This document shows positions 1 to 62,738 of a stretch of DNA of 62,738 bases, one piece after another. The first letter of the stretch is position 1. Each line of letters starts with the position of its first letter. The translations under genes were made by a program, and so were the position numbers. The notes under the pieces are model-generated. The model saw only the letters and a program-made list of their open reading frames with translations. It searched no databases and was not told the DNA's origin. Location: assembly GCA_944327225.1 (NCBI GenBank), contig CALVGZ010000010.1, positions 1 through 62,738 on the forward strand. Direction: 5' to 3'. The DNA is from Candidatus Gastranaerophilales bacterium. Its GTDB lineage: Bacteria; Cyanobacteriota; Vampirovibrionia; Gastranaerophilales; Gastranaerophilaceae.

Positions 1-2
1 AT

Positions 3-75
3 CTGGGGCGGAAGGATTCGAACCTCCGAGATGCCTGGACCAAAACCAGGTGCCTTACCACTTGGCGACGCCCCA
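3..75 (-). tRNA. tRNA-Gln (anticodon TTG)
   Basis: The minus strand folds into a complete 73-nt cloverleaf. The acceptor stem is TGGGGCG paired with CGCCCCA, followed by discriminator G, as is usual for tRNA-Gln. The anticodon loop TTTTGGT gives anticodon TTG, and the T-loop is TTCGAAT. CCA is not encoded. It lies at the very left edge of the window. Confidence 0.95.
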
Positions 76-85
76 ATGAGCAACT

Positions 86-116
86 ATAATATTATTATAT
101 AAATAAATTTTGTCAA
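86..116 (-). promoter_or_regulatory. Probable promoter of tRNA-Gln
   Basis: On the minus strand a perfect -35 box TTGACA (111-116) is followed by an AT-rich stretch with TATTAT at 86-91 (19-nt spacer; other -10 registers are possible). The tRNA begins about 10 nt further on. Confidence 0.5.
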
Positions 117-118
117 GA

Positions 119-967
119 TTATTGATTTTGTTTAACTTTTTTGGTTACATCAGTTATTGCCGAAATTAATTCCTGAATAAAATCTTCAATATATTCTTGT
201 GTTGTCATACCATTAATTACAACATCAGCAATATCCATAGTGGGTCTGATATGCCTAAAGGCTGTTTGATTAACGTCGTGGAATTGCATTTGGGCTGCAA
301 GACCTGTTTTTCCTCTACTCGTTGCTCTTGCAAACCATCTATCTTTAATAACTTCAAAAGGTGTATATACATATATTTTAACGTCTACAATATCTCTCAG
401 ACTCTCATGCAATACATATAAACCTTCATTCAATAATAATTTTGCAGGTTTCTTTAAGACTGTATTTAATTTGCTTTCACAAGTAACAAAATTATATAAG
501 GGTGAATATATTTCTTTACCTTCTTTTAATTCTATCAAATGCTTTTTCATTAAAGCTAAATCAATAGCATCAGGAGTATCAAAGCTAAAGCCGGTTTCAA
601 ATAGTTTTTCATAACTGCCTGCGTCATTTAATTCTTTTGAAGCATCCTTATAATAATCATCACAACAAATAACAGTATATACATTATTTGTGTCTGATTT
701 TATACAAGCTTTTGCAGCATTTTTGACAAGAGTTGTTTTACCCGAAGCACTTTCACCTGCAATAGCCATAAGAAAAGTCGAATTTTTTTCAGTTATTGCT
801 TTTCTAGCAATATTAAAAATAAATCCTTCATTAATTCTTAAAATCAAAGGTTGCTTTTGTTTTCTATCGTGAGCAATAACATTTCTTATGTTTTCCAAAA
901 TTTCGGAAACCATTTGCATATATGCTATTTTTTTTGCTTGTTCAATTTCATTTTTATTAAGACTCAT
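119..967 (-). CDS. Uridine kinase-like P-loop kinase (PRK/uridine kinase family)
   Basis: This 282-residue protein carries a Walker A motif GESASGKTT near residue 70. An acidic CCDDYYKD segment and a central DTPDAIDL stretch follow, as in uridine kinase/phosphoribulokinase-type enzymes that phosphorylate a nucleoside or sugar hydroxyl with NTP. The roughly 60 residues before the P-loop are longer than in classical Udk, so the true substrate is uncertain. It lies 23 nt downstream of the small gene ending at 991 on the same strand, probably as an operon. A pyrimidine-salvage role is family inference. Confidence 0.75.
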   Translation of the reverse strand: MSLNKNEIEQAKKIAYMQMVSEILENIRNVIAHDRKQKQPLILRINEGFIFNIARKAITEKNSTFLMAIAGESASGKTTLVKNAAKACIKSDTNNVYTVICCDDYYKDASKELNDAGSYEKLFETGFSFDTPDAIDLALMKKHLIELKEGKEIYSPLYNFVTCESKLNTVLKKPAKLLLNEGLYVLHESLRDIVDVKIYVYTPFEVIKDRWFARATSRGKTGLAAQMQFHDVNQTAFRHIRPTMDIADVVINGMTTQEYIEDFIQELISAITDVTKKVKQNQ

Positions 968-990
968 AATATAATAACCTGATTTTAATT

Positions 991-1242
991 TTATTCATCC
1001 GTCAAAGGAAAATTATCTTCATCTGTTAACTCATTTTCAAGCAATTTATACGTAAAGTATGCTCCTGTTGCTAATGCTTTGGGATCAAGTCCCGTTTTTT
1101 GCGACAATTCAATGATGGCGGTATTAAGTTCGGGGTTTTCATCTTTTATATAATGTATCATATTCTTTCGCCACGCAGAAACATCCGCAAGAACTTCATC
1201 AACTAACTTTTCAACATTTTCAACGGAAATGAGTGGTTGCAT
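991..1242 (-). CDS. Small acidic hypothetical protein (83 aa)
   Basis: I do not recognise this family. The protein is soluble, acidic and predicted mostly helical, with no signal peptide or membrane segment. It is believable as a gene because a strong promoter (TTGACT, 17 nt, TATAAT) ends exactly 6 nt before its ATG, which predicts a leaderless mRNA starting at the ATG itself. No Shine-Dalgarno sequence is present. It is followed after 23 nt by the uridine-kinase-like gene, so the two are probably co-transcribed. Confidence 0.65.
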   Translation of the reverse strand: MQPLISVENVEKLVDEVLADVSAWRKNMIHYIKDENPELNTAIIELSQKTGLDPKALATGAYFTYKLLENELTDEDNFPLTDE

Positions 1243-1248
1243 AACGTA

Positions 1249-1277
1249 ATTATATTGTAAGTTTAAATTAGAGTCAA
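1249..1277 (-). promoter_or_regulatory. Sigma-70 promoter positioned for leaderless transcription
   Basis: The minus strand reads TTGACT (1272-1277), a 17-nt spacer, then TATAAT (1249-1254), then 6 nt, then the ATG at 1242. Transcription would start at or within a base of the initiation codon. Confidence 0.7.
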
Positions 1278-1298
1278 TTTTTGTTTTTTTTCTTAATA

Positions 1299-2576
1299 TT
1301 ATTCATCAAAATGTTTTTTAAAAAGCTTCATGGAACAATACGAACCGCACATTGTACAAGGTTTACCTGCTTTTGCAAGACTAACACCATCAAATGCGGT
1401 CTTATCCAAAGAGTTTTCGATTTGTTTTTTCCAATCAAGTTCAACCCTTGCTTTAGATATTTCATAATTTTTCTTTATTGCTTCAGCATTGCCTCTTGCC
1501 AAATCCGCACAATGTGCAGCAATTTTGGCGGTAATTATACCTTCTTTTACTTGAGCCGAATTAGGAAGTCCTATATGTTCCGCAGGGGTTACATAGCACA
1601 AAAAGTCAGCCCCATGGTATGCAGCCAGTGTTCCTCCGATTGCAGAAGTAATATGATCATATCCGGGAGCACAATCACAAGCCAATGGCCCTAAAACATA
1701 TAAAGGTGCATAATCAGTAAGTTCCTTTATAGTTTGAATCATTGATGGTATTTTATCAATTGAAACATGTCCGGGACCTTCTACCATTGTTTGAACCCCG
1801 ACTTTCCTTGCTCTTTTTACCAATTCCCCCAGAACTATCGTTTCTGCAACTTGAGCTCTGTCACCGGCATCAGCAGTGCACCCTGGTCTTAAACCATCAC
1901 CCAAAGATAAAGTCACATCATAGGGTTTAACTAAATCGAGCAATTCATCATAAAATTCGTACAAGGGATTCTCTTTACCTGTGGCCTTTATCCAACACGC
2001 AAGCATTGCCCCGCCTCTGGAAACAATTCCTGTCAATCTTTTTTGTCGTTCCAGTTGATCAATTACAAATTTTGTCACACCGCAGTGAACTGTAATAAAG
2101 TCAACCCCATCACAACATTGTTTTTCAATATCCGAAAATAATTTATCTTTACTTAACTTTGCTATATTTTTAAATTCATCCAAAGCTTCTTTTCCGGCTT
2201 GATACATCGGAACTGTTCCAACAGGAAGTTTTGTTGAACTTAAAATGGCTTGCCTAGTTTCATCTACAAAATTTCCCGTTGATAAATCCATTAAAACATC
2301 TGCACCTGCTTGTTCAATTACTCTTACTTTATCAAGCTCCTGATCTATTGTTGATTTTTCGTTTGATGTTCCGATATTTGCATTTATTTTTACTTTTAAA
2401 CCTTCACCAACTGCAACGGGGATTGAGTCTGTTCTTTTGTTATTTTTTAAAATTACAACTCGGCCTTGTGCGACTTTTTGTCTTATATATTCAACATCAA
2501 CATTTTCAATTCTTGCAACTTGATATACTTCATCAGTTATGACACCTTGCTGTGCTTCTATAATTTGAGTAGTCAT
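1299..2576 (-). CDS. thiC: Phosphomethylpyrimidine synthase ThiC
   Basis: This 425-residue radical-SAM enzyme converts aminoimidazole ribotide to hydroxymethylpyrimidine phosphate for thiamine synthesis. Diagnostic segments include TMVEGPGHV, GPLACDCAPGYDH, and the C-terminal cluster motif CTMCGSYC. The latter has CX2CX3C spacing as in the short anaerobe/archaeal ThiC forms, rather than the CX2CX4C of longer proteobacterial ones. The length fits the short form. It starts 8 nt after a class II aldolase gene on the same strand, with an adjacent GGAG-like ribosome site. I saw no TPP riboswitch upstream of the aldolase-thiC unit. Confidence 0.95.
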   Translation of the reverse strand: MTTQIIEAQQGVITDEVYQVARIENVDVEYIRQKVAQGRVVILKNNKRTDSIPVAVGEGLKVKINANIGTSNEKSTIDQELDKVRVIEQAGADVLMDLSTGNFVDETRQAILSSTKLPVGTVPMYQAGKEALDEFKNIAKLSKDKLFSDIEKQCCDGVDFITVHCGVTKFVIDQLERQKRLTGIVSRGGAMLACWIKATGKENPLYEFYDELLDLVKPYDVTLSLGDGLRPGCTADAGDRAQVAETIVLGELVKRARKVGVQTMVEGPGHVSIDKIPSMIQTIKELTDYAPLYVLGPLACDCAPGYDHITSAIGGTLAAYHGADFLCYVTPAEHIGLPNSAQVKEGIITAKIAAHCADLARGNAEAIKKNYEISKARVELDWKKQIENSLDKTAFDGVSLAKAGKPCTMCGSYCSMKLFKKHFDE

Positions 2577-2584
2577 TTTTTCTC

Positions 2585-3220
2585 CTATTTGTTTTTATAT
2601 ACTTGATTAATTTCTTTTATTTGTTTTTTAGATAATGTACAATGTCCGCCTAATACTTCAGCTCCAAAAAATATCTCCACATAGCTTCTTAATAATTCTA
2701 TTTTGTAAAAAGCATCCTGAAGACTTGAAGCTCCTAAAATTACACCATGATTTTTTAAAAGTACCGCTGAGTATTTTTCAAAATAATTACCCACGTTGAC
2801 GGCAAGTTCAATAGTAGAAGGACAGGCATAAGGCACAATAGGAACTTTACCAAATGTAAGAGTAAAATCAGGTAAAATTGCCTTATCCATTGCTTTACCC
2901 GCAACGGCAAATGCAGTAATTAACGGGCAATGACAATGTATTATAGCATTAATATCATCACGTTTTAAATAAATTTCGGAATGCATTATTTTTTCACTCG
3001 ATGGCTTTTTGTTTCCGTTTAAGACATTTCCGTCATAATCTATAAGGATAATATCCTCTTCATTCATATCGTTAAGACATACTCCGCTTGCCGAAATTAA
3101 AATACCGTCTTTTGTTTTTGTTGAAACATTGCCACTGGTTGAAGGAGACATTCCCTTTTGATATAGCCTTTTTGACCAATATATGATTTCTTCTTTAGTT
3201 CCCTGTTGCAAAAAATCCAT
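2585..3220 (-). CDS. Class II aldolase/adducin family protein
   Basis: The 211-residue protein has the class II aldolase signature: SGNVS near the N-terminus, the zinc-binding HCHCP near residue 94, and a later KNHGV histidine. Relatives cleave fuculose-1-P, ribulose-5-P epimers or 5-deoxyribulose-1-P, or dehydrate methylthioribulose-1-P. The substrate cannot be chosen from sequence alone. It is the first gene of a unit with thiC (8-nt gap), which makes processing of 5'-deoxyadenosine-derived sugars, the by-product of ThiC, an attractive inference. The start has a GGAG ribosome site 5-6 nt upstream. Confidence 0.85.
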   Translation of the reverse strand: MDFLQQGTKEEIIYWSKRLYQKGMSPSTSGNVSTKTKDGILISASGVCLNDMNEEDIILIDYDGNVLNGNKKPSSEKIMHSEIYLKRDDINAIIHCHCPLITAFAVAGKAMDKAILPDFTLTFGKVPIVPYACPSTIELAVNVGNYFEKYSAVLLKNHGVILGASSLQDAFYKIELLRSYVEIFFGAEVLGGHCTLSKKQIKEINQVYKNK

Positions 3221-3330
3221 AAATACTCCATAATTTTATAATTCTATTGTACTAAAAAAATATTTATGTTTAAATAAAATTAGCAATATTTTTAAATATT
3301 GACTTTAATGAAAAGGATGGTCAAAAAACC

Positions 3331-4206
3331 ATTAAAAGAAATATTAGACTCGCAAAAAATGCAGGTTTTTGCTACGGCGTCAAAAGAGCCGTTGATACTA
3401 CAAAAAAATTAAAACAAGAAAATCCGAATAAAGTAATTTCGGTTTTAGGTGAATTAATTCACAATTCACATGTAATATCGGAATTAGAAAAGCTTGGTAT
3501 TAAGACTATTGAAACCTTGCCTGAACATGGGGAAGGAATTTGCATTATAAGAAGTCATGGTGAAAGCGATGATGTATTTAAACAAGTTCAACAAAAAGGA
3601 TATGAACTTGTTGATTTAACTTGTTTTGATGTTAAAAAAGTTCAAAATAAAGCGATGGAATTAGCTCAAGATGATTATTTTGTTATCATTTTAGGTAGAA
3701 AAGAACATCCTGAAGTAAAAGCTATATGTGCTAATGCACAGATGTGTGCAAAAAACAAGAACAATGTTTTTGTTGCTAAAAATATCGACGCACTGAGAGA
3801 AATTGAACAAACTATAAAATCAGCTAAAAAAGTAGGTTTAGTGCTTCAAACAACACAAACAAAAGAATATTTATTTGAAGTAGTTAATTATCTTTCTTCA
3901 ATATGTAAAATTTTAAAAGTTGAAAATACCATTTGCCCTTCAACATCACTTAGACAAACCGAAGCTAAAAAACTAGCTCAAACATCCGATTTAATGGTTG
4001 TTGTCGGCTCAAAAAAAAGTGCTAACACTACTCATTTAGCTGAAATTTTATCTCAAATAACAAAAACAATTCATATTGAACATCAAGATGAACTTGATAA
4101 TTATAAAAAAGAAATAAGTTCAATCCAAAATATTGGAGTAACGGCGGGTGCCAGCACTCCCGACAGTATAATTCAAAAAGTTATAAACAAATTAGAAACA
4201 ATATAG
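3331..4206 (+). CDS. ispH: 4-hydroxy-3-methylbut-2-enyl diphosphate reductase IspH (start irregular)
   Basis: This is the last MEP-pathway enzyme, reducing HMBPP to IPP/DMAPP with a 4Fe-4S cluster. The cluster cysteines are visible in GFCYGVKRAV, DLTCFD and ICPSTSLRQ (residues 14, 98, 202 if counted from 3331), along with HPEV, NTTHL and TAGASTPD. The reading frame has a stop at 3271 and no ATG, GTG or TTG before the TTG at 3517, a start that would delete the first essential cysteine. The best start by homology is ATT at 3331. Alternatively an A is missing from the A6 run at 3323-3328, which would connect the frame to ATG 3317 with an adjacent AAAAGG. It is followed after 12 nt by rpsA. Confidence 0.88.
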   Translation: MKRNIRLAKNAGFCYGVKRAVDTTKKLKQENPNKVISVLGELIHNSHVISELEKLGIKTIETLPEHGEGICIIRSHGESDDVFKQVQQKGYELVDLTCFDVKKVQNKAMELAQDDYFVIILGRKEHPEVKAICANAQMCAKNKNNVFVAKNIDALREIEQTIKSAKKVGLVLQTTQTKEYLFEVVNYLSSICKILKVENTICPSTSLRQTEAKKLAQTSDLMVVVGSKKSANTTHLAEILSQITKTIHIEHQDELDNYKKEISSIQNIGVTAGASTPDSIIQKVINKLETI

Positions 4207-4218
4207 AAAGGACAGAAA

Positions 4219-5286
4219 ATGACAAACGAAACTATGTCAAACGAAGAATTTGAAAAATTACTTTTAAATTCTTATACTTACAAAATCAACGTGGCTGACG
4301 TTGTAAAAGGCGTTGTGGTTAAAAAAGAAAAAGACGGTTTTTTAGTTGATATCGGAGCAAAAACCGAAGCCTTTTTACCAAATCGCGAAATTTCAAATTT
4401 TGCAGATAAAAATGTTGACGATGTTGTAAAATTATGGGATGAAAAAGAATTTTACATAATTAAAGATGAAGAAGATGATGAAGTAGCAATCCTATCATTG
4501 AAAAAAGTTTCATGTGCACAAGCTTGGCAAAAGCTTACTGATCTCAAAAATTCAAATGAAAATGTTGTGGCAAAAGTCTTGTCTTCCGTTAAGGGTGGCT
4601 TAATAGCAGAGGTTGAAGGTTTGAGAGGGTTTATACCTTCAAGTCAACTTAGAACGGGAGCTCCTTCCGAAATGCAGGCAGGACAAGATATCGAAGTTAA
4701 AATCCTTGAAGCTGATCCTAAGAAAAATAAACTTATTCTTTCTCAAAGACAAGTTTATACTCAACAAAGAGAAATGGTAGCAGATGAAATAATTTCTCGT
4801 CTTGCTGTTGATCAAATTGTTGAAGGCGAAGTAGTAAGAATTGCTGATTTTGGTGCTTTTGTTGATATTGAAGGAATTGACGGATTGCTACCAATTTCAG
4901 AAATCTCTTGGGAAAGAATTAAGCATCCGAGTGATGTTATTCAACTAGGACAAAAAATTGAAGTTAAAATTATAAAAATTGATGAAGACTTAAAACGCAT
5001 TTCACTTTCACTAAAAAGAATGGGTGCAAATCCTTGGGAAGAAATTGTTGATAAATTTAAAGAAGGCGATGTAATTAAAGGCACGATTAATAAAATCACT
5101 TCATTTGGTGCGTTTATAAATATCTACCCCGGAGTTGAAGCATTATTGCCTTCGTCTGAAATTGCGGACGGTCAAGTAAACATCAATTCAATGTTTAATC
5201 TTGGAGATGAAATAGAAGTATTGATTAAGAAATTCACTCCTCAAGAACATAGAATCGGTTTATCTATGAAAGATATTCAAAAATAA
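4219..5286 (+). CDS. rpsA: Ribosomal protein S1 (four S1 domains)
   Basis: The 355-residue protein consists of four OB-fold S1 repeats at roughly residues 20-90, 105-170, 190-260 and 275-345. Each shows the G-x-V hydrophobic pattern and the repeats 3 and 4 signature FGAFV/FGAFI. S1 binds mRNA on the 30S subunit and assists initiation. The start has AGAAAGGA 8 nt upstream. Adjacency to ispH recalls the IspH-S1 fusion or gene pair of clostridia; here the genes are separate. Four domains is shorter than the six of enterobacteria but normal for cyanobacteria and Gram-positives. Confidence 0.92.
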   Translation: MTNETMSNEEFEKLLLNSYTYKINVADVVKGVVVKKEKDGFLVDIGAKTEAFLPNREISNFADKNVDDVVKLWDEKEFYIIKDEEDDEVAILSLKKVSCAQAWQKLTDLKNSNENVVAKVLSSVKGGLIAEVEGLRGFIPSSQLRTGAPSEMQAGQDIEVKILEADPKKNKLILSQRQVYTQQREMVADEIISRLAVDQIVEGEVVRIADFGAFVDIEGIDGLLPISEISWERIKHPSDVIQLGQKIEVKIIKIDEDLKRISLSLKRMGANPWEEIVDKFKEGDVIKGTINKITSFGAFINIYPGVEALLPSSEIADGQVNINSMFNLGDEIEVLIKKFTPQEHRIGLSMKDIQK

Positions 5287-5300
5287 ATTGATTTTTATTA

Positions 5301-5326
5301 AAAAAGCTCCCGTTGGGAGCTTTTTT
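5301..5326. terminator. Bidirectional intrinsic terminator
   Basis: The stem AAAAAGCTCCC/GGGAGCTTTTTT has a 3-nt loop and is flanked by A and T tracts. It sits between rpsA and the convergent gene ending at 5336, and serves both strands. Confidence 0.92.
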
Positions 5327-5335
5327 AATAAAAAA

Positions 5336-5533
5336 TTAACCTCTTTTTACAACATTCGTTAAAGGTTCACCATAACTATCAAAATGACCGGTTGTTTCTT
5401 CTATTGTATAGCTTATAGAAGAATCTTTTTCTTTTAAATCATTTGCAAACTTAACGGCATCATTGATATTTGAATATTCACCCATTAAATCGGGATTGTA
5501 AGAGCCTGGTTTTTTAACATAAACATTGTACAT
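5336..5533 (-). CDS. Small hypothetical protein (65 aa)
   Basis: I do not recognise it. The protein is soluble and mildly charged, with an aromatic N-terminus and a C-terminal VVKRG. A strong ribosome site (AAAAGGAGA, 6 nt before ATG) and a good terminator immediately downstream support a real gene. It follows acpS by 17 nt on the same strand, so co-transcription is likely. Confidence 0.6.
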   Translation of the reverse strand: MYNVYVKKPGSYNPDLMGEYSNINDAVKFANDLKEKDSSISYTIEETTGHFDSYGEPLTNVVKRG

Positions 5534-5550
5534 ATTTTTCTCCTTTTAAT

Positions 5551-5886
5551 TTATTTTATAACAACAAAAGCTATTGCCTTATCTTTTTCATGGGAAATTG
5601 ATAACAAAATATCATACTTATTATTATTTAAAATATTTATATATGGAACACCTGTTTCTTTTTTTAAAATCTCAATATTTAAAAATGGAGGCTTTTTTTC
5701 ACCAATAGACGATAGTGCTTTTATGACTGCTTCTTTTGCACAAAATCTGGCACAAAGATGTTGATGAGAATTTTTTTTGTTTAAACAGTATTCAAGCTCG
5801 TTGTCAGTAAAAATTCTTTTTAAAAAGCTTAATTTTTTATTTTTAAATCTATTAACTTCTTCGATATCTACGCCAATTGATAACAT
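5551..5886 (-). CDS. acpS: Holo-[acyl-carrier-protein] synthase AcpS
   Basis: The 111-residue enzyme transfers 4'-phosphopantetheine from CoA to acyl carrier protein. The signature is complete: the Mg-binding GVDIEEV at the N-terminus, FCAKEAVIKAL in the middle, and LSISHEKD near the C-terminus. The length is typical. There is no Shine-Dalgarno sequence. Instead TATTAT lies exactly 6 nt before the ATG, suggesting a leaderless transcript. Confidence 0.93.
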   Translation of the reverse strand: MLSIGVDIEEVNRFKNKKLSFLKRIFTDNELEYCLNKKNSHQHLCARFCAKEAVIKALSSIGEKKPPFLNIEILKKETGVPYINILNNNKYDILLSISHEKDKAIAFVVIK

Positions 5887-5892
5887 AAGCTA

Positions 5893-5898
5893 ATAATA
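5893..5898 (-). promoter_or_regulatory. -10 box of acpS (leaderless arrangement)
   Basis: TATTAT on the minus strand ends 6 nt before the acpS ATG at 5886. No clear -35 box is visible. Confidence 0.45.
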
Positions 5899-5914
5899 AC
5901 ATAAAACAAAATAA

Positions 5915-5936
5915 AAAGCCCTCTTTTGAGGGCTTT
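5915..5936 (-). terminator. Minus-strand terminator without an obvious gene upstream
   Basis: The stem AAAGCCCTC/GAGGGCTTT with loop TTTT is followed on the minus strand by TTATTTTG. The nearest minus-strand gene upstream is rpsR, which already has its own terminator at 6184-6214. This hairpin therefore implies a short transcript beginning somewhere between about 5950 and 6180. Confidence 0.75.
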
Positions 5937-6035
5937 GAAAATCTTTTTGCTTGATTCTCGTGTGAAAAGGTTAGTGTGTTAGTAGTGTGTTTTACGTATT
6001 TTAAAAACTTACCTTAATGTAGGGGGGAGGTATTT

Positions 6036-6119
6036 ATGTCTTACATATATATAAAGTATATCAAAAATATAAAATTGCTTACATTAATTATTTCTTTACA
6101 AAATTTAATATTTTTATAG
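6036..6119 (+). CDS. Candidate 27-aa hydrophobic small peptide
   Basis: A very strong Shine-Dalgarno block AGGGGGGAGG (6021-6030) is spaced 5 nt from ATG 6036. The 27-codon frame is rich in Ile, Leu, Tyr and Phe with a few Lys, and ends at TAG 6117-6119. The bidirectional hairpin at 6184-6214 could end its mRNA. The minus-strand terminator at 5915-5936 suggests an antisense RNA covering the ribosome site. This is the layout of type I toxin-antitoxin loci, but nothing here proves translation. It lies in the 346-nt gap between acpS and rpsR, where I see no other gene. Confidence 0.35.
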   Translation: MSYIYIKYIKNIKLLTLIISLQNLIFL

Positions 6120-6183
6120 ATTATTCAAAGATTAAAATTAAAATAAATTACTATAAATGCCGCAATTTATAAATCTTTTAAAC

Positions 6184-6214
6184 AAAAAAGAGCAGATTTT
6201 TATCTGCTCTTTTT
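6184..6214. terminator. Bidirectional terminator downstream of rpsR
   Basis: AGAGCAGA (6189-6196) pairs with TCTGCTCT (6203-6210) around a 6-nt loop, flanked by A and T runs. It terminates the rpsF-ssb-rpsR operon on the minus strand and could end a plus-strand transcript through the small ORF at 6036. Confidence 0.88.
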
Positions 6215-6232
6215 ATCATAATAAATTTATGA

Positions 6233-6466
6233 TTAATTTTCAAAAACATAACCCATAAGAGATGCTTCTCTGGCTTTTTTAACTGCATTCGATAACATTC
6301 TTTGGTGTTTTGCACACGTTCCGGTAATTCTTCTCGGTAATATTTTACCGGATTCTGATAAAAATCTTTTTAATTTAGACACATCTTTAAAATCTAAATA
6401 ATCAATTTTATCATTACAAAATGTACAATTTTTCTTCTTTTTTACATCTTTTAAGTCTTTAGCCAT
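6233..6466 (-). CDS. rpsR: 30S ribosomal protein S18
   Basis: The 77-residue protein has the S18 core: [19 protein letters not shown] followed by CAKHQR and the basic tail. An N-terminal CTFC pair is present in the zinc-type position. It binds with S6 on the small-subunit platform. It is the third gene of the conserved rpsF-ssb-rpsR operon and ends shortly before the hairpin at 6184-6214. Confidence 0.95.
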
Positions 6467-6510
6467 TATATCAGTATTTCCTTTTCTAGTTTTTAGTCGA
6501 CCAAAAATTA

Positions 6511-6921
6511 TTAAAACGGAATTTCATCTTCATCTATTAAATCTTGTGCAACTTCATCTTGATTAAATGATACAAGATTTTCATTATTTTGATTGTCTGC
6601 AGCAGTTGTATTGCTCATATTATTTACAGCAGAGATTTTTTCTACAAAATTTGCACTTATTTCATACACTTTTTTATCTTTTCCATCCGGAAGTTTGTAT
6701 GTATTTACTTGTAATTTACCTTCAACTGCAACACTGTCACCAACAGTCAAGCTTGATGATACAGTGTCCGCTAATTGCCCAAAAGCAACTACTCTAAGCA
6801 GTGTTTCATTTGTTTTATCGATATTAATCGTAAAACCTGCTATTGCCATATCATTTTGAGTAAAACGTTTCTCAGGAGCTTTTACAACTGACCCCGTTAC
6901 GAAAGCTTTTGCTAAAGTCAT
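6511..6921 (-). CDS. ssb: Single-stranded DNA-binding protein SSB
   Basis: The protein has an N-terminal OB fold (about residues 1-105) with the usual VVAFGQLA and VEGKL elements. A flexible Asn/Gln-rich linker follows, and the C-terminal tip DEDEIPF recruits repair and replication partners. I place the start at the ATG at 6921, which overlaps the rpsF stop in TAATG, giving 136 residues. The three codons upstream lie inside rpsF and are unlikely to be used. Confidence 0.95.
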
Positions 6922-7211
6922 TAAGCACATTCCTTTGCTGTAAACATAACACGAATAATGGAATCATTTAACCTCAGTTGTCTTTTTAAATCAGCAACTT
7001 TATCGGCAGGTACTGTTATAATCTGATCAACCATAAAACCATCAGTGAATCCAGCTACTTCATAAGCAAGTTTTTTTCTTCCCATTTTGTCGGCTTCAAC
7101 AACTTCTCCGCCAAAATTTTTAATGATTTCTTCAATTTTGTTTACAACTTTATCAGCTTCATCATTATCCAGATTTGGCTTAATTATTGTAAATAATTCA
7201 TATTTTTTCAT
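6921..7211 (-). CDS. rpsF: 30S ribosomal protein S6
   Basis: The start is the ATG at 7211, preceded by AAGGAGA at 6-nt spacing, giving 96 residues that begin MKKYELFTIIK, as S6 proteins do. The longer open frame to 7253 has no homologous N-terminus. S6 pairs with S18 on the ribosome. This is the first gene of rpsF-ssb-rpsR, and the ssb start overlaps its stop. Confidence 0.95.
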   Translation of the reverse strand: MKKYELFTIIKPNLDNDEADKVVNKIEEIIKNFGGEVVEADKMGRKKLAYEVAGFTDGFMVDQIITVPADKVADLKRQLRLNDSIIRVMFTAKECA

Positions 7212-7305
7212 TATTTCTCCTTTGGTGATTACTATATAGAAGGATACTAACACAAATATATTTTACAAACAAGAAAAAATTTCTTTCAGTAAAGTTTATT
7301 TAATA

Positions 7306-8100
7306 TTAGATTAAATAATCACCTTCGAAAACTTTTTTGGCAGGTCCCGACATAAATACATTTCCTTCCTCGGTGTATTCAATATTCAAAACCCCACCAG
7401 GCAAAACCACGTCGCAAATGTTTTTAATAAGCCCTCTTTTAACTCCAGCCACAACGCTCGCACAGGCTCCAGTTCCACAAGCTAGTGTTATTCCACAGCC
7501 ACGTTCCCAAACATTCATTTTTATTCTGTTTTGCGAAATAACATTAACAAATTCAACATTTGTTTTTTGAGGAAATAATGAATCTGTTTCAATTACGGGT
7601 CCCTTTGTTTTTGCAAGTTGCTCGCTATTTTCTTCAGTATAAATTACACAATGTGGATTTCCCATTGAAACAGCCGTTGCATCATAGCCTTGAACATTAA
7701 AAGTTAAGGGATTATCCACACAAACAGGAATTAACGTTGGTTCTAAAACAGCTTTTCCCATATCAACCAATACATTACCATTTTCAAGTATTTCTGGAGT
7801 TATAATTCCTGCAAGTGTTTCAACAGTGAACTTAGATGAATTTACAAGATTATTTTCTTTAGCAAATTTTGCAAAGCATCTTATTCCGTTTCCGCACATT
7901 TGAGCAATAGTTCCGTCAGAATTAAAGAATTTCCATCCAATATCCGCTACTGTCGATTCTGTCGGACAAAATAAACCGTCTGCACCAACACCAAAATTTC
8001 TGTCACACATTTTAATTGCTAAATCAGAAGTTGCAATATCTTCTTTTAATATTACAAAATCATTTCCGAGTCCTTGCCATTTTTCAAATTTAATTCCCAT
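7306..8100 (-). CDS. dapF: Diaminopimelate epimerase DapF
   Basis: The 264-residue enzyme interconverts LL- and meso-diaminopimelate for lysine and peptidoglycan. Both catalytic cysteine motifs are visible: CGNGIRC and ACGTGAC, in the two pseudo-symmetric halves. The N-terminus (KWQGLGNDF) is canonical. It is the last gene of a four-gene unit (TPR protein, trpS, peptidase, dapF) with an 8-nt gap to the peptidase. The other DAP genes dapB-asd-dapA lie at 15-17.7 kb. Confidence 0.96.
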   Translation of the reverse strand: MGIKFEKWQGLGNDFVILKEDIATSDLAIKMCDRNFGVGADGLFCPTESTVADIGWKFFNSDGTIAQMCGNGIRCFAKFAKENNLVNSSKFTVETLAGIITPEILENGNVLVDMGKAVLEPTLIPVCVDNPLTFNVQGYDATAVSMGNPHCVIYTEENSEQLAKTKGPVIETDSLFPQKTNVEFVNVISQNRIKMNVWERGCGITLACGTGACASVVAGVKRGLIKNICDVVLPGGVLNIEYTEEGNVFMSGPAKKVFEGDYLI

Positions 8101-8108
8101 AATTATCC

Positions 8109-9326
8109 CTATTTATTATACTGTATAAAAATTTCTTTTATAAATTCAAAACCTTTTTTAATGCTTTCAATTTCAACCTTTTCATTTGGTGAGTGCATTG
8201 AATATATATTTGCAATTCCAACTAAAACAGGTTTAAATTTAATATTATTTTTATTTAATTTATTTGCATATACATGAGTTTCTGCACCAGCATGAAACGA
8301 TTTAACTTTAATATCAATGCCGACTGTTTTTCCTGCTGATTTTGCAATTTGTATCATTTTTTGATTTGGTGATTTTTCAAAAGGTAACATATGAATTTTG
8401 GTTTTAAGCGTAGCATTTGCATAGCCGTTGTATTTCTTATTAAACTTGTCTATTTGTTTTTTAAATTTTGCTATCAGCTTATCTTCATATTTTTTATCAG
8501 AACTTCTAAGTGAATAGTGTGCAAAAGCACTTGTATTTATAATATTATCCGGACTTAATGAAACCAAAGTTTTGGAATACGGCTTTTCAATTTCATTTTT
8601 TTCAAACAGTCTTTCAATTCCTATATCCGTAGCTCCTGCAACAATAGAGCCTAAATTGCAGGATGTAATTGTAAAGCCTTTTTCTTTTTTGTATACACCA
8701 TTTGGCATTTTTGATACTAAATCAGCTATTAACTTTGCCGCATTATATCGTTTTTTATCTTGAATATCGTTACCACTGTGTCCGCCTAATTTTGTCGTAA
8801 CTTCAATATCCAATTTTGTATAGCCTGCACCCGCTATTTCAAAATTGCCAAGCATATCGGAATCTAAAACCAATACATTTTCACTTTCCAATTCTTTAAA
8901 ATTTATATGATTAATACCTGTCATATTGGTTTCTTCATCTCGTGTTAAGACGATTTCTAAGCCACCGTGTTTAATATCCGAATTTTTTGCCAAATATATT
9001 GCTAAATTTAAAGCAATTGCAACTCCTGCTTTGTCATCAGCACCAAGGGTTCTTGCACCATCAGTCATATAATATTTGTTGTCGTCAGATGTTTTAATAT
9101 TAATTTCTGAATTATTACCAACAACATCCATATGGGCAGATAGGAGCATTGATTCTTTATTCTCGCTATTTGCAGGAATTTTAATAATTAAATTTTCATA
9201 ATCGTCATAGTAAGCATTAATCCCGTTAACATAAGTAATTTCTTGTATTTTTTTAGAAACATTTTTCTCTCCAAGACTTGGAGATGGAATTTTCGCTAAT
9301 TCTAAAAACAGTTCCACAACATCCAT
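8109..9326 (-). CDS. M20 family metallopeptidase (peptidase T-like)
   Basis: This is a two-domain zinc aminopeptidase. The metal-ligand motifs are SAHMDVVG, LGADDKAG, TRDEETNMTG and FHAGAETH, with GGHSG in the dimerisation domain. The pattern matches the tripeptidase T-like branch that releases N-terminal residues from short peptides. I prefer the ATG at 9326 (405 residues), preceded by AAGGAG; the longer frame would overlap the 3' end of trpS. It lies between trpS and dapF with small gaps, so it is probably co-transcribed. Confidence 0.88.
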   Translation of the reverse strand: MDVVELFLELAKIPSPSLGEKNVSKKIQEITYVNGINAYYDDYENLIIKIPANSENKESMLLSAHMDVVGNNSEINIKTSDDNKYYMTDGARTLGADDKAGVAIALNLAIYLAKNSDIKHGGLEIVLTRDEETNMTGINHINFKELESENVLVLDSDMLGNFEIAGAGYTKLDIEVTTKLGGHSGNDIQDKKRYNAAKLIADLVSKMPNGVYKKEKGFTITSCNLGSIVAGATDIGIERLFEKNEIEKPYSKTLVSLSPDNIINTSAFAHYSLRSSDKKYEDKLIAKFKKQIDKFNKKYNGYANATLKTKIHMLPFEKSPNQKMIQIAKSAGKTVGIDIKVKSFHAGAETHVYANKLNKNNIKFKPVLVGIANIYSMHSPNEKVEIESIKKGFEFIKEIFIQYNK

Positions 9327-9339
9327 CAAATAACACTCC

Positions 9340-10356
9340 TTATTTATACATTTTAATAGCATGTTCTACTTTTGCAAGTGTTTCTCTTGCTTTTATTTGA
9401 GCTTTCTTTGAGCCTTCATATATAATATCTTTTAAATAATCGGGTTGGTTTTGAAGTTCAGCTCTTTTTTGTCTTATTGGAGCCATGTATTCATTGATTT
9501 TAGCCGATAATCTTTTTTTACATTCAGCACAACCAATTGATGCGGATTTACAACTTACACATATTTCTTCTTGTTCTTTTGTTGAGCCAAATATCTTCCA
9601 ATAATCATATACAACCTCACAATTTTCAGGATTACCTTTATCATCTCTTCTGACTCTGTTTCTATCCGTAATTGCAGATTTGAATTTCTTTTCGGTAACT
9701 TCTTCCGTATCAGAGATTTTTATATCATTATTAAATGATTTACCCATCTTATTACCGTCTATGCCTTTTAATAAAGGAATTTGTGTCAATTTGGGTTGTG
9801 GTTCGTTGAATAATTCAACATTATAGATATTATTAAATCTTCTTGCTATATCCCTTGTAAGTTCAACATGAGCTACTTGATCAATTCCAACCGGAACAAA
9901 ATTAGAGTTAAATAACATAATATCAGCAGACATTAAAACAGGATATCCAAACAATCCGTAAGAAAGATTTGAAATGTTTTCCTGCTTATCTTTCATAATT
10001 TTTGCTAAATCTTTCAGTGTGGGGTCTCTTTCAACCCAATTTTGAGGAGTAATCATAGAAAGATATACATGCAATTGTGCTGTTTCAGGAACTAAAGATT
10101 GAAGATAAATTGTTGAAATCTCCGGATTGATTCCTGAAGCTAACCAATCCAAAAGCACATCCTCAACATTTTTTTTCATATCATCTGTTTGATTATATTT
10201 TGTCGTTAGTGCATGCCAGTCTGCAATAAAAAAGAAACTTTCAAATTCTTTTTGAAGATTAACCCAATTTCTTAAAACTCCAAAATAATGACCTAAGTGC
10301 AATTTACCGGTTGGTCTCATGCCTGAAACTATACGATTTTTTATTTCATTAGTCAT
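9340..10356 (-). CDS. trpS: Tryptophanyl-tRNA synthetase
   Basis: The 338-residue class I synthetase has the HIGH-type motif in TGKLHLGHYFG, the KMSKS-type motif GNKMGKS, and the TrpRS-specific DQ(V)AHVELTRDIA helix. The length is typical of the compact bacterial enzyme. It overlaps the upstream TPR gene by 8 nt, implying translational coupling. A CxxC pair in the C-terminal half (CVSC, CAEC) suggests a bound metal, seen in some bacterial TrpRS. Confidence 0.96.
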   Translation of the reverse strand: MTNEIKNRIVSGMRPTGKLHLGHYFGVLRNWVNLQKEFESFFFIADWHALTTKYNQTDDMKKNVEDVLLDWLASGINPEISTIYLQSLVPETAQLHVYLSMITPQNWVERDPTLKDLAKIMKDKQENISNLSYGLFGYPVLMSADIMLFNSNFVPVGIDQVAHVELTRDIARRFNNIYNVELFNEPQPKLTQIPLLKGIDGNKMGKSFNNDIKISDTEEVTEKKFKSAITDRNRVRRDDKGNPENCEVVYDYWKIFGSTKEQEEICVSCKSASIGCAECKKRLSAKINEYMAPIRQKRAELQNQPDYLKDIIYEGSKKAQIKARETLAKVEHAIKMYK

Positions 10357-12133
10357 CTTTTATCTCCTCAAGCAATTTTAAAGCTTCCGAGTAATCATCA
10401 AAAATCATTAATGCCTGTCTTAAATGTTCCTTGGCTTCTTTTATTTTGCTGCACTTTATTTCACATTTTGCAAGATTAGTAAGCAGTATATGATTATTTT
10501 TATATTTAACTGCTAACTTATAGAATAATCCCATAGCATTTTCGTACTCGGATGTTTCCAAATAGCAAATTGCAAGCATATTTAAAGTTTCATCGTCTTG
10601 AATAATATTCGTTGCATCAAGCAAAAATTGTTTTGCAATTTCATATTTTTTATCCATAAAATAATATTTTGCAATAAATGTTTTTGCAAGAAAGTTATCC
10701 GGAGCAATTTTAATTGCTTTCTCCAATAAATTGAACGCCTTATTTTTTTCATTTTGCAATAAATATACATAACCTAAATACGCACAATTATCGGCATCAT
10801 TTGGTTCTAATTCATTTGCTTTGATAAAAGCTTCTTTTGCTTCATTAATTTTTGATAACATCATATATGAAACGCCCAATGAATAATAAAATTCGGCAAC
10901 ATCATCTTCGAGTTCTATTGCTTTAAGCATTTCATCAATTGCCCAATCATAGCAATTCATCTTTAAATACAAAACGCCTAAATCTTTATGTGCATATGGA
11001 TTATTAGGTTCAAGCGTAATACATTTTTTAAACATTTCGCAAGCTTTATCATAATCACCTAATTCGACATAATCAAAGGCAAGATTGTAATATACTTCTA
11101 CATCAATTTTACCTCTGTTTAAGAGTTGTTCAAAAGTTTGTATAGACTCTTTGTAAAATTTTAATTTTCTTAATAATGCACCTTTTTTCTTTATCAATAA
11201 AATATTTTTTTCATCAGTCGAAATTAATTGGTTAACATTTTCAAGAGCTAATTTATATTGTTTTGTATTTTCTAAAACTCCTATATACGCTAATCTGTAA
11301 GAAGTATTATTAGGAAACGCCATAACAAGATTTTGGTATAATGTTGCACCAAGTGCATATTCTCCCGCATTAACTGCACATGACGCCAGGCTTGCAAGCA
11401 TTGAAATAGATGGTTCAAGATTATAGGAAATTTGAAAATATTTTAGTGCATTTTTATAGTCTTTTACGGTTTGATAATAAATTCCCAAATTATAAGCAGT
11501 AAGAGAATTTTGACTATCCAGTTCATAAGCGTGCGTAAGTACATTTAAAGCTTTATCATATTTATTTGTATTCATATAGGAAACAGCCAGACTGTTTGCC
11601 ATTGCAATATGATTTGGATTAAGTTCCAGTGCTTTTTCAAGATATTTACAGGAGTTTTCATAGTCTTTTTTAAGCATATAAGAAGTTGATAAGATATAGT
11701 AAACCGAATAATCTGGTTCTATATTTGGATTTTCAAGAACTTTTGAAAGTATCTCAATAGAATTATCAGGTTGCATAAATTCTATATATATCATTGCAAT
11801 ATTTTTATATGCTTCCAAAAAATCCGGTCTTAATTTTAAGACTTCGTTAAAAAATTTTACAGCATCCTCTTTTTCACCTGTTCTAACTTTGCAGCTTGCT
11901 ATGTAGAAAAGACTTGTAGCGTCATCTTTATTAATTTCTATTGCTTTCATAAAAGATTTAATTGCCAAAGCAGGATTGTCAAGATTAATTTCACATAATC
12001 CCAAATTTTTTAATGCTTCAATATCATCATTATTTTTTGCCAGATATTTCTCCAGTAATATTTTTGCTTCGCTAAATTCCTCATTATTAATAAGTTCTGT
12101 CGCTTTATTTAAAATATTATCAGTATTTTCCAT
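10349..12133 (-). CDS. Tetratricopeptide-repeat protein (594 aa)
   Basis: Almost the whole protein consists of 34-residue TPR helical hairpins, about 15 by eye, recognisable from repeating W/L-G-Y-A-F-A-P positions such as LGLCEINL, LGVLYLKM and LGVSYMML. There is no signal peptide or catalytic domain. It is presumably a cytoplasmic protein-protein interaction scaffold whose partner is unknown. It opens the operon with trpS, the peptidase and dapF. The ATG is preceded by TATAAT at exactly 6 nt and lacks a Shine-Dalgarno sequence. Confidence 0.85.
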   Translation of the reverse strand: MENTDNILNKATELINNEEFSEAKILLEKYLAKNNDDIEALKNLGLCEINLDNPALAIKSFMKAIEINKDDATSLFYIASCKVRTGEKEDAVKFFNEVLKLRPDFLEAYKNIAMIYIEFMQPDNSIEILSKVLENPNIEPDYSVYYILSTSYMLKKDYENSCKYLEKALELNPNHIAMANSLAVSYMNTNKYDKALNVLTHAYELDSQNSLTAYNLGIYYQTVKDYKNALKYFQISYNLEPSISMLASLASCAVNAGEYALGATLYQNLVMAFPNNTSYRLAYIGVLENTKQYKLALENVNQLISTDEKNILLIKKKGALLRKLKFYKESIQTFEQLLNRGKIDVEVYYNLAFDYVELGDYDKACEMFKKCITLEPNNPYAHKDLGVLYLKMNCYDWAIDEMLKAIELEDDVAEFYYSLGVSYMMLSKINEAKEAFIKANELEPNDADNCAYLGYVYLLQNEKNKAFNLLEKAIKIAPDNFLAKTFIAKYYFMDKKYEIAKQFLLDATNIIQDDETLNMLAICYLETSEYENAMGLFYKLAVKYKNNHILLTNLAKCEIKCSKIKEAKEHLRQALMIFDDYSEALKLLEEIKDD

Positions 12134-12139
12134 AGTACA

Positions 12140-12168
12140 ATTATAAATAAAACTAAAAAAATAGACAA
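12140..12168 (-). promoter_or_regulatory. Promoter of the TPR-trpS-peptidase-dapF operon (leaderless)
   Basis: The minus strand reads TTGTCT (12163-12168), 17 nt, TATAAT (12140-12145), then 6 nt, then ATG 12133. It overlaps the gap that also holds the ppdK terminator at 12171-12208. Confidence 0.7.
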
Positions 12169-12170
12169 AT

Positions 12171-12208
12171 AAAAAATACCCTTTTGAAGATTCAAAAGGG
12201 TATTTTTT
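12171..12208. terminator. Terminator after ppdK
   Basis: A near-perfect inverted repeat of 18 bp with a 2-nt centre is visible (TACCCTTTTGAA paired with TTCAAAAGGGTA), flanked by A6 and T6-7. It lies 13 nt beyond the ppdK stop on the minus strand. Confidence 0.92.
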
Positions 12209-12220
12209 TATAATTTATGA

Positions 12221-14866
12221 TTATTTTTTGCTCTCAATTACCGCTTGTGCAGCAGCAAGTGCAGCTTGTGGAATTCTAAACGGAGAACAAGATACATAAT
12301 TCAAACCGATTTTATGAGCAAATTTTACACTATCAGGATCACCGCCATGTTCACCACAAATTCCCCCAATTAATGCAGGGTTTACGGCTTTGCCTTTTTC
12401 CATTGCCATTTTGATTAATTCGCCGACACCTTTAAAATCAAGTGTGTCAAACGGATTATACGGAAGAATTTTTTGTTCTACATAACGTTTTAAGAATTTA
12501 CCCTCTGCATCATCTCTTGAATATCCAAACGTCATTTGCGTTAAATCGTTTGTACCAAAAGAGAAGAACTCAGCATAAGGAGCAATTTCGTCCGCAGTAA
12601 TAGCCGCACGCGGAATTTCAATCATTGTACCGAATTTATATTCAAGTTCAACTCCTTTTTCTTGCATAACATCTTTTGCAACTTTAACAAGAATATCTTT
12701 TGCAGTTTTTAATTCGTTGACATGTCCGATTAACGGTATCATTACGTATGGTTTTACATTTATTCCTTCTTTTTTAACATCACAAGCAGCTTCAAAAATT
12801 GCCCTTACTTGCATTTCATTGATTTCAGGATATGTAAGACCAAGTCTGCAACCGCGAAGACCCATCATGGGATTAGATTCTGATAATCCTTCTACAATTG
12901 TAAGTAGTGCTTGCTCTTCAGTATAATTTTCTTTTAAAACTTTTTTAGCAGCAACCTGAGCAATCAGTTCTTCCTTAGAAGGTAAAAATTCATGCAAAGG
13001 TGGATCTAAAAGACGTATTGTTAAAGGTTTTTCGCCAAGAGCTTTAAACATACCATAGAAATCTTTATACTGCATAGGTAACAATTGCTTTAAAGCTTCC
13101 GCTCTTGCTTCTTTTGTTCCTGCAATTATCATTTTTTGCACCCATGGAAGTCTGTCAGGATCCATAAACATATGTTCTGTTCTGCATAAGCCTACACCTT
13201 CAGCATGGAACATAAGTGCATTTTCAACATCTTTTACTGTATCAGCATTAGCTTCTATAGTCATTGTTTTAATTTCATTTACCCAGCTAAAAAATGTTTT
13301 AAAGTTATCGTCAATTTTAGCATCTGCTAACTTAACAGCACCATCCATAACTATCCCTTTTCCGCCATCAAGCGAAATAATGTCGTTCTTATGATATACT
13401 GTTCCGTCAGCACCTGTTAAAGTTTCGTGCTCAAGGTCAATTTTCATATCTTCGCAACCTGCCACACATGGTTTTCCCATACCTTTTGCAACAACTGCTG
13501 CATGGGATGTTGCACCACCTCTAAGAGTCAAAACACCTTGTGCAACTGCCATACCATGAATATCATCGGGGCAAGTTTCAATTCTAACTAAAATAACTTT
13601 TTCACCCTTGCCACCACGTTCAGCCGCTTCATCCGTATTGAATACAATCTTACCAACTGCAGCCCCCGGAGAAGCATTAACACCATGTGCTACTACATGA
13701 GCCAATTTCATAGCCACGTCATCAAAACAAGGAAGTAGTATTTGATTTACCGCATAAGGATCAACTAATTGAATCGCACGTTCTTTTGTAATAATTCCTT
13801 CACGCTCCATTTCTACAGCAATTCTAACAGCAGCTGTAGCAGTTCTTTTTCCACTTCTTGTTTGAAGAATATACAATTTACCTTTTTCAATTGTAAATTC
13901 CATATCTTGAACGTCTTTATACCCGTTTTCAAGTTTTTTTGCAATATCAACATATTGTTTATATAAATCAGGCATTTCAACTTCAAGCTCAGAAATTGGT
14001 TTAGGTGTTCTAATTCCTGCAACAACATCTTCGCCTTGTGCATTTGTTAAATATTCGCCATAAAATTTGTTTTCACCTGTTGCGGGATTTCTTGTAAAAG
14101 AAACGCCTGTTGCACAATCGTCACCCATATTTCCAAATACCATTGTTTGAACATTAACAGCTGTACCAAAATTATGGTCAATTTTATTCATAGTTCTATA
14201 TGCTACTGCACGAGGAATATTCCAAGAACGAAATACGGCTTCAATAGCTTCTTGTAACTGTACAAAAGGATCTTGCGGAAATTCACGACCCGTAACTTCT
14301 TTAATTACATTTTTATAAACAGGTATTAGCGATTTCCAACCTTCAGCAGAAATTTGCGTATCCTCTTTAACGCCTTCACGTTCTTTTACTTTTTCCACTT
14401 CGGATTCAAAATATTTTTGCCTGTCCATATCCCAAGCAACAGACCCGAACATTGTCAAAAACCTTCTATAACTGTCATAGCAAAATCTTGGATTATTTGT
14501 TAATTTAATCATTGCTTCAACTGTTTCGTCATTTAATCCGAGATTTAATATTGTTTCCATCATGCCGGGCATCGAAACCCTTGCACCAGAACGAACAGAA
14601 ACAAGCAGAGGATTTTGGGTATCACCGAATTTTTTACCGGTTTGTTTTTCTACATCAGCCAAAGCAGCTTTAACTTCATCCATTAAACCGGTTGGCATTT
14701 TATTGCCGTTATTTATATAATCCATACAAACTTCAGTTGTAATAGTCAACCCCGGAGGAACAGGCAACCCTAAATTTGTCATTTCTGCAAGGTTAGCACC
14801 CTTTCCACCAAGGAGGTTTCTCATATCCGCATTGCCTTCTCTAAAAAGCCATACACGTTTTTGCAT
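12221..14866 (-). CDS. ppdK: Pyruvate, phosphate dikinase
   Basis: The 881-residue enzyme interconverts pyruvate + ATP + Pi with PEP + AMP + PPi. It has an N-terminal ATP-grasp domain (GGKGANLAEM, SVRSGARVSMPGMM), the central swivelling phosphohistidine GGATSHAAV near residue 453, and a C-terminal TIM barrel with the catalytic cysteine in GGICGEHGG. The length is that of bacterial PPDK. The start has GGAGGAAATCA before ATG. In anaerobes it commonly serves glycolysis or gluconeogenesis; no dedicated regulatory protein gene is adjacent. Confidence 0.97.
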   Translation of the reverse strand: MQKRVWLFREGNADMRNLLGGKGANLAEMTNLGLPVPPGLTITTEVCMDYINNGNKMPTGLMDEVKAALADVEKQTGKKFGDTQNPLLVSVRSGARVSMPGMMETILNLGLNDETVEAMIKLTNNPRFCYDSYRRFLTMFGSVAWDMDRQKYFESEVEKVKEREGVKEDTQISAEGWKSLIPVYKNVIKEVTGREFPQDPFVQLQEAIEAVFRSWNIPRAVAYRTMNKIDHNFGTAVNVQTMVFGNMGDDCATGVSFTRNPATGENKFYGEYLTNAQGEDVVAGIRTPKPISELEVEMPDLYKQYVDIAKKLENGYKDVQDMEFTIEKGKLYILQTRSGKRTATAAVRIAVEMEREGIITKERAIQLVDPYAVNQILLPCFDDVAMKLAHVVAHGVNASPGAAVGKIVFNTDEAAERGGKGEKVILVRIETCPDDIHGMAVAQGVLTLRGGATSHAAVVAKGMGKPCVAGCEDMKIDLEHETLTGADGTVYHKNDIISLDGGKGIVMDGAVKLADAKIDDNFKTFFSWVNEIKTMTIEANADTVKDVENALMFHAEGVGLCRTEHMFMDPDRLPWVQKMIIAGTKEARAEALKQLLPMQYKDFYGMFKALGEKPLTIRLLDPPLHEFLPSKEELIAQVAAKKVLKENYTEEQALLTIVEGLSESNPMMGLRGCRLGLTYPEINEMQVRAIFEAACDVKKEGINVKPYVMIPLIGHVNELKTAKDILVKVAKDVMQEKGVELEYKFGTMIEIPRAAITADEIAPYAEFFSFGTNDLTQMTFGYSRDDAEGKFLKRYVEQKILPYNPFDTLDFKGVGELIKMAMEKGKAVNPALIGGICGEHGGDPDSVKFAHKIGLNYVSCSPFRIPQAALAAAQAVIESKK

Positions 14867-15012
14867 TGATTTCCTCCAATTTTTCTAATATTTCTAATAA
14901 CACAATTTAAGAAAATGTTATCAAAAACAAAGTCTAATGACAAATTAAATTTGAATTTTAGAATGCAAACTATGTAAATTTTTGTTAATAAATTAATTCC
15001 TTTGATAAAATG

Positions 15013-15918
15013 CTATTTATTTTCCGTTTTAGACAAAACTTCATTTAAACATTCAAGCAATTCTAACCTTGCTTGTTCATCCAATTCAACCAATGGCCTA
15101 CGAACAAAATTTTCCATCAATCCCATTTTTGACAATAATGCTTTAATTGGCGTTGGATTAGGAGCCATAAATATCTTTTTAAATAAAGGATATAAAATTT
15201 TATGCATATTTGAAGCGGGAATAACTTGTCCTGATTTAAAATTATGAATCATGGATTTTATTTCTTTTCCTACTACATGTGATGCAACAGATACAACACC
15301 ATAAGCTCCAAGAGCAAGCATTGGTAATGTTAAACTGTCATCACCGGAATATATTGCAAAATCATCAGGTGCAAGCATTCTAATTTCTGAAATTAAATCT
15401 AAATTGGGATTTGATTGCTTAACGGCGACTATATTCGGATACTCCTTTGCCAAAAAAGCAATTGTCTCCGGTGCCATATCTATAACCGATCTTCCCGGAA
15501 TATTATAAAGTATAATAGGTAAATCAACACTTTTTGCAATTGCACCAAAATGTTCTTTTAAACCTTGTTGAGAGGGTTTGTTGTAATACGGAACAACTGA
15601 TAAAATAGCGTCAGCACCAAGTTCTTGTGCTTTTTTTGATGAGGCAACCGCCGTATCTGTCGAATTTGAACCCGCCCCCATAATAACTTTACATTGACCC
15701 GATACAGTGGATTTTACACAATACAATATTTCATGTTCTTCTTCATGTGTTAATGTAGGGCTTTCTCCGGTTGTGCCTGCCACAACTATGGCATCAGTGC
15801 TTTGGTTGATTAAATGCTTTGAAATTTTTTCCAACGAAGTATAATCAACCGATTTTTCTTTATCAAAAGGCGTTACCATTGCTGTTATAACTTCACCCAA
15901 ATCATATCTTAATGCCAT
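15013..15918 (-). CDS. dapA: 4-hydroxy-tetrahydrodipicolinate synthase DapA
   Basis: This 301-residue TIM-barrel enzyme condenses pyruvate with aspartate semialdehyde. Typical elements are GTTGESPTL at the N-terminal half, the tyrosine in LYNIPGRS, and the Schiff-base lysine in VAVKQSN. AAGGAGAACTT precedes the ATG. It is the last gene of dapB-asd-dapA, 9 nt after asd. Together with dapF in this window, the order supplies most of the DAP branch; dapL or the succinylase genes are not here. Confidence 0.96.
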   Translation of the reverse strand: MALRYDLGEVITAMVTPFDKEKSVDYTSLEKISKHLINQSTDAIVVAGTTGESPTLTHEEEHEILYCVKSTVSGQCKVIMGAGSNSTDTAVASSKKAQELGADAILSVVPYYNKPSQQGLKEHFGAIAKSVDLPIILYNIPGRSVIDMAPETIAFLAKEYPNIVAVKQSNPNLDLISEIRMLAPDDFAIYSGDDSLTLPMLALGAYGVVSVASHVVGKEIKSMIHNFKSGQVIPASNMHKILYPLFKKIFMAPNPTPIKALLSKMGLMENFVRRPLVELDEQARLELLECLNEVLSKTENK

Positions 15919-15927
15919 AAGTTCTCC

Positions 15928-16950
15928 TTAATATAAATTCATTTCAATTACTTTTTTTGCCAGTCTAACAGTATTTAGTGCAGCTCCGATACGTAAATTA
16001 TCTGCGACACAGAAGAAGTCAAGCCCGTTTTCAAAAGCTATTGATTTTCTTATTCTACCAACATATACCGGATTTTTTCCCGCAGCATCTTTTGGTGTAG
16101 GATATGTATATGTTGAGATGTCGTCTCTTAGCTCAACTCCCCAAGTATTTTTTAATAATTCTCTTGCTGAATTAGGTTCAATATTTTTTTCAAATTCCAC
16201 ACTAACAGCTTCCGAGTGTCCGATATAAACGGGTACTCTTACTGCAGTACAAGATATTTTTATATCTTCAGACAAGTGAAGAATCTTTCTTGTTTCGTTT
16301 GTTACCTTCATTTCTTCTTTTGTATAACCGTTTTCTAAAAATGTATCTATTTGAGGTATAACGTTAAACGCTATCTCATATTTGAACGCCGAAGGTTCGA
16401 AGGGCATTCCAACAAGATTTGTTTTTGTATTATCCGTTAATTCATTAATTGCTTTTAAACCTGCACCTGAAACAGCTTGATATGTTGAAACAATCATCCT
16501 TTTAACTTTGTAATTATCATGCAATGCCTTCAGGGGAAGCATTAATTGAGAAGTTGAGCAATTCGGATTGGATATGATACCTTTATGATTTTTTAAATCA
16601 TCATCATTGACACCTGCTATAACGAGCGGTACGTCTTTTTCCATTCTAAAAGCACTGGAATTATCTATAAATACACAACCTTTTTTTGCAGCTATCGGAG
16701 CAAATCGTTTACTGGTTTCTCCGCCTGCAGAAGCAAGACAAATATCAATATTATCAAAAACATCATCTTTTGCTTCAATTACAGTGTGTTTTTCTCCTTT
16801 AAATTCAATGGTTGAGCCTGCAGAGCGTGAAGAAGCTAAAAATTTAATTGAATTATACTCAATTTTTTCTTCTTCAAGTATATTTAAAATTTCTCTGCCA
16901 ACAACTCCAGTAGCACCTAAAACCGCTATATCAGGTATTTTTTTTGTCAT
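15928..16950 (-). CDS. asd: Aspartate-semialdehyde dehydrogenase
   Basis: The 340-residue enzyme makes L-aspartate-4-semialdehyde from aspartyl phosphate with NADPH. The N-terminal Rossmann motif is GATGVVG, and the catalytic cysteine is in SNPNCSTSQL. The RPVxxGHSE-like segment (VPVYIGHSEA) of the bacterial type is present. The ATG overlaps the dapB stop by 4 nt, so the genes are translationally coupled. Confidence 0.96.
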   Translation of the reverse strand: MTKKIPDIAVLGATGVVGREILNILEEEKIEYNSIKFLASSRSAGSTIEFKGEKHTVIEAKDDVFDNIDICLASAGGETSKRFAPIAAKKGCVFIDNSSAFRMEKDVPLVIAGVNDDDLKNHKGIISNPNCSTSQLMLPLKALHDNYKVKRMIVSTYQAVSGAGLKAINELTDNTKTNLVGMPFEPSAFKYEIAFNVIPQIDTFLENGYTKEEMKVTNETRKILHLSEDIKISCTAVRVPVYIGHSEAVSVEFEKNIEPNSARELLKNTWGVELRDDISTYTYPTPKDAAGKNPVYVGRIRKSIAFENGLDFFCVADNLRIGAALNTVRLAKKVIEMNLY

Positions 16951-17732
16951 AGAATATTCTCCAATCCATATACAAAGTTGTTATTTTTAAAGATATGCTC
17001 AACTGCTAATTTAACACCTGACATATAACATTCACGATTAATTGTGTCATGGTGAATTTTTAAAATTTGACCGTCAGCACCAAATATAACTTCCTGAGAA
17101 GCCACAAAACCCGGCATGCGAACAGCATGTATTTGTATGTTTCCATTACCGTTTATGCTGTAATTTCCACCTCTTGCACCGTTTATAGTTTCAGTTTCTT
17201 CACAATTTCCAAGCTTAAAGTTGTTGTTATTTTTCATCATTAATTGAGCAGTTTTGATTGATGTACCTGACGGAGCATCTTTTTTTTGGTTATGATGGTA
17301 CTCAATAATTTCCGCATTGGAAAAATACTTTGAAGCTTCGGAAGCAAATTTCATCATTAAAATTGCACCAATAGAAAAATTAGGAGCTATAAAACATCCT
17401 ACGTTTTTTTCATCTGAAACCTGTTGAATTTTTGATATTTGCTGATTAGAAAGTCCTGTTGTTCCTATAACGGATTTCACACCGTTTTCAATATATGTCA
17501 AAACATTTTCATATACAGATTTAGGCTGAGTAAAGTCTACGACTACATCTACATTACGTATTTTAAGAGCTGCTTCTAAATCCCCTTCGATATAAACATC
17601 ATTGTATATATTTTGTCCTATGTTGTTTGCATCGACTGCACATACAAGTTCTAATTCCGGATCGGAAATTGCTAATTTTACAACTTCACTCCCCATTTTT
17701 CCGTTTGCTCCGACTACACCGATTTTAATCAA
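16947..17732 (-). CDS. dapB: 4-hydroxy-tetrahydrodipicolinate reductase DapB
   Basis: The enzyme reduces the DapA product with NAD(P)H. It has the Rossmann motif GVVGANGKMG, the catalytic HHNQKKDAPSGT segment and FVASQEVIFG near the C-terminus. I choose the TTG at 17732 because AGGAGG lies 6 nt upstream and the protein then starts as MIKIGVVGANG (261 residues), the family norm. The longer frame to 17792 has no homologous extension. It is the first gene of dapB-asd-dapA. Confidence 0.94.
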   Translation of the reverse strand: MIKIGVVGANGKMGSEVVKLAISDPELELVCAVDANNIGQNIYNDVYIEGDLEAALKIRNVDVVVDFTQPKSVYENVLTYIENGVKSVIGTTGLSNQQISKIQQVSDEKNVGCFIAPNFSIGAILMMKFASEASKYFSNAEIIEYHHNQKKDAPSGTSIKTAQLMMKNNNNFKLGNCEETETINGARGGNYSINGNGNIQIHAVRMPGFVASQEVIFGADGQILKIHHDTINRECYMSGVKLAVEHIFKNNNFVYGLENIL

Positions 17733-17897
17733 AATATGCCTCCTATTGTATTTGCATAGACTAGTATAACATGTCGTTTTAAAAAAAAACAAGAAAAAAT
17801 AATTTAAATTTAAACCTAGTGCTTAAGAATTACTTGCATTTTTTTATTAAAGATATATGATGATTATGTGTTGTTAGTAAACTGAAAGGATTTTCTC

Positions 17898-19901
17898 ATG
17901 AAGCTAAGCATTAACAGCTTGAATTTTGTGTCTTCAAATATTGAAAACACAAAAACAAATCAACATCAAAAAACAGTGAATTTTTCACAAAGTCAAGCAA
18001 ATCCATTTTCAAAAGAAGCATGTGCATCATTAAAATTGAACAGTTTGAATTTATCTAAGACAATTAGGTTTACAGGTGCTCTTTTGGGTGCCTTTACCGA
18101 GCTGAATAATGCTATGGTTACTTGCAAAACAGAAAACGTAGGCTCTGCAGCAAATGTTAATAAGCTTTTACATGATTTTGCAGGTGATTTTGCACAACCG
18201 GAAGACGCTATTAAAACTACTATCAGAGTTGGCGATAAAAAAGTTGGTGGCGAAAATTTACCTGTTTATGCAAGAACACAAATTAAATTAATTGAACCGA
18301 GTAAAATTAAAGGTTCTCAAGATTTACTTTTTGAAATGGCAGTTAGACAACCTTCGAAAGATGGTATAAAAAGTGGCAAATGTGATAAACTTTCTCAACT
18401 AATTGGAATCAAAATGACACCAACAAATTACAAAGGCGAAGGTACTAAGGAACAAGCTTATATTTTAAACACAAAAGGCAATTTAATGGCAGTAATTGAA
18501 GACAAAAAAGATGTTTTGCTTACAAATGCCGGTCAAATTACTAAAAAGGATAAATCAAGAGGGACTCTTAAGGTAAAAGCTGAACAAGCACAAAACGTAT
18601 ATACTCCATTCACTCCTGCTCCACAAGAAGTCGAAAAAAGAGAACCTATGCCATCTATTGGCGAAGGAACAGAAATCATCATAGGTATGGAAAATGGCCG
18701 TTTTGAAAATGAAATAAAAGATTCGATCAGAACATTTGTAAATAAAGTAAAATCAGGTGAAATAGTTTTAAAACAGTTTGTTGCTAATCCTGATGCAAAA
18801 AGTACACAACTTGTGATGTTAGCAGGTGGTTATGGCTCAAGAGCTGAATATACAAATGCTTCTTCAAGTGCAATATTTCATGATGAAAACAACGGTTCTC
18901 AGTCAACAAAAGGTGTGTTTAGAACAGCAACCGGTTTAACTCCAATGGAAACCACTTTTGTTACACTTCATAATGCAGGACTTCTAGATTGTTCAAAGGA
19001 TGTTATCAACATTGATAAAAATATTAAATTTTATCTAAATAAAGATATTAATAGAGGAAATGGCGGATATACAATTGGACTTGCTAAGAAAATGGATAGG
19101 GAAAACAGAAAATCGATTATGATTCTCCCAAATGATTCTGTGTCAAGAATGACAAATGCCGTAATCGAAGCCAAAAGAGTAATTGACAGCGGACGTGCCG
19201 CAGTTGCAATGATTGCAAAACAAGTCCCCGCAAAAGAATGCGTTAATAATTTTGGAATAATGAAACTTGGACAAGAAAATGAAATACTTGAGTTTGCAGA
19301 AAAACCGCGAGTAATTCCTGAAGGATACGAAAAGGACGGAATGTGTTTAACTAATACTTTCCAATTCGCTGTGTCAAAAGAAGCGTTAGAAGTTTTAGAT
19401 CTGGTTCAACCGTATTTTTCAACTTCATCTGGTGCAAAAGAAACAAGAGATTGGTCAAAACAATTTATTCCCATAATTAAAACAATATCACAAGAAAATG
19501 ATTATAATCTTATCAGACAGCAATTAAAGCCTGTGTTTGGTGAGGGTGCAAAACCATTAGATGACGAAGCAATTACTAAAGCTAAAGAAATTTTAGGGGA
19601 TCAAAAATTAGTTGCTGTTCCAACGGATGAACCCTGGGCTGATTGTGGCACATTAAATCAATTATACCAAACAACAATGCAAATTGTAAGCGGTGATTTT
19701 CCTCTTGAAGATTTTGAAAGAGCCCACGCATTATCTTGTGTAGATACTCAATCCGGCCTAGTTGCCTCATCTCCAGAGCAGCTTGCAAGGATAAATAAAA
19801 AATATCAAATAGAAGGTCAGGTAATGGTCGTACCTCAAGCCAAAAAGATAACGAAATCAAGTGTAGCCGATATACCTGTAACTGTTAACGAAAAACAATA
19901 G
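17898..19901 (+). CDS. Nucleotidyltransferase-fold protein with long N-terminal region
   Basis: The 667-residue protein carries a sugar-nucleotidyltransferase core from about residue 300: MLAGGYGSRA (the G-G-x-G-x-R signature) followed by a TPMET segment, ILPNDS, and AEKPR. It resembles the NTP-transferase/ADP-glucose pyrophosphorylase superfamily. The first 60 residues are Asn/Ser/Thr/Gln-rich and end in IRFTGALLG. The next 230 residues match nothing I recognise. A ribosome site GAAAGGA precedes the ATG and a terminator follows. The substrate is unknown. There is no signal peptide, so it is cytoplasmic unless the N-terminal motif sorts it. Confidence 0.75.
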   Translation: MKLSINSLNFVSSNIENTKTNQHQKTVNFSQSQANPFSKEACASLKLNSLNLSKTIRFTGALLGAFTELNNAMVTCKTENVGSAANVNKLLHDFAGDFAQPEDAIKTTIRVGDKKVGGENLPVYARTQIKLIEPSKIKGSQDLLFEMAVRQPSKDGIKSGKCDKLSQLIGIKMTPTNYKGEGTKEQAYILNTKGNLMAVIEDKKDVLLTNAGQITKKDKSRGTLKVKAEQAQNVYTPFTPAPQEVEKREPMPSIGEGTEIIIGMENGRFENEIKDSIRTFVNKVKSGEIVLKQFVANPDAKSTQLVMLAGGYGSRAEYTNASSSAIFHDENNGSQSTKGVFRTATGLTPMETTFVTLHNAGLLDCSKDVINIDKNIKFYLNKDINRGNGGYTIGLAKKMDRENRKSIMILPNDSVSRMTNAVIEAKRVIDSGRAAVAMIAKQVPAKECVNNFGIMKLGQENEILEFAEKPRVIPEGYEKDGMCLTNTFQFAVSKEALEVLDLVQPYFSTSSGAKETRDWSKQFIPIIKTISQENDYNLIRQQLKPVFGEGAKPLDDEAITKAKEILGDQKLVAVPTDEPWADCGTLNQLYQTTMQIVSGDFPLEDFERAHALSCVDTQSGLVASSPEQLARINKKYQIEGQVMVVPQAKKITKSSVADIPVTVNEKQ

Positions 19902-19922
19902 CTTTTTATAATTTATAAAATT

Positions 19923-19947
19923 AAAGCCCTCAATTTGAGGGCTTTTT
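19923..19947. terminator. Bidirectional terminator
   Basis: AAGCCCTC and GAGGGCTT pair around AATTT, with flanking A and T runs. It lies between the nucleotidyltransferase gene and convergent ycf23. Confidence 0.9.
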
Positions 19948-19969
19948 AAAATTTTTCGAACAAAGAGAA

Positions 19970-20749
19970 TTATACAAATAATTCTCTTTCAGTTCTAACA
20001 ATTTCACGATTAATTGAATTTCTGTATGAAACTGAAGAAACAATTGCCATAACTGTTGCGCACATAGCAACTTCAGAATCCAATTTGTTAACAGCTGAAC
20101 CAACTCCAACTGCACTAGCACCTGCTGCAAATGCTAAAGGAGCCGTTTTTGCAGTAATTCCGGATGCTGACATTATTGGAAGTGCCGTATGTTGTGTTAA
20201 TTCAAGAGTATTTGAAATCGTAGCTTCAGCATAACTAACCAAATGTGCAGACGGATTAGTTGATTTTATGTCATTTTTTAGTCCTTCTGTTTGGATCAAA
20301 TCAACACCAAGTATTTCAAGTTTTTTCGCAAGCTCAATTTGCTCCGATATATCAATGTTTCCGGGAATTGTTACACAAGTAAATACATCATATTTGCTAA
20401 TAAGTCCCATAGTTTCAAGAACAATATCATATACTTGTTGAGAAGTAAAACTCTGACCTTTTTTATATAATGCGTCAAAATTTCCGATTTCTATTGCATC
20501 AACTCCCCATTGAACAGCGTTTAAAAGTTCAAAAGGGTGAACACTGGACACAAATATAGGTAATTTTGTATTTTTTCTTGCGAGTTCAAACAAATCTCTG
20601 TCACATGCAATATCAACAGCACTAGCATGTCCTTTTTGTGCAGCTCTGCACACACGAGCGACATTGTCCGCATTATAATTATCAATTCCTGCAATTATTT
20701 TAATTGCTCTTTTTTCTCTTAAATGTTTTTTAAAAATTTCAATTCCCAT
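19970..20749 (-). CDS. ycf23: Ycf23/DUF561 family protein
   Basis: The 259-residue TIM-barrel-like protein matches the plastid/cyanobacterial Ycf23 pattern: KIIAGIDN near the N-terminus, then DIACD, FVSSVHP, AIEIGNFD, CVTIPG and DLIQTEG, and the C-terminal SASGIT and AGASAVGVGSAV segments. The biochemical function is unknown for the family. Its restriction to oxygenic cyanobacteria, plastids and their relatives makes it the strongest taxonomic marker in the window. It is a single-gene unit, convergent with the nucleotidyltransferase gene. Confidence 0.88.
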   Translation of the reverse strand: MGIEIFKKHLREKRAIKIIAGIDNYNADNVARVCRAAQKGHASAVDIACDRDLFELARKNTKLPIFVSSVHPFELLNAVQWGVDAIEIGNFDALYKKGQSFTSQQVYDIVLETMGLISKYDVFTCVTIPGNIDISEQIELAKKLEILGVDLIQTEGLKNDIKSTNPSAHLVSYAEATISNTLELTQHTALPIMSASGITAKTAPLAFAAGASAVGVGSAVNKLDSEVAMCATVMAIVSSVSYRNSINREIVRTERELFV

Positions 20750-20860
20750 TGTTATTTTCCTTTTTTCTATTACAGTTGAATTTTATCACAACTAAATATT
20801 ATGTGCAATGAAAGCTAAATTTTAATGTGTTAACATCACAACATATTTAAAGGAAAAATT

Positions 20861-21556
20861 ATGATTACATATATAAAAAACAAATTATTTTTAATATTAT
20901 TTTCTATATTTTATTTATTTAGCTCGATTGCTTTTTCTTATGAATACACATCAACTGAAGAAAAAAATTTTATTGAAATATATGAAAAAACACTTCCTTC
21001 AATTGTTTCAATTGAAGCTGATATTGATCATGGAACTTCCGGCGGAACAGGTTGTATAATTTCAAAATCAGGAATAATACTAACAAGTTCACATGTAGTT
21101 GAAAAAGCAAAAAACATAACGGTAACAACTCACAGTGGCAAAAATTATACGGCAAAAATTCTTGCCGTATTAAAAAATAAAAATGATTTGGCGTTAATTA
21201 AAATAGATACAAAAGAAGATTTACCGCTGGCAAAATTCGGTAACTCGGACGAAATAAAAGTTGGTCAAAGAGTACTCACTATAGGTTGTCCCTTTGGATT
21301 TAAAGATACCTTAACAACAGGTATAATTTCAAGAATAGATTACGAAAGAAATAAAATTCAAACAGACGCAGCAATTAATCCCGGTTGTTCAGGTGGGCCA
21401 TTATTGAATTTAAAAGGTGAAATAATAGGAATAAATCAGTCCATATACAATCCTGATAACAATAGATCAAACATAGGCATAGGATTTGCCTTACCGTCAA
21501 ATTATGCCATTGATTTTATATCAAGGGCAAATAAAAAAATGGCAGCTATAAAATAA
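20861..21556 (+). CDS. Deg/HtrA-type serine protease without PDZ domain
   Basis: The 231-residue secreted trypsin-like protease has a hydrophobic signal segment at residues 8-25. The catalytic triad H78 (TSSHVV), D109 (KNDLALIK) and S177 (NPGCSGGPL) is intact. The usual GNSGG is GCSGG. The protein stops right after the protease domain, so the PDZ domains that regulate HtrA/DegP are absent. It may act as an envelope quality-control or processing protease. AAAGGAAAAATT precedes the ATG. It converges with the XRE gene, whose stop abuts its own. Confidence 0.9.
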   Translation: MITYIKNKLFLILFSIFYLFSSIAFSYEYTSTEEKNFIEIYEKTLPSIVSIEADIDHGTSGGTGCIISKSGIILTSSHVVEKAKNITVTTHSGKNYTAKILAVLKNKNDLALIKIDTKEDLPLAKFGNSDEIKVGQRVLTIGCPFGFKDTLTTGIISRIDYERNKIQTDAAINPGCSGGPLLNLKGEIIGINQSIYNPDNNRSNIGIGFALPSNYAIDFISRANKKMAAIK

Positions 21557-21880
21557 TTACTTTAATAAAAATGTTTTAATATACTTATAGGTTAAAATCA
21601 AATTTTCATCCGATAAATTAGCTAACATAGATGAAATTTCTTTTCTTAAATCAGTAGGATTTTTATGGTAATTAAATTCAAATAAATCCTTTGTTTCAAC
21701 AAATAAAGCATCTGCAAATCTGGATATCAAATCAGCAGAGGGAAAATTTTTTCCACTTTCAATACAACTTATGTGTTTATCATCCACACCAACCAATTCA
21801 GCCAATTGTGCTTGTGTGTAACCAAGTTTTTTTCTAATTTCTTTAATTTTTCTTCCAAATAAAACCTTAATATTATCCAC
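21557..21880 (-). CDS. XRE-family transcriptional regulator
   Basis: The 107-residue protein has a Cro/CI helix-turn-helix at residues 8-62 (IRKKLGYTQAQLAELVGVDDKHISCIESG in part) and a short helical C-terminal region that may dimerise. It starts with GTG at 21880 with a weak GGGG ribosome site. It is divergent from the pilin-like gene. The 160-bp intergenic region holds four symmetrically placed copies of an AGGTA/TACCT half-site, so it probably controls the pilin-like gene and itself. Confidence 0.9.
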   Translation of the reverse strand: MDNIKVLFGRKIKEIRKKLGYTQAQLAELVGVDDKHISCIESGKNFPSADLISRFADALFVETKDLFEFNYHKNPTDLRKEISSMLANLSDENLILTYKYIKTFLLK

Positions 21881-21933
21881 TTTAACCCCACTGAAACAAT
21901 TTTAAAGACAATATGAAGTTATTGAAACGTTTA

Positions 21934-22017
21934 ATTAGGTAATTTATTGACAAAAACTTACCTCTCATGTTACAAATATTACTAATGAGGTAATTTATTT
22001 ATATATTTATACCTAAT
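21934..22017. promoter_or_regulatory. Nested inverted-repeat operator array
   Basis: Four related sites form two nested inverted repeats on one centre near 21975.5: ATTAGGTA (21934-21941) with TACCTAAT (22010-22017), and TTACCTC (21958-21964) with GAGGTAA (21987-21993). AGGTAATTTATT is also directly repeated at 21937 and 21988. The inner pair brackets the -10 region of the pilin-like gene promoter. The array is probably bound by the adjacent XRE protein. Confidence 0.65.
21947..21976 (+). promoter_or_regulatory. Promoter of the pilin-like gene
   Basis: TTGACA (21947-21952) is followed after 18 nt by TACAAA (21971-21976), preceded by an extended -10 TG. It lies inside the operator array, so repressor binding would block it. 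The coding start at 22042 has its own AAGGA ribosome site. Confidence 0.6.
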
Positions 22018-22041
22018 ACATTGAATTATGAAGGAATTACT

Positions 22042-23619
22042 ATGAAAACCCTCAAAGCCTTTTCACTTATTGAACTCACAATCAGCCTAATAACAATCAG
22101 CTGTATCATGGCAGCCTTTGCTCCGATAATCACAAAAAAATTAAAAATATCTTCTTCATCTTCTTCTCCAATATCAACAGTAAAACCTGAATGTTCAAAA
22201 TTCTCTGAGGATTGTAAACTATGTGATTCAAATTCCTGTTTAATATGTAATAAGAACTGTAATGAAAATGAATATAAAAATATATCCTCTTGTGAATGTG
22301 AACCCTGTACAAACAGAGGTGAAAAATGTTTAACCTGTAATGCAAACAAATGTACAAAATGTGATACCGGATACGGTATTACAAAAGAAGGAGGTTGTGA
22401 AATATGTAACAAAGGATACTATTCAGATAAAACCTGTAAACCATGTCCTACAGGACAATATCAAAATCAAGAAGCAAAAACCTCTTGCATAAATTGTCCT
22501 GCAGGTAAATATCAGGATGAAGAAGGACAAAGTCTTTGTAAAAATTCTCCTTCGGGAAGTTATGTTAATTCACAAGGTGCAACTAACTATACTCCATGTC
22601 CTACAGGACAATATCAAAATCAAGAAGCAAAAACCTCTTGCATAAATTGTCCTGCAGGTAAATATCAGGATGAAGAAGGACAAACCTTATGTAAAACATG
22701 TCCTGCCGGTAAATGGTCAGAAGAAAAAGCAACCTCTTGTACAAATTGTCTTGCAGGTTATAAGTGTGACGGTTCAGGTACAATTACAATATGTCAAAGA
22801 GGATACTATGCCCCCTTGGGTTCAAGTACCTGTTCCTTATGTCCCATTGGAACAACTTCATCAAAAGGTTCAGCTTCTTGTTCTTCATGTCCTGTTGGAA
22901 CAACTTCATCAGCAGGTGCAGCCTCCTGTACCTCTTGTTCAACACTATTTGAAAACTGCACTCAATGCTCCCCTACAGAATGCACTGCATGCGCTGATAA
23001 CTATGAATTAAATAACGGAAAATGCGAGTTATCTGGCTGTCCGGCTAATACTATTGAAGTTGACACAGGAATTTCAAAACTCTGTGTCACCCAATACAAC
23101 ATGGGTGATAAAACCGAATTCCCCGTTAACGTTTCAGGTGTTAAAGTAGTTTCAACAGGAACCAACTGTTCCGCTAACGCCTGCTGCTGGCAGGGTAAAA
23201 CTGGAGATCCATGCGATTCAAATAACGGAGATTACAGTGGATGTAATAGAACTGTATGTACTTATTATGCTGCTAAAATCATTTGTAATAATTTAAATTA
23301 TGGAGGAAGAAGCTGGAGACTTCCAACTAGAGATGAAATACCTTTATTTTTTCCTTCCACATATTCAATAAACATAGGTACCTCAGGTCTTATGTTGTGT
23401 GACGACGAGCCCGGTTACGGTTCCGCTCAATGCAGCGGTCACAATGTCTGTAGCGGTTCCTACACTGGTAAGTGTTACGCGCGCGAGGTGTGGAGTAGTA
23501 CTACACTTATTGATGATAGCTCTCGCGCTTGGGGTTGGTTCCTGAGTGATGGCGAATGGGCCGGGAATAAAATGAGTAAAAGGCAAGCTTATTCTGTCCG
23601 TTGTGTCAGTGAGTTATAA
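22042..23619 (+). CDS. Prepilin-type, Cys-rich repeat surface protein with C-lectin-like variable-type tail
   Basis: The start is the ATG at 22042 (AAGGA upstream), giving 525 residues. Residues 1-35 are a type IV prepilin leader and hydrophobic helix (KAF, then SLIEL with Glu at +5), a substrate for prepilin peptidase. Residues 50-340 are Cys-rich repeats of the growth-factor-receptor/GCC2-GCC3 type (CPTGQYQ, CPAGKYQ, CPIGTTS). The last 180 residues match the DUF1566/Fib_succ_major-like C-lectin fold: GGRSWRLPTRDE, VWSSTT, and a terminal YSVRCVS. The 3' part is abruptly GC-rich (see separate entry). An adhesin or pseudopilin is likely. The XRE gene is divergent, and a terminator follows 25 nt after the stop. 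Confidence 0.85.
   Translation: MKTLKAFSLIELTISLITISCIMAAFAPIITKKLKISSSSSSPISTVKPECSKFSEDCKLCDSNSCLICNKNCNENEYKNISSCECEPCTNRGEKCLTCNANKCTKCDTGYGITKEGGCEICNKGYYSDKTCKPCPTGQYQNQEAKTSCINCPAGKYQDEEGQSLCKNSPSGSYVNSQGATNYTPCPTGQYQNQEAKTSCINCPAGKYQDEEGQTLCKTCPAGKWSEEKATSCTNCLAGYKCDGSGTITICQRGYYAPLGSSTCSLCPIGTTSSKGSASCSSCPVGTTSSAGAASCTSCSTLFENCTQCSPTECTACADNYELNNGKCELSGCPANTIEVDTGISKLCVTQYNMGDKTEFPVNVSGVKVVSTGTNCSANACCWQGKTGDPCDSNNGDYSGCNRTVCTYYAAKIICNNLNYGGRSWRLPTRDEIPLFFPSTYSINIGTSGLMLCDDEPGYGSAQCSGHNVCSGSYTGKCYAREVWSSTTLIDDSSRAWGWFLSDGEWAGNKMSKRQAYSVRCVSEL
22441..22531 (+). repeat. 91-bp perfect internal repeat, copy 1
   Basis: The 91 bp here are identical to 22594-22684, an offset of 153 bp (51 codons). 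The repeat encodes CPTGQYQNQE and CPAGKYQDEEGQ in the Cys-rich region. DNA-level identity in the third positions indicates recent duplication or gene conversion. Confidence 0.95.
22594..22684 (+). repeat. 91-bp perfect internal repeat, copy 2
   Basis: This is the second copy of the 22441-22531 segment. The two could recombine to delete or add one 51-residue module in frame. Confidence 0.95.
23401..23616 (+). other. GC-rich candidate variable region of the pilin-like gene
   Basis: Counting by eye, 23401-23580 has 95 G+C of 180 (53%), against 37 of 120 (31%) for 23221-23340 in the same gene. Many codons end in C or T with varied first two bases (GAC, TAC, AGC, CAC, TCC, GGT), which is what adenine-targeted mutagenesis of AAC/AAT template codons yields. 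It encodes the ligand-facing end of a C-lectin-like domain, the usual place for a DGR variable region. No template repeat or reverse transcriptase is visible in the window. Confidence 0.45.
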
Positions 23620-23644
23620 TAAATTTTTATTTTGTGTTTTGGTT

Positions 23645-23670
23645 AAAGGGATTTCATATCCCTTTTTTTT
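23645..23670 (+). terminator. Terminator of the pilin-like gene
   Basis: AAAGGGAT and ATCCCTTT pair around a 5-nt loop and run into T8. It sits 25 nt after the stop codon. Confidence 0.9.
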
Positions 23671-23688
23671 AAAATTAATTTTTTAAAA

Positions 23689-24750
23689 TTAAAATGAACA
23701 TGTTATTGTACCACCCGCTAAGACAACATCATTTTTATATAGTACAACAGCTTGAGACGGTGCAATTGCACTTATTTTTTCCTTGAATTCAACTTTTATT
23801 TCTTCATTTTTTGGATATACAATAACATCAACAGGATTTGATGCAGACCTAATTTTTGCCGTAGCTTCAAAAGGCTTGCTTTGTTTTTCTATTGCAACCC
23901 AGTTGACATCTTCAGCTATTAAACCTCGTCTAAAAGTATCCTTTTTGCAGCCAACAACTATTTGATTAGTTTTTTGATAAATATCAATTACATACAATGG
24001 TTCCGAATATGCAATTTTAAGACCTTTTCTCTGCCCTATTGTGTAATTAAAAATACCTTCATGATAGCCCAATATATTTCCATTGATATCAATTATTTCA
24101 CCTTGTTGGTCACTAATATCAAATAAATCCTTAAAACTACCTTTATAAAAATCCTGGCTATCGTTTTTTTTAGCAACAGGAATGTTATATTTTAAGGCGT
24201 AACTTCTTACTTCTTCTTTTTCCATATTCCCTAAAGGAAATATTATATTTTTAAGTTCATCCTGTGAAAGTTTATATAAAAAATATGTTTGATCTTTTTT
24301 GGGGTTTTTACCTTTTTTTAATTCGTATCTTCCTGTTTCACTATTATATTCATTTTTTGCATAATGCCCTGTTGCAAATTTATCAAAAATGATTCCGTTT
24401 TTTCTTGCAAAATTCGGAAAAAGACCAAATTTTATAAATTTATTACATATAACACAAGGATTTGGGGTTAAACCATTTAAATATTGTCTTTTAAATTCTT
24501 GAAAAACAATTTCATCATATTCTTTTGATAAGTCAAATAAATGAAATTCACATCCACAATGTTCGCAGTTATTAATAGCATCTGAAATTTCTTTTTTCTT
24601 ATCAGTTCCATAGCAAGAGTTTGCAATAGTTTTAATTTCGCCATCGTATATTTTCATCATGGCACCTATTACATTATATCCCTTTGATTTTAATATATGA
24701 AGTGCAACAGCACTGTCCACACCACCTGAAACACCAACTAAAATATTCAT
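23689..24750 (-). CDS. mnmA: tRNA-specific 2-thiouridylase MnmA
   Basis: The protein thiolates U34 of tRNA-Lys, -Glu and -Gln. It has the PP-loop GVSGGVDSAVA at the N-terminus, the catalytic cysteine in NPCVICNKFIKFG, the second in SQDFYKG-associated and C-terminal segments, and FNYTIGQRKGL. I prefer the ATG at 24750 (353 residues). The longer frame adds five residues without support. There is no Shine-Dalgarno sequence; TATTAT ends 6 nt before the ATG, consistent with a leaderless mRNA. tRNA-Gln(TTG), one of its substrates, is at the left end of the window. Confidence 0.95.
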   Translation of the reverse strand: MNILVGVSGGVDSAVALHILKSKGYNVIGAMMKIYDGEIKTIANSCYGTDKKKEISDAINNCEHCGCEFHLFDLSKEYDEIVFQEFKRQYLNGLTPNPCVICNKFIKFGLFPNFARKNGIIFDKFATGHYAKNEYNSETGRYELKKGKNPKKDQTYFLYKLSQDELKNIIFPLGNMEKEEVRSYALKYNIPVAKKNDSQDFYKGSFKDLFDISDQQGEIIDINGNILGYHEGIFNYTIGQRKGLKIAYSEPLYVIDIYQKTNQIVVGCKKDTFRRGLIAEDVNWVAIEKQSKPFEATAKIRSASNPVDVIVYPKNEEIKVEFKEKISAIAPSQAVVLYKNDVVLAGGTITCSF

Positions 24751-24756
24751 AAATTT

Positions 24757-24787
24757 ATAATACAATAAAAGTTAAATTTTTTATCAA
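24757..24787 (-). promoter_or_regulatory. Promoter of mnmA (leaderless)
   Basis: The minus strand has TTGATA (24782-24787), a 19-nt spacer, TATTAT (24757-24762), then 6 nt to ATG 24750. The spacer is 2 nt longer than ideal. Confidence 0.5.
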
Positions 24788-24862
24788 AAAAATTCTAAAT
24801 ACTTGATTTTTTTTATTTATTAAATATTATAAGAATATTGTTACTTCGGAAAGGATGTAAAA

Positions 24863-25054
24863 ATGGCTACATATTGCGAAATCTGTGGAAAAGGATCTTT
24901 AAAAGCAGCTAAGATTTCGTTTTCTCATAAACAACATGTACACAGACAATTGCCAAATTTGCAATCGGTTAAAGTCAGACTTGCAAACGGAACGGTTAAA
25001 AAAATGTCAATTTGTACATCTTGTATCAGGGCAGGAAAATTTACGAAGGCTTAA
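24863..25054 (+). CDS. rpmB: 50S ribosomal protein L28
   Basis: The 63-residue basic protein has the L28 pattern: an N-terminal CEICGKG, basic HKQHVHRQLPNLQ and a C-terminal CTSCIRAGK. The two CxxC pairs make the zinc-binding form. AAAGGATGTAAAA precedes the ATG. It is monocistronic; the next gene starts 87 nt later. Confidence 0.96.
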   Translation: MATYCEICGKGSLKAAKISFSHKQHVHRQLPNLQSVKVRLANGTVKKMSICTSCIRAGKFTKA

Positions 25055-25141
25055 AATGCTTTTTAAAAGAAAATTTGGACGGTTGAGACTATTTAATATT
25101 GTTTTCTGCCGTCTTTTTTCATAGTATATTGGAGAAAATTA

Positions 25142-26326
25142 TTGAAAATAGGAATTTATTTGGGTGACATTAAAAAACCGGAATCTCAGGGTGATTTAAC
25201 TTTTGAACTTTCGTTTGTAGAAGAATTATTATCTCAAAACACTTCTCATAATTTTGTTTTTTATTATTTTGGCAAAAAAAATATTTTTAAAAATCAGGAA
25301 AACGCAAAATTTGTATGTCTAAAATATTTCAAAAAACCCGAAATTTCTTTTTATCCACTATGTATTAAAAACTACAAAAAACCGATATACTCCCTTAATT
25401 ATAGATTAAAAAAAGACAATATAAATATTATGTTTTTTTTAAAACCATACTTATATGAACATATTGAAACTCCTTATTTTGCTATAATAAGAGATGTTGC
25501 ACACAGAATTTTACCTCATTTTCCGGAGTTTAATTCAAACAGAATTTTTGAAAAGAAAGAAAAAAGACTAAATTTATTCTTAGCATCTGCATCGCATATT
25601 ATTACTTGTAATGATGTTGCTAAAAATGATATAAAAACTTTGTATAATGTGATTGATGAAAAAATAATCACAATGAATTTACCTTGTCCGGGATGGGTAA
25701 AGAACATTAACGAGGATTTATCTGTTTTAAAATCAAACGGTTTAACAAAAAACAGCTACATTTTTTATCCTGCACAATTTTGGTCTCATAAAAATCATAT
25801 AAGATTAGTTTTAGCCGCTCAGGTAATGAAAGAACAAAATATTAATCTTAAAGTTGTTTTTTCAGGTTTTGATAAGGGCAATAAAAATTATCTGGTTAAT
25901 ACTGTTAAAAACCTTAATTTGAATAATGATATTATTTTTCTTGATTATGTTAATCAAAAAAAATTAGCTGCATTATATAAAAATGCCTATGCTTTGGTAT
26001 ACCCTTGTTTGGCAGGACCTGACAGCATAAGTGCATTAGAAGCAATGTATTTTAATTGTCCTGTTTTAATTTCTGATCATTTGGGATACAATCAGCAGTT
26101 AAAAAAAGCCGCTTTATATTTTAATCCTTTGGATGAAAGTGATATTGTGGAAAAAATTAAAAAATTAAATGATATGCAAATAAAAGATGAGTTAATATCT
26201 TGCGGACAATTATTGATAAATCATTTGCAAAGTAAAAATTATTTAGAAAAGTGTATAAATTTAATTGATAATTTTTATTTAATAAGGCAATGCTGGTCTC
26301 TTAAGGAAAGTTATAATAACAAATGA
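25142..26326 (+). CDS. Glycosyltransferase family 4 protein
   Basis: The 394-residue GT-B fold protein has the GT4 donor-site region GPDSISALEAMYFNCPVL in the C-terminal half and FWSHKNH at the domain junction. The start is TTG at 25142 with GGAGA 8 nt upstream. The acceptor and sugar are unknown; synthesis of an envelope polysaccharide is likely. The next gene, a membrane-anchored protein of unknown function, starts in a 4-nt overlap (ATGA), so the two are coupled. Confidence 0.88.
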   Translation: MKIGIYLGDIKKPESQGDLTFELSFVEELLSQNTSHNFVFYYFGKKNIFKNQENAKFVCLKYFKKPEISFYPLCIKNYKKPIYSLNYRLKKDNINIMFFLKPYLYEHIETPYFAIIRDVAHRILPHFPEFNSNRIFEKKEKRLNLFLASASHIITCNDVAKNDIKTLYNVIDEKIITMNLPCPGWVKNINEDLSVLKSNGLTKNSYIFYPAQFWSHKNHIRLVLAAQVMKEQNINLKVVFSGFDKGNKNYLVNTVKNLNLNNDIIFLDYVNQKKLAALYKNAYALVYPCLAGPDSISALEAMYFNCPVLISDHLGYNQQLKKAALYFNPLDESDIVEKIKKLNDMQIKDELISCGQLLINHLQSKNYLEKCINLIDNFYLIRQCWSLKESYNNK

Positions 26327-27570
26327 TATTAATATTTTCAATTATTTTTATAATTTTATTTATTTCGGCATTAATTGTGACAATTTTGCTATTATTTAAA
26401 ACCGGCACAAGTATAAAAATAAAAAGAATCGAGCTATTACAAGATATTTTAGACAGAAAAGCTTTTTACCCTAAAAAAATTGTAATGGTGCATAAACATT
26501 TCTTTTTGGCTTTAAATAAAAATCTGTCCAGATTAGCTATAATTGAAAATTTTAATTCAAAGACACTGTCTTATATTTATGATGAAATAGCTTTGCAATT
26601 CATAGCCGGGATTGAACAATTGTCGTCAAAAACATTTAAAATTGACTATATTCATCAAGGAGAAAAAAAATCCATTATAGTTCATTCATATAACAAAGAA
26701 GTGAAGGATTTTATATATTCGATATTTAAAATTGCAAATATAAAAAGAATAAAAGATAAATTCCCGGAATGTAATTTTTCAATTACTTCCACAAGCGATT
26801 TTGAAAATAGCTACGTTTGGGCATTTTGTCCCGTAAATAATAGTTTTGTTTATTTTAAAACAAAAGATGATTCGTTCATGAAAAAAATTAATTTACGTAA
26901 AAATTATTTCACAATTGATACAAAATATAATTACTTTGAAATTGAATTAATGAATGAAAAACAACAATTAGTAATATATGACAACCTTTTTTTAAAAGAA
27001 TTATTTGCTTCAATATATCAAAATATTAAACAAAAAACCTCCGAAATGACCGAAAATTTAATTTATTATGATGACTACTGCAATATTATTTATATTTCAA
27101 ACGGAATCAATTCCCTTCAATCAGTTTTGTTAAATAAGGTGCAAGATGTTATATATAAAGAAAACAAATTATGTTTTCTTTTAAACGACAATTCAATAAA
27201 CATTTTCCCTGCAACAAATGAATTAATTAAAGAATTTGAAGATTTTGTTATAGGATTTAATTTAAGAAAAATTGCAAACAGCTTTGATTATAAATTTGAT
27301 AAATTAATTAACACTACATCGAATACCAAATTAATTATTGATTTTTCAAGAGATAGAATCGTTTATTGTGCAGGTTTGAATTCTTTTTTAAATTTCAATT
27401 ATGTCATAATTCCATTTAATGACATTGATGAAGTCAACCTTGAAAAAAATGATTTTAAAGGATTTGTCAGAATTTATACAAAAGATAAAGAAATAATTGA
27501 CATATCATGTAATAAACTTGAAATAGCTCATTATATTCTGGCTCAAATAAATACAATTATTCATTCTTGA
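26323..27570 (+). CDS. Membrane-anchored hypothetical protein (415 aa)
   Basis: I do not recognise this protein. It has one N-terminal transmembrane helix (residues 2-26, very Ile/Leu-rich). A long soluble part follows with alternating beta-rich segments, possibly two or three PH-like or beta-barrel modules, but this is only an impression. It is coupled to the GT4 gene by a 4-nt overlap, so a role in glycan assembly or export is a guess from context. The A+T-rich codon use is similar to its neighbours. Confidence 0.75.
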   Translation: MILIFSIIFIILFISALIVTILLLFKTGTSIKIKRIELLQDILDRKAFYPKKIVMVHKHFFLALNKNLSRLAIIENFNSKTLSYIYDEIALQFIAGIEQLSSKTFKIDYIHQGEKKSIIVHSYNKEVKDFIYSIFKIANIKRIKDKFPECNFSITSTSDFENSYVWAFCPVNNSFVYFKTKDDSFMKKINLRKNYFTIDTKYNYFEIELMNEKQQLVIYDNLFLKELFASIYQNIKQKTSEMTENLIYYDDYCNIIYISNGINSLQSVLLNKVQDVIYKENKLCFLLNDNSINIFPATNELIKEFEDFVIGFNLRKIANSFDYKFDKLINTTSNTKLIIDFSRDRIVYCAGLNSFLNFNYVIIPFNDIDEVNLEKNDFKGFVRIYTKDKEIIDISCNKLEIAHYILAQINTIIHS

Positions 27571-27651
27571 TTTTAGCAGTTTATAAGTTATTTAAGAATT
27601 GCCAACAAACCAACCAAAATACAACCCGAGAGACAGATTTTCTCTAAAAAA

Positions 27652-27725
27652 TCGGGATGACAGGATTTGAACCTGCGACCCCCTCGTCCCAAGCGAGGTG
27701 CGCTACCAAGCTGCGCTACATCCCG
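27652..27725 (-). tRNA. tRNA-Pro (anticodon TGG)
   Basis: This is a 74-nt cloverleaf on the minus strand. The acceptor CGGGATG pairs with CATCCCG and is followed by discriminator A. The anticodon loop CTTGGGA gives TGG, and the T-loop is TTCAAAT. CCA is not encoded. It is antisense to the flanking plus-strand genes. Confidence 0.95.
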
Positions 27726-27785
27726 AAAATATATAAACGTATCAGCCTACTTACTCTAGCAATAATAAACTTCAAAGTCAATAGA

Positions 27786-27813
27786 TTGACATTAAAAATT
27801 ATAATCAGATAAT
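27786..27813 (+). promoter_or_regulatory. Promoter of the GT9 gene (leaderless)
   Basis: TTGACA (27786-27791), a 16-nt spacer and GATAAT (27808-27813) are followed by 6 nt and ATG 27820. Confidence 0.65.
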
Positions 27814-27819
27814 TAAAAT

Positions 27820-28830
27820 ATGAAATATAACAATGTATTATTTATAAACTACGGCGGCATAGGAGATGAAATTCTTTTTCTTCCGACCATAGTATCATTT
27901 ACAAAAGAATACCCTAATGCAAAAATAACCTTAGCTCTTGAACCAAGGTCAAAGAGTATCCAAAATCTAACCGATGATATAGATGAAGTATTAGAAGTAG
28001 ACATTAAAGCAAAAGGACTTATAAAATACCTAAATATAATAAAATTTATATTCAAAACGAGATTTAAAAAATTTGACTGCGTAATATCAAGCGGAAAAAA
28101 TCCGCTTGTTGCAATAATTCTCTTTTTAACCGGTATCAAAGAAAGAATCGGTTATTGCTCAAAAACCGACTTTTTATTAACTAAAAAAGTACCGCTTAAT
28201 GAAAACCAATATGCGGCAAAAATGTATCACGATCTGGTAAAACAAATTGTAAACAATAAATATGAAGACCCCTTCATAACGATACCCGAAAATATAAAAC
28301 CAAATCCAGATATTCCTAATGATGACTATATAGTCATACATCCTGGCGTATCAAAAATGTCAATATCAAAAAATATCATAAAATGTCCAGATTTATTATT
28401 TTGGGAAGGATTAATACAAGGCTTACTTAATAAAAATAAAAAAATTGTTCTATTGGGAACAAAAGACGACAAAGACTTAATTGAAAAAATATTATTAAAT
28501 AAAACAATATGTAACCATAAAAATTTTATAAATTTTTATAACAAAACAAAAAATATAATGGAAATGGCACTTATTATGAAGAATTCAAGTTTTGTTATTT
28601 GTGTCGACAGTGCCCCATTACATGTTGCCGTATGCACAAAAGCCAATATATTTGCAATTTTTGGCCCGACAAACGAACAAAAACTTACTCCAAATAAACC
28701 TGAAATAAATATCATCAAAAACAATAGCATAGATTGCAGACCATGTTTATGGCACAAAAGAATGAACAATTGTAAAAACTCTGAATGCCTTAATATAGAC
28801 TATAATTTGATTTTAAATAAAATTAATTGA
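27820..28830 (+). CDS. Glycosyltransferase family 9 (heptosyltransferase-like)
   Basis: The 336-residue GT-B protein has the family hallmarks: N-terminal GGIGDEILFLP, central VIHPGVS, and the nucleotide-sugar site DSAPLHVA followed by FGPTNEQKLTP. GT9 enzymes add heptose or related sugars to LPS core, implying a Gram-negative-type envelope or glycoprotein glycan. A C-terminal cluster of cysteines (CRPCLWH, NCKNSEC) is common in this family. It has a leaderless promoter arrangement. Confidence 0.9.
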   Translation: MKYNNVLFINYGGIGDEILFLPTIVSFTKEYPNAKITLALEPRSKSIQNLTDDIDEVLEVDIKAKGLIKYLNIIKFIFKTRFKKFDCVISSGKNPLVAIILFLTGIKERIGYCSKTDFLLTKKVPLNENQYAAKMYHDLVKQIVNNKYEDPFITIPENIKPNPDIPNDDYIVIHPGVSKMSISKNIIKCPDLLFWEGLIQGLLNKNKKIVLLGTKDDKDLIEKILLNKTICNHKNFINFYNKTKNIMEMALIMKNSSFVICVDSAPLHVAVCTKANIFAIFGPTNEQKLTPNKPEINIIKNNSIDCRPCLWHKRMNNCKNSECLNIDYNLILNKIN

Positions 28831-28908
28831 TTTTAAACCGTCACTATTGTAAAATATTAAACGTAAAAATATAATCAAATCAACCTATTGTATGAAAAAG
28901 GGGTATAA

Positions 28909-30198
28909 ATGAAAAATTTATTTAAATTATTGGTTATCACCATTGCGATTATGACACTAAATACAGCAATAGCACTTGAAATTATTGATGTTAAAAATAG
29001 CTATTGGGCAAGTCAAGAAATAATAAGGGCTATTCAAAACGGTTACATTGGAATAGTCGACGGGAACAAATTTAATCCCGAAGGCACAATGACAAGAAGT
29101 GAATTTGTTTATTCTCTTCTAAAGGTTATAAGAAGACAAAATGAACCTGTTACACAGGATACAACATTCAAAGATGTAGACGAATTAACCCCGAACAAAA
29201 AATTTATAGAGCTATCTGAACAAATAAGGATGGCTTTCGGTTATCCAGATAAAACATTTAAGCCGAATATTGCAATAAATCACAACGAAACAATGAGTAT
29301 GATTGCAAATATTACAAACGGATACTATAATGCAGCTGACATAACAAATTTTGAAGATTATAGTGAAATACCCTTATGGGCAAAAAGACCGTATATAAAA
29401 AATGTCGCTAACGGTCTATACGTTAACCACCCCGATGAATCAAAATTTACACCAAACAACAACTTGACAAGAGCTGAAGCTGCTGTCTTATTTGATAGAA
29501 TCGCATCAAATCTTGATAAAGTAAAAGATGAATTTAAAGATTTATATGACACCATGTCTGATGCAGATGATGAAAATGATTTTAACAAATCAGAATTTAT
29601 AGCAGAAAATACGCTTAACCTTGCACCATTTGCAACAAATAATAAAGTACAAATTTATGACAATAAAAAAATAATCGAAGCAGGAAACATTTTAATCGGA
29701 ACGGCATTAAATCCTGTGAAAGCAAGAAAAGATTTAGTAGGACACGAATATGTTTTTACAGCTCCAAACGACGTTTACACTGAACAAGGAACTTTCCTTT
29801 ATCCGAAAGGAACAGAATTCTACGCAAGAGTAGAAAAAATAGGTTACTCTGCTTGGAGATCAAAACCCGAACGCTCCAGAGTTATCTTCCATAAGTATTC
29901 TTTACCTAACGGCGAAACGTATGACATGGCAGCAGTACCTTTTACTAAAAATGATAAAGTTATATATGTAAGTGATGTCAAAAATCCAAAAAACATTAAA
30001 AATTTAACAAGTTTTAAATTGTCTCAAAAAGAATACATGATAGCTTGTGCTCACCAAATGGCACCTTTAATAGAATACGATATCAAAAATAACAAAACTA
30101 TCTATATCTTAATAACAGGAGATATGGTAATACCACAATCTGAGGAATACATGAACCTAAGAACAAAAAGAAGCATCCTTGAAGAAGACGATATTTAA
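28909..30198 (+). CDS. S-layer-homology (SLH) domain envelope protein
   Basis: The 429-residue exported protein has a signal peptide at residues 1-22. Three SLH repeats follow at roughly 25-80, 85-145 and 150-205, with recognisable FNPEGTMTRSEF, YPDKTFKPN and FTPNNNLTRAEA. SLH modules anchor proteins to pyruvylated cell-wall polymer. The last 140 residues contain a beta-rich module with GTEFYARVE that resembles part of the frameshifted periplasmic protein at 32.6-33.2 kb. AAAAAGGGG precedes the ATG. Cyanobacterial SLH-porins often combine SLH with a barrel; no barrel is seen here. Confidence 0.9.
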   Translation: MKNLFKLLVITIAIMTLNTAIALEIIDVKNSYWASQEIIRAIQNGYIGIVDGNKFNPEGTMTRSEFVYSLLKVIRRQNEPVTQDTTFKDVDELTPNKKFIELSEQIRMAFGYPDKTFKPNIAINHNETMSMIANITNGYYNAADITNFEDYSEIPLWAKRPYIKNVANGLYVNHPDESKFTPNNNLTRAEAAVLFDRIASNLDKVKDEFKDLYDTMSDADDENDFNKSEFIAENTLNLAPFATNNKVQIYDNKKIIEAGNILIGTALNPVKARKDLVGHEYVFTAPNDVYTEQGTFLYPKGTEFYARVEKIGYSAWRSKPERSRVIFHKYSLPNGETYDMAAVPFTKNDKVIYVSDVKNPKNIKNLTSFKLSQKEYMIACAHQMAPLIEYDIKNNKTIYILITGDMVIPQSEEYMNLRTKRSILEEDDI

Positions 30199-30201
30199 AA
30201 T

Positions 30202-30233
30202 AAAAAGCTCCTTGAATTTCAAGGAGCTTTTTT
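30202..30233. terminator. Bidirectional terminator
   Basis: AAAAAGCTCCTTGAA and TTCAAGGAGCTTTTT pair with a minimal loop. It separates the SLH gene from the convergent glycine-zipper gene. Confidence 0.93.
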
Positions 30234-30238
30234 AGAAA

Positions 30239-30862
30239 TTAAAATAAATCCTTTAACAAAGTCGATACACATCCGGCTACAGCACCTATACCTGCACCAA
30301 TTCCAGTCCCGATAACAGGAATAGGAATAAAACTTCCAATTATAGCACCAGATGCAGCACCAGACATTGCAGCACCGGTATATTCAGCAACTTTATCTTT
30401 CCAGTTAGCATTTTGATCTGCAAGTTGTGAAGTTGCTTCTGCAGTTGTTACACCGTTTGCAAAAATCCAACCTACAACAGGAACACCCTGAGCTAATCCA
30501 GACAAGAAAGGAGAAGCAGTTGTTTTATTAACGGAATCCAATAAAGTCGAACCTGTAGCAGCAACATAAGCATTATTTAATATGGTTTCAACATTTGAAT
30601 CCGTTAATGAATATCCGTAATTAGAAGCAGAATATTTTACATCTTCAAACAAACCATTGTACATATCAAAAGCTTGATCAGTTTTACCTTCTTTTAAATA
30701 TGTTTGAATAAGTTCAAGATCCTGAGAATAACCGGATGCAATATCTCTTGAAACTCTATTGATATTTGTGCTTGAAGCAACACGATTACCCGAAAATCCA
30801 CCACTATATCCGCTACCATAATAAGAACCGGAGTTCAAAGCAATACTTCCGTAAACTGTCAT
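30239..30862 (-). CDS. Glycine-zipper hypothetical protein (207 aa)
   Basis: The family is unknown. The N-terminus is Gly/Ser/Tyr-rich (SGSYYGSGYSGG), and the middle is helical. The last 55 residues form an Ala/Gly-rich hydrophobic zipper (SGAASGAIIGS, IGTGIGAGIGAVAG) with small residues every fourth position, typical of membrane-inserting or oligomerising helices in bacteriocins, effectors and structural proteins. There is no classical signal peptide. GGAGGTTAGAT precedes the ATG, and a terminator lies at 30202-30233. A secreted pore former, an envelope spacer or a storage protein are all possible. Confidence 0.7.
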   Translation of the reverse strand: MTVYGSIALNSGSYYGSGYSGGFSGNRVASSTNINRVSRDIASGYSQDLELIQTYLKEGKTDQAFDMYNGLFEDVKYSASNYGYSLTDSNVETILNNAYVAATGSTLLDSVNKTTASPFLSGLAQGVPVVGWIFANGVTTAEATSQLADQNANWKDKVAEYTGAAMSGAASGAIIGSFIPIPVIGTGIGAGIGAVAGCVSTLLKDLF

Positions 30863-30990
30863 ATCTAACCTCCAATAATTTTAAACTAACCTACATTGTA
30901 ATAAAGTTTTTTTTAAAGCAATAATTGTCTTTTTTGCTAAGCTAAGTTAACATTTCTTAATATTTTTTTTAAATTTACAATAAAAAAGAC

Positions 30991-31019
30991 TTGAAAAAAA
31001 AATTTGTAATTGGTACAAT
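30991..31019 (+). promoter_or_regulatory. Promoter of tRNA-Met
   Basis: TTGAAA (30991-30996), 17 nt, TACAAT (31014-31019). The mature tRNA starts 39 nt after the -10 box. Confidence 0.75.
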
Positions 31020-31057
31020 TCTTATATTGCAGATAAGTTCAATGCTGTAATTGCTAC

Positions 31058-31129
31058 GGGCCTGTGGCGCAGCGGTAGCGCAGAGGACTCATAATCCTTT
31101 GGTCGTGGGTTCGAATCCCTCCGGGCCCA
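31058..31129 (+). tRNA. tRNA with CAT anticodon (tRNA-Met, or Ile2 if lysidine-modified)
   Basis: This is a 72-nt cloverleaf. The acceptor GGGCCTG pairs with CGGGCCC (one G-T pair), followed by discriminator A. The anticodon loop CTCATAA gives CAT, and the T-loop is TTCGAAT. The acceptor pairs completely at its first position, so it is not the initiator type. Elongator Met and tRNA-Ile(k2CAU) cannot be separated by eye. The 195-nt gap upstream holds only its promoter. Confidence 0.93.
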
Positions 31130-31142
31130 ATTTTTAAAAGAT

Positions 31143-31177
31143 AATAATAGCAAGCGTTATAAATGCTTGCTATTATT
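31143..31177 (+). terminator. Terminator-like hairpin after tRNA
   Basis: AATAATAGCAAGC pairs with GCTTGCTATTATT around a 9-nt loop and continues into TTC. It is AT-rich but perfectly paired, 13 nt after the tRNA. Confidence 0.65.
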
Positions 31178-31363
31178 TTCATCAAAATAAAATTTATGTA
31201 ATTTAACGACCAGATTGATTTATACGGATACTTTGATTATTTTGGTAAAGTTCGATTATGCAATGAATTAAAAAATAATAAAAATTAACACGTTTTTTTA
31301 AAAGTCAATTTTTTATAATTTAGTTTTAATTTGTTAAATAAAATAAATCAATAAGGAACTTCT

Positions 31364-31496
31364 ATGCAATTAAAATTAACGCCATATTATATTAAAAGCA
31401 CCAATTTAAAAGAAATTAATAACTCATATACTAATAAAAACGGAAACTGACGAAAAAATTATGATGTACTACATCCCAACTGACGCTCCTATTTAA
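31364..31496 (+). pseudogene. Possible degraded small gene
   Basis: ATG 31364 with an AAGGA ribosome site opens 28 codons ending at TGA 31448. A different frame reads on from 31449 as DEKIMMYYIPTDAPI to TAA 31494, so a one- or two-base shift may have broken a short gene. The N-terminus (Lys/Leu/Asn/Thr-rich) faintly recalls the Asn-rich leaders of the 17.9-kb and 61.3-kb proteins. The rest of the 453-nt gap 31130-31582 shows only the hairpin after the tRNA and nothing else I can support. Confidence 0.3.
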
Positions 31497-31582
31497 ACCA
31501 AGTTTTAACTGCTAAAGTTTTCTTTTTATCAAAATAATCGAACAGCCGTACACAATAATCAAACAAAAGTATTCCTTTACAT

Positions 31583-32608
31583 TCACTCTAAATTTTTTAC
31601 ATACAACTCCTGCACCAAAACACAAATTGTAGCCGCAATTGCCGGTGCAAAAACAACACCAATAACACCCATATATTTTGCCGTTATAAACAAAAATAGA
31701 TAAATTAAAATCGGATGAATATCTAACAGCTTACCAAAAACATAAGGTCTTACAAAATTATTTTCAACCAATTGTGCAATAGCAAAAACAATGACTATCA
31801 AAATTAAAATAATAAATCCGCACTTATACGCCGCAGCAAGACAAATAATTAATGCTATTGCGAGGCCTACTATGGGAATAATGTCCAATATTGCAGTAAT
31901 AAAGCCTAAAAGAAATGCATAATCAACATTTAAAAAAAGGAGTCCGACTGTCATAATAACTCCTACACAACTCATTGCAGCAATTTGACCAACAATATAA
32001 CCACCCACTTTATCAGATATCATATCTGACACTTCACCTGCTTTTTTTCTCATTTGCTTAGGAAACAAATGAAGATAAGCATTTTTAATATTAGTCTTAT
32101 CAGCCATAAAATAATAAATAATCATCAACGATGCTATAAAATAAACAAAAGCCGAACTAATATTCCTACCAAAATCAATAATTTGTTGAATAACATTAGT
32201 CGTAAAACTTGAAGCTGAAGACAAAGCGTTTTCCAAACGAGTCGATGTAATATCCGGTTGTTTTAAGAATAATGAATTGCTTACAAATTCCTTTATATTG
32301 TCTGCGTATGATGAAAACATAATTAAAAATTGTTTTACTTCATGCCCAGCTAAAACAAATAATGGGATAAAAAATATTGCAAAAATAAAAATTGCAAAAA
32401 ACAAAACTACAAAACTTGCAGTATGTCTTGAAAATTTATTTTCCAGTTTATCTACAACAGGATTAAGCGAACAAGCAATTACATATGAAGCAAAAAACAT
32501 TACTGCTATATCTTGCATCTTTATAACCAAAATTAAAGCTACGGCAACTGCAGTCAAAAACAAAATATTTTTCCTGTTTAAATGTCTTTCAATTAACATT
32601 TCCAGCAT
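31583..32608 (-). CDS. AI-2E family transporter (PerM/TqsA-like)
   Basis: This 341-residue membrane protein has about eight transmembrane helices: pairs at residues 15-60 and 65-90, a soluble helical region 95-145, then helices to the end. The family motif region YIVGQIAAMSC and PIVGLAIALI in the C-terminal half is present. Members export small molecules, including AI-2 in E. coli, or act as Na+/H+ antiporters; the substrate here is unknown. AAAGGAAGGAAATAA precedes the ATG. It overlaps the upstream envelope gene by 20 nt, so it is coupled to the MFS/M48-like/periplasmic cluster. Confidence 0.88.
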   Translation of the reverse strand: MLEMLIERHLNRKNILFLTAVAVALILVIKMQDIAVMFFASYVIACSLNPVVDKLENKFSRHTASFVVLFFAIFIFAIFFIPLFVLAGHEVKQFLIMFSSYADNIKEFVSNSLFLKQPDITSTRLENALSSASSFTTNVIQQIIDFGRNISSAFVYFIASLMIIYYFMADKTNIKNAYLHLFPKQMRKKAGEVSDMISDKVGGYIVGQIAAMSCVGVIMTVGLLFLNVDYAFLLGFITAILDIIPIVGLAIALIICLAAAYKCGFIILILIVIVFAIAQLVENNFVRPYVFGKLLDIHPILIYLFLFITAKYMGVIGVVFAPAIAATICVLVQELYVKNLE

Positions 32609-33189
32609 TTATTTCCTTCCTTTGTTTTAAATTCGGATAATAATTAATTGTAATAATTTGATCTTGTGTGATTTTAACATGTCCCCCTTTTATAAAATTT
32701 GTTAATGAACCAGTCGGAGGCAGTGGCGTAAGTAGCCATTTTATTGGAAATACCAATAAACTCAAATCTAATCCAAATTTTTCATATTCACATTGCAATT
32801 CGTCAGAATCTATTTCGGGAATTTGAAAATTTCCTAAAATAATGCTTGCGGGAATACCGTTCATTCCGTTTGTAATTATTGTTTCAACTCTTGCAATACA
32901 AGGAGTACCCCTTTTTATTATTATTTTTCTGTCATTAAACACATTTTGTACAACTTTAAATTTAATAATTTGTCCTTCATAAATGTCCTTTTCGGATTCA
33001 ATTGGCTTTATAATTGAAATTTTTATTGGGAATATAATTTGTATCCTGATAATCATAATTAACGTTTGCAGCCGGTTTTTCAATAATTTTTTCTGACAAA
33101 AACTCATCTGATATAAAGTCATTTTCAAAACAATATGAAAAAGGAATAAAATATAAAAAAACAAGCAACGTCATCAAAATTTTATTCAT
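32589..33189 (-). pseudogene. Secreted hypothetical protein interrupted by a frameshift
   Basis: The ATG at 33189 opens a signal peptide (hydrophobic residues 5-20, then CFENDF) and about 55 residues ending at a TGA near 32998. The remainder of a plausible envelope protein continues in the +1 frame to 32589, with GTPCIARVE and a helical hydrophobic SLLVFPIKWLL. The two frames meet around 33010-33035 at AATAAAAATTT; removing one A from the A5 run joins them. Either a real mutation or a sequencing insertion is possible. It sits between the M48-like gene (8-nt overlap) and the AI-2E gene. Confidence 0.7.
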
Positions 33190-33874
33190 ACTGTAAATCT
33201 TCCTTTGAATTATTTTTTATTTTTTCAGCCAACATTTTTCTGTTATTCAATAATGTTAAAAGAAAATTCTGGTAGCTATCCGTATAAGAATACGGGTTTT
33301 CTTTTATATAGTAAGGATATTTTGTATAAATGTATTTATAAATTATCGCAAGTCTTTTAGAAACTAGATTATGAGTTGATAACTTATCTTGTCTTTTTTG
33401 AGAAACCGTTTTTTGAATAAAAGTTATCAAGCCGATAGGATTATAGCCAGATGTAACCATATAATCAACAGCACGCTTGTCCGCCACAATTTCAAACTTT
33501 TTAGGGGCAGCTTTCATCTGCAAGCTTCTTAAAAATCCATTTGCTGCTCCGTCATAACTTCTGTTTGCCATCACTATTTGTCTGAACAAAAAAGCCGCCA
33601 ACTCATCCTGATTTTCTATATTTTTATAAGCATCCTCAAAAACAATAACCTCTCTGCTTAAAAGAACTTTATTATTTTTTAAAATAGTTTTCTTCAAATC
33701 ATTATCATATACAAAAATAATTCTGTTTTGAATTTTATTACTGTTTAAAATTTTATAACCGCATTTATTAACTTTTAGTTGTATTTCATTTTCTTTTATT
33801 AAATCTTGTTCATTTGTAAAAGCACAATTAAAAAAAATCAACAAAAGTAAAAATAGTACATTTATAATTTTCAT
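33182..33874 (-). CDS. M48 metallopeptidase-like protein lacking HExxH
   Basis: The 230-residue exported protein has a signal peptide at residues 1-19. Its layout follows periplasmic M48 proteases: DELAAFL, then the zinc-site helix, then ADKRAVDYMVTSGYNPIGLITF and STHNLVSKR. The zinc motif, usually HExxH after ELAAVLA, reads RQIVM, so both histidines and the glutamate are gone. It is therefore probably a non-catalytic adaptor or chaperone in the envelope. AGAAGGATAAAT precedes the ATG. It lies downstream of the MFS gene by 16 nt. Confidence 0.65.
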   Translation of the reverse strand: MKIINVLFLLLLIFFNCAFTNEQDLIKENEIQLKVNKCGYKILNSNKIQNRIIFVYDNDLKKTILKNNKVLLSREVIVFEDAYKNIENQDELAAFLFRQIVMANRSYDGAANGFLRSLQMKAAPKKFEIVADKRAVDYMVTSGYNPIGLITFIQKTVSQKRQDKLSTHNLVSKRLAIIYKYIYTKYPYYIKENPYSYTDSYQNFLLTLLNNRKMLAEKIKNNSKEDLQYE

Positions 33875-33890
33875 ATTTATCCTTCTGCTC

Positions 33891-35440
33891 TTATGTTAAT
33901 TCCTTGTTTTTATTTGTTTTCATTAAAAATATCAAAATTATTATACCAAGTCCTAAAACGGCATATATTCTAAAAGAATCAATATATGCCCATAATTTTG
34001 ATTGTTGCAATAATTGATTGTATAAGAGTTGTTGTGCCATTAAGTTTGCAGTATTAAAATCGGTATTTTGAATAAAACTTGATGTATATACAGATAATCT
34101 TTCAGCGTAGACATCATTAGTTTCGGTTAAATTTTTAACCATCATAAATTGGTGTATTTGAGAAAATCTTGAAATAAAAGTTGCAACCAAAGATGTACCT
34201 ATTGCACCTCCTATTGTTTTGATAAAATTTTGCAATCCGCTGGCATTAGACATTTCGCTGGATGGAACGGTTAAACAAGAAAATGAAACAAGAGGAATCA
34301 TTGCAATAGTCATACCTATACCAAATAAAATATTCGGTATAAAAATAGAAGCTTGTGATATTTCTAAATTAATATCCCCCAACAACCAACTTCCGATTGA
34401 TAGTAAAAGAATTCCCGCTGATGCAAAAAATCTTACATCTAATCTCATTTGTAAATAATTATTCAATAATAATCCGATTAAACAACCGATACCTCTTGGC
34501 ATCATAGATAATCCGCTGGTAAAAGCACCATAACCCATCATATTTTGCATAAATTGTGGAATCATTGCCAATGAACCAAGTAATATTGCATTCATTACGG
34601 TTATACATATTGTCCCCATAGTAAAATTCCAATTAGATAGGACATTTAATCTAACCAGAGTTTCTTTTCCTTTTATTTGTGAAATAATGAATCCGATTAA
34701 ACCAATTACCCATATAATTGTTAATCTGCATATAAAGACTGAGTTAAACCAATCTTCGTCGTTGCCTTTGTCCATCATTATCTCAAATGCAACGGCAAAC
34801 ATAATTAAAAAAAGCAATCCCCACCAATCTGTTTTAACATTTTTTTGCTTTTGAGCATAAGGGGGATCAACAATCATTGTTTTTGCCATGGCAACAATTA
34901 AAGCTCCAACAGGAATATTCATAAAAAATATCCAATGCCAAGAATAATTTTCCGTTATCCAACCGCCCGAAACCGGTCCTATAATTGGTGCTACAATAAC
35001 AACAAGACCAAACATGGTTATTGCCGTTGTTAAATCTTTGCCTTTAAAATTTTCCATAACTATTGCTTGTGCAATAGGAATTAAAATACCTCCCCCAAAT
35101 CCCTGAAAAAAACGTCCCACAATCATAAGGGGCATTGAAGTTGATATACCGCATACCAAAGAAGATATTGTAAATATTGAAACCATTAAAATAAATATGT
35201 TTTTCCTGCCTGATAATCGGCATAACCAATCCAACATTGGAACCGTCAAACAACTTGTAATTAAATAACTTGTTAAAATCCAAATAGATTCTTGACTGCT
35301 AACTGAAAACTTCCAGCTATATGAGGAAGGGCAATGTTAGCTATTGTTTCATCAAGTGCAAACATAAATGCCGCAAACATTGTCGGTATTAAAATCAGCC
35401 ATTTATTTAGTTTATTTTCACTATCAGCAACTTCAGCCAT
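33891..35440 (-). pseudogene. MFS drug:H+ antiporter, DHA2/EmrB type, with a frameshift near the N-terminus
   Basis: From ATG 35440 the frame encodes MAEVADSENK, TM1, then ALDETIANIALPHIAGSF, the DHA2 signature for loop 1. It breaks at a T4 run (35306-35309 on the plus strand). Adding one T restores SSQESIWILTSYLI and continues without interruption to 33891 through 14 predicted helices (GRFFQGFGGG, PIIGPVSGGW, WIFFMNIPVG). The protein would be about 516 residues. Multidrug export is the family role. Either a sequencing deletion or true inactivation is possible. It is preceded by a promoter with two MarR-type operators. Confidence 0.8.
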
Positions 35441-35448
35441 ATAATACC

Positions 35449-35464
35449 TATTGAATATTCAATA
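35449..35464. promoter_or_regulatory. Palindromic operator O2 (MarR-type)
   Basis: TATTGAATATTCAATA is a perfect 16-bp palindrome just upstream of the MFS ATG. It is the twin of the palindrome at 35487-35502, 38 bp away. Confidence 0.8.
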
Positions 35465-35471
35465 CCATACC

Positions 35472-35500
35472 ACTATATACTATATGTATTGAAATTTCAA
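35472..35500 (-). promoter_or_regulatory. Promoter of the MFS gene
   Basis: The minus strand has TTGAAA (35495-35500), 17 nt, TATAGT (35472-35477). The -35 box lies inside operator O1, and operator O2 covers the start of the transcript. Confidence 0.75.
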
Positions 35501-35502
35501 TA
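35487..35502. promoter_or_regulatory. Palindromic operator O1 (MarR-type)
   Basis: TATTGAAATTTCAATA is a perfect 16-bp palindrome overlapping the -35 box of the MFS promoter and lying 6 nt beyond the marR stop codon. Confidence 0.8.
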
Positions 35503-35507
35503 GGTAA

Positions 35508-35987
35508 TTAAAATTTTATGTTTTGGATTTTTTTTATTTTATCTATCTGCTTAAAAAGTTTTTGACTTATATCATTAAGCTCGTTAATGTCTTGTTCATT
35601 AAACATTTTTAATGCTTCATTTAAAATTATATTTCTTGCTTCTTTGTATATTTTCTCGCCTTTTTTTGTTATATAGCTTTTAACCGCAATGATTTGTTTT
35701 GACTTTGTCTCTTGTTCTCTTGTAATATAACCATCATTTTCAAGTGCCAATAACAACTTACTTACATAATTTCTTTGAATAGAAGTTGTCCTTGCTAAAT
35801 CCCCTTGATTTATACCGGGATTTAACAATATTTGTTCCAATAAAAGATATTCGTTGTGATTGACTTTAATTGAAAATTTTTTATGAGTAATTCTTATAAA
35901 TTCATTTATAACTTTTGCAAAACACTCAGCTGCATAAATTGCAGATTCATTATAGGCTACATATTGCTTAGCTTTTTTAATGTTCAT
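35508..35987 (-). CDS. MarR-family transcriptional regulator
   Basis: The 159-residue winged-helix protein has a recognition region at about residues 55-110: NPGINQGDLARTTSIQRNYVSKLLLALENDG in part, then the wing with ITKKGEKI. Start ATG 35987 is chosen because the upstream extension is unlike the family. It is followed by the MFS gene on the same strand, with two 16-bp palindromes between them. MarR proteins release DNA on binding small phenolic or lipophilic ligands, so this is probably a drug-responsive local repressor. Confidence 0.9.
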   Translation of the reverse strand: MNIKKAKQYVAYNESAIYAAECFAKVINEFIRITHKKFSIKVNHNEYLLLEQILLNPGINQGDLARTTSIQRNYVSKLLLALENDGYITREQETKSKQIIAVKSYITKKGEKIYKEARNIILNEALKMFNEQDINELNDISQKLFKQIDKIKKIQNIKF

Positions 35988-36123
35988 TATGCACCATTTA
36001 ATAATAACACTAACTGAAATATATCTTAAACATATACAAAAACAAATCCTATACACTGATTAAATGATTATATTTTAATAAAGTTTCACATAAATTTATT
36101 TTTTTAATAGAATAATACTATAA

Positions 36124-36196
36124 GCCGACATAGCTCAGATGGTAGAGCGGCTCATTCGTAATGAGTAGGTCAAGGGTTCGAGTCCCTTTGTCGGCT
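36124..36196 (+). tRNA. tRNA-Thr (anticodon CGT)
   Basis: This is a 73-nt cloverleaf. The acceptor GCCGACA pairs with TGTCGGC. The anticodon loop TTCGTAA gives CGT, and the T-loop is TTCGAGT. The discriminator is T. CCA is not encoded. Confidence 0.95.
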
Positions 36197-36285
36197 TATA
36201 ATTTTTCCCAAAATAAATAAGCGAATTTTATCTTTACATTTAACCTAAATCATATTAAAATTTTCCATACTAAATTAAAGGATGT

Positions 36286-37572
36286 ATGTTAAAGCTATTA
36301 AAAAAAATAACCCTGATAATACTTATAATAATTTTTAATCAACCGATAATCGCTATAGAAGAAGAAACAAACAAAAACAAACCAACCAAAAATCAAGAGA
36401 TTATCGAGCTTGATATAATTGAAGATGAAAACAAAAAGAAATCTGATTCGAACGATTGGATTCAAAAAGATACCCTAAAAGACAATACCGATACAGAATT
36501 TTCAATTTTTGACAATTTAATAGATACAGATAAAGACAACGAACATCCTTTTAAAATTGAAGAAGAATCACTTTTTGGAAGAATATATAAAAAAGAAATC
36601 GAAAGAACATCAGTCCCATCATTCCTGCTTAAAGACGAATTAACTTTTAAGTTTAAAAAAGGAATGATAGATAAAATACAAATTTATGGTGCTTATCAGG
36701 GAAGTACAAACTTTACATTTGAAGATTCCGATTTTGACACTACTTATGGATACGGTTTTGCAGAAGCGGGACTCGTAGGAGACTTTAAGGATAAATATAC
36801 AAATTTTAAATTACAATTCAACTTTAAAGAAAGCGAAAACAGAAGCTACTTACAAGGACTCATAACCGACGCATATTTCATGAACACAAGAATACCACAC
36901 CACAAAATTATAGTCGGTAATTCAAGAAATCAAGTAGGTTTTGAGGGGGGTATGGGTTCATATATTTTACCTTTTATAACTCGTTCGCAAATTTCAAGGA
37001 CATTTGGGAACACAAGAGCATTAGGCACAAGAATAGTTGGAAACTACAATCTGATAGATTACAGTTTCGCTCTAAATAGCTCAGACAGATTTTTTAAAGA
37101 CTTTTTTCCCGGTGCAGAATTCACAGGCTGGGTAAATCTTAAACCGCTGGGAAAAACAGACGGAAAATACGGAGAAATAGTACTTGGTGGAGGAATAAAC
37201 ACCGGACACAACAACACAGATTACACAGTAACAGGTGCTTATGCCAGCTACAGATACAAAAAATTTGCTGCAAACTTTGAATACTCCTATGCTGACGGAT
37301 ACAACGGCACATACATAAGCACAAATAAAGCAGAAGGATTTTATACAACCTTAATATACAGATTAACAAAAAAACTTCATATTCTGGCAAGATACGATTG
37401 GTTCGACCCCAATAAAAACATAACAAACGATAACAGAAGAGAATATTCAATAGGATTAAATTATTTTATAAAAGGACAAGCACTGCGTCTTATTTTAAAC
37501 TATGTATTTTGCAACTATGATAATATGCAAGATTCGCACAGAATACTTCTTGGAACTCAATTAGTATTATAA
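36286..37572 (+). CDS. Outer-membrane porin (phosphate-selective porin O/P-like)
   Basis: The 428-residue protein has a signal peptide (residues 5-24) and an acidic, Lys/Asp/Glu-rich linker to about residue 115. A 16-strand-type beta-barrel region then follows to the C-terminus, with alternating aromatic and polar strands such as KIQIYGAYQG, NFKLQFNFKE, YGEIVLGGG and LRLILNYVF. The last residues form a hydrophobic strand, as barrels require. AAAGGATGT precedes the ATG. A porin implies a true outer membrane, consistent with the GT9 and SLH proteins nearby. Confidence 0.82.
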   Translation: MLKLLKKITLIILIIIFNQPIIAIEEETNKNKPTKNQEIIELDIIEDENKKKSDSNDWIQKDTLKDNTDTEFSIFDNLIDTDKDNEHPFKIEEESLFGRIYKKEIERTSVPSFLLKDELTFKFKKGMIDKIQIYGAYQGSTNFTFEDSDFDTTYGYGFAEAGLVGDFKDKYTNFKLQFNFKESENRSYLQGLITDAYFMNTRIPHHKIIVGNSRNQVGFEGGMGSYILPFITRSQISRTFGNTRALGTRIVGNYNLIDYSFALNSSDRFFKDFFPGAEFTGWVNLKPLGKTDGKYGEIVLGGGINTGHNNTDYTVTGAYASYRYKKFAANFEYSYADGYNGTYISTNKAEGFYTTLIYRLTKKLHILARYDWFDPNKNITNDNRREYSIGLNYFIKGQALRLILNYVFCNYDNMQDSHRILLGTQLVL

Positions 37573-37608
37573 GCATGCTATGCTATAATGAAAAAAAGGA
37601 ACGAAATA

Positions 37609-38601
37609 TTGATTGAACTACTAGACTGTACTCTAAGAGACGGCGGATATATAAACCAATGGAACTTCGGCAAAAACGATATTTTTGCAATATTTGACTA
37701 CTTACAAGATGCAGGAATAGAAATTATAGAAGTAGGATTTCTAAACGACAAAAAAGAACCCGACAAAAACAAAACAATAAACCCGCAAACAAAAATCTTT
37801 GACGAAATTTTTATAAATAAAAATAAAAAATCAATGACAGTCGCAATGGTAAACTACGGAAATTGCAAAATTGAAAATATATCAAAACCAAATTTCCTCG
37901 ACGGTATAAGAATTATTTTTAAAAAACATGATATAAAAGAAGCACTAAAATACTGTAAAATCGTACAAGAAAAAGGCTACAAAGTTTTTATACAGCCCGT
38001 TTCAATTACAACATATACAGATGATGAAATGCTCGATTTAATTGAAAAAGTAAATTCAATTAATCCATATTCCATGAGCATAGTCGACACATACGGTTTA
38101 ATGCACAAAAATCAAATGACTCACTACTTTAAACTAATGGAAAAAAATTTAAATGAAGAAATAAAAATAGATTACCACGCACACAATAATCTTCAACTGG
38201 CATATTCCAATGCTATAGATTTTACAAATCTAAAAACAAATAGAAATATAATCATAGATGCGTCACTATACGGAATGGGCAAAAATACCGGTAATACCTG
38301 TATAGAACTTATTGCAATGTATCTTAATAATAATTTTAACAAAAGCTACGACCTTGATAAAATACTTATCGCAATAAACAACCATATTTTAAAGTACAAA
38401 AACGAAACGAATTGGGGATATTGTCTTTCGTATTTTATTTCAGCCCTAAATAACTGTAATTCGGGGTATGTTGATTTTTTAAAAAAAGAAAAATTTGATT
38501 TAATTTCAATAAACAACATTTTAAAAAAAATTGATAGAGAAAAAAAACTAATCTATGACGAAGAGTATATTAAAAAATACGCACTAAGTTCAGTTTATTA
38601 A
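37609..38601 (+). CDS. DRE-TIM metallolyase/HMGL-like aldolase
   Basis: The protein has the DRE signature DCTLRDGGYIN at the N-terminus and the metal-ligand HAHNN near the middle of the barrel. The family includes HMG-CoA lyase, 4-hydroxy-2-oxovalerate aldolase and isopropylmalate synthase. This shorter type is often found in surface-polysaccharide loci. I prefer TTG 37609 because AGGA lies 8 nt upstream. The ATG at 37588 is preceded only by a TATAAT-like sequence; it would add seven residues. The 3' end overlaps the convergent ATPase gene by 12 nt. Confidence 0.8.
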   Translation: MIELLDCTLRDGGYINQWNFGKNDIFAIFDYLQDAGIEIIEVGFLNDKKEPDKNKTINPQTKIFDEIFINKNKKSMTVAMVNYGNCKIENISKPNFLDGIRIIFKKHDIKEALKYCKIVQEKGYKVFIQPVSITTYTDDEMLDLIEKVNSINPYSMSIVDTYGLMHKNQMTHYFKLMEKNLNEEIKIDYHAHNNLQLAYSNAIDFTNLKTNRNIIIDASLYGMGKNTGNTCIELIAMYLNNNFNKSYDLDKILIAINNHILKYKNETNWGYCLSYFISALNNCNSGYVDFLKKEKFDLISINNILKKIDREKKLIYDEEYIKKYALSSVY

Positions 38602-39996
38602 ATATTTATCCAATTCATTTCTATCAAAAACTTCAATACTTTGTTTATTATGTATAAACACAAGACAACTTATTACGGATTTGAACATTGTAAATTCACT
38701 AAATTCAAATTTACGACGCAAATCATCCATATTTTCCGCCATAAATTCCGTTATTAATGTTTTATTTTTTAGTGTCAAAGAAGTGAAAAAATCCAACCCT
38801 TCTTTTGTTGTTATTCCTTCAAAATAAATTATGTCGGGGGATTGAAATTCAATAAAACGCATTGCTTTATCAAGGTTAAATCCGATATTTTCGTTTAATT
38901 CGCATTGTGAAACATTTTTTAGTTTATATTTTGCAATTGATTCCAACGTCATAACATTTTTATATTTTGGAATTAAATTCGATAAAATAGAATATATTAA
39001 ATGAGTTTTTCCGGAAAGAGAAGAACCGCAAATCAAGATAATTCCGGACTTACTTAAAGCATTTTTTATTATTTCTATTTTATCTTGCGAAATATTTAAT
39101 TTATCAATTGAAATTGGAGGATGATAAATTTTTATTAGTATTCTTTCACCATTAATTGTGGGAAAAGCAGAAACACTTGCCGTAAGTTCGCTTTTATCAA
39201 CCGTAAAATTTAACTTTCCGAGCTGAGGAATTTCAAAAACATTAGGATCCAAATTACACAAAGACTTTAAAGATTGAATAAAAGAACTTGTTAAAAGACT
39301 CGGAATAACACCTGTTTTTATTATTTCATTCGGTTTTTTAAAATTTACACAAAGTCCTTCTTCGGTATTTTCAAAATATAACTCATGAACATCCTGACTT
39401 ATTGCCTGTTTTAAAATCGCCCTGAATAAATCTTGAATATGCACTTCCGTTAATTCATCATTGTGCAATTCATCAAGCCAATTATAATTTTTTAATTCAT
39501 TTGTATTTATATCATCAACCTTACTTTTAACATCATAGTACTCGTTAATCTTCTTCAATATACTTTTTTCCGATGCAATTACAGGATCTATATTTTTCTT
39601 TGATAACTGCATAATTTTATCAATGGAAAATAAGTCCATAGGATCAGCCATTGCAACAGTTAAAGTATCCTCAATAATAAAAAGCGGTAAAATCTTGTAA
39701 TAAAGAGCATCTTTGTATGGAATATAATCCAAACATTTTTTATCAATGGTATAATTTTCCAAATCAACACAAGGGGTATGCAGCTTCTCTTCCAAAAACT
39801 TCATTAAAACATCTTCTTTAATCATCTGTGTGTTTATTAAGATTTGTCCGATGTTAGTATTTTGAGCTATAGCAAGCTCTGTAGCATGTTCAATATCATC
39901 ATAAGTGACCAACCCGTCTCTTACAAGGTCATACTTTAACTTATCTATAGTTTTATTGTCTAAAAAATTATTTTCATTTAATAAATCCATTTTCAT
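38590..39996 (-). CDS. Divergent GspE/PilB-family ATPase
   Basis: The 468-residue protein has an N-terminal MshEN/T2SSE_N-like domain (about 25-160, IGQILINTQMI and YYKILPLFIIEDTLTVAMADP) and a C-terminal secretion-ATPase core. Walker A is GSSLSGKTH. The Walker B/GEIRD region, usually PDIIMVGEIRD, reads PDIIYFEGITT, so the conserved Arg-Asp is lost. The tetracysteine zinc site typical of GspE/PilB is absent. It is the last gene of a kinase-regulator-ATPase unit (8-nt gap to the response regulator). It may be a regulatory or non-hydrolysing relative that senses a signal for pilus or secretion machinery. Confidence 0.78.
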   Translation of the reverse strand: MKMDLLNENNFLDNKTIDKLKYDLVRDGLVTYDDIEHATELAIAQNTNIGQILINTQMIKEDVLMKFLEEKLHTPCVDLENYTIDKKCLDYIPYKDALYYKILPLFIIEDTLTVAMADPMDLFSIDKIMQLSKKNIDPVIASEKSILKKINEYYDVKSKVDDINTNELKNYNWLDELHNDELTEVHIQDLFRAILKQAISQDVHELYFENTEEGLCVNFKKPNEIIKTGVIPSLLTSSFIQSLKSLCNLDPNVFEIPQLGKLNFTVDKSELTASVSAFPTINGERILIKIYHPPISIDKLNISQDKIEIIKNALSKSGIILICGSSLSGKTHLIYSILSNLIPKYKNVMTLESIAKYKLKNVSQCELNENIGFNLDKAMRFIEFQSPDIIYFEGITTKEGLDFFTSLTLKNKTLITEFMAENMDDLRRKFEFSEFTMFKSVISCLVFIHNKQSIEVFDRNELDKYLIN

Positions 39997-40004
39997 TGAT
40001 TACC

Positions 40005-40370
40005 TTATTTATCAAGATACTTGTTAATTTTTTCCAAAACTTCCGAAAATTCAAAAGGTTTAGTTATATATTCGTCAGCTCCAGTTTCTTCCCCTATGAT
40101 TTTATCTTCATCCTGACTTCTTGCTGTTATCATAATTATTGGAATATTCTTATATTTATTATCAAATTTCAATAAACGACATATTTTATACCCGTTTATT
40201 TTAGGCATCATAACATCCAATATAACTAAGTCAGGTGATTCGTTTTTTGCCATATTTAAACCACTTTCGCCGTCAAAAGCACATATACATTCAAAACCCT
40301 TGGCTTTCAACATAAAAGAAAGTGTTTCAACAATATCTTTTTCATCATCAACAATTAAAATTTTTTTCAT
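40005..40370 (-). CDS. Stand-alone response-regulator receiver
   Basis: The 121-residue CheY/PilH-like domain has acidic pocket D8-D9, phosphoacceptor D52 (LVILDVMMP), switch Thr in MITARS and the conserved ITKPF lysine. There is no output domain. It lies 13 nt after the histidine kinase and 8 nt before the divergent GspE-like ATPase. It probably receives phosphate from that kinase and acts by protein contact. Confidence 0.93.
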   Translation of the reverse strand: MKKILIVDDEKDIVETLSFMLKAKGFECICAFDGESGLNMAKNESPDLVILDVMMPKINGYKICRLLKFDNKYKNIPIIMITARSQDEDKIIGEETGADEYITKPFEFSEVLEKINKYLDK

Positions 40371-40383
40371 TTAATTCTCCGAT

Positions 40384-42423
40384 TTAAAACTCCTCGAGTA
40401 AATTTATATCAAAATTCTCATCTGGACAATACATCTTTTTTAATATTATATCATGTTCAAATAAATTTTCTTTCAAAGCAAAATTTTGACAAAAGTCATT
40501 TAACGTCAAACATAAAGCATCAAAAGAACTTCCTGAAATTTTTGGAATAAAAGCAAAATAAGCCGCCTTGTCATCATTTTTATTTATATACTCTTTTGAC
40601 AAACAAGTAATATTTAAAAGTTTATTTTCTTTCAATTTTGAAATTAAATCAATATTTGCAGGATAAACAATTTTAATTAAACCCGTATCAGAGTAATTTG
40701 TAATTGTGTGCAAAAAGTCCATCTCGAAAACCTTTTTGCAATCCAATAAAGGCAATATAACATTAAAACATGCTCCGTTTTTCTCTTCACTATCGACCCA
40801 AATTGCCCCCAAATGCGAATCAATCAGCTGCTTGGTAATTGTCAAACCAAGTCCCACGCCGCCCTTGTTTCGATTTAAAGAACTTTCAATTTGAGAAAAT
40901 TTATCAAAAATTTTTGGGATATCCTGTTTTTTAATACCAATACCATTATCCGTAACACTAACTTTAATATATTTACCCGATAACTTAATTTTGGGCATCA
41001 CAAGTTTTTTATAATCAATTTCATTGCTATTTACAACAGAAGCAATAACACTTATTTTACCATTTTCAGGGGTAAATTTAAGTGCATTTGAAACAAGATT
41101 TGAAAAAATTTGCTCTATTCTTCTTATGTCTGCATAAATTTCCGGCAGTTTTTCTTTTATTTTTAAATCGAGTTCAATATTTTTTTCACGTGCAACCTGT
41201 AAAAAAGTCTTCTGCAATAATTCCAAAGAACTTGTTATATCAACTGTTTTATATTTAAAATCCAATTTTCCGGTTTGAATTCTAGACAAATCCAACAAAT
41301 CCTCTATAATACCCGACAAACGCTGGATATTTCTTTTTGCCATTGAAATAAAGTTTTTAGCTTCGCTTGAAATTTTACCCGCCTGTTCACTCAAAACAAT
41401 TTCAAGTGAATTATTTATCGGGGTCAAAGGTGTTCTTAGTTCATGGGATACAATTGAAACAAACTCAGATTTTAACCTTTCTAATTTTTCTAATTTTTTA
41501 TTTGTAATTGAAATTTCTTCGTACAACTTAGCACTTCTCAAAGGCAAAGCCACTTGATGAGTTATTGCTTGAAAACAAGTAACATCCTCTTGACTAAAAG
41601 GAATTTTTCTAAACAATTCAACAACTCCAAAAAAATCATCCCCCACTTTAATAGGAGCGAATAAAGAATCAAAATTTATTGCATCAATACCAAAAACCTG
41701 ATTAGAACGAGTTTGTTTTATTTTTCTCACAACTTCCACATCATCAAATTCTTTAACAACAGGTATGTCAGATTCATTAAACATTGCCTTATAATTCAAT
41801 AAAGAACGAATCTTAAGTGCATCAACCAAATTATCACTTGGGGTATAAATAGTATTCAAACTAAAAACAGGCTTTAATAAAGATGAATTAAAAACCAAAA
41901 CAGATGAAATATCAAAACTTAATGTCTTTTCCATTGCTTCAATCATAATATCGTAAAGCTTTGAAGTATTTAATGTTCCAGCAAATTGTGAACTCGTATT
42001 ATACAAAACATTTAATTGATACAAACTTTTTGATAATTCTTTATTGTTTTCGTATAGTCTATCTAAAGACTTTTTAATCTTAAAGTGAGAATTAAATGTA
42101 GCGAGTAAAATCTCTCTATTGATTGGTTTTTCTATAAAACCGTCTGCAAGATTTAAAAATTCACACACAAAATCTTTTTCAAACAGAATAATAAATTGCA
42201 TATTCTGATTTTTAGAAATTGACTTAATTTGCCTGATTATAAACTCACAATTTTCAACTTTTGAATCTATCAAAATTATATCAGGAAGAAAATTGTTTAT
42301 TTGGGTAACAAAATCCTCAATACTACCTTCTGCATTCATTAATTCAACTTCGGAATCAATTAATATAGAACTGATGTCTTGACATTCAACAGTATTATTT
42401 AAAATTAAATATGCCTTAATCAT
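40384..42423 (-). CDS. Sensor histidine kinase with N-terminal receiver and GAF domain
   Basis: The 679-residue cytoplasmic kinase has a receiver-like domain at residues 1-125 (with DIILIDSK at the phosphoacceptor position) and a GAF-type sensor at about 140-300. A HisKA with SHELRTPLTP follows, with the His near residue 325, then HATPase_c at about 430-560 (NLVSNALKF, DNGIGI, GVGLGLTI). The final 110 residues match no domain I know. No transmembrane segment is seen. It heads an operon with the receiver and the divergent ATPase. ATG 42423 has TAAAAT exactly 6 nt upstream and no ribosome site. Confidence 0.9.
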   Translation of the reverse strand: MIKAYLILNNTVECQDISSILIDSEVELMNAEGSIEDFVTQINNFLPDIILIDSKVENCEFIIRQIKSISKNQNMQFIILFEKDFVCEFLNLADGFIEKPINREILLATFNSHFKIKKSLDRLYENNKELSKSLYQLNVLYNTSSQFAGTLNTSKLYDIMIEAMEKTLSFDISSVLVFNSSLLKPVFSLNTIYTPSDNLVDALKIRSLLNYKAMFNESDIPVVKEFDDVEVVRKIKQTRSNQVFGIDAINFDSLFAPIKVGDDFFGVVELFRKIPFSQEDVTCFQAITHQVALPLRSAKLYEEISITNKKLEKLERLKSEFVSIVSHELRTPLTPINNSLEIVLSEQAGKISSEAKNFISMAKRNIQRLSGIIEDLLDLSRIQTGKLDFKYKTVDITSSLELLQKTFLQVAREKNIELDLKIKEKLPEIYADIRRIEQIFSNLVSNALKFTPENGKISVIASVVNSNEIDYKKLVMPKIKLSGKYIKVSVTDNGIGIKKQDIPKIFDKFSQIESSLNRNKGGVGLGLTITKQLIDSHLGAIWVDSEEKNGACFNVILPLLDCKKVFEMDFLHTITNYSDTGLIKIVYPANIDLISKLKENKLLNITCLSKEYINKNDDKAAYFAFIPKISGSSFDALCLTLNDFCQNFALKENLFEHDIILKKMYCPDENFDINLLEEF

Positions 42424-42429
42424 AATAAA

Positions 42430-42458
42430 ATTTTAGCAAAAGCACCAAATAACGGCAA
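42430..42458 (-). promoter_or_regulatory. Promoter of the kinase operon (leaderless)
   Basis: The minus strand has TTGCCG (42453-42458), 17 nt, TAAAAT (42430-42435), then 6 nt, then ATG 42423. Confidence 0.6.
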
Positions 42459-42479
42459 TTTATGAAATTTTTGTAATAT

Positions 42480-43835
42480 TTAACTTAAATATTCCAATAA
42501 ATTATCAGAATTATTAATTCCATATTCAATCAAAATGTCAGCTTTAGTTTTCCTATTAATTAAAATCTCAAATAAAGATTTTAGATATAGTCTTTCCTTT
42601 GAACTTAAATTTTTTCTTGCAATGTTAAATAATTTAAAAGCAACGTCCCAGCCGCTGTATTGAGCATTTACTCTAAAATCCAGACCATAAGTTGTTGCCA
42701 ACATAGAGTAAAAATCAATTTTTTCAATTTTTAAAAATTTAAAAATATTAAAAAGCTCATAAAAATCACAGCAACAAAGCCCTTTATAAAAAGCACAGAT
42801 TGCAAGGGCAGTATCAAAATCAGAACTATCATGATTTCTTATTTCAATATACTGTTTTAATCTGACATCAGGAAAACACAAACTCTGGTGCAAAACATAA
42901 TCGTCAATGTTTGCAAAATAGCCCTTGTAACCAAAATTCATAAAAGTTGCAAAATCAATTTTTCCCAAAATCGGAATATCTTTTCCATCTCTTACAATAT
43001 ATACCATGGGAACTTTCAAAACTTGTTTGATATAGTTTCTTATAAAATTCTTATGCTTAAAAAATAACGATTTAAATACATCTTTATAAAATAAATTACA
43101 ACGATTCTTACCTGTATATAACCAAGCATAAGCACGATTTGTCTTTTTGTCAGTTAAACAATCTTTTTCAATAGGACTGTTTGAAGACAAGCCCGTCATA
43201 AACGGCATTATTAAATTAAAAAATAAAACCTTATTGTAAGCATCGAAAATATTTTTATAATCAATATTTATCTGAATACCCGCAGTTTGCCTCATCATTT
43301 TTTGGCAAAGTTCTCCTTTTTCACAAAAAGGCAGATAATCGTTCATTATTTTATATCTGTTTTTTTGCAAAATATCAATTTCATTAACGGAATTTTTTGG
43401 ATTGATTCCATACCCCAAAAACACAACATCATAAACATCAGCTATTTTATCCAAAAGATTTAAAATCATTTCGGCTTTTGATTGAATATCCACAATATTT
43501 TCAAAAGGTTTTAAACTAAGTTCTAGTTGACAACCCGGCTCAAGCGAAATTGAATTTCCTTCATTATCTTTTGCACCAATTACAATATCAGAGTCATATA
43601 TTAACTCCCATTTTAATATTTCAGAAAAATTCCTTATTACTTTTGAAATTTTGTCGTAGGAAGCAACAGATCTTGTCTTTTTATCAAAACTAATTCTTTC
43701 ATACTCTATCCCGAATAAATTTGAATTTTTGACATTAGAAAAATAAAACTTTTCTATATCTGAAATTGTTAATCTATAATTTTTAGGACTGTTGTTAATT
43801 TCTGTCGGTTTTTTTTCAATAGTTAAATTCTGCAT
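42480..43835 (-). CDS. gshA: Glutamate-cysteine ligase, GCS2 family
   Basis: The 451-residue protein resembles the plant/alphaproteobacterial type of glutamate-cysteine ligase. Visible elements are GIEYERI near the N-terminus, SLEPGCQLELS, MMRQTAGIQINIDY and YIEIRNHD. The family makes gamma-glutamylcysteine or a related amide bond. No gshB is in the window, so either gamma-glutamylcysteine is the end thiol or gshB lies elsewhere. I place the start at ATG 43835; the frame also has TTG at 43841. TAAGAT ends 6 nt before the ATG. It is divergent from rsmA. Confidence 0.82.
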   Translation of the reverse strand: MQNLTIEKKPTEINNSPKNYRLTISDIEKFYFSNVKNSNLFGIEYERISFDKKTRSVASYDKISKVIRNFSEILKWELIYDSDIVIGAKDNEGNSISLEPGCQLELSLKPFENIVDIQSKAEMILNLLDKIADVYDVVFLGYGINPKNSVNEIDILQKNRYKIMNDYLPFCEKGELCQKMMRQTAGIQINIDYKNIFDAYNKVLFFNLIMPFMTGLSSNSPIEKDCLTDKKTNRAYAWLYTGKNRCNLFYKDVFKSLFFKHKNFIRNYIKQVLKVPMVYIVRDGKDIPILGKIDFATFMNFGYKGYFANIDDYVLHQSLCFPDVRLKQYIEIRNHDSSDFDTALAICAFYKGLCCCDFYELFNIFKFLKIEKIDFYSMLATTYGLDFRVNAQYSGWDVAFKLFNIARKNLSSKERLYLKSLFEILINRKTKADILIEYGINNSDNLLEYLS

Positions 43836-43841
43836 ATTCAA

Positions 43842-43847
43842 ATCTTA
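43842..43847 (-). promoter_or_regulatory. -10 box of gshA (leaderless)
   Basis: TAAGAT on the minus strand ends 6 nt before the ATG at 43835. The -35 is weak (TTGTTA at 15 nt). Confidence 0.4.
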
Positions 43848-43901
43848 TCATAAATAATAATTTAACAAGTTAAACAAATTACCTAATTCAAATTTTAATG
43901 A

Positions 43902-43907
43902 TAAAAT
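43902..43907 (+). promoter_or_regulatory. -10 box of rsmA (leaderless)
   Basis: TAAAAT ends 6 nt before the ATG at 43914. The possible -35 TTACCT is poor. Confidence 0.4.
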
Positions 43908-43913
43908 CAATTT

Positions 43914-44753
43914 ATGAATTTAAATTATGCCATAAGAGCAAAAAAATTTAAAGCAAAAAAAGCACTGGGACAAAATTTCCTTATAGATTCGGATGTTATC
44001 AATTTTATTTCTAATTTTGCGAATGAAAATGATGAAATTCTGGAAATTGGTCCCGGATTAGGCTTTGTAACAGAAAAACTTGTTCAAAAAGCAAAAAAAG
44101 TCATAGCTTTAGAAATAGATAAAGACGCAATTACTGTTTTAAATAAAAATTTATCTGGCAATAAAAATTTTCTCTTATTTGAACGAGATATTTTAAAAAC
44201 CGATATCAACGAGCTTCCTTTTGAAGACAAAAAAATAAAAGTAATTGCAAATATTCCTTACTATATAACAAGTCCAATATTAGTCCATCTACTAGGCGAA
44301 ATAGATGAAATAAATCACAAAAACAGATCCAAAATAAGTGAAATAATCCTAATGGTTCAACTGGAAGTCGCAAGAAGAATAATAGCAGATGAAAATTCCG
44401 ACAATAAAGAATACGGTTCTTTATCAATATTATCTCAAATGTATTCGGATACAGAAATAATAAAAATTGTTCCGAAAAGCTCTTTTCTGCCAAGTCCAAA
44501 AGTAGACAGTGCGATAGTTAAATTTATAATTAAAGAAAACCCAAAAGTTGAAATTACGAGACTTTTAAAGAAAACAATTAGAGCTATATTTTCAACAAGA
44601 AGAAAAAATATAAAAAACGCACTCCAAATAGCCAAATTTAAAGATGTTGAAGAAGCACTAAACAAAGCAAATATTCAAAAAACAAAAAGAGGTGAAGAAT
44701 TATCCCTTAAAGAAATTCAAAAACTTTCACAAGCTTTAGAGGAATTCAACTAA
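43914..44753 (+). CDS. rsmA: 16S rRNA dimethyladenosine transferase RsmA (KsgA)
   Basis: The 279-residue SAM-dependent enzyme dimethylates A1518/A1519 of 16S rRNA. The N-terminal KKALGQNFL and SAM motif EIGPGLGFVT are diagnostic, as is NIPYYITSP (the NLPY-type catalytic motif). The ispE ATG overlaps its stop (TAATG), so the two are coupled. The spacing of TAAAAT to the ATG suggests a leaderless mRNA. Confidence 0.96.
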   Translation: MNLNYAIRAKKFKAKKALGQNFLIDSDVINFISNFANENDEILEIGPGLGFVTEKLVQKAKKVIALEIDKDAITVLNKNLSGNKNFLLFERDILKTDINELPFEDKKIKVIANIPYYITSPILVHLLGEIDEINHKNRSKISEIILMVQLEVARRIIADENSDNKEYGSLSILSQMYSDTEIIKIVPKSSFLPSPKVDSAIVKFIIKENPKVEITRLLKKTIRAIFSTRRKNIKNALQIAKFKDVEEALNKANIQKTKRGEELSLKEIQKLSQALEEFN

Positions 44754-45532
44754 TGAAAACTATAAAAATACAATGCCCGGCAAAAATTAATCTTGATTTA
44801 AGAGTATATCCACGCGATAAAAAAACAGGATATCACGATATAAAAAGCATAATGCAGACAATAAATCTTTATGACTACATTACCTTGGAACTTGAAGAAG
44901 GTGATGAAATAATTTTGTCGGGAACTTCAGATGAGATTCCTTATAACAAAGAAAATTTATGCTATAAAGCGGCAGAACTGTTTTTCAAAAAAATAAACAA
45001 ATCCTATAAACTAAAAATTTATATAGAAAAAAATATTCCGGTATGTGCCGGACTTGCCGGCGGTTCAACAGATGCAGCCGGAGTATTGTACGGTTTAAAC
45101 AAACTTTTAAATAGCCCCTTAAAGGATAGCGAGATGGATGAATTAGCACTTAAACTCGGTTCTGACTTAAATTTTTGCTTAAGAGGGGGGACAAAACTCT
45201 GTAAAGGCAGAGGCGAAAAAATTATAGATATGCCATTTTTTAATTTTAAACTTTCTTTAATAAAACCTAAAAATCTTAAAATTTCAGCAAAAGAAGCCTA
45301 TGAAGCTTTTGACAAATTAAAGAAAGAATCTACCATGAGAAATGATTTAGAATTTGCACTTATTGAAACTAAAAAATATCCAGAAATTAACTACCTTTCA
45401 TCTCTTAATCTACAAATGTCGGGTTCGGGGCCAACATTTTTTGCAAGAGAGGAAAAAATTGAGTTAAAAAATGATAATTATTTAATAATTAACAACCTAA
45501 ACTCTATAAATTACGGAACAAGAGAAGTATAA
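44753..45532 (+). CDS. ispE: 4-diphosphocytidyl-2-C-methyl-D-erythritol kinase IspE
   Basis: This 259-residue GHMP kinase belongs to the MEP isoprenoid pathway. Signature segments are CPAKINLDLRV, the ATP-binding VCAGLAGGSTDAAG and the C-terminal MSGSGPTFFA. It overlaps rsmA by one base, a conserved pairing. It supplies the same pathway as ispH at 3.3 kb. Its stop abuts the convergent GT2 gene, leaving no room for a separate terminator. Confidence 0.96.
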   Translation: MKTIKIQCPAKINLDLRVYPRDKKTGYHDIKSIMQTINLYDYITLELEEGDEIILSGTSDEIPYNKENLCYKAAELFFKKINKSYKLKIYIEKNIPVCAGLAGGSTDAAGVLYGLNKLLNSPLKDSEMDELALKLGSDLNFCLRGGTKLCKGRGEKIIDMPFFNFKLSLIKPKNLKISAKEAYEAFDKLKKESTMRNDLEFALIETKKYPEINYLSSLNLQMSGSGPTFFAREEKIELKNDNYLIINNLNSINYGTREV

Positions 45533-46492
45533 CTACAATAATTCATCTTCTATCAAATACCTTGGACGTCTTTTGACTTCTCTAAATACTTGACCCAAAT
45601 ACTCTCCGACAATACCGACACAAAATATCTCAATTCCGCCAAAAAAGGAGGTTAAAATAATTGACGTTGCCCATCCGTCGGGAGAATCATTGTAAAATAA
45701 TTTTGCAAAAATTGCCCAAAGTCCCATAGAAAAACCAAAAATCATACAAAATATTCCAAGTACGCAAATCAATTTCAAAGGAACAATACTATATGAAGTA
45801 ATACCGTTTACCGCAAGTGCGGTTAAGGAAATTAAATTAAATTTTGATCTTCCTACTTTTCTCGGTTTGACATCAAAATAAACATTTGTGGTAGTAAAAC
45901 CTATTTCATGAAAAAAACCTCTTAAAAATAAATCAGTTTCTTCAAATTTCTCCAATACATTTAAAACTTCGTGTGATACAAGTCTGTAATCCGAATGATT
46001 TTTGGGAATTTTTACACCTAAAATGTTCATTAATTTATAAAAAGCAAGTGCTGAAGTTTTTTTAAACCAGTCATCCGTTTTTCTGTCATTTCTGATACCA
46101 AATACGATTCTGTAGCCTTCATCATATTTATCAACAAATTCCTCTATTTTAGATTCATCTTGCTGCAAATCAGCATCTATGGTAACAACGGCAGAACAGC
46201 CAATTTTATTTGCACCCAGCATGCCTGCAAGCAATGCCTTTTGATTACCAAAATTACTGGAAAATTTAATTGCCTTAATTTTATTCGGGTGTCTGGCAAC
46301 AGCCTTAGCAATCTCAAGCCAAGTATCGTCAACTGAACCGTCATCCACAAGATAAATATAGCTGGAATCGGATATTTTTTCCTTTTTTTCTAATTCAAAA
46401 AGCACTTCCAACAATCTTTCCGTTGTTGGTTTTATTAAATCCTGTTCGTTAAAACAAGGTACAGCAATTGCAAGTCTTGTATCTTTCGCCAT
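45533..46492 (-). CDS. Glycosyltransferase family 2, polyprenyl-phosphate sugar transferase type
   Basis: The protein (319 residues from ATG 46492, preceded by GGAGGTAAAT) has the GT-A fold: AVPCFNEQD, VDDGSVDDTW, DADLQQD and a SDYRLVSHEV segment. Two C-terminal transmembrane helices follow (about 230-255 and 265-290). This fits DPMS/GtrB/ArnC-like enzymes, which load undecaprenyl phosphate with a sugar. The longer frame upstream has no homologous sequence. It is divergent from a YdjC-type deacetylase, suggesting the same lipid-linked or hopanoid sugar is modified. Confidence 0.88.
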   Translation of the reverse strand: MAKDTRLAIAVPCFNEQDLIKPTTERLLEVLFELEKKEKISDSSYIYLVDDGSVDDTWLEIAKAVARHPNKIKAIKFSSNFGNQKALLAGMLGANKIGCSAVVTIDADLQQDESKIEEFVDKYDEGYRIVFGIRNDRKTDDWFKKTSALAFYKLMNILGVKIPKNHSDYRLVSHEVLNVLEKFEETDLFLRGFFHEIGFTTTNVYFDVKPRKVGRSKFNLISLTALAVNGITSYSIVPLKLICVLGIFCMIFGFSMGLWAIFAKLFYNDSPDGWATSIILTSFFGGIEIFCVGIVGEYLGQVFREVKRRPRYLIEDELL

Positions 46493-46573
46493 ATTTACCT
46501 CCGAACTACATGCTACCATAAAATATTTAATCTTGTAAAACAATTTTATGATAAAATCATCAAAGGAGTCGAA

Positions 46574-47431
46574 ATGAAAAAATTTGTTCTTAATGCTGAT
46601 GACCTTGCAAAAAGTGAATTTCACAATAATGCCGTTCTTGAAGGGTTTAAAAAAGGCTTTTTAAAGAGTGCAAGTATTATGGCAAATATGCCTTCATTTG
46701 AAGATGCAATTTACAGGATAATACAACCAAATCCAAAATTGGGAGTTGGAATTCATCTGAATCTTATTGAAGGAAAAGCACTTAATCCAAGCTTGAAAAC
46801 CCTCTGCGACAATAACGGCAACTTTAAAAACGGATATTTCGACATACTTTTAAAGTCAAAAAATAAAAACTTTTTGAAAGAAGTTGAAATTGAATTTAAA
46901 AGCCAAATTGAACTTGCTCAAAAATATATACAATTAACCCACATAGATTCACATGTTCATATCCATTCCATTCCTGCAATTTTTGAAATTACGGCTAAAT
47001 TAGCAAATGAATACAATATAAAACAAATAAGAACACAAGCTGAAATTCCTTATTTTATTTCAAATGAAAAAAAATATAAAAAATATTTAATTAATCTTGC
47101 TAAAGTAATGCTTCTAAATTATTTTACACTAAAAAATAAACCTATTGTAAAAAAATACAATTTAAACACAAACGATTATATTATTGGAGTGGGCTATACC
47201 GGAATGATGTCTTCAACTAGTGTTCTTGAAGGATTGAAAAAAATTAAAGGAGATAATACTGTTGAAGCACTAATACATCCTGCAATATATTACAATGAAA
47301 CAAAAGACTCGCACACAAAGGAATTTGAAATAACCCAAGACAAAATGCTCAAAAATTTAATTGAAAATTTAGGATATATAACAACTAACTACATTGAAGA
47401 ACAAAACAATATTTCACTTTCAAATGTATAA
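46574..47431 (+). CDS. ChbG/YdjC/HpnK-type carbohydrate deacetylase
   Basis: The 285-residue metal-dependent deacetylase has the family's acidic NADD near the N-terminus and the zinc-binding VGIHLNL and DSHVHIHSIP. Substrates in the family are N-acetylated oligosaccharides or lipid-linked amino sugars. AAAGGAGTCGAA precedes the ATG. It is divergent from the GT2 gene, so deacetylation of the transferred sugar is plausible. Confidence 0.88.
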   Translation: MKKFVLNADDLAKSEFHNNAVLEGFKKGFLKSASIMANMPSFEDAIYRIIQPNPKLGVGIHLNLIEGKALNPSLKTLCDNNGNFKNGYFDILLKSKNKNFLKEVEIEFKSQIELAQKYIQLTHIDSHVHIHSIPAIFEITAKLANEYNIKQIRTQAEIPYFISNEKKYKKYLINLAKVMLLNYFTLKNKPIVKKYNLNTNDYIIGVGYTGMMSSTSVLEGLKKIKGDNTVEALIHPAIYYNETKDSHTKEFEITQDKMLKNLIENLGYITTNYIEEQNNISLSNV

Positions 47432-47478
47432 AATAAATGTTATAATTTTTTCATATTTTATAGAGGAATTAATTTTAT

Positions 47479-50400
47479 ATGTTGCAATCAGTACCCAAAG
47501 CCATCAAAAACGCATTCAAAGGAAGTTTTATAAAAAAAGTATGTAACTATCTGCATGATTGCGTAAGAGAAGAAGTAAAGTCATCAACCTTTCGAAATTT
47601 AAAGGGTGATAAAGAAAATAAATGGGCATTCTTAGACGGAAGTGAAAAAGTTTTTACCAATTTTGACACTCCTTTAATGCTTGACGGGACAGACAGTTAT
47701 TTAACAGAACTTATGATTCAATCCGAAATGAATCAAAAAGACAAATATTTAATATATGGATTTCTTTTTTTAGTGGGCAAAAATGGTAAATCAAAAAAAA
47801 ATAATGAATTTTTAACCCCGCTTTTATATGCACCTGCAAAACTTGAAAGGGTTGGAATTAATCTTGAACTTTCCATACAAGAAGACGTGCTTTCTCTGAA
47901 TACAGGTGCAATAGCTCAATTAATACAAAGAGAAGACGAACAAGAAACAGATGCAATGCTATCAGGCCTGTTAGATGTTGTTCCCTCGCTTCCTTTAAAA
48001 GAAGACGAGCTAAACATTTTTCTTACAACTCTAAAGTCATTGGCACCAAGCATACAAATATCGCTTGACATCGGTGCAACATCTGATATTAAACAAAGTG
48101 AAGCGGATTTTTACAACAACGAAGCAACTATTGAAGATATCGAAAACGGCAATTTTGATTTTGATTCAATAGAAAACATGCAAAATGCTCCAAAAGTAAA
48201 AGTAGACACTCTTATTTTAGAACGCACGCAAGCTGTTATTTTAACAACAAGACCCACAGTAACAGCCGGAGTCCTGCACGAACTTATGCAAATAGCGGAA
48301 AAACCTTCCGGGGTCCACAGAGAAACAGTTCTGAATGTTATTAACCAAGAATTTTTAGAATCAACGGGACAAATAGAAATAAAGCTCGAAGAAAATGATT
48401 TAAAAACATTCTTCCCCATAACCCCTTTAAGTTTATCGGATTCGCAAGAAGAAGTTATAAGAAAAATTGAAGAAAACGACTTTTTAGCAGTATATGGTCC
48501 CCCGGGAACCGGAAAAAGCCAGACAATAGTAAATGTTGCAGCACATCTTATAGCAAACGGAAAATCAGTCTTGGTCGCAAGCAGAATGGATAAAGCAGTT
48601 GACGTTGTAGCAGAAAGATTAAATGAACTTAACGCACCGTATTTAGCACTCAGAGCAGGAAGAGCAAACTATCAAAGACAGTTAAATAACGAATTGCAAG
48701 AACTACTCTCAAGCAAGGCAGATTTAAACGGCGACATAAGCGATAATATGACAGCAGACATAGATGATATGAAAGATTTGCTAAAAGACATCAAACGCCT
48801 TGAAGATTCTGTTCTTGTAATTTTATCTCTTGAAAAAAAATATACCGAAATATATGAAGAGTTTAAAGATGCAAAAGATAGCATTTCAGACTTAACTTTA
48901 ATTATCAATAAAATAAAATACGAACAACTTGAAGAAGCAAAAAAAACATTTTCTGTAATTGAAGAACTAGAAAACAAATACAAAAAATCGCTTTTCGATA
49001 AAATAAAATTATTCTTCGACTATAAAAAAATTAAAAAACTTTTAAAATTACAAAAAGTTCTCAATGAAGAAATCTTAAAACGCCTGCCCTATGAGCTGCA
49101 TATTGCAATGGAAGAAGCTAAATTAAGACAAGTCGAGGACGATATAAATTCAAAAGGTAATCTGCACCAAATATTAAGAAGAATAAAAACCCTAAAATCC
49201 AAACAAAAAAAATTAGCAACAGATATATTAAAAAACAAAAGAAGAACGGCACTTAAAAATATTCTATGTGATGCCTCTAAAAGAAGAAGATTGATGATAC
49301 ATGCCAAATCATTGGTCTCAAGAAAAACCAATCTTCAAAACAGGCTTCTTGAAAAAGAAGATTTTAAACCGCTTTTAAATGCTTTCCCATGCTGGTGCAC
49401 AACAACATACGCTATTTCAAACAGCCTGCCTTTAAAACCGGCGATGTTTGATGTGGTTATAATTGACGAAGCATCACAATGCGACATAGCTTCTTGCATT
49501 CCTGTTTTATACAGAGCAAAAAAAGCGATAATAGTAGGTGATGACAAACAACTGCCTCACCTTTCTTTTCTTGAAAAAGCCAAAGAACAAAGTTTTCTAA
49601 ATCAATACGGAATAGACGATAAATATCAATTAATGTGGCGTTTTAGAGATAATTCAATGTTTGATTTGGCAAATTATTATTCAACCAATCCCGTACTTTT
49701 AGATGAACATTTTAGATCATCCGCTCCAATAATAGAATTTTCAAGTAATGAATTTTACGGCGGAAAAATAAAAATAATGAGTCCAAACATAAACAATAAA
49801 GATATAGTTGAATTAAGGATAGTAAAAGAAGGAAAAGTTGACTACGATGCAACAAGAAATGTTCCTGAATGCGAAGAAATTATAAAAACCATTCAAGAAA
49901 TAATTATAAACGATTCAAAAAATGAAAATCCGATTTCTATAGGAGTAATTTCACCATTTAGGGCACAAGTTGACCTGATTAAAAAGGCAATTTTGAAAGT
50001 ATTTGACGGAGACACAATTTTAAAACATAAACTCGATGTCGGAACAGCTCATACTTTTCAAGGTGATGAACGAGATGTTATGCTTTTGTCATGGACTTTT
50101 GCACCAAATTCACATACCCAAAGCTTAATTTTTGCACAAAAACCGAATCTTTTTAATGTCGCAATTACACGTGCAAAATACAAATTAATTAACTTCATAT
50201 CAAGAGATGTGAACGAGTTGCCGGAAGGTCTTTTAAGAAATTATCTCGAATATGTTAAAAAAATAAATGCAAGCGAAAGAAAAAATTATTTTAAAAACCC
50301 GTTCGAAAAAACAGTTTTCGATGAAATAATTAAAGAATTTCCCGCACTTGAAAAAGAGGGAAAAATAATGGCCGGAGTTGAAATGGGTTCAATAAACGCA

Positions 50401-50592
50401 GATATAATAGCAGATAAAACTGTCATTGAAGTTGATGGCATCGAAGACAATATAAAATGCAAATATAACGACATGAAAAAACAGGCAATAATGGAGCGTT
50501 GCGGATATAATGTCATAAGAATAACCAAAAGAGAATGGATGATATCAAAAGATGCCTGTTTGGATAGAATAAAACAAAATATATGCGAATAA
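47479..50592 (+). CDS. SF1 (UPF1/DNA2-like) helicase with C-terminal restriction-type nuclease domain
   Basis: The 1037-residue protein has an N-terminal region (1-330) of unknown fold. Helicase core motifs follow: I GPPGTGKSQT at about 340, a large coiled-coil insertion (430-620), II IIDEASQ at about 660, GDDKQLP, V/VI TFQGDERDV and NVAITRAKY. The last 100 residues resemble a DUF559/Vsr-type PD-(D/E)xK nuclease: ADIIADKTVIEVDG, then a helix with MKKQAIMERCGYNVIRI. Such helicase-nuclease fusions occur in anti-phage and repair systems. There is no obvious partner, but the gene stands alone between housekeeping genes. AGAGGA lies 13 nt before the ATG, a long spacing. Confidence 0.8.
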   Translation: MLQSVPKAIKNAFKGSFIKKVCNYLHDCVREEVKSSTFRNLKGDKENKWAFLDGSEKVFTNFDTPLMLDGTDSYLTELMIQSEMNQKDKYLIYGFLFLVGKNGKSKKNNEFLTPLLYAPAKLERVGINLELSIQEDVLSLNTGAIAQLIQREDEQETDAMLSGLLDVVPSLPLKEDELNIFLTTLKSLAPSIQISLDIGATSDIKQSEADFYNNEATIEDIENGNFDFDSIENMQNAPKVKVDTLILERTQAVILTTRPTVTAGVLHELMQIAEKPSGVHRETVLNVINQEFLESTGQIEIKLEENDLKTFFPITPLSLSDSQEEVIRKIEENDFLAVYGPPGTGKSQTIVNVAAHLIANGKSVLVASRMDKAVDVVAERLNELNAPYLALRAGRANYQRQLNNELQELLSSKADLNGDISDNMTADIDDMKDLLKDIKRLEDSVLVILSLEKKYTEIYEEFKDAKDSISDLTLIINKIKYEQLEEAKKTFSVIEELENKYKKSLFDKIKLFFDYKKIKKLLKLQKVLNEEILKRLPYELHIAMEEAKLRQVEDDINSKGNLHQILRRIKTLKSKQKKLATDILKNKRRTALKNILCDASKRRRLMIHAKSLVSRKTNLQNRLLEKEDFKPLLNAFPCWCTTTYAISNSLPLKPAMFDVVIIDEASQCDIASCIPVLYRAKKAIIVGDDKQLPHLSFLEKAKEQSFLNQYGIDDKYQLMWRFRDNSMFDLANYYSTNPVLLDEHFRSSAPIIEFSSNEFYGGKIKIMSPNINNKDIVELRIVKEGKVDYDATRNVPECEEIIKTIQEIIINDSKNENPISIGVISPFRAQVDLIKKAILKVFDGDTILKHKLDVGTAHTFQGDERDVMLLSWTFAPNSHTQSLIFAQKPNLFNVAITRAKYKLINFISRDVNELPEGLLRNYLEYVKKINASERKNYFKNPFEKTVFDEIIKEFPALEKEGKIMAGVEMGSINADIIADKTVIEVDGIEDNIKCKYNDMKKQAIMERCGYNVIRITKREWMISKDACLDRIKQNICE

Positions 50593-50617
50593 AAAAACCC
50601 GCTAATGCGGGTTTTTT
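50592..50617. terminator. Bidirectional terminator
   Basis: AAAAAACCCGC and GCGGGTTTTTT pair around loop TAAT. It is shared by the helicase gene (whose stop it overlaps) and the convergent SPFH gene, which stops at 50619. Confidence 0.93.
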
Positions 50618-50618
50618 A

Positions 50619-51587
50619 TTATTTATTTAACATTTGCTTAATGCCATCGATAGAAGATAAAATTCCCGTAGCCTCATAAGGCATATAAACAACCTTATTA
50701 TCCTGACCTTTTGCAATATCCTGCAAGGACTCAAGATATTTCATTGCAATTAAATATTTATCCGGCTGACCTTGATTTTTAAATGCATCGGTTATTCTTT
50801 CAATAGCACCTTTTTCTGCATCAGCTTCGATTAGTCTTGCTTGAGCATAACCTTCAGCCTTTAAAATTTCAGCTTGCTTAATACCTTCAGCTTGATTGAT
50901 TGCAGCCTCTTTTTCACCTTCAGCCTTTAAAATAGCGGATTTTTTAAGACCTTCCGCTTCAAGGATAGCTGCACGTCTATCACGTTCTGCTTTCATTTGT
51001 TTTTCCATAGCGGACTGTATATCAACAGGCGGAATAATATCTTGTAATTCAACACGATTTACCTTAACACCCCATTTATTGGTTGCTTCATCCAATATTG
51101 AACGCAACTCGACATTAATCTTATCTCTTGAAACTAATGTTTCATCTAAATCTAATTGACCGACAAGATTTCTTAGAGTTGTTTGAGTCAATTTTTCAAT
51201 TGCTTCCGGCAAATTTTGTATTTCATAAACAGCAGATTTTGGATCCACAATTTGAAAATACAAAAGTGCATTTATGCTGATTGAAACATTATCCTTGGTA
51301 ATTACTGTTTGACGGGGAAAATCATAAACAGATTCTCTTAAGTCTATTCTTGTTCTTTCTTTTATAAAGGAATATGTTTGTCCGTCATATCCTTTTTGCA
51401 CAACCTTCCAAGCAACTCCTCTGGGTGCTTCAATTATAGGGACTATAAAATTTAAACCCGATTCAAGTGTCTTTTTATATTTCCCAAGCCTTTCAACAAT
51501 AACAACTTCGGCTTGCTGAACTATAATTACCCCCTTGATTACAAAAACCAATACAAGTGCTAATAAAAAAATTAAAAAAATAGTCAA
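50619..51587 (-). CDS. SPFH/band-7 membrane protein (paraslipin/QmcA-like)
   Basis: The 322-residue protein has one N-terminal transmembrane helix (residues 3-22) followed by the SPFH domain (VERLGKYKKTLESGLNF, YFQIVDPKSAVY). A long helical region with repeated ILKAEGEKEAAI-like heptads follows, then a C-terminal tail. Such proteins form membrane scaffolds and work with NfeD-type partners, the gene of which is directly upstream (22-nt gap). It probably protects or regulates membrane proteins. Confidence 0.93.
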   Translation of the reverse strand: MTIFLIFLLALVLVFVIKGVIIVQQAEVVIVERLGKYKKTLESGLNFIVPIIEAPRGVAWKVVQKGYDGQTYSFIKERTRIDLRESVYDFPRQTVITKDNVSISINALLYFQIVDPKSAVYEIQNLPEAIEKLTQTTLRNLVGQLDLDETLVSRDKINVELRSILDEATNKWGVKVNRVELQDIIPPVDIQSAMEKQMKAERDRRAAILEAEGLKKSAILKAEGEKEAAINQAEGIKQAEILKAEGYAQARLIEADAEKGAIERITDAFKNQGQPDKYLIAMKYLESLQDIAKGQDNKVVYMPYEATGILSSIDGIKQMLNK

Positions 51588-51608
51588 ATCAATATCTCCT
51601 TATACAAA

Positions 51609-52031
51609 CTAATCCACTTTTTTAACGTACATTATAATACTTTCGTAATCGATTATTTCTACATCACAACCCGCTTCAATAATTTCATCATCCTTTGTCC
51701 TTGCTTGCCATCTTTCATCATATATAGAGATAGCTCCTGAATTTTTATCAATTTTTTCAACTGCTTTTGCTTTTTTTCCGACATATTTTGCACAAATTCC
51801 CGTTTGTTGTTTTTTGTTTTTTTCGCATTTAATTAAAAGAGGTCTTAATGTATACATTAAAATTATCGATAATACACAAAAACACACAGTTAAAACAATA
51901 ACACTTTTAACATAAACAGAAATTACAGCACACAAAAAAGCGGCGATCGCAAAATTTAAAAAGAAAATCCCCGGAATCATCATTTCAAGAATTAAAAAAG
52001 TTATTCCAAAACATAATATAATCTGCCACAT
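51609..52031 (-). CDS. NfeD-family membrane protein
   Basis: The 140-residue protein has two to three transmembrane helices (residues 4-20, 25-42, 47-65) and a C-terminal OB-fold domain (GKKAKAVEKID through YDERWQARTKDDEI), which is the short NfeD class. NfeD proteins accompany SPFH proteins, and the SPFH gene follows directly. It starts 66 nt after the stop of the AlkD-like gene. A CTCC-complement ribosome site GGAGG precedes the ATG. Confidence 0.9.
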   Translation of the reverse strand: MWQIILCFGITFLILEMMIPGIFFLNFAIAAFLCAVISVYVKSVIVLTVCFCVLSIILMYTLRPLLIKCEKNKKQQTGICAKYVGKKAKAVEKIDKNSGAISIYDERWQARTKDDEIIEAGCDVEIIDYESIIMYVKKVD

Positions 52032-52097
52032 ATAACCTCCTAAAATATATTTACATATTATATTATATTTTTAAATTATGCAAAAATATAATAATTA

Positions 52098-52781
52098 TTA
52101 AACTAAATTTTGTCTCAATTCATATATTAATTCTTTTTGAATTTTATTTAATTTATAGGACTCTATTGCCTTTGTTAAAGCCTTTCTTACAACCCAAGTC
52201 GAAATATTATTAGTTCTAATGTCATTCAAACAACCATTAAAATTTTTAATTAAGCAAAAAGATAAACACCAAGCCGCCCCCATCTTGGCATAATATCCGT
52301 CATTATTAAACTGCTTAATGGAATCAAAAACAAAATCATAATCATCATCTATAAAATACATCAACATAACCACATAACAAAATCGAACTTCAAATTCGTT
52401 TTTAGAAAACATGTATTTTTTTAACAATTTTTTTGTTCTTTTTTTATCTATAGATAAAAATTTAGCAGATGCACAAAGTGTATCACATATTGACCAATTT
52501 GTAATTTTTGGAATAAATTTTTCAATTATATCAAAAGCCTCATCAACATCCCTGACAAAACCAATAAGCATTGCCTCGATTATTGTTAATTCAAAAAATT
52601 CATCATCATTTTGCAGCAAAAATAACCTATAGTCAGATTTTGAAATACGTTTTGCAATTTTTCTTAAAAGCGGCAAGCGAACACCTATAATGTTATTAAC
52701 ATTAGGGAGTAAACTTGATGAAAAATTTTTATACTTTTTATCAGAAATTTTTATTAATTCTCTTTTTAAATCATCAATCAT
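52098..52781 (-). CDS. AlkD-like DNA alkylation repair protein
   Basis: The 227-residue all-helical HEAT-repeat protein matches the AlkD family: GVRLPLLRKIAK at the N-terminus, WSICDTLC in the middle, and WCLSF and TWVVRKALTKAIESYKL-type helices. AlkD removes bulky N3/N7-alkyl purines without base flipping. The enzyme start overlaps the mutS2 stop by 4 nt (ATGA). Its pairing with mutS2 is structural; both act on DNA. Confidence 0.88.
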   Translation of the reverse strand: MIDDLKRELIKISDKKYKNFSSSLLPNVNNIIGVRLPLLRKIAKRISKSDYRLFLLQNDDEFFELTIIEAMLIGFVRDVDEAFDIIEKFIPKITNWSICDTLCASAKFLSIDKKRTKKLLKKYMFSKNEFEVRFCYVVMLMYFIDDDYDFVFDSIKQFNNDGYYAKMGAAWCLSFCLIKNFNGCLNDIRTNNISTWVVRKALTKAIESYKLNKIQKELIYELRQNLV

Positions 52782-55144
52782 AACAAATCAACAATAACTA
52801 CTCCGTCTTTTCCTTCTGTTGCATCTCCATATCGAAACTTTGCAACATAGGGAGAATTTTTTAAATAATCATTAACAGCACTCTTTAATGCCCCCGTCCC
52901 TAATCCATGAATAACAGTAATTTGTCCCAATCCTCTTAAGCTTGCTTTATCCAACTTTTCATCAAGATATTCAATAGCATCTATAACACGCATACCTCTC
53001 AAATCAATTCTTGAAAGTAACCCGTCATCATGATTAAAAGAAACCTGAATTTTTTTAAGATGAGGTGCTACTTTTTTATCAGTTTTTGCCAAATCTTCCA
53101 ACTTAACCTTTGATTTAATATTTCCTATTTTAACCGTTACAAAGCCCTTTTTATCAGGCAAACTATCCAATATAACAACTTGATTTAATTTTTTTATCAA
53201 AACATTTTGACCGATTTTTAATTCAGAAACATCTAAACTTTGATATTTATCAGCTATTTCATCCTCATTTTTTGAAAATTCTTCTCTAATTGCATTTTCT
53301 AATTTATTTAAACGATTATAAGAACGAAGTGCAACTTTAATTGACTTTTCTTTTCTTATCTCATCCACAATATCTTTAATTTCATTTCTTGCATCATCGA
53401 GTTGATTTTGAAATTTCTTTTTAAAATTGTCCAGCGACTTTTTTTTATTCTTTTTGAACTCACTTAATTTTTCATCATATTCAACTTTTGTTTTATTTGT
53501 AATTTGCAAATTATGTTCTATTTCTTTTTCTTTTTTTAGCAATTCTACATTTGTTTTTTCAATTTCATTAAACATTTTTAAAGAATTTGAACCACCTTCC
53601 AATAAGTATTTTCTAGAATTTTCCACTATCTCAGATTTTAAACCCAATTGTAAAGAAATATCTATTGCATTTGAAGTTCCTGATATCCCAAAAACAAGCT
53701 TATATAAAGGTTTTAAAGATTCAACATCAAATAATACCGTTGCATTTTCAAAATAAGGATTTTTATATTTTAGCGTCTTCAATTCTCCAAGGTGAGTAGT
53801 AATTATAGCATTAGCACCAATCGAAGCAATATATTCCAATATTGCACGAGACAAAGAAGCACCTTCTGAAGGATCTGTGCCTGAACCTAATTCATCCAAT
53901 AAAACCAGAGAGTCGGAAGTTATTTTATCCAAAATATCAGCTATATTTTTAATATGAGCACTAAATGTAGAAAATCCCTGTTCCAAACTTTGTTCCGTTG
54001 AAATATCGCAAAAAATTTCCTTATAAGGAAAAATTTTTGCACCCAAACAGGGTATATGAAGGCCTGCCTTTGTCATCAAAATAAGTAATCCTACAGTTTT
54101 AAGAGCGACTGTTTTTCCGCCCGTATTAGAACCCGTAATCAAAACAATACCGCATTGATTTTTTGAATTTTCACCCATGATAAAATCATTTTCAACAATT
54201 TCATCTTTGACATCAACCAACAGAGGATGACGCATAGCTTGGATGTCAATTATTTTTTCTTTAGATAATTCCGCACAACTTGCTTTTAAATATCTTGAAT
54301 ATTTTGCTTTAGCAAAAATAACATCCAAAACGGTAAGTATTTTCTGATTTTCCAATAATTGCGGATAAATACTTTTAAATTTTTCTGTCAATAAAGCTAA
54401 AATTCTTTCTATTTCAGCTTTGATTTCAATATCTATCGAGCGAAGCTTATTTGAATACGGAACCAATATCGCAGGTTCAATAAAATAAGTTAAATTAGTT
54501 GAAGAAACATCATGAACAATTCCTGAAATTTTATTTTTACAACTTGCCTTTACCTGAAAAACCGGTCTGTCATCTCGAGTAGACACAACGGTATCCTGAA
54601 GATTCTCAGCAAAAGAATTATTTTGTAAAAGATTATTTATGGCAACTCTTAAATTTTCTTTGTTATCACGATAAGAAATTCTTAAAGATTTTAATTTTTC
54701 GCTAGCATTATCTTTAATGTTTAAATCACTATCAAATATTGAAAAAATCTCATCTTCAAAACCTTTATCCGTATATAAATTTCCAGCTATATTCAATAAA
54801 TTAGCAAATTCAAACTTTGATATATAATTTTTTGTCAATCTTGAAGTTTGAAGATTTTTAGCCAACTCAATAATTTCTGAAGCTAAAAATGTTTTATTTT
54901 TAAAAATTTTTTCAACATCTGCAATTTCGTGTATTGGTAAATTCGCTTGAGAATCTTCAATTATTTTTTTTGCATTAGTAGTTAAATCCAAACTATATTC
55001 TATTTGAAGAGGTAAATCAAAAACCTCTAAATTTTGGCAAACAATCTTGGCAAGATTTGAATTTGCAAACTTAGAAAGATTAGATAATACTTTATCAAAT
55101 TCAAGTGCAATATAGTGCTTATTTTTTTGAGCAATTTCATTCAT
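52778..55144 (-). CDS. mutS2: Endonuclease MutS2
   Basis: The 788-residue protein has a clamp-type helical N-terminal half, Walker A GSNTGGKT near residue 330, the ABC-type signature STFSAHIKNI and VLLDELGSGTDPSEG. A long coiled coil follows (about 520-640), then a C-terminal Smr nuclease domain (DLRGMRVIDA, VIHGLGTGALK). MutS2 suppresses recombination and rescues collided ribosomes in some bacteria. There is no Shine-Dalgarno sequence: TACAAT ends exactly 6 nt before the ATG. The AlkD-like gene follows in overlap. Confidence 0.96.
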   Translation of the reverse strand: MNEIAQKNKHYIALEFDKVLSNLSKFANSNLAKIVCQNLEVFDLPLQIEYSLDLTTNAKKIIEDSQANLPIHEIADVEKIFKNKTFLASEIIELAKNLQTSRLTKNYISKFEFANLLNIAGNLYTDKGFEDEIFSIFDSDLNIKDNASEKLKSLRISYRDNKENLRVAINNLLQNNSFAENLQDTVVSTRDDRPVFQVKASCKNKISGIVHDVSSTNLTYFIEPAILVPYSNKLRSIDIEIKAEIERILALLTEKFKSIYPQLLENQKILTVLDVIFAKAKYSRYLKASCAELSKEKIIDIQAMRHPLLVDVKDEIVENDFIMGENSKNQCGIVLITGSNTGGKTVALKTVGLLILMTKAGLHIPCLGAKIFPYKEIFCDISTEQSLEQGFSTFSAHIKNIADILDKITSDSLVLLDELGSGTDPSEGASLSRAILEYIASIGANAIITTHLGELKTLKYKNPYFENATVLFDVESLKPLYKLVFGISGTSNAIDISLQLGLKSEIVENSRKYLLEGGSNSLKMFNEIEKTNVELLKKEKEIEHNLQITNKTKVEYDEKLSEFKKNKKKSLDNFKKKFQNQLDDARNEIKDIVDEIRKEKSIKVALRSYNRLNKLENAIREEFSKNEDEIADKYQSLDVSELKIGQNVLIKKLNQVVILDSLPDKKGFVTVKIGNIKSKVKLEDLAKTDKKVAPHLKKIQVSFNHDDGLLSRIDLRGMRVIDAIEYLDEKLDKASLRGLGQITVIHGLGTGALKSAVNDYLKNSPYVAKFRYGDATEGKDGVVIVDLL

Positions 55145-55150
55145 AAAAAA

Positions 55151-55156
55151 ATTGTA
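55151..55156 (-). promoter_or_regulatory. -10 box of mutS2 (leaderless)
   Basis: TACAAT on the minus strand ends 6 nt before ATG 55144. The -35 is not clear, because the preceding terminator hairpin of the GGGtGRT gene lies there. Confidence 0.4.
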
Positions 55157-55171
55157 ACAAAAATATAAAAT

Positions 55172-55198
55172 AAAAAAGAGCGGTAAAATTTACCGCTC
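55172..55198 (-). terminator. Terminator of the GGGtGRT gene pair
   Basis: GAGCGGTAAA and TTTACCGCTC pair at 55178-55198 and run on the minus strand into TTTTTTATTTT. It ends 20 nt past the stop at 55218. Confidence 0.9.
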
Positions 55199-55217
55199 AA
55201 TATTTTTATAAAAATTT

Positions 55218-56219
55218 TTATTTTGTCATTGCATTTTGAACTGCAACAGCAACAGCAACCGTTGCACCAACCATCGGATTGTTGCCCATTCCAATAACGC
55301 CCATCATTTCAACGTGTGCAGGAACAGAAGATGAACCCGCAAATTGAGCATCACTATGCATTCTTCCCATTGTATCAGTCATGCCATAGCTTGCCGGTCC
55401 AGCAGCAACATTATCGGGATGAAGCGTTCTTCCGGTACCCCCGCCTGAAGCTACCGAAAAATATTTTCTACCATTTTCGGTTGCCCATTTTTTATATGTA
55501 CCCGCAACAGGATGTTGAAATCTTGTTGGATTTGTCGAGTTGCCTGTTATTGAAACATCCACCCCTTCTTTTATCATTATAGCAACACCTTCGGATACAT
55601 CATCAGCCCCATAGCATTTAACTTTTGCTCTTTCGCCAGCTGAAAAGGGTGTTTCTTTAACAACCTTCAATTCACCTGTCTTATAATTATATTCGGTTTC
55701 AACATGCGTAAAACCATTTATTCTTGAAATAATATAAGCGGCATCTTTGCCTAAACCGTTAAGAATAACTCTTAAAGGTTCTTTTCTTACTTTATTTGCA
55801 TTTCTTGCAATACCTATAGCTCCTTCTGCAGCAGCAAAAGATTCATGGCCCGCTAGAAAACAAAAACATTTTGTTTCTTCTCTTAAAAGCATGGCACCTA
55901 AATTACCATGACCAATGCCGACTTTTCTTGTATCTCCGACAGAACCGGGGACAGCAAAAGCCTGTAAGCCTATTCCTATTGCTTCTGCAGCATCAGCAGC
56001 ATTAGTTATACCTTTTTTGATTGCTATAGCACAACCTAAAGTATATGCCCAAGAAGCATTATCAAACGCAATAGGCTGAATTCCTTTAACAATTTCATCA
56101 ACATTAATACCCTTAGACAGACATAATTCATTAGCTTCATCTAAAGAAGAAAAACCATACTCTCTTAATACCTTGTCAAGAGTTTCTTTGCGTCTGTCTT
56201 GTCCTTCAAATTTTGCCAT
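55218..56219 (-). CDS. GGGtGRT-family protein
   Basis: The 333-residue soluble protein contains the eponymous ASGGGTGRTLHP motif near residue 245 and glycine-rich C-terminal segments (GMGNNPMVGATVAVAVA). The family is common in anaerobes and always sits next to a short Fe-S scaffold-like protein, as here (32 nt). Its function is unknown; Fe-S cluster or sulfur handling is inferred only from the partner. AAAGGAAAATATA precedes the ATG, and a terminator follows. Confidence 0.9.
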   Translation of the reverse strand: MAKFEGQDRRKETLDKVLREYGFSSLDEANELCLSKGINVDEIVKGIQPIAFDNASWAYTLGCAIAIKKGITNAADAAEAIGIGLQAFAVPGSVGDTRKVGIGHGNLGAMLLREETKCFCFLAGHESFAAAEGAIGIARNANKVRKEPLRVILNGLGKDAAYIISRINGFTHVETEYNYKTGELKVVKETPFSAGERAKVKCYGADDVSEGVAIMIKEGVDVSITGNSTNPTRFQHPVAGTYKKWATENGRKYFSVASGGGTGRTLHPDNVAAGPASYGMTDTMGRMHSDAQFAGSSSVPAHVEMMGVIGMGNNPMVGATVAVAVAVQNAMTK

Positions 56220-56251
56220 ATTATATTTTCCTTTATATCTTAAACTACAAA

Positions 56252-56953
56252 CTACTTTTTACGTGGGTCTATTGTCTTAACGGCTTCATTAAATCGACCG
56301 TATGTTCCGATATTCTTTTCGTACGCTTCTTTAGCATCAACGCCAGCTTTAATTGCATCCATAACTTTTCCAAGATTAACAAATTTGTAGCCTATTACCT
56401 CATCATTCTTATCTAAACCAAGCTCCAATATATAACCTTCAGTTAAAGATAAATATCTGACGCCTTTTTGTTTTGTAGAATGAATTGTACCTACCATAGA
56501 ACATAAGCCTTTTCCTAAATCTTCAAGACCTGCACCAACGGGTAAACCATTTTCAGAAAAAGCCGTTTGAGTTCTTCCGTAGACAATTTGAAGGAATAAT
56601 TCTCTCATAGCAACATTAATAGCATCACAAACAAGATCTGTATTCAAAGCTTCCAATATTGTTTTACCGGGAAGAATTTCACCTGCCATAGCAGCAGAAT
56701 GTGTCATGCCAGAACAACCGATTGTTTCAACAAGAGCCTCTTGAATAACACCATCTTTAACGTTTAATGTCAATTTACAAGTACCTTGCTGCGGTGCACA
56801 ACAGCCGCATCCATGAGTCAAACCGGAAATATCTTTAATTTCTTTACATTTTGTCCATAAACCTTCCTGTGGAATCGGAGCAGGAGAACCTTTTACGCCA
56901 CGAGCCACGCAACACTTTTCTTCAATTTCTGAAGTTACTTGAATACGATCCAT
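56252..56953 (-). CDS. NifU-like iron-sulfur scaffold partner of GGGtGRT protein
   Basis: The 233-residue protein resembles the NifU/IscU N-terminal scaffold fold. A CGCC cluster and TCKLTLNV occur at about residue 50, followed by ETIGCSGMTHSAAMAGEIL and a second cysteine (DLVCDAINVAM), which are the three ligand-type cysteines. A C-terminal extension of about 90 residues follows. It is the first gene of a two-gene unit with GGGtGRT. AAGGAGGTCAAATG gives a strong ribosome site. Confidence 0.88.
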   Translation of the reverse strand: MDRIQVTSEIEEKCCVARGVKGSPAPIPQEGLWTKCKEIKDISGLTHGCGCCAPQQGTCKLTLNVKDGVIQEALVETIGCSGMTHSAAMAGEILPGKTILEALNTDLVCDAINVAMRELFLQIVYGRTQTAFSENGLPVGAGLEDLGKGLCSMVGTIHSTKQKGVRYLSLTEGYILELGLDKNDEVIGYKFVNLGKVMDAIKAGVDAKEAYEKNIGTYGRFNEAVKTIDPRKK

Positions 56954-57154
56954 TTGACCTCCTTATTTACTAAACATTCACAATCTATTCTAATATAAAC
57001 ATACTTTCATTGCCAAACAAAATTTAAACAAACAAATTTTATTTTTTTAAATTCATGAAACATATTAAACAAATAGCAACAAAATCTTATACTTGCAAAA
57101 ACTTCATAAAAAAGTTTTAATATATTTTAAAATACATCATTAGGAAATTAAATT

Positions 57155-58414
57155 ATGAAAGACGAAACAAAATGCCTACATTCGGGCTACACTCCAAATA
57201 ACGGCGGTCCTGGAGTAATGCCCATATATCAAAGTACAACTTTTAGATTTAATTCTGTCCAAGAAATAGCAGAAGTTTTTGACGACCCCACCAAAGCCCA
57301 TATTTATACACGCTTTACAAATCCAACGGTAGATTGCGTAGAAAAGAAAATTGCAGACCTAGAAGGCGGAATTGCAGCTATGTGTACAACATCCGGTCAA
57401 GCAGCAAGCTTGATTTCGGTTCTTAATCTGGCTTCATCGGGAGATAGAATACTTTCGACAAGTGCAATATATGGCGGAACAGTTAACCTTTTTGCCGTAA
57501 CTTTAAAAAAATTTGGAATAATTGTTGACTTTGTTGATGTTGATGCAAATGAAAACGAAATTCAAGCAATGATAAAACAAAACACAAAAGCAATCTTTGG
57601 AGAAACACTATCAAATCCATCATTAAAAGTATTAGATATCGAAAAATTTGCTAATATCGCTCATAAAAATAAAATCCCGCTAATAATTGACAATACTTTT
57701 CCAACCCCCATACTATGCAAGCCGATTAATTATGGAGCTGACATAGTTATACATTCAACAACAAAATATATGGACGGACACGCACTTCAAGTTGGGGGTG
57801 TAATAGTTGATTCAGGTAAATTTAATTATGCAAACGGAAATTTTCCGGAATTCATTGAACCCGACGAATCATATCATGGAACAATATACACAAAAGACTA
57901 TCCCAAATGCCCGTTTATAATTAAAGCAAGAACGCAATTAATGAGAGATTTCGGATGTTATCCTTCAGGCATGAGTGGATTTTTATTAAATCTTGGACTT
58001 GAAACACTTGCTCTCAGAATGGAAAGATACTGTAAAAACGGACTCGAACTGGCAGAATTTTTTAACAATCATCCAAAAATAAAATCAATTAACTATCCCG
58101 GTTTAAAACACGATAAATATTATAATTTAGCTCAAAAATACTTACCTAAAGGAACATCGGGGGTTATGAGCATTACATTAAACGGCACAAGACAAGAAGC
58201 AATGGAATTTATGAATAAACTAAAACTTGCTTCAAATGAAGTTCATGTTGCAGATATTAGAACATGTGTTCTTCATCCTGCAAGTGCTACGCATAGACAA
58301 CTAACAGATGAACAACTTATTGCTTGCGGAATAAACCCCTCTATGATAAGAGTTTCTGCAGGATTGGAAAATATAAATGACATAATTCAAGATTTTAAAA
58401 ATGCACTTGATTAA
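57155..58414 (+). CDS. metY: O-acetylhomoserine sulfhydrylase (MetY-type PLP enzyme)
   Basis: The 419-residue Cys/Met-metabolism PLP enzyme has QSTTF and YTRFTNPTVD near the N-terminus, SGQAA, DNTFPTP, and the Schiff-base lysine in HSTTKYMDGHA. The length (about 420) and the insert after the PLP lysine match O-acetylhomoserine (thiol)-lyase rather than cystathionine gamma-synthase. Methionine gamma-lyase is an alternative. It is the only gene of its unit; the 201-nt gap upstream holds AT-rich sequence with a possible promoter but nothing else I can name. The 3' end overlaps pilD by 4 nt. Confidence 0.9.
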   Translation: MKDETKCLHSGYTPNNGGPGVMPIYQSTTFRFNSVQEIAEVFDDPTKAHIYTRFTNPTVDCVEKKIADLEGGIAAMCTTSGQAASLISVLNLASSGDRILSTSAIYGGTVNLFAVTLKKFGIIVDFVDVDANENEIQAMIKQNTKAIFGETLSNPSLKVLDIEKFANIAHKNKIPLIIDNTFPTPILCKPINYGADIVIHSTTKYMDGHALQVGGVIVDSGKFNYANGNFPEFIEPDESYHGTIYTKDYPKCPFIIKARTQLMRDFGCYPSGMSGFLLNLGLETLALRMERYCKNGLELAEFFNNHPKIKSINYPGLKHDKYYNLAQKYLPKGTSGVMSITLNGTRQEAMEFMNKLKLASNEVHVADIRTCVLHPASATHRQLTDEQLIACGINPSMIRVSAGLENINDIIQDFKNALD

Positions 58415-59407
58415 TTCAAAAAATTTAAAATTATTACTTTAACTTGCGATGAAAAAAATAAACAAACAACCGAAGCAAAAATCAAAGCAGGACCAAAAGG
58501 CATAATATAAAACTGCGATTTTTCAATACCATCATTTTCATTGAAAACGTTTTGTTTTTTTTCAGTAATTTCATAAACAATATTCTTTAATGCCCAAAGC
58601 AAAATAATACAAACAATCAAAGCAAAAAACAAATACAAATTATCGTCAAATAAATTCAGATAATTTACAAAAAATACACTCAACAATCCTATAAGCACAA
58701 TTAAATAAGAAACAGCAACACAATATTTTTTGTTATTAATTTCTCTTAAAGCAATAATCGGGATAGAAAAAAAACATTGCAGAATGAAACTCAAAACAAT
58801 TATTAATAACAATATTTTAAAACCAAAAATAGCCCCCAAAGCAACAGCAATCAAGCTATCGCCTTCACCGAACATTCTAAATCCAATTATTTTTCTTGTA
58901 AATAGTGCCAATATCTCAAAAAATAAAAAACCGAATATTGCACTCAAAACAGAATCAAAAATAGATACGCCGGATAATTTTAAAACCGAAAATAAAATTC
59001 CAACAAATGCCAAAATATATGCATGAATATCAATTATAACAGTTTCTTTAAAATCAGTGCCTGCAAGCAATATAAAAAATGACAAAATTATCCAGACAAA
59101 AAGCGTTTTTAATGTTAAACCAAAAGAAATATAACCGGCTAAATAACAAAAACCGCAAATAAGTTCAACCAAAGGATACTGAATTGATATATATTCTTTG
59201 CAAAAAGCACATTTACCCCTTAAAAAAATATAAGAAAAAACAGGAATATTCATATACCAAGCAAGCTGGTTTTTACATCTTGGACATTTTGAACGTGAAT
59301 GAATAAAATCTTCACCTGCCAAACTCCTTAAAATAACAACATTCAAAAAGCTACCGATGCAAAGACCCAATATAAAAACATATACTGAAACAATCCAAAC
59401 CGGAACA

Positions 59408-59415
<8 letters not shown>
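58411..59415 (-). CDS. pilD: Prepilin peptidase/N-methyltransferase (PilD)
   Basis: This 334-residue membrane protein has about eight to ten helices. The cytoplasmic loop carries two CxxC pairs (CPRCKNQ, CAFCKE), and two aspartate motifs form the active site (GTDFKE and FGEGDSL). It cleaves and N-methylates type IV prepilins, such as the one at 22 kb. It overlaps the sigma-factor gene by 8 nt, so the two are co-expressed. A long C-terminal hydrophilic stretch precedes a final helix. Confidence 0.93.
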
Positions 59416-61244
<1,829 letters not shown>

Positions 61245-61325
61245 TTATTATTTTAATAATATTTCGTCAATAAATTAATAACAATAAATTTAATTTATCG
61301 GTTTTTAAAGAATATAAACAAAACT

Positions 61326-62360
61326 ATGAAAATCACAAATATATACACATTAAACGCTATAAAAACAAGTTGCACCCCTAAAAAACAAACTTTTTTAGGG
61401 ATAGGTAAACATACAAAAAAACAAGCTCCAACAAAAGAAGAAATACTGCACTCGATTTACATACCACCTGAAATAGGAATACAAAAAGAAAAAAACAAAC
61501 TTGAATTTCAAAAATTTTTAAGAAAAAAAGGCAAAGTAACTTTAGAAGAATATCTTGAAATAAAAGAAAATTCACCCGCAATAATTTTAAAAGCACAAGA
61601 TTTAATAGAACAATTAAAAAATACGATTGTAAAACCCGAAGTCAATGCAAAAGCAGCACTTGCAATAAAAATGCTACTAGATGAGAGATACAAAAATACG
61701 GGTTACAGAATAATTTCAATAGGTACCAGCCCTGCAAGTATCACTGAAACTATGCAAGCACTGGGATGCGAAGTAATTTTTGTACCAATATCTGCACTAA
61801 ACACATACAGAAACTACACAATGCACCCAAAAGAAGAACACAGTATAACTAAATATCCAAATATATCAAAGGTTCTAAAATACTTAGCATCAAAAGGCAT
61901 TAAAAAAGGAAAAAACGATTCAAAAATCAATGTCTTAATAGACTATTGCAGCAGTGGTGCAAGTCTTTCTATATTATATGATTTGATAATTGAATACAAT
62001 AAAATACCAAAAAACTTAATTAAAAAATCAGACATATTACTTCTTTTATACAGTGCAAGAGAATACTGTTTAGAAAAGAAAACTCATATAAGATTAAGCG
62101 AAAACGAGATTCGTGATATATCAGAAAACATAATGATTCAAAATATAGAAAATATTGCAAATGTACCACACTTTCATATAGACCATAAATTTACAAGCGA
62201 ATTATCAGGTTATATAAGCTCAAAAGGTAAAACAAATAAGACGCTGTTTGAAAAATTTGAAAGCTTCTCACAGCCAATCGCAAGAGCATTTAGTCTATGT
62301 AGTATTCATAAAGCACTACAATATATAAATAAAAAAAATCCGGACAAAAATCCGGACTAA
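61326..62360 (+). CDS. Hypothetical protein with Asn/Lys-rich leader and F-x-G motif
   Basis: I do not recognise this 344-residue protein. It begins with a short Thr/Asn-rich leader ending in KQTFLGIG (about residue 25), like the leader of the 17.9-kb protein. It then has a helical region and a Rossmann-like core with ISIGTSPASITETMQALG and VLIDYCSSGASL, reminiscent of phosphoribosyltransferase or NAD-type folds but not assignable. A cluster of His/Asp residues (HFHID) occurs near residue 280. TATAAA lies 7 nt before the ATG and there is no ribosome site. The end overlaps a minus-strand terminator. Confidence 0.6.
   Translation: MKITNIYTLNAIKTSCTPKKQTFLGIGKHTKKQAPTKEEILHSIYIPPEIGIQKEKNKLEFQKFLRKKGKVTLEEYLEIKENSPAIILKAQDLIEQLKNTIVKPEVNAKAALAIKMLLDERYKNTGYRIISIGTSPASITETMQALGCEVIFVPISALNTYRNYTMHPKEEHSITKYPNISKVLKYLASKGIKKGKNDSKINVLIDYCSSGASLSILYDLIIEYNKIPKNLIKKSDILLLLYSAREYCLEKKTHIRLSENEIRDISENIMIQNIENIANVPHFHIDHKFTSELSGYISSKGKTNKTLFEKFESFSQPIARAFSLCSIHKALQYINKKNPDKNPD
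62331..62356 (-). terminator. Minus-strand terminator overlapping a CDS end
   Basis: Two TCCGGA palindromes (62339-62344 and 62351-62356) form a hairpin with loop TTTTTG and are followed on the minus strand by T8. It implies a minus-strand transcript entering from the repeat region to the right. Confidence 0.6.
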
Positions 62361-62377
62361 TGCTATAAAATCTGCAT

Positions 62378-62464
62378 ATGGAGGAAGGAGTGGAAAAGAG
62401 AACAACTTGTAATATAATAGTACCCCTATATATATTTTATATAACTTTTATATACAATATATGA
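62378..62464 (+). CDS. Candidate 28-aa small ORF
   Basis: ATG 62378 opens 28 codons ending in a hydrophobic Ile/Tyr/Phe tail (IVPLYIFYITFIYNI). The GGAGGAAGGAG stretch lies inside its first codons, so a start at GTG 62392 with a Shine-Dalgarno upstream is also possible. The remaining sequence 62465-62560 is AT-rich and holds no gene I can support. Confidence 0.2.
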   Translation: MEEGVEKRTTCNIIVPLYIFYITFIYNI

Positions 62465-62561
62465 AGTTTTTTTAAGAAAGACAAATATAAATTATAAAAT
62501 AGGTAAACAATAAACTATTTTTCTATTCCAAATAAATCCGCATTTCTACAATGAATTTACA

Positions 62562-62629
62562 ACGTCGCAATCGTAGTGCTTAACTCGCTTTCTGAACGAA
62601 AGCTCGTTATCGCACCGGCTTCGCGGTTC
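62562..62629. repeat. 68-bp structured repeat, copy 1
   Basis: These 68 bp are identical to 62662-62729. The unit has about 52% G+C by eye, far above the surroundings. Within it 62576-62615 forms an imperfect hairpin: GTGC/GCAC, TAAC/GTTA and GCTTTC/GAAAGC, separated by GA/A and GA/GA internal loops on the minus strand, with a second small hairpin ACCG/CGGT next to it. Confidence 0.9.
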
Positions 62630-62661
62630 TGCTCCTGTGGAGTTTGCTTGTGCAAACTCTT

Positions 62662-62729
62662 ACGTCGCAATCGTAGTGCTTAACTCGCTTTCTGAACGAA
62701 AGCTCGTTATCGCACCGGCTTCGCGGTTC
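62662..62729. repeat. 68-bp structured repeat, copy 2
   Basis: This is the second copy, exactly 100 bp after the first. The 32-bp spacer contains a perfect hairpin GAGTTTGC/GCAAACTC (62640-62659). The window ends 9 bp after this copy, so the array may continue beyond it. Confidence 0.9.
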
Positions 62730-62738
62730 CTCGAGCCG

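Follow-up and report, generated by a model that had tools for sequence, protein, structure and literature searches.

A G+C-rich 3' end in a pilin-like gene of Candidatus Gastranaerophilales points to a remote target of a diversity-generating retroelement

The gene at 22042-23619 of the window (the whole stretch of DNA analysed, 62,738 nucleotides, contig C10 of genome G000) is very probably a dispersed, or "remote", target of a Gastranaerophilales-type diversity-generating retroelement (DGR). It is a recent or former target, and its driver has either been lost or lies in an assembly gap.

The window gene and its composition jump

The features are as follows.

22042-23619, + strand: target-type gene, 525 aa (ORF, Pfam)
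22042-22128, + strand: prepilin-like leader, MKTLKAFSLIELTISLITISCIMAAFAPI (motif found by eye; Pfam N_methyl below cut-off)
22414-22950 (approximate), + strand: Cys-rich stalk of Ephrin_rec_like repeats (Pfam, 1.8e-22; seven stretches per protein)
23188-23607, + strand: Lcl_C domain, PF07603, DUF1566-type (Pfam)
23401-23592, + strand: variable region (VR), G+C-rich, with A-poor third bases, homologous to template-matching VRs of relatives
23593-23610, + strand: conserved 3' end of the VR, TCTGTCCGTTGTGTCAGT, at the IMH position and with a putative IMH role; single copy genome-wide
23645-23665, + strand: terminator-like hairpin with an 8-bp stem, then a T run, past the stop codon
58765-59094, - strand: prepilin peptidase, PF01478, the sole one found genome-wide

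The protein runs from a prepilin-like leader through the Cys-rich stalk to the C-terminal Lcl_C domain, and ends in YSVRCVSEL. Of the prepilin leader and stalk proposed in the first-pass annotation, the stalk is recovered by Pfam. N_methyl stays below threshold (13.1 bits, cut-off 21.2), so the leader call depends on the motif AFSLIEL only. The peptidase at 58765-59094 could process this leader, and the protein may be displayed at the surface and have a binding role there. Lcl_C covers residues 383-522 with 40.8 bits (cut-off 34.9), in agreement with the DUF1566-like end described earlier. The C-lectin (CLec) part of that description is unconfirmed: the AlphaFold model has a pLDDT of 54 and no PDB matches, and the fold is a putative one, assigned from Pfam and the literature. 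The gene has the layout of a DGR target, a CLec/DUF1566-type domain with a VR at its 3' end, the VR being recognised by homology.

Within this one gene G+C rises from 37/120 (30.8%) in 23221-23340 to 95/180 (52.8%) in 23401-23580, exactly as first reported. No other 180-bp segment of the window is as rich in G+C as 23386-23565, at 55% (window mean 30.8%, SD 5.6%). Further, A is the third base in 179 of the 453 codons upstream (40%) and in 6 of the 66 codons from 23401 (9%; Fisher p=3e-7), while GC3 goes from 96/453 (21%) to 33/66 (50%; p=2e-6). C and T together make up 71% of the third bases in the G+C-rich segment, and the reported dominance of NNC/NNT codons is therefore correct.

Such a patch is what DGR writing might leave behind. 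An error-prone reverse transcriptase (RT), working with Avd, would copy a template repeat (TR) rich in AAC/AAT codons and randomise its adenines on the way. The cDNA would then replace the end of the Lcl_C domain, so that an otherwise AT-rich gene acquires a G+C-rich patch of NNC/NNT codons. With its leader and stalk, the protein would act as an adhesin that presents the altered lectin-like tip on the exterior of the cell.

Retroelements and variable regions in related genomes

The comparison drew on 28 gut MAGs of the genus (Candidatus Gastranaerophilales), one genome per species. Seven of the 28 carry a DGR-type RT with an adjoining Avd. These RTs form one family, with 55-94% identity to the RT of genome G007, and the two RT/Avd pairs that were scanned match the PHROGs "Reverse transcriptase" and "Avd protein of DGR". 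Family-wide, the RT is present in 25 of 191 sampled genomes. A phage origin of the RT was considered and rejected, as IMG/VR returned just three distant relatives (25-32% identity); relatives of the window domain were not found in IMG/VR either.

The number of Lcl_C matches per genus genome ranges from 0 to 96, the highest value being that of G022, a genome of 1.8 Mb. In G007 (L020/L108) the gene order is target, avd, RT and TR, and the sequence read from the TR resembles that of the VR but is rich in N. In the relatives RT, Avd and TR adjoin some homologous Lcl_C genes and are far from others. An Avd match in another relative (G021:C57 6441-6830) has two in-frame stops; an intact RT adjoins it, and an open frame of 122 aa spans most of it.

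RT, Avd and a TR with adenine-specific TR/VR mismatches occur together in G007, G009 and G018. Here VRs were compared with the TR of the same genome, and copies were kept if their non-A mismatch was below 15%. The mismatch is 205/574 at TR adenines against 74/1493 elsewhere in G007 (10 VRs), 221/556 against 98/1517 in G009 (10 VRs), and 69/173 against 41/463 in G018 (3 VRs). This corresponds to 36-40% at template adenines and 5-9% elsewhere, where the second rate is depressed by construction through the selection for low non-A mismatch, while the first is unselected. Two tandem template-like repeats follow the RT in G009 (L109 2483-2268 and 2049-1831); one of these accounts for all 10 matching VRs of the genome, and with the other none passes the cut. 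G022 was omitted, because its TR look-alike (L111 2531-2322), which we rejected, is N-poor and has 58% G+C.

Differences between VR copies favour codon positions 1 and 2 (0.30/0.25/0.11 for positions 1/2/3 in G007 and 0.29/0.26/0.14 in G009). In the flanking domain the order is reversed, with position 3 highest (0.12/0.11/0.33 and 0.12/0.11/0.30, respectively).

The template-matching VRs of the relatives are mostly internal, in tandem Lcl_C arrays. With the cut set at 17%, the 13 internal VRs, after which coding continues in frame, show mismatches at 290/755 adenines and 133/2011 other sites; for the 8 terminal VRs the values are 173/460 and 104/1229. If internal and tandem VRs are indeed rewritten, the homing signals must function within coding sequence. 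A conserved hairpin after the VR was tried as such a signal and discarded, since it is missing at most internal VRs.

The composition jump marks the TR-matching copies in these relatives. Using a threshold of our choice, 17% non-A mismatch, we divided the copies into two classes. In TR-matching copies the VR-minus-domain difference in GC is +0.05 to +0.18, A3 is 0.02-0.08 and GC3 is 0.47-0.59; in other copies the ranges are -0.13 to +0.07, 0.13-0.42 and 0.13-0.43. The window VR has +0.14, 0.09 and 0.49, its A3 being slightly beyond the TR-matching range. A classifier based on these three values (21 matching and 20 other copies from the three TR genomes; 40/41 correct in leave-one-out) assigns the window VR to the TR-matching class, but not the three intact-domain paralogues from its own genome.

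The closest relative of the window gene, at up to 69% identity, is found in G010, a genome with 27 copies, most of them with the signature, and no RT. At the A sites of a foreign TR the variability among 15 G010 VRs is high (entropy 1.15 against 0.36 elsewhere, p=3e-16), and across four foreign TRs the entropy is 1.09-1.17 at A sites and 0.36-0.41 at others. The window VR and the C-terminal VRs of G010 share CGTTGTGTCAGTGAGTTATAA at the 3' end. With a relative's TR in place of an own one, the window VR departs from the G010 consensus at 26/58 template-A sites and 40/152 others (p=0.009), which is suggestive only, because that many non-A sites also differ, as expected between species. With all four TRs 44-47% of A sites and 25-27% of others differ (p 0.002-0.017).

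The window VR belongs by composition to the TR-matching class, with a codon signature like that of the TR-matching copies, and its site pattern is suggestive of the same class. We infer that a DGR wrote it, and recently.

The missing driver in the window's own genome

The assembly of G000 comprises 1.73 Mb in 29 contigs and is 99.8% complete. It had been proposed that the RT and the template repeat lie elsewhere in this genome. This expectation did not hold for the assembly: it contains no DGR-type RT (RVT_1, genus DGR RT query and RT profile), and no template repeat, as the VR DNA and the 3' motif TCNGTNCGTTGTGTCAG are each single-copy, in the window gene. For Avd there is just one match, dismissed since it is weak (25% identity, E=0.006) and sits inside an 874-aa frame. 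The broader proposal, that the gene is a target or a former one, is supported by the relatives.

G000 has four Lcl_C matches, and a 31-residue end piece of a fifth lies where contig C27 ends. Among these copies only the window gene has the signature, which is evidence against a DGR origin. The paralogues L002, L003 and L004 (contigs C11, C17 and C26) share 91% of the flanking domain and 59% of the VR. Their VR differences fall at all codon positions and include in-frame indels, and in 60-bp blocks the VRs are merely 35-53% identical despite near-identical flanks. A single template written with adenine-limited changes would not give this picture. As guesses, the copies may have diverged long ago while gene conversion acted on their flanks, or VR cassettes may have been exchanged.

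Two sister proteins have the same type of prepilin-like leader and Cys-rich stalk. In L317 (209-2365, G000:C2) a Gly-rich C-terminal part replaces Lcl_C, and in L318 the frame is truncated by the end of contig C24. A G+C-rich direct repeat with about 105-bp spacing lies at the end of the window's contig (62565-62738) and also at the start of C24.

We weigh loss of the driver and an assembly gap about equally. There is roughly an even chance that RT, Avd and TR disappeared from the lineage, leaving a VR frozen from past diversification while the other copies in the genome drifted towards AT. The near-complete genome without these parts agrees with such a loss, and G019 exemplifies a lineage without a driver: it has 22 Lcl_C matches, no RT, and the TR-matching signature in 0 of 18 tested copies. 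Further, in G007 and G018 the DGR adjoins an aldolase gene (eda-like), in the interval between it and thrS (threonyl-tRNA synthetase), and in G000 these two genes, all named by eye, are adjacent with no DGR between them. One empty site is weak evidence, however, because the position of the DGR varies between species (in G002 and G022 it lies elsewhere). The composition of the window VR has barely drifted, which also speaks against a loss.

That the gene is an active target, with RT, Avd and TR hidden in a gap, is quite possible, if at less than even odds. Such a gap would arise because TR and VR are mutual repeats. Contigs of G009 and G018 terminate within a VR, and four contig ends of G000 fall in family genes, that of C27 within a VR. 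An assembly gap is the likely explanation for two RT-less genomes rich in copies, G010 and G027, because there the contig stops 130-150 bp past the aldolase gene, where G007 and G018 have TR and RT. On the other hand, the smallest G000 contig is 7.1 kb, and none of the 58 contig ends carries a fragment of TR, RT or Avd. It is also possible that a ready-made VR was imported by recombination from a DGR-bearing strain. A patch with no relation to DGRs, whether it came in by horizontal transfer or reflects codon choice under selection on the protein sequence, is improbable: the patch by itself and the genome without a TR would be compatible with it, but it coincides with the VR defined in the relatives and has the third-base pattern and, suggestively, the site pattern of TR-matching copies.

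Relation to known systems

DUF1566 is a frequent DGR target; pilin-linked forms are mentioned, and several VRs per ORF are known (PMC6642488). As in the BPP-1-type DUF1566/CLec DGRs of that work, relatives of the window have an RT, Avd, a TR and adenine-specific VRs at the ends of lectin-like domains. They differ in that one TR serves many dispersed genes with mostly internal matching VRs, and the window genome differs in being without RT, Avd and TR. Cyanobacterial DGRs have remote targets (PMC7517822), and the dispersed CLec paralogues and VR/TR homology described there resemble ours; however, those VRs lie near 3' ends only, in proteins mostly predicted to be cytosolic, whereas the Gastranaerophilales proteins are prepilin-like, stalked and often tandem. 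In the DGRs of Thiohalocapsa PB-PSB1 (PMC10907252), CLec domains with VRs occur in tandem and there are remote targets. Multiple VRs per protein and targets distant from the RT are common to both, but the PB-PSB1 targets are conflict-system (vWA/VMAP) proteins and those of Gastranaerophilales are pilin-like adhesins.

We found no literature that pairs "diversity-generating retroelement" with "Melainabacteria"; our coverage was incomplete, and this is weak evidence of novelty. Tentatively, a single TR may rewrite a genome-wide pilin-like repertoire throughout the genus, including tandem lectin-type domains, with enzyme-less genomes keeping the variants in a cycle of mutating and freezing.

A base-composition jump alone can reveal an orphan VR where the assembly is without RT and TR. 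A survey found C-terminal VRs to be the rule and attributed this to intergenic homing signals (PMC8144416); of the template-matching copies analysed in this genus, more have an internal VR, the placement considered disfavoured, than a terminal one. The findings extend DGR-driven diversification of the surface to the Gastranaerophilales/Melainabacteria, a gut lineage about which little is known.
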